64,000 bases of DNA from Natrinema caseinilyticum (lineage in GTDB: Archaea; Halobacteriota; Halobacteria; Halobacteriales; Natrialbaceae): assembly GCF_024227435.1 (NCBI RefSeq), contig NZ_CP100445.1, positions 3,469,369 through 3,533,368 on the forward strand, written 5' to 3'. A model generated the notes under the pieces. The model saw only the letters and a list, made by a program, of their open reading frames with translations. It was not told where the DNA came from and did not search any database. Made by a program: the position numbers and the translations under genes. The stretch's first letter is position 1; each line of letters starts with the position of its first letter. Below, one piece after another: positions 1 through 64,000 of the stretch.

Positions 1-625
1 CCACCGTCTCGCCGTCGAGAACCGTCTCGATGTGGAGGACGCCGTGGGTCGCCGGATGGTGCGGGCCGATGTTCAGAAACATCGTATCCGACTCGTCGTC
101 GTGGTGGTCCGGCTGGATCGGATTCGCGTGTTCGGTGAGGGTGACGATCTGTGGTTTCTCCTGGTCGTACCCCCGTGAAAGCGGGTGCCCCTGCCACGTT
201 TCGGGCAAGAGGATTCGGCGCGGATCCGGGTGACCCTCGTAGTCGATGCCGACGAGGTCGAACGCCTCTCGCTCGTGCCAGTCTGCGGTTCGGAAGACCG
301 GTTCGGCGGTCTCGCTGACCGGGTCGTCGGTCGTCGTCGGGACGACGACCGAGACCTCCTGGGTCGGATCGGCGTATTTCTTGAGGTGGTAGATCGACTC
401 GTATCGGTCCGGGTACTCCTGGGCGGTCAGACAGGACAGGTGATCGAACCCGGCCTCGTCGCGGAGGTCGGTGAGAACGTCCTGTACGTCGTCCGGTCGG
501 ATAACGAACCCAGGGGCGTTCAGATGGTCGTCACGCGCGAGCGCACGGTCCCCGACCAGCGACTCGAGGTCGTCCTCCGTGACGTCTCTCGGCGGCCGTT
601 GTGATCGCTCGAGTCCCGTGCTCAT
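1..625 (-). CDS. nuoCD: NADH-quinone oxidoreductase subunit C/D fusion (NuoCD), N-terminal part only
   Basis: Read on the complement from ATG at 625; it stays open to the left window edge, so the 3' part is missing. The first ~170 residues are a NuoC (30-kDa subunit) domain ending in QGHPLSRGYD. Near residue 190 the NuoD (49-kDa) domain begins with MFLNIGPHHPATHGVLH, the family's quinone-site signature. Fusion of C and D is common in archaea. The protein belongs to the peripheral arm of a complex-I-like oxidoreductase on the cytoplasmic membrane face; haloarchaeal versions lack the NuoEFG input module, so the electron donor is uncertain. The start overlaps the nuoB stop in an ATGA arrangement, consistent with one nuoABCD transcript running leftwards. 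Identification is secure; total length cannot be seen. Confidence 0.95.
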   Translation of the reverse strand, partial: MSTGLERSQRPPRDVTEDDLESLVGDRALARDDHLNAPGFVIRPDDVQDVLTDLRDEAGFDHLSCLTAQEYPDRYESIYHLKKYADPTQEVSVVVPTTTDDPVSETAEPVFRTADWHEREAFDLVGIDYEGHPDPRRILLPETWQGHPLSRGYDQEKPQIVTLTEHANPIQPDHHDDESDTMFLNIGPHHPATHGVLHIETVLDGETV

Positions 626-1329
626 GGCGAATCAGCCCAGTTGTACCGCATGACGAGGTCGTCTTCGTCGATTTCGTCGGCGAGCTTCTGGACGAGTTCG
701 TCCTTCGGCAGATCGCCGAACTCCTCTAGTTCGTACGGTTTGACGACGACGGGGGACGACTCGCCGTTGCGGATCCGCTCTTGAAGTTTCATGATGCCGT
801 AGACGAGCGCCTCCGGCCGCGGCGGACAGCCGGGGACGTGGATGTCGATCGGGATGATCTCTTCGGCACCCTTGACGACGTTGTATCCCTCCTGGAAGGG
901 GCCGCCGGAGATAGTACACGATCCCATGCCGACGACGAACTTGGGTTCGGGCATCTGGTCGTAGACCCGCTTCATCCGCGGGCCGAATTTCGAGACGATC
1001 GTTCCCGGCACGATCATCACGTCGGCCTGTCGGGGCGAGGCTCGGGGTACGCCGGCCCCGAAACGGTCGAGATCGTGCTTGATCGCGTACGTGTGCATCA
1101 TCTCGATGCTGCAACACGCGATTCCGAATTGCAGCATGAACATCGAGTTGCCCCGGACCCAGTTCATGAACGTGTCGAACTTCGTGAGGATGAACGGGGT
1201 TGAGCCGAAGGCTTCCCGAAGCTTGGAGTTGAATCGGTCGTCGACCCCTTCTCCGATTCGCGAGTCCCGGGTGTCCGTTGACGGTGCGGTACTGCCGTGG
1301 ATCGATTGGCGAGGTTGGTCGCTACTCAT
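622..1329 (-). CDS. nuoB: NADH-quinone oxidoreductase subunit B (NuoB)
   Basis: A 235-residue protein of the NuoB/PSST family, which carries the N2 [4Fe-4S] cluster next to the quinone site. The cluster ligands are visible: the adjacent pair C72-C73 in ACCSIEMMHT, C138 in GMGSCTISGG and C168 in VPGCPPRPEAL. The N-terminal ~40 residues are a polar extension beyond the bacterial core. Both ends overlap neighbours by 4 nt (ATGA with nuoA upstream and nuoCD downstream), indicating translational coupling in a nuoA-B-CD operon. Peripheral subunit facing the cytoplasm. Very confident. Confidence 0.97.
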   Translation of the reverse strand: MSSDQPRQSIHGSTAPSTDTRDSRIGEGVDDRFNSKLREAFGSTPFILTKFDTFMNWVRGNSMFMLQFGIACCSIEMMHTYAIKHDLDRFGAGVPRASPRQADVMIVPGTIVSKFGPRMKRVYDQMPEPKFVVGMGSCTISGGPFQEGYNVVKGAEEIIPIDIHVPGCPPRPEALVYGIMKLQERIRNGESSPVVVKPYELEEFGDLPKDELVQKLADEIDEDDLVMRYNWADSP

Positions 1330-1730
1330 AGTCTTTCAGTCTCCAGTTGGCGGGGTGTCCGTGCCCACTGCACCGCGCCGTTGCGCCACGCCCACGCGAG
1401 GCCGACGAGCAGGATGGCGACGAACAACAACATCGGCCCGAGTGCGCGGATGAGCGGGATATCCGCAGCGAGCGCATCCCGATACACGACCGCCCACGGG
1501 AACAACAGGACGGTCTCGATATCGAAAACGACGAACAGAAGCGCAACCATGTAGTACTGGATGTTAAACCGGATGCGCGTCCCGCCGGTCGGAATTTCGC
1601 CACTCTCGTAGGTGGCACGTTTGCTCGTTTCGGGCACGGTGGGCCGCAGGAGGTACGATACCGCCATCATACTGAGCGGTATCAACATCCCGACGAGCGC
1701 CAGCGCCCCGATGGCGATCCAATCATTCAT
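1326..1730 (-). CDS. nuoA: NADH-quinone oxidoreductase subunit A (NuoA/NdhC)
   Basis: A small hydrophobic subunit, 134 residues from the chosen start MNDWIAIGALALVGMLIP. Three membrane segments are evident (about residues 5-27, 62-84 and 95-117). The loop after the first contains YESGEIPTGGTRIRFNIQYY, the conserved acidic NuoA/NdhC loop (E-x-G region). The reading frame is open upstream to 1793, adding 21 polar residues not typical of the family, so the internal ATG at 1730 is preferred; an intermediate ATG at 1766 is also possible. First gene of the leftward nuo operon, overlapping nuoB by 4 nt. Confidence 0.93.
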   Translation of the reverse strand: MNDWIAIGALALVGMLIPLSMMAVSYLLRPTVPETSKRATYESGEIPTGGTRIRFNIQYYMVALLFVVFDIETVLLFPWAVVYRDALAADIPLIRALGPMLLFVAILLVGLAWAWRNGAVQWARTPRQLETERL

Positions 1731-2037
1731 CTCGGTAACGTTCGAGGCTTCAAACCGCACACACATAAGGGTTGATTCTTCATTTTTCGGCAAATCACGG
1801 GCCGTGCGGCGATTTCAGCGGTGAACAACTCGTATGAATAATCGCCTTAAATTACGGATCGTTGTGTGGTCGACAACCGGGCCGGTAATATGGTATTATC
1901 GTCGGTCACGTTCGACCACTCCTCGGCGAGTGGACGGCTGTCCGAGTCGGGAATCTCGCTGCTATCGAATCGTAGTGGCTACGCTGTGATGCCGATCCGC
2001 GATACCGAACGTCTTCCCCCGAAAAGCCTCGAGCGGA

Positions 2038-2673
2038 TCAGTCTCGGTCCCTGAACGAGGGCGTGCCGTGGTCGTGTAACTCTCGAGAAACCGTTCCGAC
2101 GCCCTCTCGGAGGTCGTCGTGGTACCCGACCAGTCGCTCGCGAACCGTGTCGTGTCGCCGGGCGAGAATCTGAGCGGCCGAGAGCGCGGCGTTGAACGAC
2201 TTGCCGGCGTCGACTGCGACGAGGGGCGCACCCGTGGGCATCCCGATGACGCTGTCGATCGATTTCTCCTGGACGGGAACGCCGATGACCGGTAACGGGT
2301 ACGCGATCGACGCGGTCATGTTCGGCAGATCCGCGGACTTGCCGCCGGCCCCGGCGATGAGAACCTCGAGACCCCGATCTTCGGCGGTTTCGGCGTAAGC
2401 GGTCATTAAGTCGGGCGTGCGATGAGCGGAGGTCACGTAGGTTTCGAACGTGAACCGTTCGTCCGGTGGATTCCGGTAGTCCGTTTGCTCGGCGAAGCCG
2501 AGTTCGTCGACGAAGGCGTCGTACGCACCCCGGCGCTTCCCGCCGGTCATCATCGTCTCGAGGTCGGAGTCGCTTCCCATCACGATGCCCACGTCGGGGG
2601 TTTGACCGTCCGGACGGTCCAGGGCCGCTTCGTCGTGCAGTCGATCGATCAGATCGGAGACGCTGTCGGACAT
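2038..2673 (-). CDS. purE: N5-carboxyaminoimidazole ribonucleotide mutase (PurE)
   Basis: A 211-residue class I PurE, converting N5-CAIR to CAIR in de novo purine synthesis. Visible signatures are GIVMGSDSDLETM near residue 30, the catalytic-loop motif SAHRTPD at residues 82-88, and GAGGKSADLPNMTAS followed by PLPVIGVPV. Compared with bacterial PurE (~165 residues) it has an N-terminal extension of ~25 residues and an insertion of ~20 residues between SDSD and SAHRTP. It lies 25 nt downstream of purK on the same strand, the expected partner that makes N5-CAIR. A TATA-like AATTAAAG overlaps the purK stop, so purE may also have its own promoter. Confidence 0.96.
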   Translation of the reverse strand: MSDSVSDLIDRLHDEAALDRPDGQTPDVGIVMGSDSDLETMMTGGKRRGAYDAFVDELGFAEQTDYRNPPDERFTFETYVTSAHRTPDLMTAYAETAEDRGLEVLIAGAGGKSADLPNMTASIAYPLPVIGVPVQEKSIDSVIGMPTGAPLVAVDAGKSFNAALSAAQILARRHDTVRERLVGYHDDLREGVGTVSRELHDHGTPSFRDRD

Positions 2674-2698
2674 GGCCGTAGTTCCTCGGCCCGACCCT

Positions 2699-3913
2699 TT
2701 AATTTGCTCTGAACGTGACGCGCTCCTCGAGGTCCTGGGCGGTTTTCAGGAGGTCGTCGACGGACGCGTCCTCCTCGCGGCCCGAAAGCGTCACGTGTCC
2801 CATCTTCCGCAGGGGACGGGACTGATGCTTTCCGTACCAGTGGAGGCTCGCGCCGGGAGTCTCGAGAATCTGATCGACGTCTTCGAGTGCCGCGGGTCGG
2901 TCTTCGTCCACGTCGCTGAGCAGGTTCATCGTGACCGTCGGCGACCGGAGGTCCGTCGACCCGAGCGGCCAGCCGAGGACGGCGCGGACGTGCTGTTCGA
3001 ACTGTGAACTCTGCGCGCCTTCGATCGTCCAGTGGCCGGAGTTGTGCGGCCGGGGTGCGATCTCGTTGAGCAGAATCTCTCCCTCCCCTCGCGGGCGCTG
3101 CCCGCTCGCGTCGTCCGAGGCGCGTGGCGCCTCGCGCGTTTCGAACAATTCGATCCCGTAGACGCCGCGGCCGTCCATCACCTCGAGTACGTCACGTGCG
3201 ACCGCGTGAGCGCGCTCGGTGACGGCATCGGACGAGCGGGCGGGGACGATCGTCTCCCGGAGGATCTCCGCTTCGTGGACGTTCTCGCCGAGCGGGAACG
3301 TCGCGATCTCGTCGTCACCCTTGACTGCGATCACCGACACTTCGCGCGCGAAGTCGACGAACGACTCGACCATCGCGGGGCCGGCGACGGACTCGAGGGC
3401 GTCCGCTGCGTCGGCTTTCGATTCGACCGGGACGTTCCCGCGTCCGTCGTAGCCGCCGGTCCGAGCCTTGAGCATCACCGGCGCGCCGTAGTCGTCGATC
3501 GCGTCGCGAACGTCCGCTGCGTCTGTGACCTCGCGAAACGGTGGAACCGGTACGCCGGCGTCGCGCAACTGCCGTTTCTGGACGAGTTTATCGTGGATCG
3601 TCTGCAGCGTCGACGGCTTCGGGTGGACGGGGGTTCCGGTCTCCTCGCCGATCCGTTCCAACACGTCCTGATCCGCCAGTTCGATTTCGAACGTGAGGAC
3701 GTCGGCGCGTCCGGCGAGGTCGCGAATTCCCGACTCGTCGTCGAATTCGGCGACGATCTGGTCGCGGGCGACCAGTGCCGCGGGACAGTCCGGAGTCGGA
3801 TCGAGGACGACAACCTCGACGCCGAGCGGCGCGGCCGCCTCGGCGAGCATTCGTCCGAGTTGTCCCCCACCGACTACCCCGATGGTCGGTCCCGGCGTCC
3901 GTAGCGTCGTCAT
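2699..3913 (-). CDS. purK: N5-carboxyaminoimidazole ribonucleotide synthase (PurK)
   Basis: An ATP-grasp enzyme that carboxylates AIR with bicarbonate and ATP to give N5-CAIR. The N-terminal dinucleotide-like motif IGVVGGGQLGRMLAEAA is the PurK hallmark. The central ATP-grasp part contains PVMLKARTGGYDGRGN, and the end of the catalytic domain reads EILLNEIAPRPHNSGHWTIEG. About 404 residues from ATG 3913. The frame is open to a GTG at 3934, but a TATA-like element sits 28 nt before 3913, so a leaderless message starting at 3913 fits haloarchaeal practice better. An acidic low-complexity insert (about residues 275-290, REAPRASDDASGQRPRGEGE) lies before the conserved NEIAPRPHN motif. Forms an operon with purE. 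Confidence 0.95.
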   Translation of the reverse strand: MTTLRTPGPTIGVVGGGQLGRMLAEAAAPLGVEVVVLDPTPDCPAALVARDQIVAEFDDESGIRDLAGRADVLTFEIELADQDVLERIGEETGTPVHPKPSTLQTIHDKLVQKRQLRDAGVPVPPFREVTDAADVRDAIDDYGAPVMLKARTGGYDGRGNVPVESKADAADALESVAGPAMVESFVDFAREVSVIAVKGDDEIATFPLGENVHEAEILRETIVPARSSDAVTERAHAVARDVLEVMDGRGVYGIELFETREAPRASDDASGQRPRGEGEILLNEIAPRPHNSGHWTIEGAQSSQFEQHVRAVLGWPLGSTDLRSPTVTMNLLSDVDEDRPAALEDVDQILETPGASLHWYGKHQSRPLRKMGHVTLSGREEDASVDDLLKTAQDLEERVTFRAN

Positions 3914-3937
3914 TGCGCGCTGGTTGACGGCCACCGC

Positions 3938-3947
3938 GCTTAAGAAT
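3938..3947 (-). promoter_or_regulatory. TATA-like box of purK
   Basis: On the complement the sequence reads TTCTTAAG, centred 28 nt upstream of ATG 3913. That spacing is typical of haloarchaeal leaderless promoters and is the reason 3913 is chosen over the GTG at 3934. Confidence 0.55.
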
Positions 3948-4173
3948 TCTCAAATAGACCGCCGGAGAGTCGTTCGCGTGGTGGCCGGCGGAACGCGTAT
4001 TCGTCCGTCGGCGGCGGACCGTCCGATCGCCTCTGGATCGTGGTTTCTCCCTCGAGCGCCGATCTGTGCCGGCCTCTTCGAACGTGTTCCGACGCGCATC
4101 CAGGCCGTCTCCGATCGGCGGCCGTTCTTCGTATAAAAGTCTTCAGGAAGAATACCTCCCTCGGAAAGTGAGT

Positions 4174-4184
4174 GGTATTACATA
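4174..4184 (+). promoter_or_regulatory. TATA-like box of the DUF4097-type lipoprotein gene
   Basis: GGTATTACATA lies about 33 nt before ATG 4212 in an AT-rich patch of an otherwise GC-rich spacer. It supports starting at 4212 rather than at the in-frame upstream ATG at 4191. Confidence 0.5.
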
Positions 4185-4211
4185 TCCGGATTGCACCACA
4201 TTGTCACGGGT

Positions 4212-5039
4212 ATGGAAAGCGACATTTCGCGTCGTGGGCTCCTTGGCGGGGGAAGCATGGGTCTGCTCGGTTCGCTCGCCGGTTGTCTCGCGACCGGCAG
4301 AGGACAAACGGAAACCGTGACGGAAACGTACGAAATCGACGCTCTCGAGTCGCTCTCGCTCGCCGCCGAGAACGGCTCCGTTACCGTCGAGGGGAATCGG
4401 GGGGACGTAATCGAGGTTCGCGGTCACAAAGCCGCCCCCACCGAAGAGTCCCTCGAGTCCCTGGAGATCGGATCGACCCAGAACGACGGCCATCTAACGG
4501 TCGAAACGCGGTGGGAGAATACGCCGTTCCTGTTCGGTCCCGATCCCAAACTGGATCTCGAGGTGACGGTTCCAGACGGAATCCGACTGGCAGGCGCGGA
4601 GACGACCAACGGCGACGTCGAAGTTCGCGACGTGAGAGGCGAACTGGTCGCCGACACGACGAACGGTCGAATCGACGTCGAGGGCGTCGACGGGCCGCTG
4701 GTCGCCGATACGACGAACGGATCGGTCCACGCGGCAGGCGTCAGCGGTGACCTGCGCGCGGAGACGACGAACGGAAACGTCGACGTTTCCCTCCTCGCAG
4801 ATGGCGGCGATCTGAACGCCGAGAGCACCAACGGAAACATTTCGGTCGAAGCGCCCGCGTCGCTCGACGCGTCCCTGAGCGCCGAGACGACGAACGGCGA
4901 TATTTCGATCGACGGATTCGGGAACGCGGACGTCTCGAGTCGGGGATCGGTCGAAGTGACACTCGGCGACGGAACGAGGCGGATTCGTCTCGACACCACC
5001 AACGGCGAGATATCGATTCGAAGCGTCGAAGATACGTAG
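4212..5039 (+). CDS. Tat-exported lipoprotein with DUF4097-type repeat domain
   Basis: A 275-residue protein from ATG 4212. The N-terminus has a twin-arginine motif followed by a hydrophobic stretch and a lipobox-like end (SRRGLLGG...LAGC, Cys 25), so it is probably exported folded and lipid-anchored. The mature part is a beta-rich repeat of the DUF4097 type (also called adhesin/YvlB-like): the tetrapeptide TTNG or STNG recurs about eight times at ~20-residue intervals, each followed by a short beta-strand (for example TTNGDVEVRDV, TTNGRIDVEGV, TTNGNVDVSLL). This suggests a solenoid or sandwich; no catalytic residues are apparent. The function of this family is not established. Single gene with its own promoter. 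Confidence 0.8.
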   Translation: MESDISRRGLLGGGSMGLLGSLAGCLATGRGQTETVTETYEIDALESLSLAAENGSVTVEGNRGDVIEVRGHKAAPTEESLESLEIGSTQNDGHLTVETRWENTPFLFGPDPKLDLEVTVPDGIRLAGAETTNGDVEVRDVRGELVADTTNGRIDVEGVDGPLVADTTNGSVHAAGVSGDLRAETTNGNVDVSLLADGGDLNAESTNGNISVEAPASLDASLSAETTNGDISIDGFGNADVSSRGSVEVTLGDGTRRIRLDTTNGEISIRSVEDT

Positions 5040-5210
5040 CCCCGCGCTGACGTCGATAGAGCGCACCGATAGTTCGACACTCGGGGGTCCCGCCAACCGA
5101 CACTCGAGGGTTCTATTCTATTAAGCTACGCGCGGGCACGAGTACGTGCGCCGTGCGTGTCGTGCATCGTTCATCGACTCGCCACCGCGCGGTGACCGGA
5201 GAACGGTACC

Positions 5211-5218
5211 TCTTTTAC
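5211..5218 (+). promoter_or_regulatory. TATA-like box of ribH
   Basis: TCTTTTAC lies 26-27 nt before ATG 5241 and fits a leaderless ribH message. Confidence 0.45.
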
Positions 5219-5240
5219 CTGCCCACACCACCGCTCGCCT

Positions 5241-5690
5241 ATGACCACGCTCGGACTGGTGGTCGCGGAGTTCAACCGGCCGATCACCGAGCAGATGGAA
5301 CGAGACGCACTCGAGGCGGCCACCGCCGCCGGCGCCGAGGTGTACGAGACGGTTCACGTCCCTGGGGTCTACGACGCGCCGCTGGCGGCCGACCGACTCG
5401 CTCGCCTCGACGACGTCGACGCCGTCGCGGTCGTCGGCACCGTCATCACCGGTGATACGGATCACGACCAGGTGATCACCGACGCCACGGCACAGCGCCT
5501 CTCCGACGTGAGTCTCGAGCGCGACACGCCCGTGACGCTCGGTGTGACGGGTCCCGGCATGTCCGCCGCGGAAGCGCGCGAACGCGTCGAGAACGCGGCG
5601 AAAGCCGTCGACGGCGCGCTCGACCTCGTTGCCGAACTTCCAGACCCCGGTCTCGATACCGATACCGATACCGATACCGATTCACAATGA
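5241..5690 (+). CDS. ribH: 6,7-dimethyl-8-ribityllumazine synthase (RibH)
   Basis: A 149-residue lumazine synthase, which condenses 5-amino-6-ribitylaminouracil with 3,4-dihydroxybutanone phosphate in riboflavin synthesis. Family motifs are LVVAEFNRPITEQM at the N-terminus, the substrate-binding HVPGVYDAPLA, and GTVITGDTDHDQV, which carries the catalytic His. The fold normally ends near residue 137. Here the C-terminus carries an extra aspartate-threonine tail encoded by a perfect 6-bp tandem repeat (5655-5682). The stop overlaps the following aminotransferase start (ATGA), so the two are probably co-transcribed although no direct pathway link is obvious. Confidence 0.94.
   Translation: MTTLGLVVAEFNRPITEQMERDALEAATAAGAEVYETVHVPGVYDAPLAADRLARLDDVDAVAVVGTVITGDTDHDQVITDATAQRLSDVSLERDTPVTLGVTGPGMSAAEARERVENAAKAVDGALDLVAELPDPGLDTDTDTDTDSQ
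5655..5682 (+). repeat. Hexanucleotide tandem repeat (GATACC) at the 3' end of ribH
   Basis: Four perfect GATACC copies plus a partial fifth, encoding alternating Asp-Thr at the RibH C-terminus. The 6-bp unit keeps frame, so copy-number change would alter only tail length. Confidence 0.85.
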
Positions 5691-6832
5691 CGATGGAATT
5701 CACCGACCGCGTTAGCCGAGTCGAACCGTCCGCAACCCTCGCCATCTCCGCGCTCGCCACCGAACTCGAGGCGGAAGGCGCCGACGTCGTCGACCTGAGC
5801 GTCGGCGAGCCCGACTTTCCCACGCCCGAGAATATCGTCCAGGCGGGCAAGGACGCGATGGACGCCGGCCACACGGGGTATACGACCTCCGCCGGGATCC
5901 TCGAGTTGCGCGAGGCGATCGCCGACAAATTGGCCGACGACGGCTTAGATTACGGCCCGGAGAACGTCATCGTCACGCCCGGCGCGAAGCAGGCGCTGTA
6001 CGAAATCGTGCAGGCGCTCATCCAGGACGGCGACGAGGTCGTCCTCCTCGACCCCGCGTGGGTCTCCTACGAGGCGATGGTCAAAATGGCCGGCGGCGAC
6101 CTCTCGAGGGTCGACCTCTCACCTTCCGACTTCCAACTCGAGCCCGCGCTCGACGACCTCGCGGCCGCCGTCTCCGACGAGACCGAACTGCTGATCGTCA
6201 ACTCCCCGTCGAACCCGACGGGCGCGGTCTACTCCGACGCCGCGCTCGAGGGCGTCCGTGACCTGGCCGTCGAACACGACATCACCGTCATCTCGGACGA
6301 AATCTACAAGGAGATCACCTACGGGGTCGAACCGACGAGCCTCGGCACGCTCGAGGGAATGGCAGACCGCACCGTCACCGTCAACGGCTTTTCGAAAGCC
6401 TACTCGATGACCGGCTGGCGACTCGGCTACTTCGCCGGCCCCGAAGCGCTGGTCGATCAGGCGGGGAAACTCCACAGCCACTCCGTCTCGTCCGCCGTCA
6501 ACTTCGTCCAGCACGCCGGCCTCGAGGCGCTCGAGACGGAGACGGCGGTCGCGGAAATGGTCGACGCGTTCGAACAGCGCCGCGACCTCGTCGTCGATTT
6601 GCTCTCCGACCACGGCGTCGACGTCGCCGTCCCCGAGGGTGCGTTCTACATGATGCTTCCCGTCGACGACGACGATCAGGCCTGGTGCGAGGGCGCGATC
6701 GAGGACGCTCACGTCGCCACCGTTCCCGGCAGCGCGTTCGGAACGCCCGGATACGCTCGCATTTCGTATGCAGCGAGCGAAGAACGGCTCGAGGAAGGGC
6801 TCGAACGGCTCGCCGACGAAGGATACCTGTAG
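5687..6832 (+). CDS. PLP-dependent class I/II aminotransferase (aspartate-aminotransferase-like)
   Basis: A 381-residue fold-type I aminotransferase. Visible signatures: SVGEPDFPTPENI near the N-terminus, YTTSAGILELREAIADKL, GAKQALYEI (phosphate-binding region), SPSNPTGAVYS, ISDEIYKEITYG (the Asp contacts the PLP pyridine nitrogen, the Tyr the 3'-OH), and NGFSKAYSMTGWRLGYFAGP with the Schiff-base Lys. The C-terminal substrate-binding Arg is likely in GYARISYAAS. The set is typical of aspartate/prephenate-type aminotransferases, but substrate cannot be fixed from sequence. The start overlaps the ribH stop; an alternative start two codons on (MEFTDRVSRV) is possible. Confidence 0.92.
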   Translation: MTMEFTDRVSRVEPSATLAISALATELEAEGADVVDLSVGEPDFPTPENIVQAGKDAMDAGHTGYTTSAGILELREAIADKLADDGLDYGPENVIVTPGAKQALYEIVQALIQDGDEVVLLDPAWVSYEAMVKMAGGDLSRVDLSPSDFQLEPALDDLAAAVSDETELLIVNSPSNPTGAVYSDAALEGVRDLAVEHDITVISDEIYKEITYGVEPTSLGTLEGMADRTVTVNGFSKAYSMTGWRLGYFAGPEALVDQAGKLHSHSVSSAVNFVQHAGLEALETETAVAEMVDAFEQRRDLVVDLLSDHGVDVAVPEGAFYMMLPVDDDDQAWCEGAIEDAHVATVPGSAFGTPGYARISYAASEERLEEGLERLADEGYL

Positions 6833-6954
6833 TCGGGTTCACCGGTTACCGATTTGTGACACCGGTACCGCCATTTGCGCCGATTCGGCTCCCGGCCTGT
6901 CGGTTTCCGTGTGATCGCCCTCGAGCCGCTGCTGTGATCGCGGTCGGCCTCGAG

Positions 6955-6962
6955 TTTATATA
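6955..6962 (+). promoter_or_regulatory. TATA box of the HNH/zinc-finger gene
   Basis: TTTATATA is centred 27 nt upstream of ATG 6985, among the best matches in the window to a haloarchaeal leaderless promoter. Confidence 0.65.
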
Positions 6963-6984
6963 GGAATGCGGGACCAACTCGGTC

Positions 6985-7734
6985 ATGGACTGCCCGACGT
7001 GCGGGAAATCGCTGGCGTGCCGGCGAGGAATGCGTCAGCACCATACGAAAGTTCACGGCGAGCCCCTTCCGAATCGGACCTGTTGCGGCTGTGGGATCGA
7101 TTTCTACGATCCGAAGGCTCGACGAGAGTACTGCGATGATTGTAACCCGAACGGGGGAGAAAACAACGGTAACTGGAAGGACGCGACGGAAACGTCGAAG
7201 TGTCGTTCCTGCGGGTCGACGTTTTCGTTCTACCCCTCCTCGAAGGACGGTGTCTACTGCGCGGACTGCGTCGAGGCGGCTGACGGGTTGCTTCCCGACA
7301 ATCCATCGACGAAGGGAGAACGCGTGACGGTCGGCTGCCGATCGTGTGGCAGTGATCTCGAGGTTCGTCCGGCGCGACTCGACGAGCAGAAACGAGGGTT
7401 CTTTTGCGACCTCGAGTGTTACGGCGAGTGGCTGTCGGAGAACGTCGTCGGTCCGGACCACCATCAGTGGGAGGGTGGGCCGATCGAATACGGGCGAACC
7501 TGGTGGCGTATCAGACGGCGGGCCCTCGAGCGGGATCGGTACGAATGTCAACACTGCGGAAAAGGGAGAGCGGAACTCGAGCGTAATCCCGATGTGCATC
7601 ATTTGCAGCCCGTTCGCTCGTTCGAAAATCCGGAGGACGCACACACGATGACCAACGTCGTTTCCCTCTGTCGGAGCTGTCACCGCCGCGCAGAGGATGG
7701 CAGGATAAGCGTCTCACACGGCATCGAAAAGTAA
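6985..7734 (+). CDS. Multi-zinc-finger HNH endonuclease-like protein
   Basis: A 249-residue Cys-rich protein. It begins with a C2H2-like finger (CPTCGKSLACRRGMRQHH...H), then several CxxC pairs (CCGCG, YCDDC, CRSCGS, YCADC, CRSCGSD, FFCDLEC) forming probable zinc ribbons up to about residue 150. The C-terminal ~80 residues are an HNH module: WWRIRRRALERDRYECQHCG, then NPDVHHLQPV with the HH pair, and a closing CRSCHRR. HNH proteins are metal-dependent nucleases in mobile elements, restriction or repair; the target cannot be told here. It has its own strong TATA box and sits ~100 nt before a tRNA-Gln gene, a location favoured by mobile genes. Orphan gene with no toxin partner or methylase beside it. 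Confidence 0.85.
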   Translation: MDCPTCGKSLACRRGMRQHHTKVHGEPLPNRTCCGCGIDFYDPKARREYCDDCNPNGGENNGNWKDATETSKCRSCGSTFSFYPSSKDGVYCADCVEAADGLLPDNPSTKGERVTVGCRSCGSDLEVRPARLDEQKRGFFCDLECYGEWLSENVVGPDHHQWEGGPIEYGRTWWRIRRRALERDRYECQHCGKGRAELERNPDVHHLQPVRSFENPEDAHTMTNVVSLCRSCHRRAEDGRISVSHGIEK

Positions 7735-7830
7735 CACTATTGTGTGCCCGTTTCGTACCCGACAAATGCGTCCCGTGATAGCGAGCAGTTCGACAACTGC
7801 GCGGAATACGGGATGGCACAGACCGAGAGA

Positions 7831-7933
7831 AGTCCCGTGGTGTAGTGGCCAATCATCTGAGCCTTTGGACGTGCCCGGTTCAGTCCGTCACGGAAGTAAG
7901 CTCAGGACGGCAGTTCGAATCTGCCCGGGACTA
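7831..7933 (+). tRNA. tRNA-Gln(UUG) with a canonical intron
   Basis: A cloverleaf is visible once a 30-nt intron is removed. The acceptor AGTCCCG (7831-7837) pairs with CGGGACT (7926-7932) with discriminator A7933. The anticodon stem is TGAGC (7858-7862) with GCTCA (7900-7904). The anticodon loop is C-T-TTG-G-A with anticodon TTG at 7865-7867. The T arm is GGCAG-TTCGAAT-CTGCC. CCA is not encoded. The mature length is 73 nt. Introns in haloarchaeal tRNA-Gln(UUG) are known from Haloferax, at the same position after nucleotide 37. Confidence 0.93.
7869..7898 (+). other. tRNA-Gln intron with bulge-helix-bulge splice motif
   Basis: A 30-nt intron between positions 37 and 38. The bulge-helix-bulge can be drawn exactly: exon helix TGAGC/GCTCA, bulge TAA (7897-7899), 4-bp central helix CTTT/GAAG (7863-7866 with 7893-7896), bulge GGA (7867-7869), intron helix CGTG/CACG (7870-7873 with 7889-7892). 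Cutting after the second base of each bulge releases exactly 7869-7898, as expected for the archaeal tRNA splicing endonuclease. Confidence 0.88.
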
Positions 7934-8107
7934 TTGGTAATATTGTTACACTTTCCGCTCGCCGCCGCGTACGGTAAATCGGTTCAGTTGTAAGCTACCG
8001 ACCACTTTCCGCTAGAATGGACGGTGTTCATGCCGATATCCGACTCGAGAACGGCGACGTCTCCATGGCTCCTGTCAGAAAACTGACCGACGGCGAAAAG
8101 TTCTCAA

Positions 8108-8308
8108 GTGGTTCGGTTCAACACCTTTTGCGTGGCAAAAAGAACCTACTTCGGTACGGACCCGTCAGCGCTATGGCGCCGAGATGTTCTCGTCGCGGTA
8201 TCGGGAAGCGCCGGTTCGCTCGCGGGATGTTCGAACGATAGTTCGGATCACCCGGTCGCTCACTCTGGATACGGAACGATGTACGGGCAGGGGTACGGAA
8301 CCGAGTAA
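8108..8308 (+). CDS. Small Tat-type lipoprotein / detached signal-peptide ORF
   Basis: A 66-codon frame from GTG 8108 (GTG 8132 is an alternative start). It contains an evident twin-arginine lipoprotein signal, WRRDVLVAVSGSAGSLAGCS, then only ~25 residues rich in Gly and Tyr (HSGYGTMYGQGYGTE) before the stop. The next ATG, of the beta-helix protein, follows 2 nt later in a different frame. That protein itself has no signal peptide, so this short product looks like either a mini-lipoprotein co-expressed with it or a former N-terminus separated by a frame change. The overlapping frame 8017-8241 lacks any signal and is disregarded. The start codon is uncertain and no clear TATA box was identified. 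Confidence 0.5.
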   Translation: MVRFNTFCVAKRTYFGTDPSALWRRDVLVAVSGSAGSLAGCSNDSSDHPVAHSGYGTMYGQGYGTE

Positions 8309-8310
8309 GT

Positions 8311-9810
8311 ATGGCAGACCAGACCCCCCGACTCGGACTGGGTACGTACGAACAGGGCGACGAATGGGATCACACCGACACGGTGGAGGCGGTCGACGAA
8401 CACGCGATCGTCCACGGACCGATCGCCGAGCGCCCGGCGTCGGGCGACTACGACGACGAACTGTACCACGCGACCGATCAGGGGATCACCTGGCGCTGGG
8501 ACGCCTCGAGCGACGATTGGACCTATTTTAGCGGTCAGGGATGTCCGGGCCACCCGGTGCCCGAAACGAGCTACTTCGAAGCGGTGCAGTCCGTCCACGC
8601 GCGGACCGAGCGAACGCCGGTGTGGAACGTCGAAGCCCACGGGATCGAGGGTGACGGAACGACCGACGTCGGTCAGGCTGTACACGACCTCCTCGAGACG
8701 GTCGATCGGGCCGGCGGGGGGATCGTATACTTCCCGCCCGGCAGGTATTTGCTCGAACGGACGCCGCTGGTGGGTGACGATACGATTCTGATGGGCGCAG
8801 GCCGATCGACGGTCTTCGAAGGGCCGCGTCCCGCCGGTGACGAAGGCCGGGCCCTGTTTTCCAACAGGGGCTACGATGCGACGGAATACGATGGCGCATC
8901 GAACTGGGGGATCTGCAACGTCCGCATAGACGCGCCGAAGGCAACCGGGATCATGCCCGCACACGCGGAAAACGTCCGGTTGGAACACATCTACGGCGAC
9001 CGAATCTATTACCATCACGTCGACATCGTCTCGTGCAAGAACGTCGTCGTAAACGGGTTCTTTGCGACTCGCGGCGGAGAGGGCGATTCGGACGCGCCGG
9101 TGCAGTTCGACAGTCAACGATCCGGGACGGGCTGGAATAGCGTGTGGGACGGCAGTCGTGACGCGCTCGTCGAAGACGACGATACCCCCACCAGAAATTG
9201 CACGCTCACGAACTTCGAAATCGATCCGGTGAACGGCCCCGAACACGGCGTTCACCTCCATCGAGGCAGGAACGAATCGATCACGATCGAAGACGGATTC
9301 ATCTCCGGGTGTCGGTATACGGCCATCAGGGCGGACCCCGACGAAGAAGTCGCAGATCTGACTATCGACGGCGTCTCGTGCATCGAAAACGCGAGAGGGA
9401 TCACGCTCGGCCAGATGAAGCGCGACAGGCGAGAATTGACGATCAACAACGTAACGATCAGAACCGACGACGACGGGATGGCCGCTGGATCGGGGTTGTA
9501 CGCGAGCGGATTCGACGGCGCTTCGGTCTCGAACGTTTCCGTCGACGGACCGTTCACGAACTCGGTCATCTTCGACGACATGGAGGACCTGAAAATGAGT
9601 TCCATCTCGGCGACGGGAGCGGATCATCAGGCATTTCGGTTCCGAGAACACGTCGATGCGACCCTCACCACCGCCCGTGCAGCGGACTGCGGCACGGTCG
9701 GCATCTACTCTGGTCCCGGCAGTAGCGTCGCCTACGGCGGCGTCACCTTCGACGACGTGGGGACCACGGTAGAAGTCGATGGCGAGATTCGAGAGTGGAC
9801 CTCGTCCTGA
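8311..9810 (+). CDS. Right-handed beta-helix (pectate-lyase superfamily) protein
   Basis: 499 residues. The first ~80 residues form an acidic module (GLGTYEQGDEWDHTD...ATDQGITWRWD...) of a type seen ahead of some phage and haloarchaeal beta-helix proteins. From about residue 110 the pectate-lyase-3 entry motif VEAHGIEGDGTTD appears, then GGGIVYFPPGRYLLERTPL. The rest is a run of short beta-coils with Asn-rich turns (for example LTINNVTIRTDDDGM), indicating a parallel beta-helix. Such proteins are polysaccharide lyases, hydrolases, epimerases or passive glycan-binding spikes; catalytic residues cannot be assigned. It starts 2 nt after the preceding signal-peptide ORF and lacks a signal of its own. 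It heads the surface-glycan region. Confidence 0.85.
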   Translation: MADQTPRLGLGTYEQGDEWDHTDTVEAVDEHAIVHGPIAERPASGDYDDELYHATDQGITWRWDASSDDWTYFSGQGCPGHPVPETSYFEAVQSVHARTERTPVWNVEAHGIEGDGTTDVGQAVHDLLETVDRAGGGIVYFPPGRYLLERTPLVGDDTILMGAGRSTVFEGPRPAGDEGRALFSNRGYDATEYDGASNWGICNVRIDAPKATGIMPAHAENVRLEHIYGDRIYYHHVDIVSCKNVVVNGFFATRGGEGDSDAPVQFDSQRSGTGWNSVWDGSRDALVEDDDTPTRNCTLTNFEIDPVNGPEHGVHLHRGRNESITIEDGFISGCRYTAIRADPDEEVADLTIDGVSCIENARGITLGQMKRDRRELTINNVTIRTDDDGMAAGSGLYASGFDGASVSNVSVDGPFTNSVIFDDMEDLKMSSISATGADHQAFRFREHVDATLTTARAADCGTVGIYSGPGSSVAYGGVTFDDVGTTVEVDGEIREWTSS

Positions 9811-10521
9811 GATCCGTTCACGACTCCGGCAGGGGGTCGGGTCGACACCCGCACAGACCCCGGTGATGGAATTTCCGGCCGCGTGATTCGGCCCGAGTGC
9901 CACCCGACGCTTCCGACGGAAACGGCTGCACGAGCCACGAGTGACCGACGGTGGTTCATCGCTGCGTTGGCCGCCGGCCGCTCACTCGACAGTGCCGTCG
10001 GAGATATGCCATTTTGGCTCTCCCTCGCGGGGAAATTGCAACCGGTACCCGTCTCCAGACATGACGGACAGTTATGCCGCTATTCCGGTCAGCGAAACGA
10101 CCTTTTGACGGCGGGTGGGCCGAGCGCCCTCGCCAACCGCGGTGGCTCTCGGGACCGACACACTGGTGGGTGGTGACTCACCACGAGCCCCCGCCGTGTT
10201 CGATCACGGTCGATAGCGTTGCAATCGTCGATCGCATCGTCCGCCACGACTCGTGTACTCCTGACCGAGGGGGCTGCCTCGAGCGCGGTTTTCTTCGTGA
10301 GACGGAACTACTCCATCGCAATTCCCGTCCGAATTTTGTGTTCTCGAATCTGTCCGAGTAGCGGTATTCAGGCCTTTGTGACGGATTTAACGAATAGATA
10401 ATGAAGTGTTCTTTCTCCCTCTCTGGGTCTAGATACGTGGAGCAACGAACGATACCGCTGCTGCAATCTCTCGGCAGCGGTCGAGCGGGAATACTAGCTG
10501 TAAACGAATACCAATGAAACG
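9811..10521. other. Intergenic stretch without a convincing gene
   Basis: About 710 nt between the beta-helix gene and the phosphatase-superfamily gene. Short open frames on both strands (for example 10074-10361 plus) show no domain, no signal and no consistent third-position GC. Near the right end, GGGAATACTAG around 10490 could be the TATA element for the gene at 10522. Confidence 0.6.
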
Positions 10522-12207
10522 ATGACTCGGACGTTTCGCCGTGAAGAAGCTGCATCGACTGGGAGTAACACGAGCGAATCGAGCGAACTGGACACGCTTC
10601 TCATCGGAATCGATGCGGGGTGTTTGCCGGTCTTCGAGCGGTTGTTCGACGCCGGTCGGATTTCGACCATCGAACGGATATGTTCCGAGGGAGTCGCGGC
10701 TCCGCTCGAGTCACAGATTCCACCGTGGACGCCGAGCGCCTGGCCGTCGATTTACACCGGGGTCAACCCCGGGAAACACGGCGTGGTCGGCTTCGTCGGC
10801 TACGACGGCTACGACTGGCACGTCACGAGCAACGACGACGTCCACGAACATCCGATCTGGACGTTGTTGGAACATCACGACCGCTCGAGCGTCGTCGTCA
10901 ACGCACCGGTCACGCATCCGCCCGACGAGTTCGACGGGGCGATGTTACCCGGATTCCTCGGGCCCGAGGATCCGGCGTGTCACCCCGACGGACTGCTGGA
11001 CGACGTTCGCGACGCGATCGGCGAGTATCGCGTCTACCCGAAATATACCCGGGACGACGACTCGTTGCCTGACGACGAGAAGATCGAGGAGTACCAAAAT
11101 CTGGTTCGGATGCGGGGTGAGGCGTTTCGCTATCTCGCCGATCGGTTCGAGCCCGATTTCGGATTCGTCCAGTTCCAGAAAACGGATACGGTCTTCCACG
11201 AGTTCGAGGGAAACGAAGACTACGTCGACCGTGTTTACGAAGCGACAGATGCACAGATCGAGGCAATTCTCGAATCGTTCGATCCGAACCGTGTTTTCCT
11301 CGTGAGCGACCACGGGATGGGCCCCTACGATGGCTACGAGTTCCGGATCAACGAGTTCCTTCGCGACGAGGGGTATCTCGAGACGACGACCGGCGGCAAG
11401 GGAATGCCGTCGTGGACGCCAATGCGCAGACGCCTCAGGGAAGGCGAAGAGGTCGAAACGTGGGAACCCGGACGGTTCGCACGGGTCCTCTCCGTCGCCG
11501 CACGATTCGGAATCACCGCGAGTCGAATCAGAGCCGCCCTCGAGCGGGTGGGTATGGCCGACCTCGCGACGGCGTACGCACCGGGTGGCGTCACTCGGAC
11601 TGCGAACGAGCAGGTCGACTTCGCCGCGTCGGAGGCTTACGTTCGCGCGCGAACCGAACTCGGCGTCCGCATAAACCTCGAGGGGCGGGATCCCGACGGC
11701 GTCGTCAGACAGGACGCGTACGAACAGCTCCGCGAGGATCTCATTCGCCGGCTCCAGGCCGTCGAAACGCCTGACGGTGAACCGTTTTTCGAGACCGTCG
11801 CGCCGCGCGAGCAGTACTTTCACGGCGACGAAATCGACCAGACAGTCGACATCGTTACGATCCCGGCCGATTTCGATCACGTGCTCTCGGAGCAGCTCGT
11901 CGACGGCGAATTCTTCGGCCCGGCAGAGCCCTGGAATCACAAACTCGACGGCGTCTTCGCGGCAATGGGTGACGGAATCGACGAAAGTGCACCGCTCGAA
12001 CGAGCGCATCTCTTCGACGTTGCGCCGACAGTCATGGCAGCGATGGGAATCCCGTACAGTGATCGGATGGACGGAAGCGTCGTTCCCGTCGTCGATCCGG
12101 TCGACCCGACTGCCTATCCGGCGTACGACGATCGCGACGAGGAGCGACGCCCGGAAACGGATGAGGCGGTGACCGACAGGTTGGCCGATCTAGGGTACAT
12201 GAATTGA
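10522..12207 (+). CDS. Alkaline phosphatase superfamily (type I phosphodiesterase/nucleotide pyrophosphatase-like) protein
   Basis: 561 residues, cytoplasmic (no signal or membrane segment). Superfamily motifs: TLLIGIDAG with metal-binding Asp 31; PPWTPSAWPSIYTGVNPGKHGV, where Thr 70 is in the nucleophile position; FVQFQKTDTVFHEFEG with the Asp/His pair; and VFLVSDHGMGPYDG with the Asp-His metal ligands. A C-terminal region includes an EQYFHGDEID segment and the late metal-site-like stretch EPWNHKLDGVF. Haloarchaeal members with this architecture are often encoded in glycosylation/exopolysaccharide regions, matching the neighbourhood, but the substrate (nucleotide sugar, phosphodiester or other) is unknown. 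An ATG at 10514 in another frame is ignored. Confidence 0.87.
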   Translation: MTRTFRREEAASTGSNTSESSELDTLLIGIDAGCLPVFERLFDAGRISTIERICSEGVAAPLESQIPPWTPSAWPSIYTGVNPGKHGVVGFVGYDGYDWHVTSNDDVHEHPIWTLLEHHDRSSVVVNAPVTHPPDEFDGAMLPGFLGPEDPACHPDGLLDDVRDAIGEYRVYPKYTRDDDSLPDDEKIEEYQNLVRMRGEAFRYLADRFEPDFGFVQFQKTDTVFHEFEGNEDYVDRVYEATDAQIEAILESFDPNRVFLVSDHGMGPYDGYEFRINEFLRDEGYLETTTGGKGMPSWTPMRRRLREGEEVETWEPGRFARVLSVAARFGITASRIRAALERVGMADLATAYAPGGVTRTANEQVDFAASEAYVRARTELGVRINLEGRDPDGVVRQDAYEQLREDLIRRLQAVETPDGEPFFETVAPREQYFHGDEIDQTVDIVTIPADFDHVLSEQLVDGEFFGPAEPWNHKLDGVFAAMGDGIDESAPLERAHLFDVAPTVMAAMGIPYSDRMDGSVVPVVDPVDPTAYPAYDDRDEERRPETDEAVTDRLADLGYMN

Positions 12208-12303
12208 GCGGACGAATTTGCCGGACCGTTCGGGTTAGTACAACCGACGCTTATCCGCGCTATAAGTATAGAATCCCGACGCTGCAGTACGATACCAACA
12301 CTG

Positions 12304-12966
12304 ATGGGATTTATCGCAGAAATCCACCTCGCTCACGATGAACTGCCGTTGGCGTCGACGATAGAACGTCAGTCGAGCGTGACGCTCAGACACGAGTACG
12401 AGACGACGACAGACGACCGGCGTATCCAGTTTGTCTCCGCCTTCGACGACGAGTACGGCGCCATTGAGGAGACGCTGGCGGCCGATCCGACCGTGTCGGA
12501 TCTGGACCGCGTCGCCACGTTCGAGAATCGGGCAATCTATCGCGTCGTCGTCGACACGGATCTACAGATCGTTCCGGATCGATGTGCCGAGTACGGGTTG
12601 TTCGTGTTTACGGTAACGAGTGCCGACGGTGGTTGGGTTGTCAGGGCACACCTTCCGGACCGCGACGCATTGACCGCGTTCCGGGAGTGGTGTCGCGACC
12701 GCAACGTTTCGTTCCGTGTGAATCAGCTGTACGATTCCTCGGTATCGGACGATCGGACCTACTTTTTGACCGAACGCCAACACGAGATACTTACAATCGC
12801 GTACTATGCGGGGTACTTCGAAGTTCCCCGAGGCGTCACGCAGGACACGCTCGCCGACCGACTCGATATTTCGGATTCGGCGGTTTCCCAGCGGCTTCGA
12901 CGCGCCATTTCAGAACTGATCACCGCGACACTCGAGAACAAATGTACGCCGGCCGAATTCGGCTGA
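12304..12966 (+). CDS. HTH_10 (bacterio-opsin activator type) transcriptional regulator
   Basis: 220 residues. The C-terminal ~55 residues are the haloarchaeal HTH_10 domain: LTERQHEILTIAYYAGYFEVPRGVTQDTLADRLDIS then DSAVSQRLRRAISELI. The tyrosine-rich GYFEVPR element is diagnostic. The N-terminal ~150 residues are the associated sensor-like domain (starting GFIAEIHLAHDELPLASTIE) found in Bat/DmsR-like proteins, whose ligand is generally unknown. TATA-like TATAAGTATA lies at 12261-12270. It stands between a phosphatase-superfamily gene and a secreted beta-helix gene and could control either. Confidence 0.9.
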   Translation: MGFIAEIHLAHDELPLASTIERQSSVTLRHEYETTTDDRRIQFVSAFDDEYGAIEETLAADPTVSDLDRVATFENRAIYRVVVDTDLQIVPDRCAEYGLFVFTVTSADGGWVVRAHLPDRDALTAFREWCRDRNVSFRVNQLYDSSVSDDRTYFLTERQHEILTIAYYAGYFEVPRGVTQDTLADRLDISDSAVSQRLRRAISELITATLENKCTPAEFG

Positions 12967-13230
12967 TGCCGGTCGTCGTGGGTGGGTCGTTTCTCGACGC
13001 GGTAACCGCGATGTCGACCGGTCGGTTACGGTCACCGAACCGGAACGTATCGCGGCCTTCTTGCCGACGGCGTGGAGCCGGGACGTTTCCACACCGTTTC
13101 CAATCAGAATCGGGTCACTTTCGTCAATTGCTCCTGTCATGATCGTGGTGCCGAATCTCAGACTTAAAGGCTTGCTATCCGAAGACAAAGATACTGGTCC
13201 CATTCATTATTCATACTAAAACGACCTTCA

Positions 13231-14880
13231 ATGTCGGAACGAAGTGGTATGCAGCGCTCGAACGAAGACGATTCTGGCCGTTCTAACGCGACGGACAGGG
13301 GTGACGGTCGGAAAGACTTCGACGAATTGACATCAAAAACACAATCGAGACGAACGGTCTTGAGGGGGACCGCGGCGGCGTGTGCTGCCGGAGTCGGATT
13401 GACGTCGACCGCCAGTGCGTCGTCGGACTCGTACGAACAGTACTACGACGACTATCGGACGGTCGTCGACGTCACAGACGTCGGAGCGGACAACAGTGGC
13501 AACGAGTCGATTACGCCGGTTCTCGAAGAACTTCGGGACGACGACACCCTGCTCGTGTTTCCAGAGGGCCGATACTACATGGACGAGCAGTTTCGATTCA
13601 CCGGTTTCGATAACTTCGGCCTCGTCGGTCAGAACGCGACGCTCGTCCCGGCGAACTATTGGAACTTTTCAGGACCGCAGTATCGATTATTCCGCCTGGG
13701 CATTTCGTATCGGCCGGGGAATCACATTCGATTCGAGGGGTTCGATATCGACCAGACCGCTCCGAACACCGGTATCAGAGTGATCGAAGCGTTCGCTGCC
13801 AACCGGCTCGAGGTGCGCGACATAACGGTTTACGGCCAGCACGACTCCGGTACCTGGGGTCCGGGACGGTTCAACATCACTGAAGCCGACGGGACGGGTA
13901 TCGTCGATCAGTTCTGGGTACCGGATGGCGCCGCCTGGATCAACGATACGCCGACCGCTGGCGAGCGCTGGCGCGGCCCAACCGGTTTCGTATCGAACAT
14001 GAACAAGGGAACGCTCCAGTACAAACACTGCTGGCTCGACGGGTTCCCGGACAATGGGCTTTATGCGACGAGCAAAAACGGCACGGTCATCGTTCATGGG
14101 GGGCTGTACAAGAACTGCAACGGTGCGAACGTCCGTGTCGGTGGCCAAAACAGCCAGATTCGGTGGCCAACCGTCGAAATCGATTCGATGCGACCCGAAG
14201 ACCGGTCACAGCGCGGCATCCGGCTCGAGGACGGGCACGGCTTCAAAATTCACGGTGCGGCGGTCACGAATACCGTTCCGGAACCGACGAGCCACGCTAT
14301 TTCGGTGATGAACACCTGCCAAAGCGCGAGGATCGAAAGAACTCAAATCGACGTCCGAGGCCCGGATGTTAACCACGGGATCGTCCTCTCTCCGGAATGC
14401 GGGGAAACAGCCCTCGTCGACACGACGATCGATCACCAAACCGCGGGCGGTCATGCGATCTGGATTATGGATACCGACAGCACCGATCGAGTAATTGGTG
14501 AATATCTGACGATTACGGGAGAAGCAGGCGACGCCAGTGGTTTCCGTGATGCGATTCGGTGCGAACGGGACAACTGTCGCTTCAACAAGATCGAAGTCGA
14601 TCAAACCGGCCGGAACGGTGCGAACCGGAACGCCATCGTCAACAGAGGGAGCGATCTGACTGTCTACAAGAGTGATTTGCGGGCCGACCGATATCCGTAC
14701 ATCGACATCGGCTCCAACGCACTCGTTCTCGATTCTGAACTGGCATCGTCGGGAGACCGCGAGGCCGTTTGCCTCTACTCGTCCTCGGAGAACCCGTCCT
14801 TCAAGCAGAACCACCTCGTCAACGGAATCCGGGATTACGGTGCGAGCTATGTGACGGCGTGGTCGAACGACTACAGCTAG
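13231..14880 (+). CDS. Tat-exported right-handed beta-helix (pectin-lyase fold) protein
   Basis: 549 residues. An N-terminal hydrophilic stretch of ~45 residues precedes a twin-arginine signal, SRRTVLRGTAAACAAGVGLT, with likely cleavage after ASA. The mature protein begins with VVDVTDVGADNSGNESITPVL and LLVFPEGRYYMDEQF, the pectate-lyase-3/GH28-like entry strands. It continues as ~10 coils with Asn and Gly-rich turns such as LYKNCNGANVRVGGQNSQIRW. It probably acts outside the cell on or as part of the surface glycan; lyase, hydrolase or structural roles are all possible. It is shorter-turned and Asn-richer than the 8311 protein and is not a close copy. Confidence 0.87.
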   Translation: MSERSGMQRSNEDDSGRSNATDRGDGRKDFDELTSKTQSRRTVLRGTAAACAAGVGLTSTASASSDSYEQYYDDYRTVVDVTDVGADNSGNESITPVLEELRDDDTLLVFPEGRYYMDEQFRFTGFDNFGLVGQNATLVPANYWNFSGPQYRLFRLGISYRPGNHIRFEGFDIDQTAPNTGIRVIEAFAANRLEVRDITVYGQHDSGTWGPGRFNITEADGTGIVDQFWVPDGAAWINDTPTAGERWRGPTGFVSNMNKGTLQYKHCWLDGFPDNGLYATSKNGTVIVHGGLYKNCNGANVRVGGQNSQIRWPTVEIDSMRPEDRSQRGIRLEDGHGFKIHGAAVTNTVPEPTSHAISVMNTCQSARIERTQIDVRGPDVNHGIVLSPECGETALVDTTIDHQTAGGHAIWIMDTDSTDRVIGEYLTITGEAGDASGFRDAIRCERDNCRFNKIEVDQTGRNGANRNAIVNRGSDLTVYKSDLRADRYPYIDIGSNALVLDSELASSGDREAVCLYSSSENPSFKQNHLVNGIRDYGASYVTAWSNDYS

Positions 14881-15070
14881 CCGTACTATCAATCACTCGA
14901 GAACACCACTCCGATCCGACTGCCGCGAATTACTCCTGCTGGCTGTTTAACCCCTGTATAATAACCCCCCGTTGTCGCCACATGGTCAGTACAGTGAGTC
15001 CGTCGGATGGAGAGCGAATGTCGACAACGGAGGCTGTCAGCTGGCTGGCCGAGCGTTTCAGGGTAAAACT

Positions 15071-16708
15071 ATGAACAGAAGTCTCGCAAGCGGCGTCTTT
15101 TCCGTCGTTAGTTCGAAAATAGTCGTCCTCGTCGTCACTGCACTCTCAACGCCGTTGTTGTACCGATTTCTCGGTGCAGCTGCCTTCGGTGAATATGCAT
15201 TTTTGCTCTCCGTCTTCGCGATCTACATGATCTTCATCAGTTCCGGGATTACCGACGGCGTACGGAAGTTCCTGGCCGAAGACCGCGGGGTGGCCAACTG
15301 GAGCGAGTACGTCGTGGGGTTTTACTTCCGATTGGCGGTTCTCCTTTCCGTTATCGGTGCACTCTTACTGGTCGTCGCGACCTGGACCGGACTCGTCTCC
15401 AGTGCGTTCGGAGCCGATCTCACCGTCTATTTCTACGTCCTCGCTGCGCTCGTCATTTCCGCTCAGTTCCGTGACTACGCTCGGAAGACGCTCATGGGCT
15501 TTGGTCTCGAGCGGTATTCGGAGCCGCTGAAGATCCTGGACAAAGTCGGCTTCGTCGTTATCGCGATTCCACTGGTCTACGTCGGAGTCGGGGTGATGGG
15601 GGCTCTCGCGGGTCATCTGATCGCGAGTTTGCTCGTCTCTCTGGTCGGACTTGCACTCATTCATCGACAGGTTTCGTTGTCGTGCGTGTTCTCCAGTCCG
15701 CCGGAGCGATTTCCTCGAAAACAGATGCTGACGTTCAATTCGATGAGCATCGCGCTGATTTTCCTGATGATGTCGCTCTATCACATCGACATCATGATGC
15801 TCCACCGGTTTCGAGAGAGTTCGGCCGTCGGGAACTACAAGGCGGCGCTGACGCTCGCGGAGTTTCTCTGGTTCGTTCCGATGGCGATTCAGACTGTGTT
15901 CGTCCACTCCACGTCGGAACTGTGGTCCCAAAACCGGCTGCGCGAGATTTCCGACCTGGCCTCACGGACGACGCGCTATACGTTTCTGATAACGGCCGTC
16001 ATGGCCGTCGGACTCGCGGCGCTTGCCGACGTTGCCGTGCCGATGTACTTCGGTCCCGAAGCCCGTCCGGCGATCACGCCACTCCTGTTATTGCTTCCAG
16101 GTGCGCTCGGCTTCGCGCTCGCACGACCGATCCTGGCGGTTTCGCAAGGAGAGGGGACGCTCCGGTATCCTGTCGCGGCCACTGGCGGAGCGGCAGTGAT
16201 CAACTTCGTACTCAACGTCGTCCTCATACCTCCTTTCGGAATGGAGGGTGCAGCCGTTGCGACCAGCATCGGCTACGGCTCGATGTTCTTTTTCCATTGC
16301 TGGAGCGCTCGTCACGTCGGTTTCAACCCGCTCGCGGACGCTCGCCTCACTCGATCCGTGCTGACCACGGTACTCGCGGCCGCTCCGATCGTCGCCCTCT
16401 CTGCGGCGATTTCGAATCGGTGGGTCGCTCTCGCGGTCGTTCCACCCACCGGATTAGCGATTTTCGTCGCGTTCGCGTTGCTCGTCGGCGCGCTGGATCC
16501 GGCCGAGCCCTTCGAGGTACTGTCAGCATTCCCGGATCCGATCGGAACGAAGGCCGATACGATCTACGGGTGGCTCGTCGGCGACGACCGTAACGAACCG
16601 ACCCGAAACTGGTTACAGAGTCTGCTGTTCGTCGCCGGACTGTCGCTGCTACTTTCTGGACTCGCTTTCGGTATTCTGGATCCGGGTATACAAACTGTCA
16701 CTCCGTGA
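15071..16708 (+). CDS. Polysaccharide/oligosaccharide flippase (Wzx-like, MOP superfamily)
   Basis: 545 residues from ATG 15071 (MNRSLASGVFSVVSSKIVVL). The open frame extends upstream to 14972, but that part is hydrophilic and atypical. About 12-14 membrane segments cover residues 10-490, with a typical polysaccharide-synthase family N-terminus (TPLLYRFLGAAAFGEYAFLLSVFAIY). Further along, HRFRESSAVGNYKAALTLAEFLW and an amphipathic loop match RfbX/AglR-type flippases, which move lipid-linked oligosaccharides across the membrane. Two extra hydrophobic segments at the C-terminus (about 480-500 and 520-540) frame a polar stretch. It is the most direct indication that the surrounding genes build an exported glycan. 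Confidence 0.9.
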   Translation: MNRSLASGVFSVVSSKIVVLVVTALSTPLLYRFLGAAAFGEYAFLLSVFAIYMIFISSGITDGVRKFLAEDRGVANWSEYVVGFYFRLAVLLSVIGALLLVVATWTGLVSSAFGADLTVYFYVLAALVISAQFRDYARKTLMGFGLERYSEPLKILDKVGFVVIAIPLVYVGVGVMGALAGHLIASLLVSLVGLALIHRQVSLSCVFSSPPERFPRKQMLTFNSMSIALIFLMMSLYHIDIMMLHRFRESSAVGNYKAALTLAEFLWFVPMAIQTVFVHSTSELWSQNRLREISDLASRTTRYTFLITAVMAVGLAALADVAVPMYFGPEARPAITPLLLLLPGALGFALARPILAVSQGEGTLRYPVAATGGAAVINFVLNVVLIPPFGMEGAAVATSIGYGSMFFFHCWSARHVGFNPLADARLTRSVLTTVLAAAPIVALSAAISNRWVALAVVPPTGLAIFVAFALLVGALDPAEPFEVLSAFPDPIGTKADTIYGWLVGDDRNEPTRNWLQSLLFVAGLSLLLSGLAFGILDPGIQTVTP

Positions 16709-16908
16709 CCGGGTCCCGTTTCGTGTCCCGGGAACTGTTCACGGAGTTTGCAACATTTCTCTTTCAGCCGGTTCGTGACGGGACGATCAGCTCGCGTACT
16801 GGAGCCGGGAGAATAGGCCGAACGGTGGAACAGACCGCTACGAACGCCGTTCCTTCGATAGCGCTTCGCGGTCGATGGAACCGCATTTCGAAGCACTGCC
16901 GGCACACG

Positions 16909-18165
16909 TTACGATTCTAGCAACTCGGTTGCCGTTACGACTTCGACGTTCTTTCCGTTAATGTACTCGAGGATGCTTTCGAATCCGCTCGCGGTGATAC
17001 CCTTCTCACTATTGATGTAATCGAACTGTAAGACTGCGAGTTGGCCGTACTCGGCAGCGTAATCGACGTAAGTCTTCGTCACCTCGCCGGCAGCACCCGA
17101 GAAGAATCCGAGATTGTACGGGTCGGTAAGCGGTAACGCGTTCGGGCTGCCTCCGAACCGAAACGCCTGCTCGTGGTACTGCTCGACGAGATCACGGGCG
17201 GTCGAGCTGAGTACGTTCCGCGGTGTGATGAAGTGCCTCGCGCCGTCCTCGAAGCCGAGCTCCTCGAGATGTCGCTTGGTTCGTTCGATCATCCCTTTTT
17301 GCATATCGGGGTCGAACTCGTGAAGGAATTTCGAGCCGGTACGCGGTCGGGCCGCTATATCCCACCCCGCGTCTTTCATCTCTTCGAGTCTGTCGATGGT
17401 GAGTCTGCCGTCTTCACCGATAGCCTCGGGGATCACCGCTTCGACACCCGCGTAGTCGTAGGACTTCATAATGTCGAGGGCCTCGGTATAGTGGCTCTCG
17501 AGTATCCCGTCGAACAGGAGCATCACTTTTCCAGTCTCCGGACGGTCGACGGCTCGGAGGTCGTCGACCTGACAGTCGATCGGACCGGACATCTCACCGC
17601 GTCTACGAGCGGATATTCGAATCTGACGAACGTCCGATAAGTCGGGCTGAGTTTCGATTCGTCCAGTGCCGAAGTCGACTCGTACCCATCGGTCTTTCGG
17701 TCCAATGAGCGTCCGTTGTAGCACATGGGCGTTTTGTGAGTTCGGAGCGAACAACTCGAGCGTGAGGCGGAGTTGCTTGCGACCGGTGAATTTGACGGCC
17801 AGCGAGAAGTTCTTTCCGCTCAAATCTGTCCCGTCGGGAATACTCCTGTATATGGCCGCTGCTTCGGTTCCTTCACTCGCCGTAAGGTGGGCCGATTGCG
17901 ACCCGGCGTACGGATCGTCTGTTCCCGCCTCGAGTTTGCCGCTGTCGATCAGGGCGGACCATCCGTCGAGGGACTCGAACTCCTCGACCGATTCTCCGGG
18001 TAGGTCTGGCTCGTTAGTGTCGGACTGGTTGGTGTCTTCGTCCTTTTCTTTTGGAGAATTATTTTTTCCACGCCACTTGTCTAACTGTGACAGACAGCCG
18101 GCCAGGCCGAGCGTTCCAGTCGCTGCAACAGTCGTCACGATCGATCGTCGGTTTCGATTCGTCAT
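16909..18165 (-). CDS. Tat lipoprotein, polysaccharide-deacetylase-like with degenerate active site
   Basis: 418 residues from ATG 18165. The frame extends to a TTG at 18177, but the TATA box at 18195-18202 favours 18165. NRRSIVTTVAATGTLGLAGC is a twin-arginine lipoprotein signal (Cys 24). A highly charged linker (31-60) leads to a beta-sandwich-like domain (65-205). The rest resembles the NodB deacetylase half of the neighbouring protein at 20893-22227: GKVMLLFDGILESH, VEAVIPEAIG, then ITPRNVLSS and VLQFDYIN. The usual first metal motif (DDG) is reduced to FDG (217-220 region), and the H-S/T-x-x-H motif is replaced by RTGSKFLH (275-282), so catalysis is doubtful. It may bind rather than deacetylate glycan. 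Confidence 0.8.
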   Translation of the reverse strand: MTNRNRRSIVTTVAATGTLGLAGCLSQLDKWRGKNNSPKEKDEDTNQSDTNEPDLPGESVEEFESLDGWSALIDSGKLEAGTDDPYAGSQSAHLTASEGTEAAAIYRSIPDGTDLSGKNFSLAVKFTGRKQLRLTLELFAPNSQNAHVLQRTLIGPKDRWVRVDFGTGRIETQPDLSDVRQIRISARRRGEMSGPIDCQVDDLRAVDRPETGKVMLLFDGILESHYTEALDIMKSYDYAGVEAVIPEAIGEDGRLTIDRLEEMKDAGWDIAARPRTGSKFLHEFDPDMQKGMIERTKRHLEELGFEDGARHFITPRNVLSSTARDLVEQYHEQAFRFGGSPNALPLTDPYNLGFFSGAAGEVTKTYVDYAAEYGQLAVLQFDYINSEKGITASGFESILEYINGKNVEVVTATELLES

Positions 18166-18194
18166 CGACCGCGTCAATGAACTGTTTGGCTTTT

Positions 18195-18202
18195 CTTATA
18201 TA
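18195..18202 (-). promoter_or_regulatory. TATA box of the degenerate deacetylase lipoprotein gene
   Basis: On the complement TATATAAG, about 33 nt upstream of ATG 18165. The spacer contains the TTG at 18177, which is therefore unlikely to be the start. Confidence 0.55.
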
Positions 18203-18354
18203 GTCATTAGTAGACCCGTTCTGTCGGATTCCGTCGATCGCTGCTTCTCCGGAAAGCCGTTCGTTTGGCAACCGCTATCTGGACTGTTCGCCACGGACGT
18301 TTCCGTTCGTCTCAGTGCGCCGATTCCGGATCGAGCCACCCATTTATCCACGTG

Positions 18355-18362
18355 ATAATAAT
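18355..18362 (+). promoter_or_regulatory. TATA-like box of the GT2 gene
   Basis: GATAATAA, about 30 nt before ATG 18389, divergent from the lipoprotein promoter at 18195. Confidence 0.5.
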
Positions 18363-18388
18363 CCGATCACGCGGGGTATTGCCGAGAA

Positions 18389-19363
18389 ATGACTCGCGTC
18401 AGTGTTGTTATACCGACATACAATAGAGCGGCCAAGCTCCCGAACGCCATCGACAGCGCGCTGGAGCAGACGATCGACGACCTCGAGGTGATCGTCGTCG
18501 ACGACGGATCGACGGACGACACCGAGTCCGTGTTAGCTAGATACGATGACCAGCGTGTTCGACCGGTGGTTCACGCCACCAATCAGGGTGCCAACGTCGC
18601 ACGAAACACGGGAATCGACCATGCGCGCGGAGAATACATCGCTTTCCTCGACTCGGACGACAGTTGGCATCCCCAGAAACTCGAGCGCCAACTCGCATCC
18701 CTCGAGGACCGCTCGAGCGATTGGGTCGGCGTCTACTGCGATATAGCGTTCGAACTCTCGGGCACGAACGGTTGGCTTCGAGGTGTCGCCGCGTCGATTT
18801 TCGCCCGCGCGGACGAAGTGCCTACTCAAGAGGGCGATGAGGAACTTATCGGAGAGATTCTCGCCGGTAACGTTCATCCGTGTGCGGGTTCGACACTGCT
18901 CGTGCGGACCGAGGTCGCCAGGGAGGTCGACGGCTTCGACGAAACGCTCGATCGATTTCAGGATCCGGAATTCTGTCTGCGGCTTCTCAAGCAGGGGAAG
19001 CTCGCGTACGTCGATGACCCTCTCGTCCGCTGTGAAGAGACCGGCCATCCGTCTGCGGACGTGATCGCAAACGCGAGCGAGGAATACCTGTCGATGTACG
19101 AAGACGATGTCGATCGGTTCGAGGACGAGGGTTACGAGATTCGCTCGACTCACGCGCTAATCCTCGCAAAGCGGTATTTTGCGGAGGGCAGATTTCTTCG
19201 AGGAGCATTGCATCTCCGAAACGCGACAGTGTCACCACGAACCTACCCCGGCGTCTGCTGGGTTGCCGGTGTCGGCGTTCGGCGCCGGCCGCTTCCGGTC
19301 GTCGTGACACTGGCCGTGTTGCTGGTCGCGACATCGTTCGGGAAGCGCGCGCTTTCTTCGTGA
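18389..19363 (+). CDS. Family 2 glycosyltransferase
   Basis: 324 residues. A GT-A fold is shown by the N-terminal VSVVIPTYNRAAKLPNAIDSAL, EVIVVDDGSTDDT (nucleotide-binding Asp), NQGANVARNTGIDHARGEYIAFLDSDDSW (the DSD metal/nucleotide motif) and FDETLDRFQDPEFCLRLLKQG (acceptor-side ED-like region). A C-terminal hydrophobic segment (about 300-318) may tether it to the membrane. It transfers a sugar from an activated donor to a glycan acceptor on the cytoplasmic face; donor and linkage cannot be predicted. Encoded alone, between the two deacetylase-like lipoprotein genes. Confidence 0.92.
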   Translation: MTRVSVVIPTYNRAAKLPNAIDSALEQTIDDLEVIVVDDGSTDDTESVLARYDDQRVRPVVHATNQGANVARNTGIDHARGEYIAFLDSDDSWHPQKLERQLASLEDRSSDWVGVYCDIAFELSGTNGWLRGVAASIFARADEVPTQEGDEELIGEILAGNVHPCAGSTLLVRTEVAREVDGFDETLDRFQDPEFCLRLLKQGKLAYVDDPLVRCEETGHPSADVIANASEEYLSMYEDDVDRFEDEGYEIRSTHALILAKRYFAEGRFLRGALHLRNATVSPRTYPGVCWVAGVGVRRRPLPVVVTLAVLLVATSFGKRALSS

Positions 19364-19476
19364 GTTGCGGCCTTCTACCGACTGTTTCTGATTTGGGACG
19401 TTCTGGGACCACGAATTTTAATTTCAGACACCAATCCATCTTTGAAACAGTACTGTTTCTTCAGTTTATCATATCT

Positions 19477-19484
19477 GTATTAAA
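19477..19484 (+). promoter_or_regulatory. TATA box of the secreted aspartoacylase-like gene
   Basis: GTATTAAA is about 31 nt before ATG 19512, in an AT-rich stretch, and selects 19512 over the out-of-frame ATG at 19499. Confidence 0.5.
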
Positions 19485-19511
19485 ACGGATCCCTATCTAT
19501 GAATCGGACGG

Positions 19512-20684
19512 ATGAGACCCGAATCACTTCCAGACACACTCCCACGGCGATCAGTATTGGCTAAGACAGGCGGATGTGTGCTCGCAAGCGCAACCATCAC
19601 CGGTGCCGCTAACGCAGCAGACCAGCTCGACTCGGGGGGTGTCTCTCAAGAGTCGTTCCCCATTCGTGAAGGAACGTCCGAAGAGACGACTGTATACGTT
19701 ACCACTGCGGATGCCGACGGGCCAACCGCCTTCGTCATCGGCGGAATGCACGGGAATGAAGTCGCTGGTTACACGGCTGCCGGGAAGGTTTCTAACTGGG
19801 CGATCGAGGCTGGCACACTCGTCACGATTCCCGAAGCCAATGCTGTCGCTATCGAACGGGGTACCCGGAACGATCAGGACGGAAACAATCTCAACCGGGT
19901 GTTCCCAGAGTGGTCTACGCCCGAAACGAAACTCGGACGAGCTATCTGGAACGTCGTTAGCAAGTACCAACCCGATGTCGTCATCGACCTCCACGAGTCG
20001 ATTGGAATTTACGGTGGCAACGCATCGAACGGCGTTGGACAGGCGATTTTCACCGGCGACGGTACCAACGAGGCTACTCAAGTGACGGACTTCGTCAATC
20101 GGAACTACGTCGACGACCCAGATCTCGCGTTCCAGGTCGGTGGGTTTTCCTCCCCGGATGCCAGGCCGCAAGATCTACTGGTCCACAAGGCCGCCCGTGA
20201 TCTGGGAGCCGACGCGTTCCTCGCAGAGACTTACTCCGGCGTCGCACTCGAGCAACGTGTCCAGTGGCACACGGCGATCGTCGAGCGACTCCTCAGAGAC
20301 GAGGTATCCCCGAACGGGATAATTTCCGAATCCGAACCGAGCATCGAATCGCAGTCCCAACCCCAACCAACTAAGACGGCGGGCGACGAGAGCGGATCGG
20401 ACAGCGTCAAACCGACCGCAAAGATCACCACTCTGCCGACCTGGACCTCCGTTTCATCCCTCGACAAGGGTCAGACGATCACACTCGACGCCTCCCAGTC
20501 GAACGCTCCTCCCAGCGGCATCGACTGCTACGAGTGGAAGATTGGTCCCGACGGAACCTTCGAGAAAGCCGGCGCGAAGGTCGATGTGACGGTCGAGGGT
20601 GCCAACTATCCGGTCACCGTGCGTGTCCGCGGTAACAACGGAACGTCTGACACGGACGAAGTCACGCTCTCGACCGGCTGTTGA
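19512..20684 (+). CDS. Secreted succinylglutamate desuccinylase/aspartoacylase-like (M14-related) protein with PKD-like domain
   Basis: 390 residues. The Tat-like signal RRSVLAKTGGCVLASATITG precedes a zinc amidohydrolase core. Ligands are visible in FVIGGMHGNEVAGYTA (His and Glu) and DVVIDLHES (second His), with NLNRVFPEW as the carboxylate/Asn-Arg element. An ETY motif (DAFLAETYSG) matches the catalytic Glu region of the AstE/AspA branch. After a Ser/Gln/Pro-rich linker (about 275-310) comes a PKD-like beta domain: TITLDASQSN then DCYEWKIGPDG and YPVTVRVRGNNG. Export and the added domain are unusual for AstE relatives, which are normally cytoplasmic. A role in trimming acylated or peptide-linked surface polymers is inference. 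Confidence 0.82.
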   Translation: MRPESLPDTLPRRSVLAKTGGCVLASATITGAANAADQLDSGGVSQESFPIREGTSEETTVYVTTADADGPTAFVIGGMHGNEVAGYTAAGKVSNWAIEAGTLVTIPEANAVAIERGTRNDQDGNNLNRVFPEWSTPETKLGRAIWNVVSKYQPDVVIDLHESIGIYGGNASNGVGQAIFTGDGTNEATQVTDFVNRNYVDDPDLAFQVGGFSSPDARPQDLLVHKAARDLGADAFLAETYSGVALEQRVQWHTAIVERLLRDEVSPNGIISESEPSIESQSQPQPTKTAGDESGSDSVKPTAKITTLPTWTSVSSLDKGQTITLDASQSNAPPSGIDCYEWKIGPDGTFEKAGAKVDVTVEGANYPVTVRVRGNNGTSDTDEVTLSTGC

Positions 20685-20892
20685 CATGTTGCCCTCGGGT
20701 CCCTGCTCGTCCAGTCGCGGCGCCAGCGGATGGTGCGGTTACCTCCTCAGTCACGACCGAGTGTGTCCCTCACTTCTATACCGACGTTCGCTTTCGTGCT
20801 TTCGTTTGATTCGGTAACAACGATTTGTAACGAGAACGAGACCCACACACCTGTGGGGGAATAGGATCGGAATTAACGACGAACGCGAGGAC

Positions 20893-22227
20893 TCAGCGGC
20901 CGCTTGCCCGCAGTTTCCAGAGGTCGTCGAACGTGATTACTTCGATGTCGGTGTCGTTGATATATTTGAGTAGCGACTCGTAATCGTCCGCGGACATCGT
21001 GTTGTTGGCATCGAACCGATGGAAGTTGAGAATCGTACACTGGTTGTGTTGAGACGCTAGATCGACGCATTGTTTCGAAATCTCGAGGTCGTTCCCGATC
21101 GTTCGCGGCAACACGAGCGGATCGAATCCGTAGACGTTCGTCGTATTGACGTTGCCAGCCTGATTGAAGCCGCCACTGTAATGGTAGTTCGTCGCTTGTT
21201 TGAGGCTCGTCTTGTCGAAGCTGTTGTGCGGATGGACGATGTAGTTCGCCCCTTCTATTTCGTTCTGGATGAACCACTCTTTGTCTTTTTTGAGCCGTTC
21301 CGCGATCACTTCTTTGTCTTCGAGTTCGTGAATGGGGCTGTGCGTACCGTGAACGACGATCTGGTCGCCCTTGTCCTGGCGTTCCTGGAGTTGCGAGAGC
21401 GACATGTATCCCCCTCCAGCCTGTTCGACCCGCCTCGGAATCACTGCCTGAACCGTCGAGAAGCCGTACTCGTCGTGAAGCGGTGCGGCCGTCTCGTAAT
21501 AGTCGGTCCATCCGTCGTCCCAGCTCAGCATGACGTACCCCGTATCTGCTGTTTCGTGTGTGCGCAGGTCGTCGATCCAGACCTCCGCTTGCGGCTTCGA
21601 ATGGAGCACCCGAATCTCGAGTCGATCGAGGTAATCTAACGACGGTTTGACCGAAGATTGTGTGAAGACGCCGGGACTCGATCTGAACCAGCCGGCGTCG
21701 GGCGTCCGGTACGAGATATTCCGCAGGGAGTACACTTTCTGGTTGCCGAACTGGTCGATGATCCGCATGTTGACCGTGATCTGCATCGGCGTCGTCGTCC
21801 GTATCGCGAGCGAGAGGTCCGTATCCGTCAGGTCTTCGTCCTGAAGACTCCTTTCGACGGTGATATTCTCGTTTCCGTTCGACTGGAGTTTGAGGCTCTG
21901 ATCACCGTCGAACACGATATCCGAATCCGCTTCGCCCGTCCCGCGAACGACGGTCCAGTCGTCGAGATTGCTGAAGTTGTCGAGTGACTCTCCCGGTTGG
22001 CCGAACTTTTCTCGGCTGTTGAATTTGGTTTCGAGCGGTGGAACCCCGTCCACGAGTCCGGGGACGGACGAGTCGTCGGTTGAATCCGACTCGTCGTCCT
22101 TATCGTTGTCGTTATCGCTATCTTTCGACATGGGATTGAACCGCTCCGCACAGCCCGCCATCCCCACAATTCCCGTCGCACCCGACAGTGCGAGAAACCG
22201 CCTTCGTGTCGCACGTTTTTGATCCAT
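20893..22227 (-). CDS. Tat lipoprotein, polysaccharide deacetylase (NodB-type)
   Basis: 444 residues. RRRFLALSGATGIVGMAGC (Cys 26) is a Tat lipoprotein signal, followed by a strongly acidic Asp/Ser linker (34-55). Residues ~65-225 form a carbohydrate-binding-like beta-sandwich ending VWIDDLR. The NodB domain follows, with motif 1 VMLSWDDGWTDYY (D237/D238) and motif 2 HGTHSPIH (H296 and H300 as metal ligands). YIVHPHNSFDKTSLKQ and CTILNFHRFD probably supply motifs 3-5. It would remove N- or O-acetyl groups from an extracellular glycan. TATA-like TCTATAATAATG (complement) lies at 22257-22268. Paired with the degenerate homologue at 16909-18165. Confidence 0.87.
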   Translation of the reverse strand: MDQKRATRRRFLALSGATGIVGMAGCAERFNPMSKDSDNDNDKDDESDSTDDSSVPGLVDGVPPLETKFNSREKFGQPGESLDNFSNLDDWTVVRGTGEADSDIVFDGDQSLKLQSNGNENITVERSLQDEDLTDTDLSLAIRTTTPMQITVNMRIIDQFGNQKVYSLRNISYRTPDAGWFRSSPGVFTQSSVKPSLDYLDRLEIRVLHSKPQAEVWIDDLRTHETADTGYVMLSWDDGWTDYYETAAPLHDEYGFSTVQAVIPRRVEQAGGGYMSLSQLQERQDKGDQIVVHGTHSPIHELEDKEVIAERLKKDKEWFIQNEIEGANYIVHPHNSFDKTSLKQATNYHYSGGFNQAGNVNTTNVYGFDPLVLPRTIGNDLEISKQCVDLASQHNQCTILNFHRFDANNTMSADDYESLLKYINDTDIEVITFDDLWKLRASGR

Positions 22228-22477
22228 TGGCGAGCCGAAATTACCGACACCGATCCCATTATTATAGATCCAATAGTCCCCTGCCTCGATCGCTCAGGTC
22301 GGCTTGTAGCGGCCGCTTTGGCCCTTAAGAATAGCATAGTTATTGAAAACTCGGTCGAGGGTCCACCGAAGAGACGTACGTGAGCAAACTCGGTCTGGTG
22401 TTCGGTCGGGTCGGCCGGTTCGGTCGGTATCCGGTTGCCCCATCCGCGACCGTACGTCGTCTGTGTGGTGATCTCAG

Positions 22478-24175
22478 ATGATGAACAGGGAACTCTTCGG
22501 CGTATTTGGCGGGAGCGAGACGTTCGAGCGGTTCAGATCTAGTGACGAATTCGACGAGGTACTCTACGGATCGACGGTGACGGTCGGAATCAGGGATCCG
22601 GATCTCGGAACCCCCGGGTGGAGCGCCACATATACCGGTGAGGAGGGGTGTTGTCTCATCTGGGGAGAGGTATATGTTCCCCACGATGATCAGAATGCCG
22701 CGCGATGGCTTCTGGAAGAATACGAGACGGACGGAACCGATGCGCTCGCGGGACTCAATGGGTCGTATCTGGCCGTCGTGGATTCGGAGCAAAGTGGCGG
22801 AGCATTCGTCGCAACTGATCCGGTTCGCTCCCGGGAATGTTTCTATACCGATGATGCGGGCGCTCGAGTCTTCGGAACGGACTCCGCAGCGGTCGGTCGG
22901 GTGCTCTCGGATCCGATGCTTCATCGGGACAGCCTCCTGGAGTTCCTCCATCTGGGAGTGACCCTCGGTGAGAAAACGGCGTTCACTGATCTGTGTCGAT
23001 TACCGATAGATAGTCTCCTCACGCCAAAATCTGTCGTCTCTCTGGATCGGTTCGTCTACCGTCCACGACAATTCGACGTCGTAGACGAACTCGCTGATCG
23101 ACTCGAGCGCGCCCTCCGACGACGAGCCTCGCTACCCGGACGGAAGGGATTGTTACTTTCTGCGGGCTACGACTCGCGAATCATCCTCTCGGAAGTAACC
23201 GACATCGAGCACAGTTACACAGTTGGAACCCCGACAGCGGCGGAGGTGCGTGCTGCAAAACGACTGGCGTCACAGTACGATGCGATTCACACCGCCTTCC
23301 AACCCGACGAGCGGTATATCCGCCCCGATGATTCGAAAACCAGGTACACACACGGGATCAAAGAATCGCTGCATATCCACCACGCCGGATATACGGACGA
23401 GATTCAGGTCGACACGATGTACCACGGTCTTCTTTTCGACACGTTCTTTCGCGGCCACTTCACCGCTGAGAACACCGTTGACGTCTTCGGTAAACGCGTC
23501 CCAACCGGCCGCCTCGAATCCAACCCGAACCCCGTGGAAACGCTGCTCGAGAAGTTTGGATACAATCGCGAGGTCAGTCTCGAACTCGCCGAGATGCTGT
23601 CTTTCGATGTCGATCCTGAAACGTTCGTCAGGGAAACCATCGCAAGGGAACTCGAAACGGTACGGGACCGTGTCGATTCGACGCAGAACGCCATCTCTTG
23701 CTGTGGCATCGCGAACCAGCCGTCGGTCCCGTTTCACGCCCACCTGTCAGATAACTTCCTTACGCCGTTTTTGGCGACTGATCGCGAACTGATCGATTGG
23801 CACCTCCGGACACCTCCGGAACGCCGAACGACGGACACCTTTCTTCAGGCGTGCGAGCGGATCGACCCCCACATCTTGCGACATCGACCACCGGATCGGC
23901 CGTACGATGCGACGCTGCTCAACGAGGTGGAAGGATTCGTTCGCCGTAAAACGCCGTTTCTCGCGTCGTTCGAACCGCCCTGGCCCAATCGTGAGCTGCT
24001 CTTCGAGCGCCACGACCTCGATCGCCGACTGTTGGCAGATTTCGAGCACGTCCATACGCTCCCCGCCAGACACAAGCTTAGGATTACAGATATCCGCGGA
24101 TGGCTCGAGTGGTGGTCACAATCGCAAATGCGGTCGCTTCCATGGTTGCGTCCACCGGATTCGTCGGTGGTATAG
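22478..24175 (+). CDS. Asparagine-synthetase-like (AsnB superfamily) protein lacking the N-terminal Cys
   Basis: 565 residues. The N-terminal half follows the class II glutaminase fold (VFGTDSAAVGRVL late in the domain), but the protein starts MMNRELFGVFG instead of M-C-G, so the nucleophilic Cys needed to hydrolyse glutamine is absent. The synthetase half has the PP-loop LLLSAGYDSRIIL (SAGYDS at 228-233), indicating ATP pyrophosphatase (AMP-forming) chemistry. Such AsnB-like proteins in glycan clusters are thought to amidate uronic acids or other carboxylates using ammonia; this role is inferred from context. Independently transcribed; an AT-rich patch at 22322-22352 probably holds the promoter. 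Confidence 0.8.
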   Translation: MMNRELFGVFGGSETFERFRSSDEFDEVLYGSTVTVGIRDPDLGTPGWSATYTGEEGCCLIWGEVYVPHDDQNAARWLLEEYETDGTDALAGLNGSYLAVVDSEQSGGAFVATDPVRSRECFYTDDAGARVFGTDSAAVGRVLSDPMLHRDSLLEFLHLGVTLGEKTAFTDLCRLPIDSLLTPKSVVSLDRFVYRPRQFDVVDELADRLERALRRRASLPGRKGLLLSAGYDSRIILSEVTDIEHSYTVGTPTAAEVRAAKRLASQYDAIHTAFQPDERYIRPDDSKTRYTHGIKESLHIHHAGYTDEIQVDTMYHGLLFDTFFRGHFTAENTVDVFGKRVPTGRLESNPNPVETLLEKFGYNREVSLELAEMLSFDVDPETFVRETIARELETVRDRVDSTQNAISCCGIANQPSVPFHAHLSDNFLTPFLATDRELIDWHLRTPPERRTTDTFLQACERIDPHILRHRPPDRPYDATLLNEVEGFVRRKTPFLASFEPPWPNRELLFERHDLDRRLLADFEHVHTLPARHKLRITDIRGWLEWWSQSQMRSLPWLRPPDSSVV

Positions 24176-24346
24176 TCTCGTGTAGTCTCACGTTCTATTG
24201 CTGCTCCTCCCCCACATTTCTATACGGTAATGGAGACTCTCTCGGAGACCAAATCACGGGCTAAAACCGCTCTAACAACCATTTATTTCGTTCTCGATAA
24301 TCGAACCGTGAAAATACTTATGTACCACGATAGGTTACGGCGGAAT

Positions 24347-24889
24347 ATGCGTCTGACGCCGTCCTGGTTTCGGTCATCGACGGACGTTCACAGCGAGGAG
24401 CGTTCAGGAGACGCTGATCCTTCGTCTGGAGTGACAATTTTTTATCCCCCTCAGACCGATCACCCGGAGGGCGAGGAAGCCGCCAGACCAGTCGAAGAGT
24501 TCGTTCCGGAATCCGATACAGTTCTTTTATCTACTCTCGATCAAATAAACATGCCCGCGACCGTCGACGAAATAGCGGATACGTTGATCGAACCGCGACG
24601 GCCGTCGATCGAAACCTGGGCGTCCGTCCACCAGCGGCTTTACGAAGAACGACTGCCAGCACTCGACGAGTCGGAGGCAATCGAGTTCGACGAAACGCAA
24701 GGTATCGTCGAGCGGAACTCGAATTATTCGAACAAGAAGCGTCTCCTCTTCCCCGCTGCACTCGTTCTGCTCACGATCAGCGTGTTGCTCGCTTTCGTTG
24801 CAGTCGTCTCAGCTCACATGCTGCTTGCAGCGACTATCACGTTCGTTACAACCTCGTTTGCAGTCTGGTTCGTTCCAGGATTAGTGTAG
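24347..24889 (+). CDS. Membrane-anchored winged-helix protein (DUF7344-like), first copy
   Basis: 180 residues from ATG 24347, preceded by TATA-like AAATACTTA at 24311-24319. The frame is open back to ATG 24230, adding 39 residues encoded by AT-rich, intergenic-looking DNA. Residues ~65-140 form a small winged-helix domain (VLLSTLDQINMPATVDEIADTL ... IEFDETQGIVERNS), the pattern of haloarchaeal DUF7344 proteins. Two adjacent hydrophobic segments close the protein (about residues 143-177). This suggests a membrane-tethered DNA-binding or signalling protein. It converges on the related gene at 24907-25518 with only 17 nt between stops. No regulated target is known. Confidence 0.7.
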   Translation: MRLTPSWFRSSTDVHSEERSGDADPSSGVTIFYPPQTDHPEGEEAARPVEEFVPESDTVLLSTLDQINMPATVDEIADTLIEPRRPSIETWASVHQRLYEERLPALDESEAIEFDETQGIVERNSNYSNKKRLLFPAALVLLTISVLLAFVAVVSAHMLLAATITFVTTSFAVWFVPGLV

Positions 24890-24906
24890 CGATCGTCTAC
24901 CACTGA

Positions 24907-25518
24907 TCAGTTCATCATTCTGCTCGCGGTGAGGACGGTAAAGAGGAAGAGTATCAGCGCACTTAGGCCGATTCCAGAGAGGAACGAAACGAACGGCAAC
25001 TCCATCACTGCACCGAGTAGGACTACATAGCAGAGGACCGTCGCGCCAATGTAATAATCGTCCCAATCACTACTGTCGTCGTTACGGTCGTCTGTCGTCT
25101 CGTCTGTCGAATCTAGCTCGAGGTACCTCTCGAACTGGTCGGCGAGCGGTTTTCGTTCGACGATACCACGATTTTGCTGGTAATCGATGACGCCAACTTC
25201 GTCGAGCTTCGAGAGATGCGACTGATAGAGAGGGATGTAGACGCGCTGGCGTTGAGTCGACGTGAGCTCTTCGACGGTCGTATCGTGCTCCCACGCTGCG
25301 ACTTGTTCCGCGACATCACGCATGCGTACGGGTCCTTCGGTCCCCCGTAGATATCGGAGGACCAACCGCCGTCGTTCGTTTTGCAGGAGATGAAAGATTT
25401 CATCTTTCGAAAAAGCAGGCTCTTCAGCGGGGTTATCAGTCTCGTCGCTCTCACCCTGAGCTTCGTCATTCGAACTCGTCTCATTTACTTCTTCCGAGCT
25501 GATATGTTTCGCTTTCAT
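24907..25518 (-). CDS. Membrane-anchored winged-helix protein (DUF7344-like), second copy
   Basis: 203 residues from ATG 25518 (upstream in-frame ATG 25530 and GTG 25533 are alternatives). TATA-like ACTTTATTATCC on the complement at 25545-25556 places a leaderless start near 25518. After an acidic Ser/Glu leader, residues ~35-125 form a winged helix: FHLLQNERRRLVLRYLRG, RMRDVAEQVAAWEHDTTVEEL, RQRVYIPLYQSHLSKLDEVG, VIDYQQNRGIVE. Two C-terminal membrane helices follow. The same architecture as its convergent neighbour suggests a divergent pair, possibly acting together. Divergent from the DUF1616 gene across ~400 nt of AT-rich DNA. Function unproven; HTH-like repression of glycan genes is conjecture. 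Confidence 0.78.
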   Translation of the reverse strand: MKAKHISSEEVNETSSNDEAQGESDETDNPAEEPAFSKDEIFHLLQNERRRLVLRYLRGTEGPVRMRDVAEQVAAWEHDTTVEELTSTQRQRVYIPLYQSHLSKLDEVGVIDYQQNRGIVERKPLADQFERYLELDSTDETTDDRNDDSSDWDDYYIGATVLCYVVLLGAVMELPFVSFLSGIGLSALILFLFTVLTASRMMN

Positions 25519-25533
25519 TGCACCAGCCATCAC

Positions 25534-25928
25534 TTATCACAAGGGGATAATAAAGTATCGAATCCGTATAGTCGTGTCATACTCAGTTTACACTATTCAT
25601 ACATAGTTCACACCATTTCACAAAACTCTATTTCGTTTTTCGATATTTCATATCCTCTTTATTTTGCTCCATACCACCAGTATTAGCCATCTTCAGATTA
25701 TGGGGAAGGGTATTTATTTCGGAAATATAGCTTCCAGCAATCTCGCACTTTAAACCTGAATTTGAGTGTCTTGCATCTCGTTGGACAGTAAAGAATGGCA
25801 GAACGCTATTTTCGGGTCGTTTGTGTCGAGATAGTTGTGCCTCATCGGCCGACGACCGTCGGACCGGCCCGGCAGACCGGTACTTATCTGGCCGATAATA
25901 AACCATCTTCCCCGCTAGGAACGACGAA
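25534..25928. other. AT-rich divergent promoter region
   Basis: About 395 nt, clearly more AT-rich than its surroundings, between divergent genes. Apart from the two TATA-like elements near its ends (25545-25556 minus, 25895-25902 plus) no gene is supported. The minus frame 25628-25936 has no recognizable domain and overlaps both the plus promoter and the start of the DUF1616 gene. Confidence 0.6.
25895..25902 (+). promoter_or_regulatory. TATA box of the DUF1616 gene
   Basis: ATAATAAA is about 30 nt before ATG 25929, the expected leaderless spacing. Confidence 0.6.
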
Positions 25929-26918
25929 ATGAGCAACGACCACTGGTGGTTTTTCGATCAGGCAGCCATCATTGCAGCGACTGGATTCGTCACGTTCGTT
26001 CTTATTTCAGATGTTTCGGGGGTGATACGAATAGCGATGGCGATGCCTCTCCTCCTCTTTTTTCCGGGGTATACGCTCGTCTCAGCCCTCTTCCCGGACA
26101 AACCAAACGACGAATACCAGTCCTTCGACGAAGAAAAAACCGGATTGGGTAATCCCCTGTTGGTGTCCGGTGGTCTCAAGCCGGTCGAACGGACGGTCCT
26201 CTCAGTCGTCTGTAGTGTCTTGCTGGTTTCAGTGATTGCCCTCATCTCGGCTTTGACCCCCAGGGGTTTGAGTGCCGAAACGGTGCTCCCCGGCATTTCG
26301 GTCCTGATCGTCGTCCTCGCTCTCGTCGCGATCGTGGCTCGCTACCGGTGTCCCCTCGATCAGCGATTCGTTCCATCGATTTCTTTTTTCTCCCCGTTCT
26401 TCTCTCGGACACGGCCGGACAGTTTCGGCCAGATCGATCGCCGGCCGTATAACATCGCGATCGCTGTCGGTTTGATACTGTTAGCGGCGAGTAGCGGATT
26501 TGCCGTCGCAAACCCACCGCAACAAGATGGCTTCACAGAATTCTCGGTTGAAACGGAGAACGTTACCAGTGAGGTCGTTCCTCTCTACAAGTCGACGTAC
26601 GTTTCGGGCGAACAGCAGGAACTGCAGGTGTCGATCACGAACCAGGAACACGAAGAGCGGACATATACGACCGTCGTCTTGCTTCAGCAGGTGAGCTACG
26701 GCGATGACGAAGTCACTGTGAACCAGTCGATCCAATTGGACAGAAAAACGTCTACCGTCGCCGATGGTGCAACTCAGCAACAGGCGCTTAACGTTACCCC
26801 GAGGATGCGAGGGAGCAATCTCCGACTGGTGCTGTTGCTATACGAGACCGAGCCGCCGGCCCAACCATCCGCTGAGAATGCGTATCAGGTTATTCGTCTT
26901 CCGATAGAGGTGAGATAG
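25929..26918 (+). CDS. DUF1616-family membrane protein
   Basis: 329 residues. Five hydrophobic segments are apparent: about 12-28, 33-52 (with the family-like FFPGYTLVSALFPD), 85-107, 112-133 and 175-195. The C-terminal ~130 residues are extracytoplasmic: FTEFSVETENVTS, SITNQEHEERTYTTVVLLQQ, then LRLVLLLYETEPPAQPS, a beta-sandwich-like pattern. This matches DUF1616, a family frequent in haloarchaeal exopolysaccharide/S-layer regions without assigned activity. Its position beside winged-helix membrane proteins and glycosyltransferases supports a surface role only by association. Confidence 0.82.
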   Translation: MSNDHWWFFDQAAIIAATGFVTFVLISDVSGVIRIAMAMPLLLFFPGYTLVSALFPDKPNDEYQSFDEEKTGLGNPLLVSGGLKPVERTVLSVVCSVLLVSVIALISALTPRGLSAETVLPGISVLIVVLALVAIVARYRCPLDQRFVPSISFFSPFFSRTRPDSFGQIDRRPYNIAIAVGLILLAASSGFAVANPPQQDGFTEFSVETENVTSEVVPLYKSTYVSGEQQELQVSITNQEHEERTYTTVVLLQQVSYGDDEVTVNQSIQLDRKTSTVADGATQQQALNVTPRMRGSNLRLVLLLYETEPPAQPSAENAYQVIRLPIEVR

Positions 26919-27752
26919 GTCGCGACTGGGACTCTCCCTCTCCGGCGCGTGCCGATGGACTCTTCGACACAAACGCCCCTTTGTGGACGTCACTTCCGCC
27001 CTTAGCATCCGAACAATTGACAAATAGATCCCTGGCCGTCCTCGCTCGAGGCATCACCAGCGTGCTATCGTTTGTTTGTCTGCTCGCGTGCAAGGGAGGC
27101 GGCCCATCGCGCTGACCGAATCATCGGGTGCGTCGTTTCGATTGTGGGTTTCCACACTATTCTGTGACCGTACTCGACTACTTCCTCGGACGCGGCTTCC
27201 TCCGATTCGTACAATCGGTGTGACCGGAGAAGTGATTCGATGTTCGTTCCCGGGATGGGTGGTCGGGGTTGGCGAATCTCTTTGTCCCGGTGGGCCGGCC
27301 TATCGGCTGGGCGCCAGCTCTCACTACGAGAAGTGAGTACTCGTCCACCGCTTTCTCCCGCAATCTCCGTTCACCGAAAACCACGTTAGATGGACTCACA
27401 TCGACTCCGTCCTTTCTCGTTCCGGCAGTGGTGGTTGAAGAGTGGCCGTTTCGAGACCCCCAGTGGCTCCGATTTTGGTAGGTGGTCCGTCGCTCCGATA
27501 ACCGATCATCGATCGGGATCCCTCTCGGTCAGCGTAACCGGTCTCGTACTGGACGCGAGAGGTGTGGCGGTCGTTGCTGACCAGGAGCCGGACAACTGTC
27601 CGTAGATTGTCGACACGCAGCGGTAGATGTGTTTATGTTCGCGACAGCGAACGGTGTTTCATCTAGCGTTTGCTACCTGGCGTCGTGATCTGTGGATGCC
27701 GGCGTGATAGCAATTTGAAGATGCCGGTGTGAGGGCGAGCGCAACGGGTCGA
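26919..27752. other. Long intergenic stretch, no supported gene
   Basis: About 830 nt between convergent genes. No frame shows a domain or consistent codon bias. A perfect 6-bp hairpin GTTCGC-GACA-GCGAAC lies at 27637-27652, and two similar 17-nt segments (beginning GATGCCGG) follow at about 27695-27735. The stretch may hold decayed coding DNA, but nothing can be named. Confidence 0.6.
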
Positions 27753-29741
27753 TCAGTCGAGCGCCGGAGAGGGCGTACACAGGGTGACGTCCCCGTTCGT
27801 GTAGACCGTCGCCTGCTCCGGGCGGCACAGTTGCGATTTAGAGATTTGCTCGACATCTGGGCTGCCGGTGGTAGTGTTGAAGTAGGTGCCGGGAGACGAT
27901 TGCCGCGACCGATACACTGTGTAGCTATAGTCGTGGGACCCCTCTGTCGGTATTATCGCGGGCTTGGTCTCGTATTTGGCAAACGCACCTTGGCGGCCGA
28001 TTAGCGTCTGGTAGGGATGATCAGTGTACATCTCCTGTTCGGGGCTGAGTTCGCTTGCGGACGGTCTGCCGGTGATGTCTCCGATCGCCTCGACCGCGGC
28101 GAGTTCCGACTGATCGTACGCGAGCCGTTCGTGATGTTTCGGGAACACGGGATTGTCGGCGTTACTGTTCGGTGCGAACGCCATCGCCCCCGGATACAGG
28201 AGAACGAGCAGAAGGAGGGAGGCGACGACTACTTGAGGGGAGAGATTTTCCCTCAGCGTCCGGAGCCCGACCGCTCCGAGGATCGCCATCGGTGCGTAGA
28301 GGAACGCGAACCATCGCGTCGGGATGAAGTTATCGATGCCGAACATCGGTAGACCGAGGATGAACACGAGCATGAACGCCGCGGCAATCAATAGCGTAAA
28401 GACGGATTGCTCAGCGCGTCGTCGATGGAGGACGTACAGACACCCAACGAACGTGATGGCGAGCAGGAGGAGGAAGCCGAGATTGTCCACATAGGGGACC
28501 ACCTGATCGAGCATCGTCGGTCCGGCCTCGGCTCCCATTTCAGCCGTACTCGATCCGGAGCCGCCTTCGATTCTGAGGAAACCGGCGCTCTCCTGGACCG
28601 TTTTTTCGAAGTAGTACAGGACCGTCTTGAGGAACGTCTCTCTTTGCCCGTACGGCGTGATCGACCAGACGAAGATCGTCAGTCCGGCATCGAAGACGAC
28701 GAGCCCGATGAGGTTGACCGGTTTTTTCGTCCGGAAGACGCTCGTATCGAGTCGCGTCAGCCCCAGCGGACCGATCACGAATATGAGTTGCGCGATGAAC
28801 GCCGCGAGCAACAGCACGAGCATGATGAACGTCGACACCTGATGAGTGAAGATGACGGCGATACTCAAGAGGACGAGAAGCGAGAAGTCTCGAGTCGTAT
28901 ACTCGATCCGCATCACGCGAATCAGCGCGTACATCACTGCCAGGAAAAAGACCAACCCGAGACTCGTCGGGATGATGTGCATCCCCCACCGTGCGACGTG
29001 ACTCCCCATGGCGTACAACGCCGTTGCCAGCACGGCCCACCGGGTGGACACGAGCAGGTTCGTCGTCGCGTAGACGAGCAGCACTGAGATCGTCATGACG
29101 ATTCCCAACGAGAGGTACAAGGCACCCCGGACGGGGATATCGTACAGGGCCGCCGAGGTCGCGACCATCAGGTGATAAAACGGGGACGCGTAATGTTTGT
29201 CGTCGGAGATGGCGTGGAGAGACCCCTCCGAGAGGAGCGACTCGACGAGTCGACTGTGCGTCCAGATGTCGATCCCGATGTATCCGTGTGTCACGTACAG
29301 TGCGGTGAACCTGAAGACGGCCGCAAAGAGGACGATCTGAAGCAGTAAGAGACCGGGACTGAGTTCGCGGTCGTTCGCGAACAGGATCTGCGTTATCAGC
29401 AGGGTACCCACGATACCCGAGACTCCGAAGAATATCAACGTTCGTTCGCCTTGAACGACCGTTAGCGCTACGAGCCCCGCCAGACCGGCGAAAACGATGC
29501 TGGGAAGCGCCATGGTGACTTGCGGGGAAAACGTCGGAACCGCACGCGCGTCGTCTCGCTGGTACAGAGAGAGGAGGTAAAGCGAACACGCGGTACCGAG
29601 GATGAACGGAACGGTATTGAGATAGATCTGCGAAGCGAAGAACCGAAGCGGAAACAGCACGAGGGCGATCAACAGCCCACCGATCGCAGCGACGGTATCG
29701 AGACGCAGGGGCCGTAGTTCCGAGAGCGTACTATATCTCAT
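27753..29741 (-). CDS. Polytopic membrane protein of the glycan operon (GT-C-like)
   Basis: 662 residues from ATG 29741, which lies inside the last codons of the upstream GT4 gene (11-nt overlap); the longer frame to 29840 is rejected for that reason. About 13-14 transmembrane segments span residues 15-500. A large first-loop segment, YIGIDIWTHSRLVESLLSEG then DKHYASPFYHLMVA, recalls the acidic external loop of GT-C glycosyltransferases. The C-terminal ~120 residues are soluble and extracytoplasmic (ATVYTNGDVTLCTPSPALD at the end). It could transfer a lipid-linked sugar outside or polymerise repeats; neither is demonstrated. Last gene of the five-gene leftward operon. Confidence 0.75.
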   Translation of the reverse strand: MRYSTLSELRPLRLDTVAAIGGLLIALVLFPLRFFASQIYLNTVPFILGTACSLYLLSLYQRDDARAVPTFSPQVTMALPSIVFAGLAGLVALTVVQGERTLIFFGVSGIVGTLLITQILFANDRELSPGLLLLQIVLFAAVFRFTALYVTHGYIGIDIWTHSRLVESLLSEGSLHAISDDKHYASPFYHLMVATSAALYDIPVRGALYLSLGIVMTISVLLVYATTNLLVSTRWAVLATALYAMGSHVARWGMHIIPTSLGLVFFLAVMYALIRVMRIEYTTRDFSLLVLLSIAVIFTHQVSTFIMLVLLLAAFIAQLIFVIGPLGLTRLDTSVFRTKKPVNLIGLVVFDAGLTIFVWSITPYGQRETFLKTVLYYFEKTVQESAGFLRIEGGSGSSTAEMGAEAGPTMLDQVVPYVDNLGFLLLLAITFVGCLYVLHRRRAEQSVFTLLIAAAFMLVFILGLPMFGIDNFIPTRWFAFLYAPMAILGAVGLRTLRENLSPQVVVASLLLLVLLYPGAMAFAPNSNADNPVFPKHHERLAYDQSELAAVEAIGDITGRPSASELSPEQEMYTDHPYQTLIGRQGAFAKYETKPAIIPTEGSHDYSYTVYRSRQSSPGTYFNTTTGSPDVEQISKSQLCRPEQATVYTNGDVTLCTPSPALD

Positions 29742-30693
29742 GACTGACCCCCGTTCGACTGATCGTTTCATCGGGTCTATCGAGGACGCGGCGATACACG
29801 TCGAGAACGCGATCTCCCATCTCTTCGAGTCCAAGTCCACCGATCACTTCGCGGCCGTTCGACCGCCGATCTCCGTCGAGCACGCGCTCGAGGCCGGCGA
29901 CCAACTCGTCGTTCGTCGTTCCCACGCTGCAGTTTTCGACGTCGTCGATCGTCTGACGGACGAAGCCGACGTCGGTCGAGACGATCGGGACGTTACAGGC
30001 GGCCGCCTCCTTGACGACCATGGGGCCGCTTTCTCGCCGCGACGTCACGAGCAGAACGTCGCTTGCGTTCATGTAGTAGGGCATTTCCTCGTACGGAACC
30101 GCGTCGATCGTTCGCACCTCGAGATCCACGTCGGCGAGGTCGGCGACGCGCTCGGCCCGCGAAAAGTCCTTGACGTCGCGACTTGGGTCGTACGGAAACA
30201 GAGCGACACGACCGTCCGGGTCCCAGCCGATACGGTCGCGGGCCTCCTCGCGCGAGATCGGCCTGAACAGATCCGTGTCGACGCCGAACGGAACTTCGAC
30301 GTGGTCGACGTCGAGTTCTCTGGACATCGCCGGACTCGGGACGATCGTGGCGTCGGCAACCCGAGCACCGATTCGGCTAATTTGACGCAGCCATCCCATG
30401 TCGCTCATCACGTCAGTCCCCCACAGGCTCAAGACAACCGGGCGGATCGGCTGGGCGATTGCGAAGGGCGCGACCAGCCCGTAGTGGCCGTGGACGAGGT
30501 CGTACTCGCCCGACAGGACGTGGGAAAGTACCTGCGGGTAAAAGCGCAGATAATCGAGCGGCGTCCGCGGGGAATCCGCGCTGTAGTCCCCTGGAACGCC
30601 GATTACGGTACACTCGATGCCGCGATCCTCGAGGACCGCGATCTGCTGTTCGAAAAACGATCGCGTTGAGGTGATGAGATGAAGGACGTGCAT
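29731..30693 (-). CDS. Family 4 glycosyltransferase
   Basis: 320 residues from ATG 30693 (MHVLHLITSTRSFFEQQI); the open frame further upstream is Arg-rich shadow sequence. GT-B features: DLVHGHYGLVAPFAI in the N-domain, VALFPYDPSRDVKDFSRA after the domain switch, and ESGPMVVKEAAACNVPIVSTDVG, the E-x7-E nucleotide-sugar motif. It starts 2 nt after the DUF354 gene stop and overlaps the downstream membrane-protein gene. Shorter than many GT4 enzymes (350-400) but complete in motifs. Acts on the cytoplasmic side in the same glycan pathway as its operon partners. Confidence 0.9.
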   Translation of the reverse strand: MHVLHLITSTRSFFEQQIAVLEDRGIECTVIGVPGDYSADSPRTPLDYLRFYPQVLSHVLSGEYDLVHGHYGLVAPFAIAQPIRPVVLSLWGTDVMSDMGWLRQISRIGARVADATIVPSPAMSRELDVDHVEVPFGVDTDLFRPISREEARDRIGWDPDGRVALFPYDPSRDVKDFSRAERVADLADVDLEVRTIDAVPYEEMPYYMNASDVLLVTSRRESGPMVVKEAAACNVPIVSTDVGFVRQTIDDVENCSVGTTNDELVAGLERVLDGDRRSNGREVIGGLGLEEMGDRVLDVYRRVLDRPDETISRTGVSHEI

Positions 30694-30695
30694 AG

Positions 30696-31766
30696 TTATC
30701 CTAGATTCGGTGCAATCGTGGAGTGGTCCGGATTCGCTCCGGAGGTGGCTGTCTCGACCTGTCGAACGATGACGTCCGTCACGTCGATCTGATCGTCGAG
30801 GAGGCGGTCGCGTCGGCGCCGCCACTTCGACTGGTCGTCTTCTTCGATAATCGAAATCGACCGCTCGAGCGAGCGGGCATGGCGATCGGTGCCGTTACAG
30901 CTGAACACGAGCCCGTACGTCTGGTCGAGTTCGGTCACGTATCCCAGCGAGAGAGAATTTACGTACACGGCCGGCGTGCCGAGGACCGCGGCTTCCGCGG
31001 CCATCGTCGCTCCTTCGCCGACGAAACAGTCCGCGTAGGCCAGCAGATCGTGCATTCGGTCCGGTGCCAGCGTGTATCGGTACGACTCGAGTTCGCTCGG
31101 AAGTTCGACTTCTGACGTGAGCAGGACGGTCGACCCGGCGTCCTCGAGGCGGTCGACGACGTCGACTGGATCCTCGAATCCGCCCTGTCCGAGGTCGTGC
31201 GAGGAGTCCCAGCTGCTCAGACGCATCACGACGATGGTGTCACTCGGCGTCAGCCCGGTATCGTCGAGGACCGAGGGGTCGGGCTCGAATCGGTCGGGAT
31301 GCAAGTACGCGAGTTCGTGATAGCCTGGGTACGTAACCTGCTTCGAGCCGATGTCGCCTCGGTAGCACTCCGGCGTACAGACGACATCGGCGAACGGATA
31401 CGCGAGCTTTTTGATGATCGTCGCGTGTTCCGTGTCGTAGAAGACGACGCTCGTTGCGCCGACCACGGACGCGACGTGAGACGCAGCGACACCGCCGATA
31501 GCCGTGATTACGTCCGGGTTTATGCGGCGCGCTCGACGGAGGAGTCGGGTCTCGTAGGTCGCTTGCACCGCGGCAAGCGAGAACAGCGAGTTCGATTCGC
31601 CGGCCAGCACTTCGTGGTCGATCCCGGCGCGCTCGAGCAGTTCGACCGTCACTTCGTTTTCGCGAGCGAAGACGTAGATGTCGTGGTCCAGCGATTCGAG
31701 TTCCCGGATCGCGTGCTTGAAAAAGTGAACGTGACCCGGGTGCTGGATCGTGACGATTACGCGCAT
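30696..31766 (-). CDS. DUF354-family protein (GT-B, UDP-GlcNAc-2-epimerase-like fold)
   Basis: 356 residues from ATG 31766 (MRVIVTIQHPGHVHFFKHAI), whose start overlaps the upstream GT2 stop (ATGA). The HPGHVHFFK opening is characteristic of DUF354. ITAIGGVAASHVASVVGATSVVFYDTEHA and the late AYADCFVGEGATMAAEAAVLGTPAVYVNS correspond to the epimerase/GT-B nucleotide-binding half. DUF354 proteins accompany archaeal polysaccharide and N-glycosylation genes; biochemical activity is not settled (glycosyltransferase or epimerase). Third gene of the leftward operon. Confidence 0.88.
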   Translation of the reverse strand: MRVIVTIQHPGHVHFFKHAIRELESLDHDIYVFARENEVTVELLERAGIDHEVLAGESNSLFSLAAVQATYETRLLRRARRINPDVITAIGGVAASHVASVVGATSVVFYDTEHATIIKKLAYPFADVVCTPECYRGDIGSKQVTYPGYHELAYLHPDRFEPDPSVLDDTGLTPSDTIVVMRLSSWDSSHDLGQGGFEDPVDVVDRLEDAGSTVLLTSEVELPSELESYRYTLAPDRMHDLLAYADCFVGEGATMAAEAAVLGTPAVYVNSLSLGYVTELDQTYGLVFSCNGTDRHARSLERSISIIEEDDQSKWRRRRDRLLDDQIDVTDVIVRQVETATSGANPDHSTIAPNLG

Positions 31767-32812
31767 CAGCGACGCACCTCCAGCCGTGCGTTGTCCCGTG
31801 CGTCGACGTGCATCGCGACCACGAGCAGTCCGACACCGGCGAGAAACGCGAACAGGGCCGCTATCGGCTCGCGGACGGAAGGCTCGCCGCTGACGGCGTT
31901 CACGGCGCTGACGGTCGCGATGGCGATCGAACTGAGCAACACTGCGATCCCCGTCGTATAGCAGAGGACGGCGGGATGACGGCGATCGGTGGTGAACTGT
32001 GCCCACATCCGACGGAGAAAGCCCCTGAGCAGTGTCACCGAGGTTAGCGGGACGAAGGTGCGATACCGGATGGTGCTCTCCTCGTCGTCGTAGACCGCCG
32101 GCATCGACACGTCGGCAGTACGCATTCCGGCGATGTTCAGTCGGACGAGTAGATCGTTCGGGTAGTCGTGATCGTCCGGAAGCGATTCGATGTCGATAGC
32201 CGACAGCGCTTTGTGTGAAATCGCGGTGTATCCGTTCTGAGGGTCTTGCAGGCGCCAGTATCCGCTTGCGATCTTCGTAAGTTGGGTCAACAGCCAGTTG
32301 CCGAACAGACGGAACGGAGGCATCTCCCGCCGGGAGAGTTGATCGGCGAGTCGGTTTCCCTTCGCGTAGTCGGCGTCGCCCTCCACGATTGGATCCAGCA
32401 GCGACGGAAGTTGATCGGGATCCATCTGTCCGTCCGCGTCCATCGTAACCGCGATGTCGACGCCGTCGTCCCGTGCTCGGACGTAACCGGTTCGGAGCGC
32501 GCCACCGGCACCCTTGTTCTCGGCGTGACGAATCGGGACGATCTTCGACCCGACGACGGAACCACCGTCGGGAAGCGACGTCCGAAGCCGCTCGTCACCG
32601 TCGTCTACCGTTTCGGTTCCGGTGGACTCGTCGTCCGGCTGTCTCGATGCCGCGGCGTACTCCTGGATAACACGCCAGGTATCGTCGGTCGAGCGGTCGT
32701 CCACGGCGTAGATTCGATCGACGAAATCGGGCATCGTTGCGAGTACGTCACCGATGTGACCCTCTTCGTTGTACGCCGGGACGATCACGCCGATCGTGTG
32801 TCTTCGGTACAT
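31766..32812 (-). CDS. Family 2 glycosyltransferase, dolichyl-phosphate-sugar-synthase/AglJ-like
   Basis: 348 residues. GT-A motifs: TIGVIVPAYNEEGHIGDVLA, IYAVDDRSTDDTW, ENKGAGGALRTGYVRA and VTMDADGQMDPDQLPSLL. The DPQNGYTAISHKAL stretch, followed by two C-terminal membrane segments (about 285-330), matches DPM-synthase-like enzymes that charge dolichol phosphate with a sugar at the start of haloarchaeal N-glycan assembly. An acidic insertion (about residues 58-85) is unusual relative to the family core. It begins within the stop codon of the sugar dehydrogenase gene (1-nt overlap, TAATG), so translation is likely coupled. Confidence 0.9.
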   Translation of the reverse strand: MYRRHTIGVIVPAYNEEGHIGDVLATMPDFVDRIYAVDDRSTDDTWRVIQEYAAASRQPDDESTGTETVDDGDERLRTSLPDGGSVVGSKIVPIRHAENKGAGGALRTGYVRARDDGVDIAVTMDADGQMDPDQLPSLLDPIVEGDADYAKGNRLADQLSRREMPPFRLFGNWLLTQLTKIASGYWRLQDPQNGYTAISHKALSAIDIESLPDDHDYPNDLLVRLNIAGMRTADVSMPAVYDDEESTIRYRTFVPLTSVTLLRGFLRRMWAQFTTDRRHPAVLCYTTGIAVLLSSIAIATVSAVNAVSGEPSVREPIAALFAFLAGVGLLVVAMHVDARDNARLEVRR

Positions 32813-34212
32813 TATAAGCTGCGATAGACGAGTTCGGCGTCGGCTGCGTCTTCCGATTCGAACGCTCCGGCGACGTCGATCAAGGCGCCATCGTCGTCGA
32901 TGGCGGTTGCGATGTCGTCGATTTCGATATCCGAAAATGCCGAGTGCGACGTCGCGAGGAGGATGGCGTCGAACCCGTCGAGCGAAAACGACTCCTGGAC
33001 GTCGATGTCGAACGATTCTCGAACTGCGTCGGCGTCCGCATGCGGATCGTATCCAGCGACGTCGATGTCGAACTCGCGGAGGTGATCGACGACGTCGGCC
33101 ACCTTCGAACTGCGAATGTCGCTGACGTTCGATTTGTACGTCAGTCCAAGTACGAGTACGCGGCTCTCTCGCAGCGTCTTGTTACACTGGTTGAGAGCTT
33201 TGATCGTCAGCTCGGCCACGTGGTTGGGCATCGACTCGTTTACCTTCCGACTCGTAAGCGTCAACTCCGGTGTCGCCCCTGCTCGTTTCGCTCGATGAGC
33301 GAAAAAGTACGGGTCGACCGGAATGCAGTGGCCACCGACGAGGCCCGGTCGGTAGTCGTGAAAGTTCCACTTCGTCCTCGCTGCCTCGAGCACCTCGCGC
33401 GTGTCGAGTCCCATCTGTTCGAAAATCTTCGAGAATTCGTTGACGAGCGCGATGTTGACGTCTCGCTGAATGTTCTCGATGACCTTACAGGCCTCCGCGA
33501 CCTCGATAGAGGGAGCGCGATGAACGCCCGCGTCGACGACCGATTCGTACAACGTCGCGACGTCGTCGAGAACTTTTTCGGACTGCGCACCGACGACCTT
33601 GACGACGTCCTGAAGTCCGTGCTCGCCATCCGCGGGGGTGGCGCGCTCCGGCGAGTACCCGACGAAGAAGTCCTCACCGGTGGTTAGATCGGATGCGTCC
33701 TCGAGCGCTGGAACGAGAATCTCGCGCGTCGAGCCCGGGTAGACGGTCGATTCGAGGATGACAGTCGTCCCTGGATCCATCTTCGAACCGACGGTCTTCG
33801 CCGCGCTTTCGATGTATCCCAGATCCGGCCGGTCGTCTTCGTCGATGGGCGTTGGGACGGTGATAATAACGTAATCGGCCTCGCTTATTTCGGATGCGTC
33901 GGTCGTGTACGCGATATCGCCGTCTTGAATCGCTTCGTCGGAGAGGTCACCGGTCGTGTCGGTACCTGCCTGGAGACGCTCTACCGTCGTCTCGTCGATA
34001 TCGTATCCGATCACGCGATAGTTCGACTGCGCGAATCCGACGGCGAGTGGCAGTCCGACGTAGCCGAGTCCGACGACACAGATTGTCGCTTCGCGCGTCG
34101 ACTGGTCCGACGGATGCTCGAGGGTCGTTCCGTCGCGACTCGTTTCGAGCGCGTGATGCTCGCTCTCTCGGTCGTCTGCTCGCTTCTCCGTGTCGCTGAT
34201 TATTGTGGTCAT
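32812..34212 (-). CDS. UDP-sugar 6-dehydrogenase (nucleotide sugar dehydrogenase, WecC/WbpA type)
   Basis: 466 residues. An N-terminal acidic extension of ~40 residues precedes the Rossmann motif ICVVGLGYVGLPLAVGFA. TVPTPIDEDDRPDLGYI and DPGTTVILESTVYPGSTREI are family blocks. The catalytic Cys lies in RPGLVGGHCIPVDPYFFAHRA, a form typical of UDP-N-acetylhexosamine 6-dehydrogenases rather than plain UDP-glucose dehydrogenase. It oxidises a UDP-sugar twice with NAD to the uronic acid. First gene of a five-gene operon (dehydrogenase, GT2, DUF354, GT4, membrane protein). Candidate promoter elements are at 34331-34351, ~120 nt upstream. Confidence 0.92.
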   Translation of the reverse strand: MTTIISDTEKRADDRESEHHALETSRDGTTLEHPSDQSTREATICVVGLGYVGLPLAVGFAQSNYRVIGYDIDETTVERLQAGTDTTGDLSDEAIQDGDIAYTTDASEISEADYVIITVPTPIDEDDRPDLGYIESAAKTVGSKMDPGTTVILESTVYPGSTREILVPALEDASDLTTGEDFFVGYSPERATPADGEHGLQDVVKVVGAQSEKVLDDVATLYESVVDAGVHRAPSIEVAEACKVIENIQRDVNIALVNEFSKIFEQMGLDTREVLEAARTKWNFHDYRPGLVGGHCIPVDPYFFAHRAKRAGATPELTLTSRKVNESMPNHVAELTIKALNQCNKTLRESRVLVLGLTYKSNVSDIRSSKVADVVDHLREFDIDVAGYDPHADADAVRESFDIDVQESFSLDGFDAILLATSHSAFSDIEIDDIATAIDDDGALIDVAGAFESEDAADAELVYRSL

Positions 34213-34568
34213 GAGTGATGCGTTGTCGCCTCCCCGTCGTACTCGGTCGTGTGACGGTGACCGCTCGGTATCGTTGCAGCCGTGAATGTGCGGGGACGTT
34301 CGGCAGATATCGCCAAGTCGGCGTTGGGGGTTTACTATACCGCGTATAAACAGATGCGACTACCACAACGTGCGAAACCCTCTGTTAATAGGCTGATGCT
34401 GGCTGTATCGGGCGGAAGGACGCGCAACGGGCCTGACGCTTAAATCGTTGTTAAGCCTACCTGTACCTGTCTATAATGAAGGTCCCACGAATCTGATTTC
34501 CAGTGCGGCCGAAGAGGTCACGATACCTGTGACTCGCTCACGCATCGGCCGTAGCAGAACCGCGAATC
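34213..34568. other. Divergent intergenic region with TATA elements and an inverted repeat
   Basis: About 355 nt between the dehydrogenase operon and the winged-helix gene. For the leftward operon, TTTATACGCGGTATAG (complement, 34336-34351) could supply the core promoter with a ~100-nt leader. An inverted repeat GCTTAA-(7 nt)-TTAAGC lies at 34438-34456. Confidence 0.55.
34438..34456. promoter_or_regulatory. Inverted repeat, operator candidate
   Basis: GCTTAA and TTAAGC separated by 7 nt, between the divergent dehydrogenase operon and the winged-helix gene at 34569. Perfect arms and location suggest a dimeric regulator site; which protein binds is unknown. Confidence 0.35.
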
Positions 34569-35219
34569 ATGGTGCCCACTTCCCAGATTGGAGTCGAAGC
34601 CGCGCTCGCATCGATTCACAGCACTGTCTCGATCGATACGATTTCGGCTTCGATCCTTTCCCACCACGACGTTCACGTGTTTGCCTCGAGTGCTATCGGT
34701 CAGCCGATTGCCGATCGATCCGGCGGGCCATTGTACTTGTTGCAACTCCTTCGTGCGACGTCGTTCTGGGAGATGACCCTTATCGTGGTTTTGTTCCTGT
34801 TGATCAGCGGGCTCGTTGGTATTCGAATAGCCGAAACGCTATCGAACCGTGATCTCGAGCTTTCGTCGCTTCCGCTGATCGCAGACTCGACAGATCGCGC
34901 AGACGACACGAACCACTCACGCGCAGCAGATCATCGGGCGTACGAATACTATTTGTCGCCCGAAACCCCACCCGAGCTCCTGAGCGACGAGGGAAAGGTG
35001 GTCCGACTGCTCGTCGCAAATCACGGCCGTATTCGCCAGCATCGAATCACAGAAGAAACAGGTTGGTCAAAGTCGAAGGTTAGCAGGATCTGCTCGCGAA
35101 TGCACGCAGACGGCACGATCGAGAAGGCATCGGTTGGTCGAGAGAACGTCATTACCCTGTCCAACCGAACGCCGGACGGACAGGCACAGTCGGATGACGT
35201 CGAGAATCCGCTTCCATAA
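34569..35219 (+). CDS. Membrane-anchored MarR/winged-helix regulator
   Basis: 216 residues. An N-terminal ~60-residue part precedes one strong membrane helix (MTLIVVLFLLISGLVGIRIA, about 70-88). An acidic linker then leads to a C-terminal winged helix: LLSDEGKVVRLLVANHGRIRQHRITEETGWSKSKVSRICSRMHADGTIEKASVGRENVITL. This architecture (external or membrane N-part, cytoplasmic wHTH) is common among haloarchaeal DUF7343-type regulators. It is divergent from the dehydrogenase-led glycan operon and upstream of glmS, so it is a natural candidate regulator of either. Start ATG chosen as the first in frame; the upstream frame at 34448 is unrelated. Confidence 0.82.
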   Translation: MVPTSQIGVEAALASIHSTVSIDTISASILSHHDVHVFASSAIGQPIADRSGGPLYLLQLLRATSFWEMTLIVVLFLLISGLVGIRIAETLSNRDLELSSLPLIADSTDRADDTNHSRAADHRAYEYYLSPETPPELLSDEGKVVRLLVANHGRIRQHRITEETGWSKSKVSRICSRMHADGTIEKASVGRENVITLSNRTPDGQAQSDDVENPLP

Positions 35220-35603
35220 GCACGCACCCAGTTGGTAGCATCCATTCGGAGCCGTTCGGAAGCCGGACGAATTCGGTCGCCACCGGCGACGGTGGCTCCC
35301 GGTTCGGTCCACACGTTTTCTCATCGGCGATTCGATCCCGCCGGTGGTCCGATCGTCGTCCAGACTCGCCGTTGGAAATCGTGCTTATGTCACCGATAAA
35401 CAATTTATCCGGCCAGTTGAACAGACATCCTGTACCGGTTCTCCGCTGTTTCGAACTAAATCGTCCCAGCATACCGAGACAGGGAATCGAACGAATGTCC
35501 TGGTACTCGCTTACGAAGGACCGAACGCATTGTAGATTGCAGCCTGTGAAAACGTATTCTGTTTTATACGGTCGATAGCCACCGTTTTATTCGTGGTATA
35601 GTA
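35220..35603. other. Intergenic stretch upstream of the glmS leader
   Basis: About 380 nt without a supported gene. Two TATA-like elements near the right end (GTTTTATAC at 35561-35569 and CGTTTTATT at 35583-35591) are the plausible promoters for the leader and glmS transcript. Confidence 0.55.
35561..35569 (+). promoter_or_regulatory. Candidate TATA box for the glmS leader transcript
   Basis: GTTTTATAC; a second similar element lies 22 nt downstream (35583-35591). Initiation ~25 nt further on would give a 5' leader containing the hairpin at 35636-35669. Confidence 0.45.
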
Positions 35604-35635
35604 ATGGCTGCCGTCAATCGTGGTGTATGTAGGGG

Positions 35636-35669
35636 CCCGTCCCGTCCAGCGCCGGACGGCGGGTACGGG
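35636..35669 (+). promoter_or_regulatory. Structured leader hairpin directly before a Shine-Dalgarno
   Basis: Inner stem CCGTCC/GGACGG (35642-35647 with 35654-35659, loop AGCGCC) and outer stem CCCG/CGGG (35636-35639 with 35666-35669), separated by an internal loop. AGGAG at 35671-35675 follows at once, 6 nt before ATG 35682. Shine-Dalgarno sites are otherwise rare in this window, and placing one beside a stable hairpin suggests translational control. Confidence 0.45.
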
Positions 35670-35681
35670 TAGGAGATACCA

Positions 35682-35882
35682 ATGACACGAAATAGAACTA
35701 CGCTCCAGGTTGCCGTCCCGAACTGCTTCGATACGACCGACGGATCCGTCGATCGCCCCGTCGCAGTCCTCTCGAATGGTGGGGTATCGGGGCTGATATC
35801 CGTCGATCGCCCCGTCGCAGATTTCTCGTATGGTGGAACACCGTGGTCAACGCCAGTCGATCGAACGGAGGTGGTCGGCTAA
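35682..35882 (+). CDS. 66-residue repeat ORF translationally coupled to glmS
   Basis: Starts at ATG 35682 with an AGGAG Shine-Dalgarno 6 nt upstream, and its TAA stop overlaps the glmS ATG (TAATG). The protein has two consecutive 18-residue units, SVDRPVAVLSNGG and SVDRPVADFSYGG, with a third partial VDRTEV at the end. At DNA level this is a 54-bp repeat with a 23-bp perfectly identical core (35744-35766 and 35798-35820). No known domain, signal or membrane segment. Its job may be regulatory: translation through it could deliver ribosomes to glmS, whose own start lacks a Shine-Dalgarno. Whether the peptide itself is functional is unknown. Confidence 0.55.
   Translation: MTRNRTTLQVAVPNCFDTTDGSVDRPVAVLSNGGVSGLISVDRPVADFSYGGTPWSTPVDRTEVVG
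35744..35836 (+). repeat. 54-bp direct repeat within the glmS leader ORF
   Basis: Two copies offset by 54 bp: 23 bp identical (35744-35766 and 35798-35820), then a similar 16-bp segment (35767-35782 and 35821-35836) with a few mismatches. The unit is a multiple of three and keeps the reading frame. Confidence 0.8.
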
Positions 35883-37690
35883 TGTGCGGTATCATCGCGC
35901 GAATCGGCCACGGTAACGCAGCGGAAACGCTGCTTTCCGGCCTCGAAAATCTCGAGTACAGGGGCTACGATTCGGCGGGAATCGCCGTTCAGAACGGCTC
36001 CGGCGTCAAGGTTCACAAGTGTTCGGGCGAGGTGTCCGACCTCAAATCGACGTTGACCACTCGCCCCCACGGGAATATGGGGATCGGTCACACCCGGTGG
36101 AGTACACACGGTCCGCCGACGGACGAGAACGCCCATCCACATACCGATACGGCTGGTGACGTTGCCGTCGTTCACAACGGTGTCATCGACAATTACGACG
36201 AACTGCGAGTGGAACTTCAGGCGATGGGTCACGTCTTCGAGAGCGAGACCGACACCGAAGTCATTCCACACCTCATCGACGAGTACCTGAAGTCGACCGG
36301 CGATACCGAGCTGGCGGTCCGGCAGGCAGTCGACACCCTCGAGGGGAGCTACGCGATCGCGGCGATCGTCGACGGCGAAGAGGCCGTGTACGCCGCACGG
36401 AAGGGGTCGCCGCTCGTCCTCGGTCTCGACGACGAAGAGTGGTACCTCGCCAGCGACGTTCCGGCGTTTCTCGATCACACGGACGAAGTGATCTACCTCG
36501 AGGACGGCGACATGGTCGTCCTCGAGCCCGATTCCTATCGTATTACGGATCTTCACGGTGAGCCCCTCGAGCGGCCGATCGACACCGTAGACTGGGATCC
36601 GGAGGACGCGGGGAAAGGTGGGTACGATCACTACATGTTAAAGGAAATCGACACGCAGCCGACGTCGCTCTCGAATACGATCGAGGGCCGGATCGACGAC
36701 GGGACCGTCGATTTCGAGGATCTTCAGGCGGGAACGTTCGAGGACGTCGACACGGTTCAGTTCGTCGCCTGCGGAACCTCGTATCACGCTGCGATGTACG
36801 GCGGACAGCTGCTGCGGTCCGCCGGCGTCCGGACGGAAGTTCTTCGCGCGAGCGAGTACGGATCGATGTCCGGCCCGGTCGACGACGCGACCCTCGCCGT
36901 CGCGGTCACCCAGAGCGGTGAAACGGCCGATACGCTCGATGCGGTCCGGACTGCGTCAGAACGCGGCGCGCGAACGCTCGCCGTGACGAACGTCGTCGGA
37001 TCCACCGCCGCACGCGAAGCCGACGACGCGGTCTACATCCGCGCCGGCCCGGAGGTCGGCGTCGCGGCGACGAAAACGTTTTCCTCGCAGGCGGTCACAC
37101 TCGGACTCCTCACCCAGCACGTCGCCGCCGACATCCCCGACGCGACTCCCCTCGATGATCGGGCGTCGATGCTCGAGTCCCTCGAGGACCTCCCGGCGCA
37201 CGTCGAGACCGTCCTCGAGACGACGCAGGCGGCGGCCCTCGCCGAGACGTACCGCGACAGCGAGTCGTACTTCTTCATCGGCAGCGGGTTCGGGCACTCG
37301 GTGGCCCTCGAGGGCGCGTTGAAGTTCAAGGAGATCACGTACGAACACGCGGAAGGGTTCGCTTCGGGAGAACTCAAACACGGGCCGCTCGCCCTGGTGA
37401 CCGAGGAGACGCCGGTGTTCGCGGTCTACACCGGCGGCGAAGACGAGAAGACGACGACGAACGCGATCGAGGCACAGTCACGCGGCGCGCCGATCGTCGC
37501 CGTCGGTCCGGACGACCACTCCCTCGTGGACATCGCCGACGCGCACCTCTCGGTTCCGGACACACATCCCGTCTGGGCGGGCCTGCTCGCGAACGTGCAG
37601 TTGCAACTGCTCTCCTACTACGCCGCCAAGTTGCTCGATCGGCCGATCGACAAGCCGCGCAATCTCGCGAAGAGTGTCACGGTCGAGTGA
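35882..37690 (+). CDS. glmS: Glutamine--fructose-6-phosphate aminotransferase (GlmS)
   Basis: 602 residues from ATG 35882. This start is forced because the catalytic nucleophile must be Cys 2 (MCGIIARIGHG); the longer frame to 35843 would bury it. The glutaminase domain shows NLEYRGYDSAGIAV, GIGHTRWSTHGPPTDENAHPH and HNGVIDNY. The isomerase part has two SIS domains (VACGTSYHAAMYGGQLLRSA, TQSGETADTLDAVR; FIGSGFGHSVALEGALKFKE) and ends with the canonical KPRNLAKSVTVE. It makes glucosamine-6-phosphate for UDP-GlcNAc and hence amino-sugar donors of the neighbouring glycan genes. Preceded by the leader ORF with a 1-nt overlap. Confidence 0.97.
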   Translation: MCGIIARIGHGNAAETLLSGLENLEYRGYDSAGIAVQNGSGVKVHKCSGEVSDLKSTLTTRPHGNMGIGHTRWSTHGPPTDENAHPHTDTAGDVAVVHNGVIDNYDELRVELQAMGHVFESETDTEVIPHLIDEYLKSTGDTELAVRQAVDTLEGSYAIAAIVDGEEAVYAARKGSPLVLGLDDEEWYLASDVPAFLDHTDEVIYLEDGDMVVLEPDSYRITDLHGEPLERPIDTVDWDPEDAGKGGYDHYMLKEIDTQPTSLSNTIEGRIDDGTVDFEDLQAGTFEDVDTVQFVACGTSYHAAMYGGQLLRSAGVRTEVLRASEYGSMSGPVDDATLAVAVTQSGETADTLDAVRTASERGARTLAVTNVVGSTAAREADDAVYIRAGPEVGVAATKTFSSQAVTLGLLTQHVAADIPDATPLDDRASMLESLEDLPAHVETVLETTQAAALAETYRDSESYFFIGSGFGHSVALEGALKFKEITYEHAEGFASGELKHGPLALVTEETPVFAVYTGGEDEKTTTNAIEAQSRGAPIVAVGPDDHSLVDIADAHLSVPDTHPVWAGLLANVQLQLLSYYAAKLLDRPIDKPRNLAKSVTVE

Positions 37691-38522
37691 TCGAGTCGGT
37701 CCTCGCTGACGTCTCGTCGCTTCGGCCGGGTCGGGCCCCTGGGAGCCCACACCCGCTGATTCGGTCTTCATTTTACACCGCGTATCGACCGGAGGATTTC
37801 ACGCGGTTGGGTCGGTCGTCGCTCAGACGGAGATCGTTGCGTCGTACGTTACTGACACTCGATCGACGGTGACACGAGAAGGTCAATTTTCGCGCCGGTA
37901 CACGCCGATCCGTAGTGGGTAGTGTTCTTGCCGAGTACTCCACCCTGAGAGTAGTCGGACCAGCAGCTGCGTACGTCGATTCGATCTTCGGAGTCTGTCC
38001 GGAGGCGCTTGATCGATCGTGGCCGGAGATACGCCACGTCCTGAGGTTCCGGCATGTAGATGACGATTCCGGACCAGTCGTGAAACAAGTCCGTTGGAAT
38101 CGTTCTACCAGTGCCACGTTCGATTGACGAAACGACGATTTCTCCTCGCCTTCCTTCGGTATTCTCTCCGCTTTCCCCTCACAGGTGCAGGCGAACGACG
38201 AATCTCGACCGATCGTCACACTCTGTCGTTTTCGGTTCGAACACGGAGGATGAAGGATTCGAGCGGGGAGGGAATTGCTGGCATCTGGAGGCACAGTTCG
38301 ACGGTTGTCTGGTAGAATTAGACGTGAAATATCCCTCCAGGCACCTGGCTGGAGGGCTGTTAACAGGTTTGGGATAGGCGTGACTCCGCGTACTGAGGAA
38401 ACCGTTCGAGTCCTCACACTGTCGTTGAGAGGTGCTTGTTATTCCGTACTAAGATGGGTAGATCGACCCTTGAGCCCGGGAAATAGCGCTGCCAACAGAT
38501 GAGATAGCAGCGAACTACGCTA
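37691..38522. other. Long intergenic stretch downstream of glmS
   Basis: About 830 nt between convergent genes. Overlapping frames on both strands (for example 37849-38088 minus, with a few Cys) lack recognisable domains. A perfect 8-bp hairpin CCCTCCAG/CTGGAGGG lies at 38333-38356. It may be degenerate insertion-element or old coding DNA. Confidence 0.55.
38333..38356. other. Perfect 8-bp hairpin
   Basis: CCCTCCAG, 8-nt loop, CTGGAGGG. There is no T-run after it on the plus strand, so a simple intrinsic terminator is unlikely. It could be an insertion-element end relic; only the structure itself is seen. Confidence 0.5.
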
Positions 38523-39494
38523 CTATACTCCGGGGGAAATCATGAACGGCCAATCAAAACCGCCGTCGTCTCCGTCATCCTTTTTTTTTAGTTTCATCTT
38601 GACATCCTCTTCGTCCGAGTCCTTGATCGTGACTTTCTTTTCCGCCTCTTTGTACCCGTCTGCGGATACGATAACCGTGTAATCGCCGGGCTCGAGATTG
38701 GGGATCTCGTATGTGCCGTCATCTCTGACCTCCGTACTCCTGCGGAGGTTTTTGAGGTGAACCGTGGCGCCGTCAATCGGTTCGCCGCTCTCGTTCGTTA
38801 CGGTTCCCTGAATTGAGTACGTCTCCTGATCTTCTTCGATTGTCAGCGTAACTGGATCGTCTCTCGAGCTATCGAGCTGGATGGTTTTATCGTCGGTTCC
38901 GTATCCTTCAGCGGTTGCGGTGAGCGTGTATTCGCCTTCACTGGCCTCTTTGAACAAGATCTCACCGTTATCCCCGACGGTTTCCGTCATGGTCTCCCCG
39001 GACGGTAGGTCGATGGTGAGAGTTGCGCCTGAAACCCCGTTGCCGTCCTGATCTTCCACCGCCACTGGCAGTGAATACGTTTCGTCACCGCCACTATCGT
39101 CGCCGCCGGAGTCTCCGCCACTGTCATCGCCACCGGAGTCTCCGCCACTGTCATCGCCACCGGAGTCTCCGCCACTGTCATCGCCACCGGAGTCTCCGCT
39201 GCTATCATCGCCACCGGAGTCTCCGCCACTGTCATCGCCACCGGAGTCTCCGCTGCTATCATCGCCACCACTGCCGTCACCGGTATCGGCACCGTCGCCG
39301 CCCGCCCCACCGCTATCGCCGGCCTGATCGGAGCCGCCCATGACGCCGTCGATCGCGTCGCCGACTGAGACGCCACCGACTGCGAGTGTCACCCCGGCTA
39401 CCAGGAAGACGACGCCACAGATGACGAGCAAAATCTGGACGCTGCTTTGAATCGATCGGGTCTCCGCACGCTGTTGTTGGGTATTGCTGCGCAT
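38523..39494 (-). CDS. Membrane-anchored surface protein with Ser-Gly-Asp repeats and two carboxypeptidase-regulatory-like domains
   Basis: 323 residues. One N-terminal membrane helix (SVQILLVICGVVFLVAGVTLAVGG, about 18-41) anchors it. Residues ~55-140 are a low-complexity spacer built from SGGDDSGGD nonapeptides. Two beta-sandwich modules follow: VAVEDQDGNGVSGATLTIDL..GEYTLTATAEGYG, and SIQGTVTNESGEPIDGATVHLKN..PGDYTVIVSADGYKEAEKKVTI, both of the CarboxypepD_reg/transthyretin-like type. The C-terminus is lysine-then-aspartate rich. Probably a cell-surface stalk protein displaying binding domains; no enzyme motif. The nonapeptide array is encoded by a 27-bp DNA tandem repeat prone to copy-number change. 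Confidence 0.83.
   Translation of the reverse strand: MRSNTQQQRAETRSIQSSVQILLVICGVVFLVAGVTLAVGGVSVGDAIDGVMGGSDQAGDSGGAGGDGADTGDGSGGDDSSGDSGGDDSGGDSGGDDSSGDSGGDDSGGDSGGDDSGGDSGGDDSGGDSGGDDSGGDETYSLPVAVEDQDGNGVSGATLTIDLPSGETMTETVGDNGEILFKEASEGEYTLTATAEGYGTDDKTIQLDSSRDDPVTLTIEEDQETYSIQGTVTNESGEPIDGATVHLKNLRRSTEVRDDGTYEIPNLEPGDYTVIVSADGYKEAEKKVTIKDSDEEDVKMKLKKKDDGDDGGFDWPFMISPGV
39097..39269 (-). repeat. 27-bp tandem repeat (about six copies) coding SGGDDSGGD
   Basis: The core GGAGTCTCCG recurs on the plus strand at 39108, 39135, 39162, 39189, 39216 and 39243, exactly 27 bp apart. Only a small set of substitutions distinguishes units (GCCACTGTCA versus GCTGCTATCA variants). In-frame expansion or contraction would change stalk length only. 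Confidence 0.92.
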
Positions 39495-40359
39495 AGGTAC
39501 TAATCCAGTTCGGATAGTCGTTGATTACGCACTCCCCGTCTCGTCCGTCCCCGAGACGATGGGTTCGGATGATACGGTTTCCGATCTGTTCGTGAATGTC
39601 GTTCTGTCGCCCCCGAGTACCCCCATGAAACTCGAACCGAGTGGAGGATTTCGGTATGGTAACTTGTGTGTTGCATGCTGCCGGCCACGAAGCCCGCAGG
39701 ATGCAGTTACAAGTGAGTTCATTTGATCAACGTTTCTTCTGTTGGGGCATCACTATACAGAGGATAAGGACGTTTCAACTATCGCAACTATCGAGTTTGC
39801 GCCCGAAACTCGCCTCGCGTCTTCGTGGCCCAGGTGGCCGACGTCGTTCGATCAGCGTCGGATTCGTCAGAGTCGCGTCCGTTTCACCGGCCGATTCGGC
39901 CCACTCGTCCGATCCATACTCGATTCGACACCACAGCATCGCTCGAGTACCCACCGCGACTGCTGTGGACGGGAGGTATCGAGTTGCTCCGGAGCGGGAA
40001 TTCGAGTTCGCGGCCGACGACGGTGAGAGTGCTGGGGCCGATGGACTGTGTACTGGAAACGATGATTCCGTCCGGGACGTTCGAACCCGTCTCGCGCGGA
40101 CTCGATCGACTTCCAGTACGGAACGCGGTGGTGATGATTTTTCCACCGATTCGCCGCACAGTAAAACCGAATTACCCGACCGAGGGGGAGTGCGCCAGTC
40201 GTTCATTAGGAAGTCGTAACAGCAATTTGGACTGCGCTCACCGTTCGTTGACGTACCGCCGAACGAGCGCGTTTTGTACGGATTTTCGGCGCGGAGGTGG
40301 AACAGTCGTGCGGCTTTTGAGTGTCCTCAGTGTAGCCGCAAACGAGGGTACCACGAACC
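39495..40359. other. Long intergenic stretch before the SPW gene
   Basis: About 865 nt. Several overlapping frames exist on both strands (the longest plus frame is 39825-40397), but none has a recognisable domain, and the longest would overrun the SPW protein start. It may include a decayed gene. No RNA gene was recognised. Confidence 0.5.
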
Positions 40360-40821
40360 ATGAGCGAGTCCACCACGAACGAACCGACGGCCGGTGAATC
40401 GACCACCCGCAGGCAGGGTGAATCGGACAGTCAGAAGTGGCTGAGTGGTTTGGTCTCCCTGATCGGTCTCTGGATGGCCGTTTCACCGTTCGTCTATCCG
40501 GAGGCGACGGCCATGCTGTGGAACAATCTTCTCGTCGGTGGGGCCATCTTCCTCCTTGCGGGCTACAACTACTATCGGATCACTACCGGCCACTCGACCA
40601 GTACCGGCGTGATGTCGCTCGTCGCGTTGCTCGCGCTGTGGATGATCGTCTCTCAGTGGGCCATCGGCGGTGAGGTTGCGATGAGCGGCCTCACGGTCGC
40701 CGGAACGGGGCTCGTCTGGAGTAACGTCATCTCCGGAATCGTCGCCGCCGTGCTCTCGGCGTACGTCGCGTACGCAGGCGGCCGCGGCGTCCGCACCGGG
40801 ACGGCCGCCGGAACCCGGTAA
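40360..40821 (+). CDS. SPW-repeat membrane protein
   Basis: 153 residues. A hydrophilic Thr/Glu/Ser-rich N-terminus (~25 residues) is followed by four membrane segments forming two copies of the SPW repeat: WLSGLVSLIGLWMAVSPFVYP and VMSLVALLALWMIVSQWAIG, each followed by a second helix. The first repeat keeps Ser-Pro while the second has Ser-Gln-Trp. SPW proteins are small polytopic membrane proteins of unknown role, frequent in haloarchaea. Single gene, no operon partner. Confidence 0.85.
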   Translation: MSESTTNEPTAGESTTRRQGESDSQKWLSGLVSLIGLWMAVSPFVYPEATAMLWNNLLVGGAIFLLAGYNYYRITTGHSTSTGVMSLVALLALWMIVSQWAIGGEVAMSGLTVAGTGLVWSNVISGIVAAVLSAYVAYAGGRGVRTGTAAGTR

Positions 40822-40880
40822 CCGACCATCCGAGTGTCCGTTTTTCGTCGGTCGTCGAACGGACCAGCGTCTACCGACGG

Positions 40881-41414
40881 TTAGCTATCACCCGGCGGAC
40901 CAGCGGAATCGGGTCGGCCCCGCCCGTCGTCGTCCGACCGTCCGCGCTCGTCGTCGAAGGGGCCGCTGTCGCGTTCGGCTGCCTCGTCTTCCCCGTCATC
41001 ACCTAATGCTTGCTCGATCGTCCGCTCTATGCCGCCGAGTTCCGACTCGGGGTCGGGTCGCTCGGGCGTGTCGTCCGAGGGCGATCCGAGCTCGGCCGCA
41101 GGCCCGTCGCCCTCGGACTCGGGAGTCGGAGTAGCGTCGCCGCCACCGGCCGCTGTGTCACCGCTGTCCGTCTCGGCGTCAGTCGATCCGACTCGCTCGC
41201 GCTCGGCCGCCGTCTCGTTCGCCTCCCGGTCGGCCGCTGTCTCGTTCGCCTGGTTTACCGACGAGCCGTCGTGCTCCGTCTCGGCTGGCGAGGAATCGTC
41301 GGCCGTGAGTTCGGGTGCGAAGACGGAGACGATGGCACCGAACGTGAGCAAGACGGCGGCGATGGTGACGAGCAACGCGACCGCCGATGGAAGATCGTCG
41401 CGAAATCTGGACAT
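40881..41414 (-). CDS. Small membrane-anchored acidic protein, unknown function
   Basis: 177 residues from ATG 41414 (MSRFRDDLPSAVALLVTIAAVL), preferred over the upstream frame start at 41441. One N-terminal membrane helix (about 10-33) is followed by ~140 residues of highly acidic Glu/Asp/Ser/Gly/Thr low-complexity sequence with no recognisable domain. The topology suggests an extracytoplasmic disordered tail. It is convergent with the SPW gene (60 nt) and divergent from leuS. Third-position GC is consistent with a real gene, but no family is recognised. Confidence 0.65.
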   Translation of the reverse strand: MSRFRDDLPSAVALLVTIAAVLLTFGAIVSVFAPELTADDSSPAETEHDGSSVNQANETAADREANETAAERERVGSTDAETDSGDTAAGGGDATPTPESEGDGPAAELGSPSDDTPERPDPESELGGIERTIEQALGDDGEDEAAERDSGPFDDERGRSDDDGRGRPDSAGPPGDS

Positions 41415-41594
41415 TCGACACCGTGTCAGGACGCCGTCCACCCGCTTTGTTAATCTCAGCCCATACCCGATCAGGCACGGAGTTCGGTGGCCCTTCGGAC
41501 CGTCTGTGACTGGTTCCGTGGCTCTCGAATCCCCTCACGCGACCGACGGCGCGGCCCGTTCGCGAAGCCGTCCCGACTCGGGCGGCCGAACAAT

Positions 41595-41602
41595 GATATA
41601 GC
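41595..41602 (+). promoter_or_regulatory. TATA-like box of leuS
   Basis: GATATAGC about 41 nt before ATG 41639, implying a short (~14 nt) leader. Confidence 0.4.
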
Positions 41603-41638
41603 CGGCGCTCCCAGTGGGACCAACGGATCTCGCCGACA

Positions 41639-44332
41639 ATGACCAGCCATTACGATCACGCCCAGGTACAGGAGTTCTGGCAGTACGTCTGGGAGCGCGA
41701 CGACGTCTACGCGCTCGACGAGGACGCCGACGATCCGACCTACGTCCTCGGTATGTTTCCCTACACGTCCGGCACGCTCCACATGGGGCACGTCCGAAAT
41801 TACGCGATCACGGACGCCTACTCGCGGTATCGTCGCATGCAGGGGGACGATGTCCTCCACCCGATGGGATGGGACGCGTTCGGCCTCCCGGCCGAAAACG
41901 CGGCAGTCGAACGAAAGACCGACCCGCGGTCCTGGACGCAGGCCTGTATCCGGCGCATGCGAGAGGAACTCGAGACGATGGGCTTTGGCTACGACTGGTC
42001 TCGGGAGATCACCACCTGCGAACCGGAGTACTACCGGTGGAACCAGTGGTTGTTCGAGCGCCTCTACGAGGCGGGACTCGTCGAGTACGAGGCGGCGACG
42101 GTCAACTGGTGTCCCGACTGCGAAACGGTACTCGCCGACGCACAGGTCGCGGAGAACGACGGCGATCGGGTCTGTTGGCGCTGCGAGACGCCGGTCGGTC
42201 GGCGAGAACTCGACCAGTGGTTTTTCACGATCACGGACTACGCCGAGGAACTGGACGACGGACTCGACGACCTTACGGGTTGGCCCGACGGCGTCCGCGA
42301 GATACAACGCAACTGGATCGGCAGACAGGAGGGCGCGAGGATCGCATTCGACGTGTCATCCCGCGGGGGCGGAGGCGGGAGCGGGGATGGTGCCGAACCC
42401 GTCGAGGTCTTCAGCACGCGCCCGGAGACGATTTACGGCGCGACCTATCTCGCGGTGTCGCCGGGTCACGAACTGGCGCGCGAGTTGGCTGCGACGGACG
42501 ACGAGGTCGCGGAGTACGTCGATATCGTCCGCGAGCAGGATCCCGACGAGGTCGGGTTCGCCGGCGTCGAAACCGAAGCGACCGCCGTTCATCCACTGAC
42601 CGGCGCAGAACTTCCCGTATACGTCGCTGGCTACGTCCTCGAGGACGTCGGTACGGGTGCCGTAATGGGCGTCCCCGGCCACAACGAGCGCGACCACTCG
42701 TTCGCGATCGAACACGACCTGCTGATCGACCGCGTGATCGTCCCCAGCGACGATCCCGGGGACGAGAACGACGGTCGAAGCGGTGCTCCCGCCGAAACGG
42801 CACCGTACACCGGCGAGGGGGTGCTCCAGGGAAGCGGTGAGTACGACGGTCTCGAAAGCGAGGCGGCACGTGGACGACTCGTAGAAGACCACGACGCGCT
42901 CGAGGAAGCCGTTACCTACCGCCTTCGCGACTGGCTCATCTCCCGACAGCGGTACTGGGGGACGCCGATTCCGGTGGTCCACTGCGAGGACTGCGGCCAC
43001 GTCCTCGTCCCGGACGAGGAACTCCCGGTCGAACTTCCCGAGTTCGTCCAGACGACCGGCAACCCCCTGGATGCAGCCGAGGCGTGGACCGAAACGACCT
43101 GTCCCGACTGCGCCGGTCCGGCACGTCGAGAGACGGACACGATGGATACGTTCGTCGACTCCTCGTGGTACTTCCTGCGCTTTCTGTCGCCCCATCTCGA
43201 GGACGCGCCGTTCGACACCGATCTCGCGAACGAGTGGATGCCGATCGACGTCTACGTCGGGGGCGACGAACACGCCATTCTCCACCTGTTGTATACCCGC
43301 TTCTTCACGCGGGCGCTCGCCGATCTCGGTCTCCTCGAGCGCCGAGAGCCGATTCGGGAACTCATGAGTCAGGGGACGGTGCTGTACGACGGTGAAAAGA
43401 TGTCCAGTTCCAGGGGAAACGTCGTCGCTCCCGACGAGTACGGGGCGGAGACGACTCGGCTGTTCGTTCTTTCGGCGGCCCACCCGGAACAGGACTTCGA
43501 GTGGACAGCCAACAACGTCCGCGGAGCCTACGACCTCCAGCAGACACTCTACCGGATGGCGACCGACTTCGTCGAGGAGGGCAATCCCCGTCTCGAGCGG
43601 CGAGCGCACGACGAATACGTCGCCCGCGAAATCGACCGGGCGACCGCGGCGATCACCGATGAATACGAGCGGTTCCGGTTCCACCGCGCCGCGACCGAAA
43701 TTCAGGAACTCGCGCGTCTCCTGCGGCGGTACCGCGAGTACGACCGCCCTCACGGCGAGGTCTATCGGCGCGGCTTGTTGACCCTCGCCGCGGTGATCGC
43801 TCCCATGGCCCCGCATCTGGGCGAGGAGTTGTGGAACAAACTCCGCGGCGAGGGCCTGGTCGTCGAGGCCGAGTGGCCGGCGCCCGAGCGCGACGCATCG
43901 GCGTACCAGCAGGAGCGTCGTCTGATCGATCGGACGCTCGAGGACGTCCGGGACATCGTCGAGGTCGCCGCCATCGACGAACCCGAGCGAATCGAACTGG
44001 TCGTCGCCGAGGAGTGGAAGTACCGGGCGGCCGAACTGGCCGATCGAACCGACGGCGACGTCGAATCGGTACTCGACGGCGTCCTCGAGGAGGACAGCGT
44101 CGACGCCGACCGGGAAACCGTCGGGGCGTTCGTCGCGGAGCACTTCGGGAGCGACCGCAACGCGGAAAGCGGCCAGCGACTCACGGCGGACGGCGAGTGT
44201 GCGATTCTCGAGCGTTCGACCTGGCTCGTGACGGACGAGTTCGGTGCTGACGTCGTCGTTCGCCGGGCGACCGCGGACGACGAACTCGCGACCAAAGCCC
44301 GACCCGGAAAACCGGCAATTCACATCAGCTGA
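41639..44332 (+). CDS. leuS: Leucyl-tRNA synthetase
   Basis: 897 residues, class I synthetase. The HIGH motif appears as TSGTLHMGHVRNYAITD, followed by HPMGWDAFGLPAENAAVERK. A zinc-like CPDCETVLADAQV..CWRCETPVGR insertion is visible near residue 160. The CP1 editing domain carries the threonine-rich strand EVFSTRPETIYGATYLAVSPGHE and GTGAVMGVPGHNERDH with the editing Asp/His region. The KMSKS loop is DGEKMSSSRGNVV. A tRNA-binding helical domain and a C-terminal domain complete the protein. It has bacterial-type domain order, as other haloarchaeal LeuRS do. Ligates Leu to tRNA-Leu in the cytoplasm. Monocistronic. Confidence 0.97.
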   Translation: MTSHYDHAQVQEFWQYVWERDDVYALDEDADDPTYVLGMFPYTSGTLHMGHVRNYAITDAYSRYRRMQGDDVLHPMGWDAFGLPAENAAVERKTDPRSWTQACIRRMREELETMGFGYDWSREITTCEPEYYRWNQWLFERLYEAGLVEYEAATVNWCPDCETVLADAQVAENDGDRVCWRCETPVGRRELDQWFFTITDYAEELDDGLDDLTGWPDGVREIQRNWIGRQEGARIAFDVSSRGGGGGSGDGAEPVEVFSTRPETIYGATYLAVSPGHELARELAATDDEVAEYVDIVREQDPDEVGFAGVETEATAVHPLTGAELPVYVAGYVLEDVGTGAVMGVPGHNERDHSFAIEHDLLIDRVIVPSDDPGDENDGRSGAPAETAPYTGEGVLQGSGEYDGLESEAARGRLVEDHDALEEAVTYRLRDWLISRQRYWGTPIPVVHCEDCGHVLVPDEELPVELPEFVQTTGNPLDAAEAWTETTCPDCAGPARRETDTMDTFVDSSWYFLRFLSPHLEDAPFDTDLANEWMPIDVYVGGDEHAILHLLYTRFFTRALADLGLLERREPIRELMSQGTVLYDGEKMSSSRGNVVAPDEYGAETTRLFVLSAAHPEQDFEWTANNVRGAYDLQQTLYRMATDFVEEGNPRLERRAHDEYVAREIDRATAAITDEYERFRFHRAATEIQELARLLRRYREYDRPHGEVYRRGLLTLAAVIAPMAPHLGEELWNKLRGEGLVVEAEWPAPERDASAYQQERRLIDRTLEDVRDIVEVAAIDEPERIELVVAEEWKYRAAELADRTDGDVESVLDGVLEEDSVDADRETVGAFVAEHFGSDRNAESGQRLTADGECAILERSTWLVTDEFGADVVVRRATADDELATKARPGKPAIHIS

Positions 44333-44428
44333 CGGCGTCCCGTTTCGGTTCCCGGATGCGGCCGGACGGTGGTCGTCGTGTCACGGGAATTCGCTCCCCG
44401 GCCGGTCCCGGGGTCGTCGGAGGGACAG

Positions 44429-44436
44429 TTTTATTT
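44429..44436 (+). promoter_or_regulatory. TATA-like box of the HalOD1 gene
   Basis: TTTTATTT about 30 nt before ATG 44463, in a strongly AT-rich 35-nt stretch. Confidence 0.5.
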
Positions 44437-44462
44437 CAAATACTATTAAACATTATTGTACT

Positions 44463-44756
44463 ATGATGGAGGGTGGCGATAACATCGCGATGTCGTCCGG
44501 AGGGCCGCCGAGTCGGGCCGTGATCGAAGCGATCGCCGATGCCGAGGGGGTTCAGCCGGCTGAGATTGTGCCACCGGCGTACGAATCGCTCTATGCCGCC
44601 GTCGATCCCGACGCCCTCGACGCGCTCTTCGGTGATCGATCGTCCGGCGTGAGCAGATCGCGCGGGACCGTCTCGTTCGAATTTTGTGGTTACGAAGTCA
44701 CTATCGACCGGGACGGGCGGGTGCTGCTGGAGGACCTGTCCGGAACGACCGATTGA
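44463..44756 (+). CDS. HalOD1 output-domain protein
   Basis: 97 residues from ATG 44463 (the next codon is also ATG); the longer frame to 44244 overlaps leuS and is discarded. The protein is almost entirely one HalOD1 domain: PSRAVIEAIADAEGVQPAEIV, PPAYESLYAAVDPDALDALFG, then VSFEFCGYEVTIDRDGRVLLED. HalOD1 is a haloarchaeal C-terminal output domain in signalling proteins, but also occurs alone as here. Molecular function unknown. Strong AT-rich promoter directly upstream. Confidence 0.88.
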   Translation: MMEGGDNIAMSSGGPPSRAVIEAIADAEGVQPAEIVPPAYESLYAAVDPDALDALFGDRSSGVSRSRGTVSFEFCGYEVTIDRDGRVLLEDLSGTTD

Positions 44757-44780
44757 CCGTCCACTCCGCGTGGTGGTCGC

Positions 44781-44812
44781 CGTTCCGGCGTGGCTCACGC
44801 CGGGAGTCACAC
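44781..44812 (+). mobile_element. Solo TnpB-element (IS1341-type) end-like hairpin module A
   Basis: An 8-bp hairpin CCGGCGTG-GCT-CACGCCGG (44785-44803) followed by GAGTCACACA. The order TCC-hairpin-GGGAG-(gap)-GTCACAC mirrors the right end of the tnpB element near 49162-49192. No tnpB frame adjoins it, so it looks like a relic or detached end. Confidence 0.4.
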
Positions 44813-44821
44813 AGATTCGAG

Positions 44822-44858
44822 GAGAAAGTCCACGACTTCAATCGTGGGAGTAGTCACA
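44822..44858 (+). mobile_element. Solo TnpB-element (IS1341-type) end-like hairpin module B
   Basis: GAGAAAGTCC then hairpin CCACGA-CTTCAA-TCGTGG (44830-44847), then GAGTAGTCACAC. The arrangement matches the right end of the tnpB element (GAAGCTCC-hairpin-GGGAGGATGTCACAC). It sits 43 nt before the J-domain gene start. Confidence 0.45.
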
Positions 44859-44900
44859 CACGGAAAGACCCTTTTCGACGAAGCATCGATTGCAGCAACG

Positions 44901-45306
44901 ATGACGAGCCACTACGAGGCCCTCGGGCTCACACCGGACGCCGACGAACAGGCGGTCCGGCGGGCCTACAGGGTCCTCTTGAAGGATCATCATCCTGACC
45001 ACGGTGGCTCTCGCGAGCAGTTCCTTCGGATCAAGGAAGCGTACGAACACATTCTCGGTGAACGGGCCCCCAACGACCGCGAGACCGACGGGGGTACGCG
45101 GTCTGAGGGCGGACGGGGACTCGAGACGCATGGCCGAGCGAGCGGTGGTGCGATCACACGCGACGGTTACGACCCGTACGACGATGTACACCCAGCACGG
45201 CCCCGACGAGGGCGGGGAGACCGGTTCGGACACCGAGCGGCACCTCTTCGAGCTGAAACCGCTGGTTCGCGAGCGGCTCGACCGATTCCCGTTCGAGCGG
45301 GAGTGA
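44901..45306 (+). pseudogene. J-domain (DnaJ-like) protein, apparently frameshifted
   Basis: ATG 44901 opens a J domain: HYEALGLTPDADEQAVRRAYRVLLKDHHPDHGG, with the HPD tripeptide, then EQFLRIKEAYEHILGE. After ~95 residues the frame becomes Arg/Pro-rich with poor third-position GC and runs to a stop at 45389. In the +1 frame from 45184 the codon pattern is again strongly GC3 and reads a plausible acidic tail (HLFELKPLVRERLDRFPFERE) ending at 45306. The simplest reading is one extra base near 45183-45187 in a gene that should end at 45306. Alternatively a separate 40-residue ORF starts at ATG 45184, or the read has an error. J proteins stimulate Hsp70 ATPase. Confidence 0.6.
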
Positions 45307-45415
45307 GCGCGGTCGGGCCGGACCCGGTCGTGGTCGGCCGATCGAGAGGGGCGGCGAGCCACCGACTCGGCGCCGAACAACAAGCATGATACGGCGGTGC
45401 TTCTAACGTCCGATA

Positions 45416-46018
45416 ATGGCAACCGCTGACGCGAGACGGCGACTCCGGGAGCGGCCGATGGGCGTAACGATCCTCTTGACGATCATCGGCTACGCGTTGG
45501 TACTCGGAACGTTCCTGCTCGACGTGCCGATCTATCCCGACCTCACGCGGGCACAAATCAATCTGCTCACGCACGCGATCGCCGTGATAAACACGACGGC
45601 GACGATTCTGCTCGTCAGCGGCTGGTACTGGATTCGCGCGGGCGAGATCAGAAAGCACCAGCTCTCGATGATGGGCGCGTTCGCGCTGATCCTGCTGTTT
45701 CTGGTCGTCTATCTGCTCAAAGTCGGCGGCGGCGGCGAGAAGCACTTCGTCGGTCCGGACCTGGTCTTCTACGCGTACCTGATCATGCTCGCGATACACA
45801 TCGTCCTCTCGGTCGTCTCCGTGCCCGTCGTCCTCTACGCGTTGATCCTCGGGCTCACTCATACCCCCGCCGAACTCAGATCCACGCCCCACGCCAGGAT
45901 CGGCCGTATCGCCGCCGGCGCGTGGATTCTGAGCCTCACGCTGGGGGTCGTCACCTACGTTCTACTCAATCACGTCTACGACTTCGAGTTCGCGTCGATG
46001 CTCGTCCCGATCGTCTAA
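45416..46018 (+). CDS. DUF420 membrane protein
   Basis: 200 residues with five to six membrane helices (about 18-37, 52-74, 85-106, 118-142 and 170-190). HAIAVINTTATILLVSGWYWIRAGEIRKHQLSMM and HIVLSVVSVPVVLYALILGL correspond to DUF420, a family often linked to terminal oxidase assembly (CtaG/Cox-related) in haloarchaea and bacilli. Conserved His residues facing the membrane (HAIAV, KHQLSM, HIVLS) suggest metal or haem handling. Encoded ~27 nt after the decayed end of the J-domain frame, on the same strand. Confidence 0.9.
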   Translation: MATADARRRLRERPMGVTILLTIIGYALVLGTFLLDVPIYPDLTRAQINLLTHAIAVINTTATILLVSGWYWIRAGEIRKHQLSMMGAFALILLFLVVYLLKVGGGGEKHFVGPDLVFYAYLIMLAIHIVLSVVSVPVVLYALILGLTHTPAELRSTPHARIGRIAAGAWILSLTLGVVTYVLLNHVYDFEFASMLVPIV

Positions 46019-46042
46019 CGACACGCCGGGAAGACGCGGACC

Positions 46043-46053
46043 GATAAGTTATC
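46043..46053. promoter_or_regulatory. Palindromic promoter element upstream of thiR
   Basis: GATAAGTTATC, a perfect odd palindrome ~35 nt before ATG 46083, overlapping where a TATA box is expected. It could be both core promoter and an autoregulatory site; the latter is conjecture. Confidence 0.35.
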
Positions 46054-46082
46054 CGGCCGCCGCTCGTACGACCGTCTAACGA

Positions 46083-46982
46083 ATGCAATTCGTCGAAGAA
46101 ATCGTCGTGGACGAATTCCTCCCGACCGTCCGATCGCTGCTGGCCAGCAACCTGCGCGATCGGGGGCTCACGCAGAGCGAGGTCGCCGACGTCCTCGGTA
46201 TTAGCCAGAGTGCGGTCTCGAAGTACGCCCACGGCGACGTGACGATCAACGACCGCATCGCCGGCGACGACCGCGTCCGAACTCTCGTCGAAGAGCTCGG
46301 AACGGGGCTGTCGGCCGGCGACATTTCGCCGGTGCAGGCGCTGATCGAACTCGAGGTGCTGGTTCGTGACCTCGAATCCGGCGGGGACCTCCTCGCACAG
46401 CTCCACGAGGAGGCCGTTCCGGAACTCGCCGACCACGGAGCGGGATTTCGAGTCCACGATCCGGAGAGCGAACGGCGGGCCAGCGAACGCGTCCTCTCGT
46501 CGGTTCGAAAGGGATTGAGCGTCCTCGAGACGGCGAGCGGCTTCGCCGGTCTCATTCCGGCGGTCGGCTCGAATCTGGTCGCGTGCACGCCCGATGCCGA
46601 GGACGTCGACGACGTCGCGGGTGTGCCGGGTCGCATTTTCGACGTGAAGGGCCGAGCCACCGTCCCCGCGGCGCCCGAATTCGGCGTCTCCGAACACGTC
46701 GCCCGTGTCCTGCTCGCCGCTCGGCGCCACGGTTCTGAGGCCTCGGCGGCGATCAACATCAGATACGACTCCGAATTAGTGGACGAATTGGAAGAGCTGG
46801 GCCACGTCGCCGCCGAATTCGACGAATCGGGTGACGTCTCGTCGAGCGTCGGCGCGGCGATCGAAGACGAGTCCGACGCCACGGTGTTGTACCAGACCGG
46901 CGGCATGGGCATCGAACCGCTGATATACGTCCTCGGTCCGGACGCACAGTCCGTGGCGAACACGATCCGGTCGTGTACCTGA
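46083..46982 (+). CDS. thiR: ThiR-type transcriptional regulator (HTH + ThiN domain)
   Basis: 299 residues. An N-terminal XRE-like helix-turn-helix (LRDRGLTQSEVADVLGISQSAVSKYAHGDV, about 25-56) is fused to a C-terminal ThiN domain (about 135-298): VRKGLSVLETASGFAGLIPAVGSNLVACTP, GRIFDVKGRATVPAAPEFGVSEHVARVLLA, and closing YQTGGMGIEPLIYVLGP. ThiN is the archaeal thiamine-phosphate synthase module. When fused to an HTH without an active ThiD part it serves as thiamine-phosphate-sensing repressor ThiR. Likely targets include thi4 at 52062-52991. Sequence family is clear; targets are inferred. Confidence 0.88.
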   Translation: MQFVEEIVVDEFLPTVRSLLASNLRDRGLTQSEVADVLGISQSAVSKYAHGDVTINDRIAGDDRVRTLVEELGTGLSAGDISPVQALIELEVLVRDLESGGDLLAQLHEEAVPELADHGAGFRVHDPESERRASERVLSSVRKGLSVLETASGFAGLIPAVGSNLVACTPDAEDVDDVAGVPGRIFDVKGRATVPAAPEFGVSEHVARVLLAARRHGSEASAAINIRYDSELVDELEELGHVAAEFDESGDVSSSVGAAIEDESDATVLYQTGGMGIEPLIYVLGPDAQSVANTIRSCT

Positions 46983-47003
46983 ATTCGGCGGGTGAAACGA
47001 CGA

Positions 47004-47699
47004 ATGTCGACGGAATCCGCACAGGAGTTCTACGGCCGCTGGGCGCGTCTCTACGACGTGATTGCGCGTCGGACGCCGGGAATCGCACGGCTCCGACGGC
47101 GAGCGGCCGCCGCCTGCCGACTCGAGCCCGGCGACACCGTCGTCGAGATGGGGTGTGGGACCGGTGCGAACCTTCCCTTTCTCCGCGAACGGGTCGGTCC
47201 GACGGGAACCGTGATCGGGATCGACTTCACGCGACAGGTCCTCGAGCGAGCGCGCGCGGCGACGGCGGACTACGACAACGTCTCCGTGGTGCGCGGTGAT
47301 GCGACGCGGCCGCCGCTCGGGACGGGGGCCGCAGCCGCCGAAACGGACGGCGGCGAAATCGACGCCGTCCTCGCCACGTTCGTCGTGGGCATGCTTGAGG
47401 ACCCCGTCGCTGCAGTGGACGACTGGTGCGATCTCGTCGGTTCCGACGGGACCGTCGTCCTCGCCAACGCCGCGCGGAGCGAGACGTGGTACGCGCCGCC
47501 GGTCAACGCCGTCTTCCGGGCGATCGTGATCCTCTCGACGCCGCCGACGATGCAGTTGCGCTACGAGAACGATCCTCACATTCGCCTCGACGAGAAGATC
47601 GACGCCGCTCACGCCCGCCTCCGCCACCGGAGCGCCGCCGTCGCGGACGAAACGCACGTCCTCGGGGTCGTTCGGCTGACCGGCGGTCGACTCGAGTGA
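47004..47699 (+). CDS. Class I SAM-dependent methyltransferase
   Basis: 231 residues from ATG 47004 (MSTESAQEFYGRWARLYDVI); a GTG four codons upstream is less likely. Rossmann methyltransferase motifs: LEPGDTVVEMGCGTGANLPFL (motif I), TVIGIDFTRQVLERAR (motif II acidic end), DNVSVVRGDATRPPLG and IDAVLATFVVGMLEDP. It resembles UbiE/phospholipid-type small-molecule methyltransferases. The C-terminal part contains hydrophobic NAVFRAIVILSTPPTM. Substrate unknown. It follows thiR by 21 nt, so they may be co-transcribed. A TnpB element lies immediately downstream. Confidence 0.88.
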   Translation: MSTESAQEFYGRWARLYDVIARRTPGIARLRRRAAAACRLEPGDTVVEMGCGTGANLPFLRERVGPTGTVIGIDFTRQVLERARAATADYDNVSVVRGDATRPPLGTGAAAAETDGGEIDAVLATFVVGMLEDPVAAVDDWCDLVGSDGTVVLANAARSETWYAPPVNAVFRAIVILSTPPTMQLRYENDPHIRLDEKIDAAHARLRHRSAAVADETHVLGVVRLTGGRLE

Positions 47700-47877
47700 C
47701 CGGCGGACGATTCGACCGGTCGTCGGCCGTATCTATCTTTAATCAGCGAGAGAATCCCGGCGTTTACGCCGGGCGTGAATCGCGTCACTGGACCACCACT
47801 CCACCGTCGATAGCAGACTGGATATTCAACACTAATCATACCATACCATTAAGTTGGATTGTCTACATAGGCTATAT

Positions 47878-49128
47878 ATGGCGATTCAGGTCACTCGTAC
47901 CTACAGTGGTTCCATCCAGAACCAGCGACAGGTCTGCGAGGGCCTTGATTCGCTCGGTGATTCTGCCTCGAAAATCTGGAACGTCGCACGCTGGACAGCC
48001 GACCGCATCTGGGAAGAAACTGGCGAGATTCCCGATGAAGGAACGCTGAAAGCGTACATGAAAACCCGGTCGTGCTGGAAAGACTTGAACGCACAATCCA
48101 GTCAGAAAGTCATTGAAGAACTTTCTGACGCTTTCCAGTCGTGGTTCGACCGCCGACAGACAGACGATACGGCGAATCCGCCCGGCTACCGCAAACACGG
48201 CGATACCCGTCCTCGCTCCACGGTTACCTTCAAAACAGACGGATTCAAACACGATCCCGAGAACAACCGCGTTCGCCTCTCAAAAGGCTCGAATCTCAAA
48301 GACTACTGGTCGGACTTCATCCTCTGTGAATACCAGACACGCCCGGACGTTGACCTCTCAGAAGTCAACCAGGTACAGAATGTCCGAGCAGTCTGGAACG
48401 GCAACGAGTGGGAACTGCACTTCGTCTGCAAAGTCGAACTCGAAACCAACGATTCGGCATGCGACGGAGTGGCAGGCATCGACCTCGGAGTCAAGAACAT
48501 TGCCACGGTCGCGTTCCCGGACGAGTACGTCCTCTACCCCGGCAACTCGCTCAAACAGGACAAGCACTACTTCACCCAAGCAGAGTACGACACCGAGGGT
48601 GAGAACGGGCCGTCAGAGACGTCGATGTGGGCACGTCGGAAACTCGCAGAACGGGAAACACACTTCTACCACACCCTCACGGGCACCATCATCACCGAAT
48701 GCGTCGAACGAGATGTTGGCACGGTCGCGGTGAGTTGGCCTGAGAAAGTTCGAGAATCGGATTGGGGGAAGACCGGAAACAAGAAGTTACATACGTGGGC
48801 GTTCGACCGCATCTACCAGTATCTCGCGTACAAAGGCGATGAACGTGGCGTTGAGGTGCTGAAGGAGAACGAGTGGAACACCTCGAAGGCGTGTTCACGA
48901 TGTGGCGATGACACGAAGTCGAACCGTGTCGAACGTGGCTTGTACGTCTGCTCGTCCTGTGAGTTGGTTGGGAACGCGGATTGTAACGGGGCGGAGAATA
49001 TGCGCCAGAAGATAACTCCGAGTCCTCATGGTGAGGATAGGAGTAACGGCTGTGTGGCACAGCCTTCGACACACATGTTCGACCGCGAGAGCGGGACGTT
49101 TCACACGAGAGAACAGGTCGTGTCGTAG
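47878..49128 (+). CDS. tnpB: RNA-guided nuclease TnpB (IS1341-type)
   Basis: 416 residues from ATG 47878 (MAIQVTRTYSGSIQNQ). N-terminal wedge/REC-like region, then the RuvC-like core: Asp 202 in GVAGIDLGVKNIATVA, the second acidic site in VAVSWPEKVRESDWG (Glu 289 or 293), and Asp 368 in NADCNGAENM. The zinc ribbon is complete: Cys 339, 342, 358 and 361 (CSRCGDD ... YVCSSCE). Length is normal for the family (~400), so it appears intact. Characterised TnpBs cut DNA guided by a right-end-derived RNA (omegaRNA/reRNA), helping element retention. AT-rich DNA directly upstream (GCTATATATG) contains the promoter. Confidence 0.93.
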   Translation: MAIQVTRTYSGSIQNQRQVCEGLDSLGDSASKIWNVARWTADRIWEETGEIPDEGTLKAYMKTRSCWKDLNAQSSQKVIEELSDAFQSWFDRRQTDDTANPPGYRKHGDTRPRSTVTFKTDGFKHDPENNRVRLSKGSNLKDYWSDFILCEYQTRPDVDLSEVNQVQNVRAVWNGNEWELHFVCKVELETNDSACDGVAGIDLGVKNIATVAFPDEYVLYPGNSLKQDKHYFTQAEYDTEGENGPSETSMWARRKLAERETHFYHTLTGTIITECVERDVGTVAVSWPEKVRESDWGKTGNKKLHTWAFDRIYQYLAYKGDERGVEVLKENEWNTSKACSRCGDDTKSNRVERGLYVCSSCELVGNADCNGAENMRQKITPSPHGEDRSNGCVAQPSTHMFDRESGTFHTREQVVS

Positions 49129-49129
49129 A

Positions 49130-49187
49130 CCGGCAAATATCCCAACCTGCGGGACGGGAAGCTCCGGCGTTCACGCTGGGGAGGATG
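49130..49187 (+). ncRNA. Candidate right-end RNA (reRNA/omegaRNA 3' scaffold) of tnpB
   Basis: Sequence from just past the tnpB stop to the element end, containing the hairpin at 49164-49179 and the end GGAGGATGTCAC. In this family the scaffold covers the tnpB 3' end and element right end, with the guide read from flanking DNA beginning near 49188. Sense RNAs overlapping tnpB 3' ends have been described in Halobacterium. No transcript evidence is available here, and the exact 5' end is unknown. Confidence 0.45.
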
Positions 49188-49598
49188 TCACACCGACAGT
49201 TCGAGTCCCTCGTACTCCCCGATGCGCCGAGCTATCGCGTCCGAAATCGGGCTCGAGGTCTGCGTTTCGGGATCGACGTGAACGATCGTCGTCTCGGCCG
49301 TGGCCGCCACGTCGTCACCGACGCGGATCTCGTAGGCCATCGTGCAACTCGACTCGCCGAGTCGGGTGACCGAGAGGGCGACGGTGGGGTCGTCGCCCGT
49401 CGTGATCGGCCGCTCGTAGGAGATTTCGAGGTTGGCCAGGACGAACGCAGCGCCCTCGGCGCTTCGCCCCGCGACCTCCTCGAGGTAGGCGCCCCGGGCG
49501 GATTCGAGGTACGTCGCGTAGACGGCGTGGTTGACGTGGTTCATCGGATCGAGGTCGCGAAACCGTACCGGAACGTCAACGGTAAACTCAGCACTCGT
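49188..49598 (-). CDS. Acyl-CoA thioesterase, 4HBT hotdog fold, with non-standard start
   Basis: Hotdog-fold thioesterase: FTVDVPVRFRDLDPMNHVNHAVYATYLESARGAYL carries the 4-hydroxybenzoyl-CoA-thioesterase-type motif with catalytic Asp, then LEISYERPITTGDDPTVALSVTRLG. Homologues begin just before this block, but no ATG exists there; the codon in the expected position (49596-49598) is ACG, giving 136 residues. A TATA-like element is centred 28 nt upstream (49622-49630), matching a leaderless start at that codon. A GTG at 49655 would add 19 residues of uncertain coding quality. So it is an ACG start, a mutated start, or a longer protein. The stop abuts the TnpB element's right end. Confidence 0.8.
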   Translation of the reverse strand, partial: TSAEFTVDVPVRFRDLDPMNHVNHAVYATYLESARGAYLEEVAGRSAEGAAFVLANLEISYERPITTGDDPTVALSVTRLGESSCTMAYEIRVGDDVAATAETTIVHVDPETQTSSPISDAIARRIGEYEGLELSV

Positions 49599-49621
49599 TG
49601 TGCGTTGTCGAAGACCGCTGG

Positions 49622-49630
49622 GGAAAAGTA
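49622..49630 (-). promoter_or_regulatory. TATA-like box of the thioesterase gene
   Basis: On the complement TACTTTTCC, centred 28 nt upstream of the ACG at 49598. It argues against starts at 49655 or further upstream, which would lie before the transcript. Confidence 0.45.
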
Positions 49631-49773
49631 CGCACTGGTTCCGAGACGGTGGCACCAGTAAAGCACTGGGAGGGACCTTCGCCGACGCTGTCGACGGGAT
49701 GGAGGAAACGGTCTCCGACGACGTTCCGCGAGCGAAAATCCGCGATCGGACGACGGAGAGCATCGCCGCCGTC

Positions 49774-51105
49774 TTACATCAGTTCGGCGGCTTCGGACGC
49801 CACCTCGGCGTTGACGAACGCGATGACCCGATCGCCGGTCTGGATGATCCTGCTTTCGCGCGGCGTCTGGAGTTGGCCGTTGCGGATGATTGCACCGATG
49901 ACGACGCCCGCCGGCAGTTCGGAAACCGCATTTTTGAGGGGCTTCCCGGCCAGGGTACTCCCCTCGTCGATCACCACCTCGAGGACTTCGGCGTTGTCGT
50001 GTTCGAAAACGCCGATGTTCTCCGGTCTGGACCCGTAGATCACCTGGAGTATCTTGCCGGCGATAATGTCTTCGGGGTGAACGACGACGTCGAGTCCGGT
50101 CTCCTCGAACAGTCCGACGACCGCGGGGTCGTCGACGACGGTCGCAGTTTGGCCGACGGCCTGTTCTCGAGCGAGTTGCGTGAGTAAGTAATTCGTATCG
50201 TCATCGACCGCCCCGACGACCAGATCGGCGTTCGTGAGGAAGTCGGGCTCGAACCGCCCAACGTCCGACGTGTCGACCTCGGATGACGACAATCCGCGCA
50301 ACTGCGTCGTGAGTCCGACCGCTTGATTCGGATCGCGCTCGACGACTTGCGGGATCCACCCCCGAGCTTCGAACTGCTGGGCGATCTGGTACCCCAGTAC
50401 GTCGCCCCCGACGATGACGATGTCGCTATCGGCGTCGAGGCTGGGCTGCGAGGAGATGTCCTCCGCGAACTGACGAACGCCGTGTAGGCTTCCGATGACG
50501 ATGAGGCGGTCGCCGGACTGCATAACGGTGTCTCCCTCGGGCGTGAGGATGTCGTCATCACGGAGGATCGCAACGAACGTAGCCGACGGGTAGTGGTCCG
50601 TCTCAGCGATACTCTGTCCGGTCACCGGCGTGTCCTCGTCGATGACGAACTCGGCGACTTCCACTCGACCGTCGGCGAAGGTCTCGACGGCCTCGGCACC
50701 CGAAAGCGCGACGGTCTGGACGACGGCTTCGGCGGCGAGCACGTCGATGCAGAGCATTCTATCGACGCTTAGCCCTCCCTCGAGCGATTGCCAGGTCCGG
50801 TACAGTCCGACGTCCTTGACGCGGGCGATGGTGTGCGGGTCGCCGGCGTGCTTGGCCGCGTTGCAGACCATGACATTGGCCGCGTCGCTATCGGTGCTCG
50901 CCACGACGATCTCCGCCCGATCGATGCCGGCCTCCTGAAGCACGGAGACCGAGCGGCCATCGCCGACGGTACCGGACACGTCGAGTCGCGACGTGAGGTC
51001 ATCAATTCGATCAGCATCTCGGTCGATGACCGCCACGTCCTGGTCTTCCGCGAGGTCGAGCGCGATGTTGGAACCGACATCGCCGGCACCGATAATGAGA
51101 ATCAT
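49774..51105 (-). CDS. trkA: Trk system potassium uptake regulator TrkA
   Basis: 443 residues with two tandem RCK modules. The first Rossmann half MILIIGAGDVGSNIALDLAED is followed by VAVIDRDADRIDDL. An RCK_C region (VAEFVIDEDTPVTGQSIAE..GDRLIVIGS, about 148-210) leads to the second RCK_N at IVIVGGDVLGYQIAQQFEARG, and the last RCK_C is EVLEVVIDEGSTLAGKPLKN to GDRVIAFVN. Cytoplasmic NAD(H)/ATP-binding gating ring for a Trk/Ktr channel. No TrkH is nearby, so it acts with a channel encoded elsewhere. Monocistronic. Confidence 0.95.
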   Translation of the reverse strand: MILIIGAGDVGSNIALDLAEDQDVAVIDRDADRIDDLTSRLDVSGTVGDGRSVSVLQEAGIDRAEIVVASTDSDAANVMVCNAAKHAGDPHTIARVKDVGLYRTWQSLEGGLSVDRMLCIDVLAAEAVVQTVALSGAEAVETFADGRVEVAEFVIDEDTPVTGQSIAETDHYPSATFVAILRDDDILTPEGDTVMQSGDRLIVIGSLHGVRQFAEDISSQPSLDADSDIVIVGGDVLGYQIAQQFEARGWIPQVVERDPNQAVGLTTQLRGLSSSEVDTSDVGRFEPDFLTNADLVVGAVDDDTNYLLTQLAREQAVGQTATVVDDPAVVGLFEETGLDVVVHPEDIIAGKILQVIYGSRPENIGVFEHDNAEVLEVVIDEGSTLAGKPLKNAVSELPAGVVIGAIIRNGQLQTPRESRIIQTGDRVIAFVNAEVASEAAELM

Positions 51106-51279
51106 GTGCTATCTCTTGGCACGTAACCACCCTCGCGATTGTAAACCTTACAGGTGCTCTCAGTTCGATTACTGGCCGAGCGCAAGCGTTGTTTCCAGCC
51201 GCCTGACGCGGGCAAACGGACCGTCGGCGAGAGTTCGCGCGAACCGCCGGGGTGCGCGTGACCGACGGCTCGGACCGTC

Positions 51280-52044
51280 TCACTCCCCGTACAGCCGCGC
51301 GTGCTCGGTGCAGAACTCGGGGTCGCGGAGTTGGGCGTCGATCAGGTCCTCGTGGTAGTGGGCGTCGAACAGCCGGCAGCCCTCCCGATCGCAAAACGGC
51401 TCGCCCGTCTCGAGGTAGTCGAGGGCCTGCAGGACGTACCCCTTCAGCGCGTCCGTCGTTCGGGGGTCGTCCTGGATCAGAAACTCGCCGTCGACCTGGT
51501 TCTCGAGGACTTCCCGCGGCGGCGCGTCGCCGGACAGCAGGGCGTGTCGCTGCTTTTCTTTGTAGTACGCCTCGGGCTTCGCGGGCGCCTCGTAGAGGCC
51601 GGGGACCGAGACGAGAGCCGGTTGTCCGAGGACGGTCACGCGCTTGTGCCAGCGGCCGTCGTGGTCTCCCCACGTCCCGATCGCCCGGTCTATGACCGCC
51701 ACGTGCAGCGTCTCGAGCCCGCGCTCGTCCTCGGGCACCGCGGCGTTGAACGCCCGCTGGATCTGTTCGCCGTCGTAGAGGACGCCGCCTTCGCGGTCGG
51801 GATTCGCGAGCGCCCGCTCTTCGTAGCGGATCGTCCCCAGCATCGCGTTGCCGGTCTCGCGTTCGTACGGTGACGACACTCGCGCCTCGGCGAACCGTTC
51901 CGCGAGGTCGTCCGTGCGATGGACCTCGAGAAAGCGGTCGCGAACGGTCACGTCCGCGTCGATCCGTCCCTCGAGCCACGCGGCGACGTCGTCGATTTCC
52001 GCCCTCGTCGACGGCGCCCGGTAGCAGATGACTCGTTCGACCAT
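51280..52044 (-). CDS. Conserved haloarchaeal protein of unknown function, co-encoded with thi4
   Basis: 254 residues from ATG 52044 (MVERVICYRAPSTRAEIDDVA). The frame is open to 52926, but that upstream part is the antisense-like shadow of thi4. The protein is soluble and His/Glu-rich: HVAVIDRAIGTWGDHDGRWHKRV, GLYEAPAKPEAYYKEKQRH and a C-terminal FCDREGCRLFDAHYHEDL..FCTEHARLYG whose Cys/His spacing suggests a metal site. I recall similar uncharacterised haloarchaeal DUF proteins (tentatively DUF6775/DUF7001-type), sometimes suggested to be metalloproteases, but no classical HExxH is seen. It follows thi4 by 17 nt, implying an operon and possibly ThiR control. Confidence 0.75.
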   Translation of the reverse strand: MVERVICYRAPSTRAEIDDVAAWLEGRIDADVTVRDRFLEVHRTDDLAERFAEARVSSPYERETGNAMLGTIRYEERALANPDREGGVLYDGEQIQRAFNAAVPEDERGLETLHVAVIDRAIGTWGDHDGRWHKRVTVLGQPALVSVPGLYEAPAKPEAYYKEKQRHALLSGDAPPREVLENQVDGEFLIQDDPRTTDALKGYVLQALDYLETGEPFCDREGCRLFDAHYHEDLIDAQLRDPEFCTEHARLYGE

Positions 52045-52061
52045 GCCTCGGGTAATCGCGG

Positions 52062-52991
52062 TCAGTCGTCGGCCGGTGCCGCCCGTGAGGTGAGTTCGAC
52101 GGGTTCGGCGTCGACTTCGAGTTCGTCGAGTGCGACCTGGGCGGCGCGCTTGCCGGAGACGAGCATGGCACCGAACGTCGGCCCCATCCGCGGGAGGCCG
52201 TAGGTCGTCGCGGTCGCCATCCCGGTCGCGATGAGGCCGTCGTGGACGATGCCGGTGTGTTCGACGACCGCGTCCTCGCTCTTGCCGACCCACATGGAGT
52301 CGTGGCCGGGCGAGTCGTGGCCGGGCGCGCCGTAGGTGTCGGAATCGGTCTGATCCATGACCTGGCCGCGGTCTCGCGCGTCCTGTATGCCGGGGGCGTC
52401 GAGGACGCCGCGTTCGTCGAGTTTCGTGACCGCCATCGCGTCGTGGCCGGTCGCGTCGATCACCAGATCGGCCTCGACGGCGATCGGATCGACGCAGGTG
52501 ATCTCTCTGGGGAGCGCGTGGACCGGCGTCCAGTTCATCACGATCCCCGAGACCCTGTGGTCCTCGCGGATGACGATGTCCGTGAACTCGGTCATATTCT
52601 GCATCTTCGCGCCCGCGTCGCAGGCGGCCTTGATGAGCCCGGAACACGCTTCGGGACCGTTCGCGACGTAGAGTCCGTCGTTCTCCTGGGCGCGTTTGTA
52701 CGAGACCTCGAGTTCGTCGAGGACCTGCTGTGCGGGATCTCGAACCGTGACCTTGTTCATCAGGAAGCCGCCGAGCCAGAAGCCGCCGCCCAGGTAGTTG
52801 TTCTTCTCGACGACCATCGTCTTGACGCCGCGCTCTGCGAGTTCCTTCGCCGCGGTCAACCCCGAGGGGCCGCCGCCGACGATGATTACGTCCGAATCCG
52901 AGAAATCCATGAACTCCTCGGTCCACTCCTGTCCGATCGCCCGCGTAACGTCAGCTTCGCCAACCTGACTGAACTGTTCGAAGTCGCTCAT
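52062..52991 (-). CDS. thi4: Thiamine thiazole synthase Thi4
   Basis: 309 residues from ATG 52991 ([16 protein letters not shown]). FAD/NAD-binding GR2-family fold: [23 protein letters not shown] at ~34, then [16 protein letters not shown] and the C-terminal [33 protein letters not shown]. The key residue is Cys 166 in [15 protein letters not shown]. In Haloferax volcanii the equivalent conserved Cys of THI4 is essential, as in the yeast suicide enzyme that donates its own sulfur, whereas methanogen relatives have His and use sulfide. So a Cys-type (self-sacrificing) mechanism is expected here. Makes ADP-thiazole carboxylate for thiamine from NAD and glycine. Promoter with a palindrome just upstream. 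Confidence 0.94.
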
Positions 52992-52998
52992 ACAACTA

Positions 52999-53010
52999 GG
53001 TGGTAACACC
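52999..53010. promoter_or_regulatory. Palindrome between TATA box and thi4 start (possible ThiR operator)
   Basis: GGTG-GTAA-CACC, immediately upstream of ATG 52991 and downstream of the TATA element, a position where a bound repressor would block initiation. Linking it to ThiR is inference from gene content. Confidence 0.35.
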
Positions 53011-53016
53011 AGGTAG

Positions 53017-53025
53017 TGTTAAGTC
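53017..53025 (-). promoter_or_regulatory. TATA-like box of thi4
   Basis: Complement GACTTAACA, centred ~29 nt upstream of ATG 52991; it supports 52991 over the in-frame start at 53009. Confidence 0.5.
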
Positions 53026-53225
53026 AGTTGCGGTCGCTCGTTCACGATGGACAACTTTCGTGAGGGTTAGTCAGCGCCGCACACTGTGGAACCCGTGGCC
53101 GGGGAGCGGGGGATCGCTCGAGGGACGGTGTCGACCGTCCAGCGGCGTTCGACGACGGCGATCGGTGGCGTAATGGCACGAGAGTGGGCGAGCGACGGCT
53201 GACGGGCGGCGGAACGGCCGACCGA

Positions 53226-54749
53226 TCAGTCGTCGACGAACTCCGACTCCCGGTCGCCGCCTGCGGACCGGTCCCCACCCAGGAAGTCGTCATCGCGGTC
53301 GGTTCCGGATTGTCCGTCGATAACGCCTTCGGCCCAGGTCCCGAGTCGGAACCAGACGACCGCGACGACGAAGGACGCGATCATCCCGAACGCGAGCGCC
53401 CACCAGATACCCTCGACGCCCCAGCCGAGGCCGTCGATCCGCACCCCGATCACGGGGACGGTCACGGTCCAGGAGAACGCGAGTCCGAGAACGAGCGGGA
53501 ATCGAAACACCCACCGCGAGAGGATCGAGAGGATCATCGCTTCGCGGGTGTTGCCCGCCCCGCGGAACGCCCCCTGAATCACCATGACGCCGGCGAAGGG
53601 TGCCCAGAAGAGGGTGGTGATCCGCAGGAAGACGACGCCTTCGGCGATCACCGCGGGATCGGCGACGAAGATTCGAACCGCGGCCGCCGGAAACGCGAAC
53701 AGGACGACTGCGACGGCGAAGATGATTGCCATCGTCGCGGCGGTGGCCGTCCGCGCGACGGCGGCTGCCCGGTCCGCCGACTTTGCACCGAGGTTCTGGC
53801 CCACACCCGTTGCGGTCGCCTGGCCCACGGCACCTGCGATGGCCCAGGTAACCGACATCAGTCGGACGCCGATACCGAACGCTGCGGTGGGCGCGGCGCC
53901 GAACCGAGCCACGAATCCGGCCATCGCCACCGCCGCGAAGCTGCGGGCCCAGCCGTCGAGCGTTCCCGGGGTCCCGATCTCGAGCAGCCGCTTCTGGATG
54001 TCGATATCGGGCGTCAGGTCGCGGATTCGGAGCCGGACGCCGAACCCTCCGTCGAGGAGAATGGCGATGCCCGTGGCGGTGGCAAGCCCGCGTGAAAGGA
54101 ACGTCGCGATGGCCGCTCCGCGCGTTCCCATGGCTGGGACCGGCCCCCAGCCGAGGACGAAGAACGGATCGAGGACGACGTTGAGACCCGCCGAGACGAC
54201 GATGAGCCACATCGCCGTCTTCGTATCCCCCGCTCCCTGTAACGAGGCCCGAAAGGCGAAGAAGAGGAACGTGAAGGGCAACGCCAGAAAGATCACTTCG
54301 ATGTAGGCCAGTGCTTCGACGAACACCTGATTTCGGGCGCCGATGAGCGTGAGCAGCGGCCGGCGAAACGCGAATCCGAGGACCGCGAGAACGCTCGAGA
54401 CGGCGAGCGTGAGCAGGATCGTCTGCGCGACGACGCGGTCGGCCGTTCGGTCGTCGCCCGCGCCGACGTACTGGGAGACCAGGGCGATGGTGGCCGCGGT
54501 GATCCCCATCGCGGTCGAGACGAACATCCACGACAGCGGAAACATCAGCGACACGGCGGCGACGGCGTCGCTGCTCACGCGGCCGACCCAGAACATGTCC
54601 GCCAGGTTGTACACCGTCTGGAGCAGGTTGCCCAGCACAAGCGGCCACGCGAGGTGAACCAGTTTCGGCGATATCGCTCCCGACGTCATGTCGACGCGCT
54701 TGCGCTCCGGATCGGTTGCAGCCACGAGATACTCGCGTGTGAATCTCAC
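53226..54749 (-). CDS. MATE-family efflux transporter
   Basis: 507 residues from GTG 54749; ATG 54689 (MTSGAISPKLVHLAWPLVLG) is an alternative start. Twelve membrane helices in two six-helix halves are evident, with the MATE signature HLAWPLVLGNLLQTVYNLADMFWVGRVSSDAVAAVSL in helix 1-2 and the mirrored LEIGTPGTLDGWARSFAAVAMAGFVARFGAAPTAAFGIGVRLMS in helix 7-8. An acidic C-terminal tail of ~35 residues extends into the cytoplasm. Exports drugs or metabolites using H+ or Na+ (more likely Na+ in a haloarchaeon, inferred). Monocistronic. Confidence 0.93.
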   Translation of the reverse strand: MRFTREYLVAATDPERKRVDMTSGAISPKLVHLAWPLVLGNLLQTVYNLADMFWVGRVSSDAVAAVSLMFPLSWMFVSTAMGITAATIALVSQYVGAGDDRTADRVVAQTILLTLAVSSVLAVLGFAFRRPLLTLIGARNQVFVEALAYIEVIFLALPFTFLFFAFRASLQGAGDTKTAMWLIVVSAGLNVVLDPFFVLGWGPVPAMGTRGAAIATFLSRGLATATGIAILLDGGFGVRLRIRDLTPDIDIQKRLLEIGTPGTLDGWARSFAAVAMAGFVARFGAAPTAAFGIGVRLMSVTWAIAGAVGQATATGVGQNLGAKSADRAAAVARTATAATMAIIFAVAVVLFAFPAAAVRIFVADPAVIAEGVVFLRITTLFWAPFAGVMVIQGAFRGAGNTREAMILSILSRWVFRFPLVLGLAFSWTVTVPVIGVRIDGLGWGVEGIWWALAFGMIASFVVAVVWFRLGTWAEGVIDGQSGTDRDDDFLGGDRSAGGDRESEFVDD

Positions 54750-54844
54750 CCAGGCGAAGTAAAAGGGCTCGGCTCTCGGGAGCAGTTACCGGTTTTCGGT
54801 ACCGCCGCTGCGTCTCGACGGATCGGCCGAAAAACAGGTCTCGA

Positions 54845-55111
54845 TCAGCTCGGCCGTTCCATCGACCCTTCGTCCGTCCGAGTAGTCTCGGTCCGGTCGC
54901 CCCGGTAGGTATCGAGATCCAACAGTCGGTTGATGACACACCGCTGGAGGACGCCGGTGGCGAAGAACACTGCGCCGACGACGACCATCACTGCCGCGAG
55001 GACCGGACCGATGGCGACGGCGCCGACGAGTGCAGCCGCACCGATCACCACCAGCATTGCTCCGCCGACGAGGCGCCAGATGCGATCGAATCCGCCTACG
55101 TTTTTCTCCAT
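54845..55111 (-). CDS. DUF2892 inner-membrane protein
   Basis: 88 residues from ATG 55111 (MEKNVGGFDRIWRLVGGAML); the longer frame upstream is not family-like. The MEKNVGGFDRIWR opening, two membrane helices (LVGGAMLVVIGAAALVGAVA and VLAAVMVVVGAVFFATGVL) and QRCVINRLLDLDT match the YgaP-like DUF2892 family, small membrane proteins of unknown role often found near rhodanese-type proteins; none is adjacent here. Acidic C-terminal tail. Confidence 0.88.
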   Translation of the reverse strand: MEKNVGGFDRIWRLVGGAMLVVIGAAALVGAVAIGPVLAAVMVVVGAVFFATGVLQRCVINRLLDLDTYRGDRTETTRTDEGSMERPS

Positions 55112-55530
55112 GGTATCTCTCTCCGCGTGTCTACGCGCACTGGTCCAGAGGACTCGAGGAGACATAAGCAAGACGTCACCACGGACCGAACCGGAGTCCG
55201 CACCACCGAGCGCCGCTGGATCGATTCAGAGTCGGCGGGCGGTCGCGACGACCACAAATCACAGCGTTGGATCGCGATTCGCCGGGACTACCGCGGGCGA
55301 ACCACGACACGATCGTTCGACACGACCTCGAATGGTCCGACTGCGATGCGTGGTCTGGAGACACACCGATCGTGCTTTCGCTCGCACACGCCCGCGTGAC
55401 GCACAACACACGCACACCCGCGCTGTCGGCCGGTTTTGGCGAAAACGTTATCAAACGTTCAATCGTAACGAGCGACGATGCACGATATTCGTCCGTCGTC
55501 GGGACCGCTCGCTCGAGGGGGTGATCCGCT

Positions 55531-58011
55531 GTGGAGCTGATAATTACGGAGAAGGACAACGCAGCCCGCCGGATCGCCGACATCCTGAGCGGCGGCACGT
55601 ACGACTCGAGTCGCGAGAACGGGGTCAACGTGTACGAGTGGGGTGGCAAGCGCTGCGTGGGGCTGTCGGGTCACGTCGTCGGTGTCGACTTCCCGTCGGA
55701 GTATTCGGACTGGCGGGACGTCGAACCGGTCGAACTGATCGACGCGAGCGTCGAGAAGACGCCGACGAAGGAGAATATCGTCGCGACGCTTCGGCTCCTC
55801 TCGCGGCGGGCGGAACGCGTGACGATCGCCACCGACTACGACCGCGAGGGGGAACTGATCGGTAAGGAGGCGTACGACATCGTCCGAAACGTCGACGAGG
55901 ACGTCCCGATCCGTCGCGTGCGGTTCTCTTCGATCACGGAAAACGAAGTGCAGAACGCGTTCGACGAACCCGACGACCTGGACTTCGATCTGGCCGCGGC
56001 CGGCGAGGCGCGCCAGATCATCGATCTGATCTGGGGTGCTGCACTCACGCGATTCCTCTCCCTGTCCGCGGGTCAGCTCGGCAACGATTTCATCTCCGTC
56101 GGTCGCGTGCAGTCGCCGACGCTGAAGCTGATCGTCGACCGCGAGCGCGAGATCGAGGCGTTCGATCCGGAGGACTACTGGGAGCTGTTCGCCGATCTGA
56201 CGAAAGACGACACCACGTTCGAAGCGCAGTACTTCTACCGCGACGAGGACGACAACGAGGCCGAACGCGTCTGGGAGGAAGCGATCGCCGAGGACGTCTA
56301 CGACACGCTCGCCGAACGCGACGTCGCGACCGTCGTCGACGTCAACCGGCGGACTCGAACGGACACGCCACCGACGCCGTTCAACACGACCCAGTTCATC
56401 CGCGCGGCCAGCGCGATCGGGTACTCGGCCAAACGGGCGATGTCGATCGCCGAGGACCTCTATACCGCCGGCTACGTCACGTACCCGCGGACCGACAACA
56501 CCGTCTATCCCGACGACTTAGATCCCGAGGAACTCCTCGACGACTTCGTCGGCCACACGACCCTCGGCGACTCCGCCGAATCACTGCTCGAGGCCGACGA
56601 CATCGTTCCGACCGAAGGTGACGAGGAGACGACCGACCACCCGCCGATCCACCCGACGGGCGAGATTCCGGGTCGCGGCGACGTAAGCGACGACGAGTGG
56701 GAAATCTTCGAACTCGTCGTGCGCCGATTCTTCGCGACCGTCGCCGAAGCCGCGGTCTGGGAACACCTCAAGGTCGTCGCCCAGGTCGACGAGTACCGGC
56801 TCAAGGCCAACGGCAAGCGCCTCGTCGAGGCCGGGTACCACGACGTCTATCCGTACTTCAACACCAGCGAGAATTACGTTCCGGACGTCGACGAAGGTGA
56901 AGCGCTGGCGCTTTCGGACGTCGAACTCGAGGCGAAACAGACCCAACCCCCGCGCAGGTTCGGTCAGTCGCGGCTCATCGAGACCATGGAGGACCTCGGT
57001 ATCGGCACGAAGTCGACCCGCCACGACATCATAGAGAAGCTGTACGATCGGGGCTACGTCGAGAGCGACCCGCCGCGGCCGACGCGGCTCGCGATGGCCG
57101 TCGTCGAGGCCGCCGAGGACTACGCGGATCGCGTCGTCAGCGAGGAGATGACGGCCCAACTCGAGGCCGACATGGACGCGATCGCAAACGGTGACGCCAC
57201 GCTCGACGACGTCACCGACGAATCTCGCGAGATGTTAGACGAGATTTTCGCGAACCTCGGGGACTCCCGCGACGAGATCGGCGACCAGCTCCGCAAGTCC
57301 CTGAAAGACGACAAGCGGCTGGGGCCGTGTCCGGAGTGTGGCGAGGACCTCCTCGTACGCCGGAGCCGACACGGCTCGTACTTCATCGGCTGTGACGGCT
57401 ACCCCGATTGCGAGTACACGCTGCCGCTTCCCTCGACCGGCAAGCCGCTGATCATGGAGTCCGAGTGCGAGGAACACGGACTGAACGAGATCAAGATGCT
57501 CGCCGGCAGACAGACGTTCGTCCACGGCTGTCCGCTGTGCAAGGCCGAAGACGCCGGCGAGGGACCGGTCATCGGCGACTGCCCGGAGTGCGGTGAGGAA
57601 CACGGGGGCGAACTGGCGATCAAAACCCTCCAGAGCGGCTCCCGGCTGGTCGGCTGTACCCGATACCCCGACTGCGAGTACTCACTCCCGCTCCCCCGGC
57701 GCGGTGAAATCGAAGTCACCGACGAGTACTGCGACGAACACGACCTCCCGGAACTCGTCGTCCACAGCGGCGACGAACCCTGGGAACTCGGCTGTCCGAT
57801 CTGTAACTATCAGGAGTTTCAGGCCCGCGAGAGCGAGTCGGGCTCGGATCTCGAGGCGCTCGACGGAATCGGGTCCAAAACGGTCGAGAAGCTCGCCGAC
57901 GCGGGGATCGAAGATCTGGACGACTTGACCGAGGCGGATCCCGACGCGGTCGCTGCGGACGTCGAAGGCGTCAGCGCGGATCGCGTGCGAAGCTGGCAGG
58001 CGAAGGCGTAG
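55531..58011 (+). CDS. topA: DNA topoisomerase I (type IA)
   Basis: 826 residues from GTG 55531 (MELIITEKDNAARRIADIL). Toprim domain: LIITEKDNAA and ATDYDREGELIG (DxD metal site). Central motifs: ITENEVQNAF, GRVQSPTLKLIVDRE, and the active-site Tyr in AGYVTYPRTDNTVY. From about residue 595 there are zinc-ribbon repeats: CPECGEDLLVRRSRHGSYFIGCDGYPDCEY, CPLCKAED, CPECGEEHGGELAI..GCTRYPDCEY and CPICNYQE. The C-terminal ~60 residues are a helix-hairpin-helix tail (LEALDGIGSKTVEKLADAGI). Relaxes negatively supercoiled DNA, and the fingers/HhH bind ssDNA. Monocistronic. Confidence 0.96.
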   Translation: MELIITEKDNAARRIADILSGGTYDSSRENGVNVYEWGGKRCVGLSGHVVGVDFPSEYSDWRDVEPVELIDASVEKTPTKENIVATLRLLSRRAERVTIATDYDREGELIGKEAYDIVRNVDEDVPIRRVRFSSITENEVQNAFDEPDDLDFDLAAAGEARQIIDLIWGAALTRFLSLSAGQLGNDFISVGRVQSPTLKLIVDREREIEAFDPEDYWELFADLTKDDTTFEAQYFYRDEDDNEAERVWEEAIAEDVYDTLAERDVATVVDVNRRTRTDTPPTPFNTTQFIRAASAIGYSAKRAMSIAEDLYTAGYVTYPRTDNTVYPDDLDPEELLDDFVGHTTLGDSAESLLEADDIVPTEGDEETTDHPPIHPTGEIPGRGDVSDDEWEIFELVVRRFFATVAEAAVWEHLKVVAQVDEYRLKANGKRLVEAGYHDVYPYFNTSENYVPDVDEGEALALSDVELEAKQTQPPRRFGQSRLIETMEDLGIGTKSTRHDIIEKLYDRGYVESDPPRPTRLAMAVVEAAEDYADRVVSEEMTAQLEADMDAIANGDATLDDVTDESREMLDEIFANLGDSRDEIGDQLRKSLKDDKRLGPCPECGEDLLVRRSRHGSYFIGCDGYPDCEYTLPLPSTGKPLIMESECEEHGLNEIKMLAGRQTFVHGCPLCKAEDAGEGPVIGDCPECGEEHGGELAIKTLQSGSRLVGCTRYPDCEYSLPLPRRGEIEVTDEYCDEHDLPELVVHSGDEPWELGCPICNYQEFQARESESGSDLEALDGIGSKTVEKLADAGIEDLDDLTEADPDAVAADVEGVSADRVRSWQAKA

Positions 58012-58029
58012 ACAGAGAGAGGAAGAAGA

Positions 58030-59358
58030 TCACACTCGTTTTTCCACCTCTCGGACGCCTTCCGAGAGGGTTCGTCGCTTGAAATACATCGCTTCGACCG
58101 CGAACACGACCGCCGCGATGACGACGACCAGCCAGAAGACGGCCGGGAGCTGCGAGTAGAGGTACCACGTCAGCATGACGAAAAAAGCGGCCGAGCCGAT
58201 TACTCCTACCAGCGGCGGGACGGGATTGACGTCGACGGCCTCTTGGTCGCGCACCGTCAGCGCGAGCGCGCTCATCGCCCCGAAGACGACGATGAAAGCC
58301 AGGGAAGCGAACTCGACGACGGCCTCGAGGCTCCCGAGGGCGGTAAAGGCAGCCGTCAGAACGCCGATGACGATCACGGTACGCTTGGGAGCGGCGTCGG
58401 CCCCCGCTTCGCCCATCTCGTCGGGGAGGATATCGTCGCCGATGAGGGTCTTCGCGAAGAGGGCTTCGCTGAACATGGTCGAGTTGATCGCGCTCGCCGT
58501 CGAGACGAGGCCGGCGATTCCGACGGCCAGTGCGAGCCACTTCGAGATGGCAAGCGCCCCGTAGAGCAGCGCCGGTTCCGGCTGGGCTGCGATCACCTCC
58601 TCCGGTAACAGCGTCGTGATTACGAACCCGACGAGGACGTAGATCGCTGCGGCGATCGGGATCGAGACGAACACGCCCTTCGCGAGCGTCTCGTCCGCGT
58701 TTTCGAACTGTTCTTGATCGTAAAACAGGAGCTGCCACCCTTCGAACGAGACGAACCCGACCGACGCCGCGATGATCGGGTTGAGTCCGAGTTCTGCGAA
58801 GCCGAGGCGCAGTTGGTAGTGGGTAGCGCCGAACCAGAGCCCGACGATGCCGAAGGCGGCGATGATCCCCGCCTGTACGAACACGAGGTACCGTTCGACT
58901 GCAGCCGACGACCCCGCGCCGAGGAGATTCAATCCGACGAAAGCGGCGACGACGCCGACCGAGATGAATTGCCGGACGGGGAGGCCCCAGACGTACTCGA
59001 GGCCGACCAGCATCTGGCCGTACATGCCGAACGCGTAGGCGTACATCGCCATCGTCCCGACGTAGCCGACGACGAGCGTCCAGCCGACCACGCCGGCGGT
59101 CGTCGATCTCCCCGTCAGTTCCTCGATGTACGAGACCGAGCCCCCGTTGGTCTCGGTCGCCTCGTTCAACTTGATGTACGCGTACGCACAACAGAGGACG
59201 ACGACGGTCGCGAGCGAGTAGGCGAACCACGTCAGGACTCCCGCCGCGGCGACGACGATCCCGATCGCCGCGTAGATGCCGCCGCCGACGATGCCGCCGA
59301 CGCCCAGGGAGACGGCCGTCGCGACCCCGAATCCCTCGCCACCATCGCCCTCGCTCAT
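58030..59358 (-). CDS. Amino acid permease, APC superfamily
   Basis: 442 residues with ~12 membrane helices. GVATAVSLGVGGIVGGGIYAAIGIVVAAAG contains the helix-1 glycine-rich break (GGGIY) that forms the substrate site in APC transporters. LVSTASAINSTMFSEALFAKTL corresponds to the helix 8 region. Related to haloarchaeal YbaR/YdgF-like permeases that often carry a C-terminal USP domain, but none is fused here and the protein ends with a short basic/acidic tail. Substrate unknown. Encoded 2 nt from the start-side neighbour (solute-binding protein stop at 59361), suggesting co-transcription with it. Confidence 0.9.
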   Translation of the reverse strand: MSEGDGGEGFGVATAVSLGVGGIVGGGIYAAIGIVVAAAGVLTWFAYSLATVVVLCCAYAYIKLNEATETNGGSVSYIEELTGRSTTAGVVGWTLVVGYVGTMAMYAYAFGMYGQMLVGLEYVWGLPVRQFISVGVVAAFVGLNLLGAGSSAAVERYLVFVQAGIIAAFGIVGLWFGATHYQLRLGFAELGLNPIIAASVGFVSFEGWQLLFYDQEQFENADETLAKGVFVSIPIAAAIYVLVGFVITTLLPEEVIAAQPEPALLYGALAISKWLALAVGIAGLVSTASAINSTMFSEALFAKTLIGDDILPDEMGEAGADAAPKRTVIVIGVLTAAFTALGSLEAVVEFASLAFIVVFGAMSALALTVRDQEAVDVNPVPPLVGVIGSAAFFVMLTWYLYSQLPAVFWLVVVIAAVVFAVEAMYFKRRTLSEGVREVEKRV

Positions 59359-59360
59359 GG

Positions 59361-60995
59361 TCAGGACCCCACCGTCACGACGTCTTCTCCTGCAGCGACG
59401 CGCGGGTTCTCCCGTGCGATCGGATGGACGCGAAAGTTTCGCACGTCTTCGGCCACGGCGAAGCTATTCTCGAACGAACAGATCGGCAGACACACCCGAT
59501 CCTCGAGCAGCCGCGTTATCGCCGTTTCGTAGCGTTTTCGGCGCTTTTCACGATCTCTCGTCGTCCGCGCCGCCGCGAGTCGTTCCATGACCGCGTCCGC
59601 TCGATAAAAGGTCCCGTTCGTCACGCCGGCCATGTTCTCGTGGAACGTCGGATAGAGGTGCGAATCCGGATCCGGCGTCCCGGCGATCTCACCGACGAAC
59701 ACCGAGTAATCGCGCTCGGAACCGGTGACGGACTTCTCGAGGAACACCGATTCCGGCTTCGAGACGACGAGCGCGCCTCGACCAGCGTCCCTGAGGCCAC
59801 CGGCGAGCGCCTCGCCGAACTCCTTGTGTTTCGGATCCATCGACGTGAGAACGCGTATCTGACCGGTCGCTTTTCCGACCTCGTCGAACAGCCGTCGGGC
59901 ACGGTCGATGTCTTTCGGAGGTGCGAGCGCCGCCCACTCGTCGACGGGCATGTTCCACGCGCGGGCGACCTGCGGTGGCAGCGGGCCGTACTGGCGTCGT
60001 CCCATCGGCTCGACGAAGTCGGCGACCGCCTCGTCGAGGTCGATGCAGTAGCCGATCGCGTCCCGAATCCGACGATCGGTGGTCGGCCCCTGGTTCAGGT
60101 TGAATCCGAAGTAAAGCGACGTGTAACCCCGTCGTCGTCGCACCGAAGCGTTCCCCACCTCGCTTACGTGATCGACGGTAAGCGGCGATACCGGTTCGAT
60201 CGCGTCGTTGCGATCCGTTCGGAGGCTGGTCAACTGCGTCATCGGAAATTCGACGTAGGCCATGGTGAGCGCCTCGATGGCCGGCTTCGGATTGCCCCAG
60301 TAGTCGGACCAGCGACGCAGTTCGACTTTCGTCTCTTCGCTGAACGACGCCACCTCGAAGGGCCCGGAGCCGACCGGTTCCGTCGCGAACGCCGCCCTAT
60401 CGTCCTCTCGCACATCTCGAGGGACGATCGAGTGCGTCAGCGCGTGATCGAGACCGGGAAACGGCGCCGCGAGCGTAAACCGGACGGTCCGCTCGCCGAC
60501 GGCCTCGACAGAGTCGAACGGGTTCACCCGCCACGCCGTCGGTGCGTCCTCCTCGAGCGGCGCGGTAAACGAGTAAACCACGTCGCCAGCGGTCACCGGC
60601 CGGTCGTTCTGGAACCGCGCATCGTCGTCGAGTTCGACGACGAACGTTCGTTCGCCGTCTTCGAACGTCGGCTCGCCGGCCGCGAGTTTCGGAACGACGT
60701 CGGTTCCCTCGCCGTAGGCGTAGAGACCGTCGAAGACTCGTTCGATCGCCTGTTCCGAGCCGAGGGCACGTGCGGAAATCGGATCGAGCGTGACGGGCGG
60801 TCGAAGCGTCCCGATGCGAAGCGTCGACTTCGATCCCGTCCCGACCGACGTCGAGCAGCCCGCGAAGGCCCCCAGTCCGGTGGCGCCGGCGATGGCGAGA
60901 AGGCGACGTCGAGTCGGTTCGTCCGACCGCTCGTTCGTCTCGCTGCTCGTTCGGTTCCGGTCGCTGTGTACCGTCCGTCGGCGTCCCGTGGTCAT
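59361..60995 (-). CDS. ABC-type dipeptide/oligopeptide-like solute-binding lipoprotein (SBP_bac_5)
   Basis: 544 residues from ATG 60995. After a ~30-residue hydrophilic lead, TRRRLLAIAGATGLGAFAGC is a Tat lipoprotein signal. The family-5 solute-binding fold follows: LRIGTLRPPVTLDPISARALGSEQAIERVFDGLYAYGEGTDVVPKLAAGEP, VVELDDDARFQNDRPVTAGDVVYSF and GSGPFEVASF. Later come SLYFGFNLNQGPTTDRRIRDAIGYCIDLDEAV and TRLLEDRVCLPICSFENSFAV. Binds peptides, nickel or sugars outside the cell for an ABC importer; no permease or ATPase genes are adjacent, so partners are elsewhere. Its stop lies 2 nt before the APC permease ATG, an unusual pairing. Confidence 0.9.
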   Translation of the reverse strand: MTTGRRRTVHSDRNRTSSETNERSDEPTRRRLLAIAGATGLGAFAGCSTSVGTGSKSTLRIGTLRPPVTLDPISARALGSEQAIERVFDGLYAYGEGTDVVPKLAAGEPTFEDGERTFVVELDDDARFQNDRPVTAGDVVYSFTAPLEEDAPTAWRVNPFDSVEAVGERTVRFTLAAPFPGLDHALTHSIVPRDVREDDRAAFATEPVGSGPFEVASFSEETKVELRRWSDYWGNPKPAIEALTMAYVEFPMTQLTSLRTDRNDAIEPVSPLTVDHVSEVGNASVRRRRGYTSLYFGFNLNQGPTTDRRIRDAIGYCIDLDEAVADFVEPMGRRQYGPLPPQVARAWNMPVDEWAALAPPKDIDRARRLFDEVGKATGQIRVLTSMDPKHKEFGEALAGGLRDAGRGALVVSKPESVFLEKSVTGSERDYSVFVGEIAGTPDPDSHLYPTFHENMAGVTNGTFYRADAVMERLAAARTTRDREKRRKRYETAITRLLEDRVCLPICSFENSFAVAEDVRNFRVHPIARENPRVAAGEDVVTVGS

Positions 60996-61327
60996 CTTTT
61001 GGTCCGAGTTCCCGCCTGGAGCGGGTTCCGGTCGGTCATGTCGGCGCGAACGGTGGTGTACTACTCCCCTGCAACTGACGGGAGCGGACAATTTCACCGC
61101 TTACCCGGCTACCGCCGCCCTCCGATGGCGTTCCGCTGCTCGAGTCGCGGCCGCGGTCGACCGATCCGGCGTGTCGATTCGCGAGCCACTGCTCCGACGA
61201 CGGATCCCGACGCTTCGGCCCCTCACGGTCGATCTGACGATGCCGGGCGTAGCATTAACTGAGAGTCTCTGTACGTGTACCTATCAACGTGATCGTGCGT
61301 GTCGCGATCGCGCATCGTGGGACCATC

Positions 61328-64000
61328 ATGTCAGAAACAGAGGATTTAACGAACGGACCGGAAGAGGGATGCGACGACGGCCTCGAGGTCACGGTCGGTA
61401 TCGATCGACTCGAGGCGTTTCTCACGGCGGACGACCCGGAGGTCAGGGAGTACGCGGCCGAGACGCTGGCGGCCGAGGCCGCGGAGCGGCCGGCCGACGT
61501 TCGGTCGGCGGTGTCGGCGCTGACCGACCGCCTCGAGGACGATCCGGCGATCAGATCGCACGCCGTTTCGGCACTGTCTGCAGTCGCGGCAGTCTACCCC
61601 GAAGAGACCCGGGACGGCGTGCCGTCGCTGACCGATCGACTGGCGGGTCCGTCGGCCGTTCGGATCGACGCTGCGGACACGCTCGCATCGATCGCCGCTG
61701 TCGAGCCCACAGCCGTCGCCGACGCGGCACCGGTGCTCGCCTCTCACGTCACGGACGAGGAGGATCGCGTCCGGGTCCGCGTGACGGACGCGCTCGCGGC
61801 TATCGCGGCGGCCGATCCCGAGCGAATGTTCCCACGTATCGACGACGTCGCTGCGGCGCTCGACGACGAAACCGCCGCGGTCCGCGAAAACGCTGCGGCG
61901 ATTCTGGCAACCGTCGCAGCCCACGACCCCGATGCCGTCCGCGACACGACGGCTCGACTCGCCGAGCGTCTCGAGGACGAGCGGACCGTCAGAGAGCACG
62001 TTGCGCGGGCGCTCCGCCTGATCGCGGCGGAGCGACCCGACGCAGTAGCGCCGTCCGTCGAACGCGTGTCTGCGGGGCTCGCGGACGAGCGTGAGCGGGT
62101 CCGTGTCGACGTCGCGCGGGCGCTCGCTGCCGTCGCGGCCGAGCGTTCCGACGCCGCCACCGCGATCGTCAACGACCTGGCCGCGAGCCTCGACGACGAG
62201 GCCGACGTCCGTCGAGAGACGATCCGAGCGCTTCGCGATGTCGCGGATGCCGACCCCGATGCGGTCGTTCCGGCCGTGGACGCACTCGTCGAGCGAGTCG
62301 ACGATCCACTCGAGGAGGTTCGGACGAACGCCGCCGCGACGCTCGCGACGCTTTCTGCGGATCGACCTGACGCAGTCGAACCCGCGGTCGATCCGCTCGC
62401 CCGCCGGCTGGCTCGCGACGAGCCGGCAGTCCGGAGCCACGGGGTCGCGGCCATCGCTGCCGTCGCGGACGCGACCCCCGAAGCCGTCGAGCCCGTCGTC
62501 GGGGATCTCGCCGTGGTCCTCGACGACGAGAACGATGCCGTTCGGCTCGAAGCAGCCCGTTCGATCGCGGCTGTCTCGGATACCGGTCCCGATCCGATCC
62601 GTCCGATCGTGTCGGAACTCGCTCGGAGAATCGACGATCCGCACGAACCGGTTCGCTATCGAGCGGCCGACGCGCTGAGCGCCATCGCACTCGCCGAACC
62701 GGTCGACGGGGTCGACGTCCAGGCGCTCGTCGACCGACTCGAGTCGGACGACGAGTGGAGCAGCGGGCACGCCGCCCGCAAACTGGCGGAAATCGCCGAG
62801 GCGCGGACGGCCGACGGCCATCCGGCAGTTCGATCGTTGTGTCGGAGACTCGAGTCCGACACCGACGCGATTCGGCGGGCGGCCGCCCGTGATCTCGTTC
62901 CGATCGCAGCCGAGACGCAGCGGACGGCCCGCGAGACCGTTGCCCCGCTCGGCGACCGGCTCGCGGACGACGATGCGAGCGTCAGAAACAACGCGGCCCT
63001 CGCGCTCGCTCGAGTCGCCGAAACGTATCCCGACGTCGTGGAACCGGCGCTACCGGGGCTCTTCGGCGCACTCGACGATGCGGATCGAAGCGTGCGTACC
63101 ACGGTTCGCGAGACGCTTTCGGCGGTCGCACCCGAATCGCAGGCGGACTGCCGGCCGACGGTCGCGCTGGCCGTCGAAAAGACCGCTGCCGACGAGCCGG
63201 CCGTACGGGCGGGCGCCTGCGAGGCACTCGGGATCCTCGAACTCGAGACCGGCGCCGAGACCGAGGCCGTCATCGACGCCCTGGCGACGGTGCTCGTCGA
63301 ACCGCCGGTGGTGGTTCGAAGCGCGGCCCTCGAAACGCTCGTCGCGTTGCTCGGGGCCGACGAGGAAACCGAGCCGACGCCCGTCGAGACGATCGACGGA
63401 ATCCTGTCGACCGACGACGAGCGCGCAACGGCGGTTGCGACGGCGCTCGCCGATGTCGCACGAATGGACCCGGAACTGATCGCCGACGCGGCCACGCCGC
63501 TCGTCGAGCGATTACGAGCGGGAGACACCGGCCAGCGCCGAGCGATCGAACGCGCGCTCGCGACGGCCGCCGCGGAGACGAATCTGCGATCGGTCACGGC
63601 ACTCCTGTGCGAGGACCTCGAGTCCGGTGCGGACGAGACGGCCGGGACGGGCGGCGCGGTCGGTCGGCGCTCGATCGCGCTCGAGATCGCTCGACTCGCG
63701 GCGGCGGTCCCCGACGACGCGGCGTCCGCCCGGGACCGGCTGATCGCCTTGCTGGCGGACGAGGACCAGTCGGTCCGCGGGGGTGCGGCGCTCGCACTCG
63801 GGACGCTCGTGATCTCCGGTCGGAGCGACGGTGCTGCACTGGAGGACGCCCTCGAAGACGTCGACGAACAGGTGTCCGATGCGGCGTCACTCGTCGGCGG
63901 CGGCCGGGCGCCGAGGCGCACCGACGAGATAGACGCCCGCCGTTCCGCTTTCGGACGTCGGATCGACGGCGACCCGCGAGCCGGCGGACTGGCCGTTCTC
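61328..64000 (+). CDS. Very long HEAT-repeat protein (3' end beyond the window)
   Basis: Open from ATG 61328 to the right edge (891 codons, no stop). The protein consists almost wholly of HEAT-type alpha-helical repeats of ~39-40 residues, at least 20 of them, each resembling VDRLEDDPAIRSHAVSALSA: a helix with Asp/Glu-Val-Arg, an Ala-rich second helix and a short acidic turn. Codon use is strongly GC3 and acidic, so it is a genuine haloarchaeal gene. Toward the edge the repeats end and a Gly/Arg-rich segment begins (GGGRAPRRTDEIDARRSAFG), so another domain may follow. HEAT solenoids are protein-binding scaffolds; no enzymatic motif is visible. Weak AT-rich promoter around 61250. Confidence 0.87.
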   Translation, partial: MSETEDLTNGPEEGCDDGLEVTVGIDRLEAFLTADDPEVREYAAETLAAEAAERPADVRSAVSALTDRLEDDPAIRSHAVSALSAVAAVYPEETRDGVPSLTDRLAGPSAVRIDAADTLASIAAVEPTAVADAAPVLASHVTDEEDRVRVRVTDALAAIAAADPERMFPRIDDVAAALDDETAAVRENAAAILATVAAHDPDAVRDTTARLAERLEDERTVREHVARALRLIAAERPDAVAPSVERVSAGLADERERVRVDVARALAAVAAERSDAATAIVNDLAASLDDEADVRRETIRALRDVADADPDAVVPAVDALVERVDDPLEEVRTNAAATLATLSADRPDAVEPAVDPLARRLARDEPAVRSHGVAAIAAVADATPEAVEPVVGDLAVVLDDENDAVRLEAARSIAAVSDTGPDPIRPIVSELARRIDDPHEPVRYRAADALSAIALAEPVDGVDVQALVDRLESDDEWSSGHAARKLAEIAEARTADGHPAVRSLCRRLESDTDAIRRAAARDLVPIAAETQRTARETVAPLGDRLADDDASVRNNAALALARVAETYPDVVEPALPGLFGALDDADRSVRTTVRETLSAVAPESQADCRPTVALAVEKTAADEPAVRAGACEALGILELETGAETEAVIDALATVLVEPPVVVRSAALETLVALLGADEETEPTPVETIDGILSTDDERATAVATALADVARMDPELIADAATPLVERLRAGDTGQRRAIERALATAAAETNLRSVTALLCEDLESGADETAGTGGAVGRRSIALEIARLAAAVPDDAASARDRLIALLADEDQSVRGGAALALGTLVISGRSDGAALEDALEDVDEQVSDAASLVGGGRAPRRTDEIDARRSAFGRRIDGDPRAGGLAVL

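Follow-up and report, generated by a model that had tools for sequence, protein, structure and literature searches.

Terminal-only PATEs were described for Haloquadratum walsbyi in 2011, among them a core-deleted form of HqIRS46 and the 52-bp ISHwa23 (PMC3119063). For both elements, core deletion was observed directly between two strains (Dyall-Smith et al., PMC3119063). In IS608 (ISHp608) of Helicobacter pylori, the left TTAC goes with the guide AAAG and the right TCAA with the guide GAAT (PMC5934647). The sot0042 family (RF02656) is now interpreted as omega-RNA, and haloarchaeal omega-RNAs possess a right-end hairpin (PMC12558985).

The locus analysed here lies in a 64,000-nt stretch of DNA from Natrinema caseinilyticum (the window). 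Two hairpins, each followed by GTCACAC (modules A and B), lie in the interval from a HalOD1 gene to a J-domain gene, and a tnpB element is located about 3 kb downstream, between a methyltransferase gene and a thioesterase gene. The earlier note had counted four end modules of TnpB elements in this region. All four stem-loops and their motifs are present, but they amount to one intact element and one solo unit, not to four independent ends. The features are listed in Table 1.

Table 1. Features of the module A/module B spacer and of the tnpB element (window positions).
Feature	Position	Strand	Evidence or remark
Hairpin of module A (stem 8 bp, loop 3 nt), then GAGTCAC	44785..44803	+	Inside the spacer as it was before the insertion; no element end
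TCAC, target tetranucleotide kept in the left flank of module B (TTAC in most copies)	44807..44810	+	Flanks of aligned copies
Module B, 47-bp solo element of IS605 type with one hairpin (terminal-only PATE)	44811..44857	+	Copies dispersed in own genome and in relatives; nine same-genus genomes have a spacer about 47 bp shorter
AAAG, guide tetranucleotide of the left end, preceding the module B hairpin; same as IS608 GL	44825..44828	+	Aligned copies; PMC5934647
Module B hairpin, common to left-end arm and right-end tail	44830..44847	+	
TCAC, module B right cleavage site and right terminus	44854..44857	+	Alignments of relatives restart at 44858
Conserved block CGGAAAGACYCTTTTC; probable J-domain gene promoter (BRE/TATA)	44861..44876	+	Alignment of nine relatives; role suggested by position and sequence
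J-domain (DnaJ) protein gene	44901..45308	+	Pfam PF00226, E 2e-11
1454-bp element of IS1341 type (IS605 family, tnpB only); CTATC target at 47733-47737	47738..49191	+	Same limits in six copies with differing flanks
Left-end palindrome of the tnpB element	47756..47773	+	
tnpB, 416 aa	47878..49128	+	Pfam PF07282, PF01385; many haloarchaea have copies 85-97% identical
Scaffold region of the sotRNA/omega-RNA, with the right end of the tnpB element	49010..49191	+	RF02656 match; right-end model
GAAG, right-end guide tetranucleotide; by the IS608 rule pairs with TCAC 49188-49191	49158..49161	+	
TCAC, right terminus of the tnpB element	49188..49191	+	

Module B has the layout ACAGATTCGAGGAGAAAG-hairpin-GAGTAGTCAC. 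It scored 74.6 bits (E 3e-19) with the dispersed-repeat model, the window copy being one of the 18 sequences in that model. Like the Haloquadratum terminal-only PATEs, the solo unit is about 50 bp long, has fused near-terminal palindromes akin to IS605-type ends, and carries no inverted terminal repeats. Module B itself (ACAGATT...GTCAC) is too short to hold a transposase gene. Its arm, hairpin and tail type match those of a full-length tnpA/tnpB element in genome G010 and of L166 and L170. As in the Haloquadratum elements, the unit is inserted without target duplication, a short target oligonucleotide stands in the left flank, and several insertions occur per genome. The lack of target duplication is exact for a sister copy, and the window site is consistent with it. 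The insertion is specific to the element and missing from the nine relatives compared. Unlike the Haloquadratum PATEs, the solo unit belongs to another sequence family, defined by the ACAGATTCGAGGAGAAAG arm, which occurs in Natrinema and other haloarchaeal genera, and here the identity of its left-end guide and right-end tail could be read base by base. Module B joins this known class of minimal elements derived from IS605 as a new member.

The anatomy of the unit becomes clear from its full-length relatives. In the G010 element, the left end reads TAC/ACAGAATCGAGGAG-AAAG-hairpin-ATGAATC (a slash marks the insertion point here and below), and is followed by tnpA, tnpB and then GAAG-hairpin-AGAAGTCAC. 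The solo unit equals the left arm of this element through the hairpin, plus its right tail. A pairing rule between guides and targets was derived in this analysis from the IS608 guides and targets in PMC5934647. All three pairs were satisfied in 11 of the 12 full-length right ends, in which TCAC/GAAG, TCAA/GAAT and TCAT/GAAA covary. As in IS608, the left target of the solo unit is TTAC with the guide AAAG, and some of the haloarchaeal right ends carry TCAA with GAAT (PMC5934647). Unlike IS608, module B is free of genes and has one hairpin instead of two. The solo copies have right-end-like termini but the left-end guide AANN, and this combination is what marks a fusion of left and right ends at the hairpin. 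The AAAG of module B pairs with TTAC but has one mismatch with the window target TCAC and one with the right-end TCAC; right-end cleavage should therefore be impaired. Module B is very probably the left end of an IS605-type element (ACAGATTCGAGGAG start, AAAG guide, hairpin), fused via one hairpin to a TCAC-ending right-end tail to form a 47-bp terminal-only element.

The insertion site was compared with nine genomes of the same genus, which align on both sides of module B; the right-hand alignments restart at 44858. The spacer is 10-76 bp in these relatives (mostly 45-52 bp) versus 97 bp in the window, and the window spacer would be 50 bp without 44811-44857. Module B ends 3 bp upstream of the conserved block before the J-domain gene. 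The spacer to the left of module B is too diverged for a base-exact left junction, and the window copy is flanked by TCAC, not TTAC. A base-exact empty site was found for a sister copy of 48 bp in N. gelatinilyticum (G023), CTTAC/AGAGGTTCGAGG...GGATGTCAG/GATTCG, against CTTAC/GACTCG at the orthologous site of the window's genome, without target duplication. For two further copies, the empty site is approximate (L051) or cannot be placed because the flanks are too diverged (L110). The earlier note had staked its reading on similarity to element ends in a wider alignment and on element-free allelic sites, and for module B both were found.

Module A proved to be of a different kind. The window spacer without module B is about as long as the spacers of the relatives, so module A lies inside the ancestral spacer. 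Its GTCACAC arises because the target TCAC and the first bases (AC) of module B abut. At thresholds up to E=10, the right-end model did not match module A, and where the guide GAAG was sought 5' of its hairpin, CGTT was present instead. The motif and the stem also occur at chance level: GTCACAC was seen 9 times in the window (9.9 expected), and a stem of at least 8 bp with GTCAC nearby on the 3' side was seen once (0.4 expected per 64 kb). These results rule out module A as a right end, contrary to the earlier note, and it belongs to no element.

The tnpB element is well defined at both ends. The right-end model gave its highest score in the window, 48.9 bits, at 49152-49191, and the segment 49010-49182 matched Rfam sot0042 (RF02656) with 86 bits, just below the 88-bit gathering score. 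The right end proposed for tnpB was thus confirmed. The hairpin assigned to the left end is a real left-end palindrome and is followed by GTCAC as described; this GTCAC, however, lies inside the element and marks no terminus. Its conservation in the left ends of all six compared copies of the family rules it out as a chance motif. The six copies always stand behind CTATC. The element resembles haloarchaeal IS1341-type tnpB-only elements with sotRNA in protein, scaffold RNA and right end. Its TnpB has a non-canonical second RuvC motif (SWPE), which is common to its family, and is otherwise unremarkable. At the orthologous gene junctions recovered from relatives the element was absent, the nearest empty junction being that of N. 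gelatinilyticum. The thioesterase gene on the minus strand (49188-49763) uses the TCA of the element's terminal TCAC as its stop codon (TGA). The tnpB element is an ordinary IS1341-type insertion, separate from module B and of another subfamily. Module B had been regarded as a remnant or guide of this tnpB. Its left arm, hairpin and target (TTAC/TCAC versus CTATC) are those of a different IS605 subfamily, and they rule out a fragment of the window's tnpB element.

Copies of module B are dispersed in its own genome and beyond. When the gene-spacer-gene DNA was used as a BLAST query, many short matches were obtained in the same genome and in other genera, confined to about query positions 407-458 (44806-44857); the copies elsewhere in the own genome were 92-94% identical. 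Copies fetched from 20 places read TTAC/ACAGATTCGAGGAGAAAGCCCACGACTTCAGTCGTGGGAGTAGTCAC, with flanks unrelated to one another. Two copies (L105 and L106) have an identical element sequence with TTAC and TCAC as left flanks, respectively, a second case of TCAC as a variant target. Searching the 20 fetched regions with the window TnpB (tblastn) gave one match, at a full element (L065), and no tnpB was found by BLAST near the solo copies in these regions. Copies were counted by means of models, BLAST and sequence patterns. The covariance model of the repeat placed copies at 16 sites in the own genome (E <= 0.001; 150 of about 2700 first-look candidates scored), and none of the 16 was within 2 kb of the genome's 20 tnpB places. 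In 28 genus mates the model found 0-17 places each, part of the weaker matches being left ends of full elements or two-hairpin PATEs. A strict pattern, itself drawn from solo copies, found 13 solos in 8 genomes versus 2 full-length-type left ends in 2 other genomes among 293 genomes of the order. In a scan of named genomes, 11 of the 13 matches had a right-end-type tail directly 3' of the hairpin. The solo pattern was not matched in viral contigs. N. gelatinilyticum has eight solo copies that are 95-100% identical, and a search of its genome for a full-length parent element detected none. Solo sequences of 51 bp are identical between Natrinema and Natronosalvus. The claim that module B is a solo unit built of IS605-family ends, without a tnpB, is borne out by these copies, which occur without tnpB in Natrinema and in other haloarchaeal genera.

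Such a unit would first be formed by recombination between two near-identical terminal hairpins, joining a left end to a TCAC-ending right-end tail. The most likely subsequent route is that a TnpA of the IS200 type, acting in trans on single-stranded DNA, transposed the short unit itself. At this locus it would have inserted 3' of TCAC (normally TTAC), 3 bp upstream of the probable J-domain promoter, without target duplication. The 47-48-bp one-hairpin unit would then be mobile, with one hairpin serving both ends and a guide matching the left cleavage site only, and would spread across haloarchaeal genera without its parent. We consider the chances of such mobility to be about even. Mobility is favoured, though not proved, by the exact empty site TTAC/GA and by N. 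gelatinilyticum, with its eight near-identical copies and no parent detected. The 51-bp solos shared by Natrinema and Natronosalvus, the 13 solos against 2 full-length-type left ends, and the right-end-type tails in the scan of named genomes also speak for it. The mismatch of the only guide with the right cleavage site, the position of both host tnpA genes in elements with other ends, and the documented cases of deletion in place speak against it.

The alternative route is insertion of a full element followed by deletion of its core in place. A full-length IS605 element at 44810/44858 would have lost its core through terminal-hairpin recombination, and module B would be an immobile 47-bp scar. 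This origin is a tentative but substantial possibility. The core deletions of HqIRS46 and ISHwa23 are a direct precedent, and formation in place agrees with the fused anatomy as well as with the guide mismatch at the right end. However, no parent with solo-type ends was detected in the host genome or in that of N. gelatinilyticum, despite the eight near-identical solos of the latter, and the identical solos in both Natronosalvus and Natrinema also speak against immobile scars. If a homogeneous parent had undergone core deletion several times independently and then disappeared, identical solos would likewise be expected.

In bacteria, REP elements occur as short single hairpins in dispersed copies and are related to IS200-type transposases. 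A REP/RAYT-like system would make the solos domesticated one-hairpin repeats with a dedicated Y1 transposase, perhaps acting as regulatory or transcription-ending signals. The solos resemble REPs in their similar size, in having one hairpin with a flanking tetranucleotide, and in their dispersed copies. Unlike in REP/RAYT systems, the solo ends are plain ends of IS605 elements, and no dedicated RAYT was identified in the host genome, where only two tnpA (Y1 transposase) genes are present, each within a tnpA-tnpB element whose ends differ from those of the solo. The solo copies are also not conserved at orthologous sites. A domesticated system of this kind is unlikely.

The least probable reading, that module B (with module A) is a standalone guide-RNA locus whose transcript the intact TnpB would load in trans, with the guide reading into the J-domain gene, can hardly be right: the hairpin and TCAC of module B do look like the 3' terminus of an omega-RNA scaffold (19.3 bits with the right-end model, E 0.017), in keeping with the right-end hairpin of haloarchaeal omega-RNAs (PMC12558985), but its roughly 45 nt cover only the terminal hairpin of a scaffold of about 174 nt, RF02656 gave no match at 44785-44858 up to E=10 and matched the window solely at the tnpB element, module B differs from that element in IS subfamily and target, module A is not an end, and the sequence in the guide position, which the earlier note had read as the guide into the J-domain gene start, is the conserved upstream region of this gene, older than the insertion in the light of the nine relatives.

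These results indicate that isolated hairpin-GTCAC modules near a tnpB need not be spare guide RNAs. With the IS605 pairing code, left ends, right ends and fused solos can be distinguished by sequence alone. If the solos move as units of their own, they would come close to a minimal substrate for transposition and rank among the smallest known transposable units, and the question, standing since 2011, of whether 52-bp forms are mobilisable would be reopened.

A block near the solo element, the 47-bp one-hairpin IS605-type unit, is conserved in the alignment of nine relatives. The insertion of the solo element ends 3 bp upstream of this block. Both the position and the sequence of the block suggest that it serves the J-domain gene as a BRE/TATA promoter. 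It is possible that the insertion affects the expression of this gene.

A second solo subfamily has two copies (L105 and L106), which are identical over the element. Their right terminus is TCAA, and the targets TTAC and TCAC are located in the left flank. Another locus, L108, carries left and right palindromes over about 290 bp without a transposase and is probably a two-hairpin PATE. Paired matches to the covariance model of the solo repeat, spaced by a few hundred bases, were also observed in the genomes G015, G044 and N. gelatinilyticum.

Positions of the features discussed
Feature	Sequence	Position
Region with the conserved block	window	44858-44880
tnpB	window	47878-49125
VSWPEKVRE	TnpB protein	residues about 283-293
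TCA of right-end TCAC	window	49188-49190
L105	G000:C1	2205174
L106	G000:C1	1188791
L108	G000:C1	1335121-1335411

In the homologous tnpB element on a Natribaculum luteum plasmid (NZ_CP095398.1), the right-end palindrome is split by about 45 bp of other palindromic sequence. This interruption is reminiscent of SMR elements, which are said to target palindromes of this right-end kind (PMC3119063). In the window, the minus-strand thioesterase gene takes its stop codon from the TCA of the tnpB-element right end, and the N. gelatinilyticum ortholog apparently uses TAG instead.

The second RuvC motif of TnpB is VSWPEKVRE, where others have EDL. SWPE is common to all five TnpB homologs compared, and is therefore a family trait. 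The nuclease of TnpB with SWPE may be inactive, or it may work with a glutamate at a shifted position.
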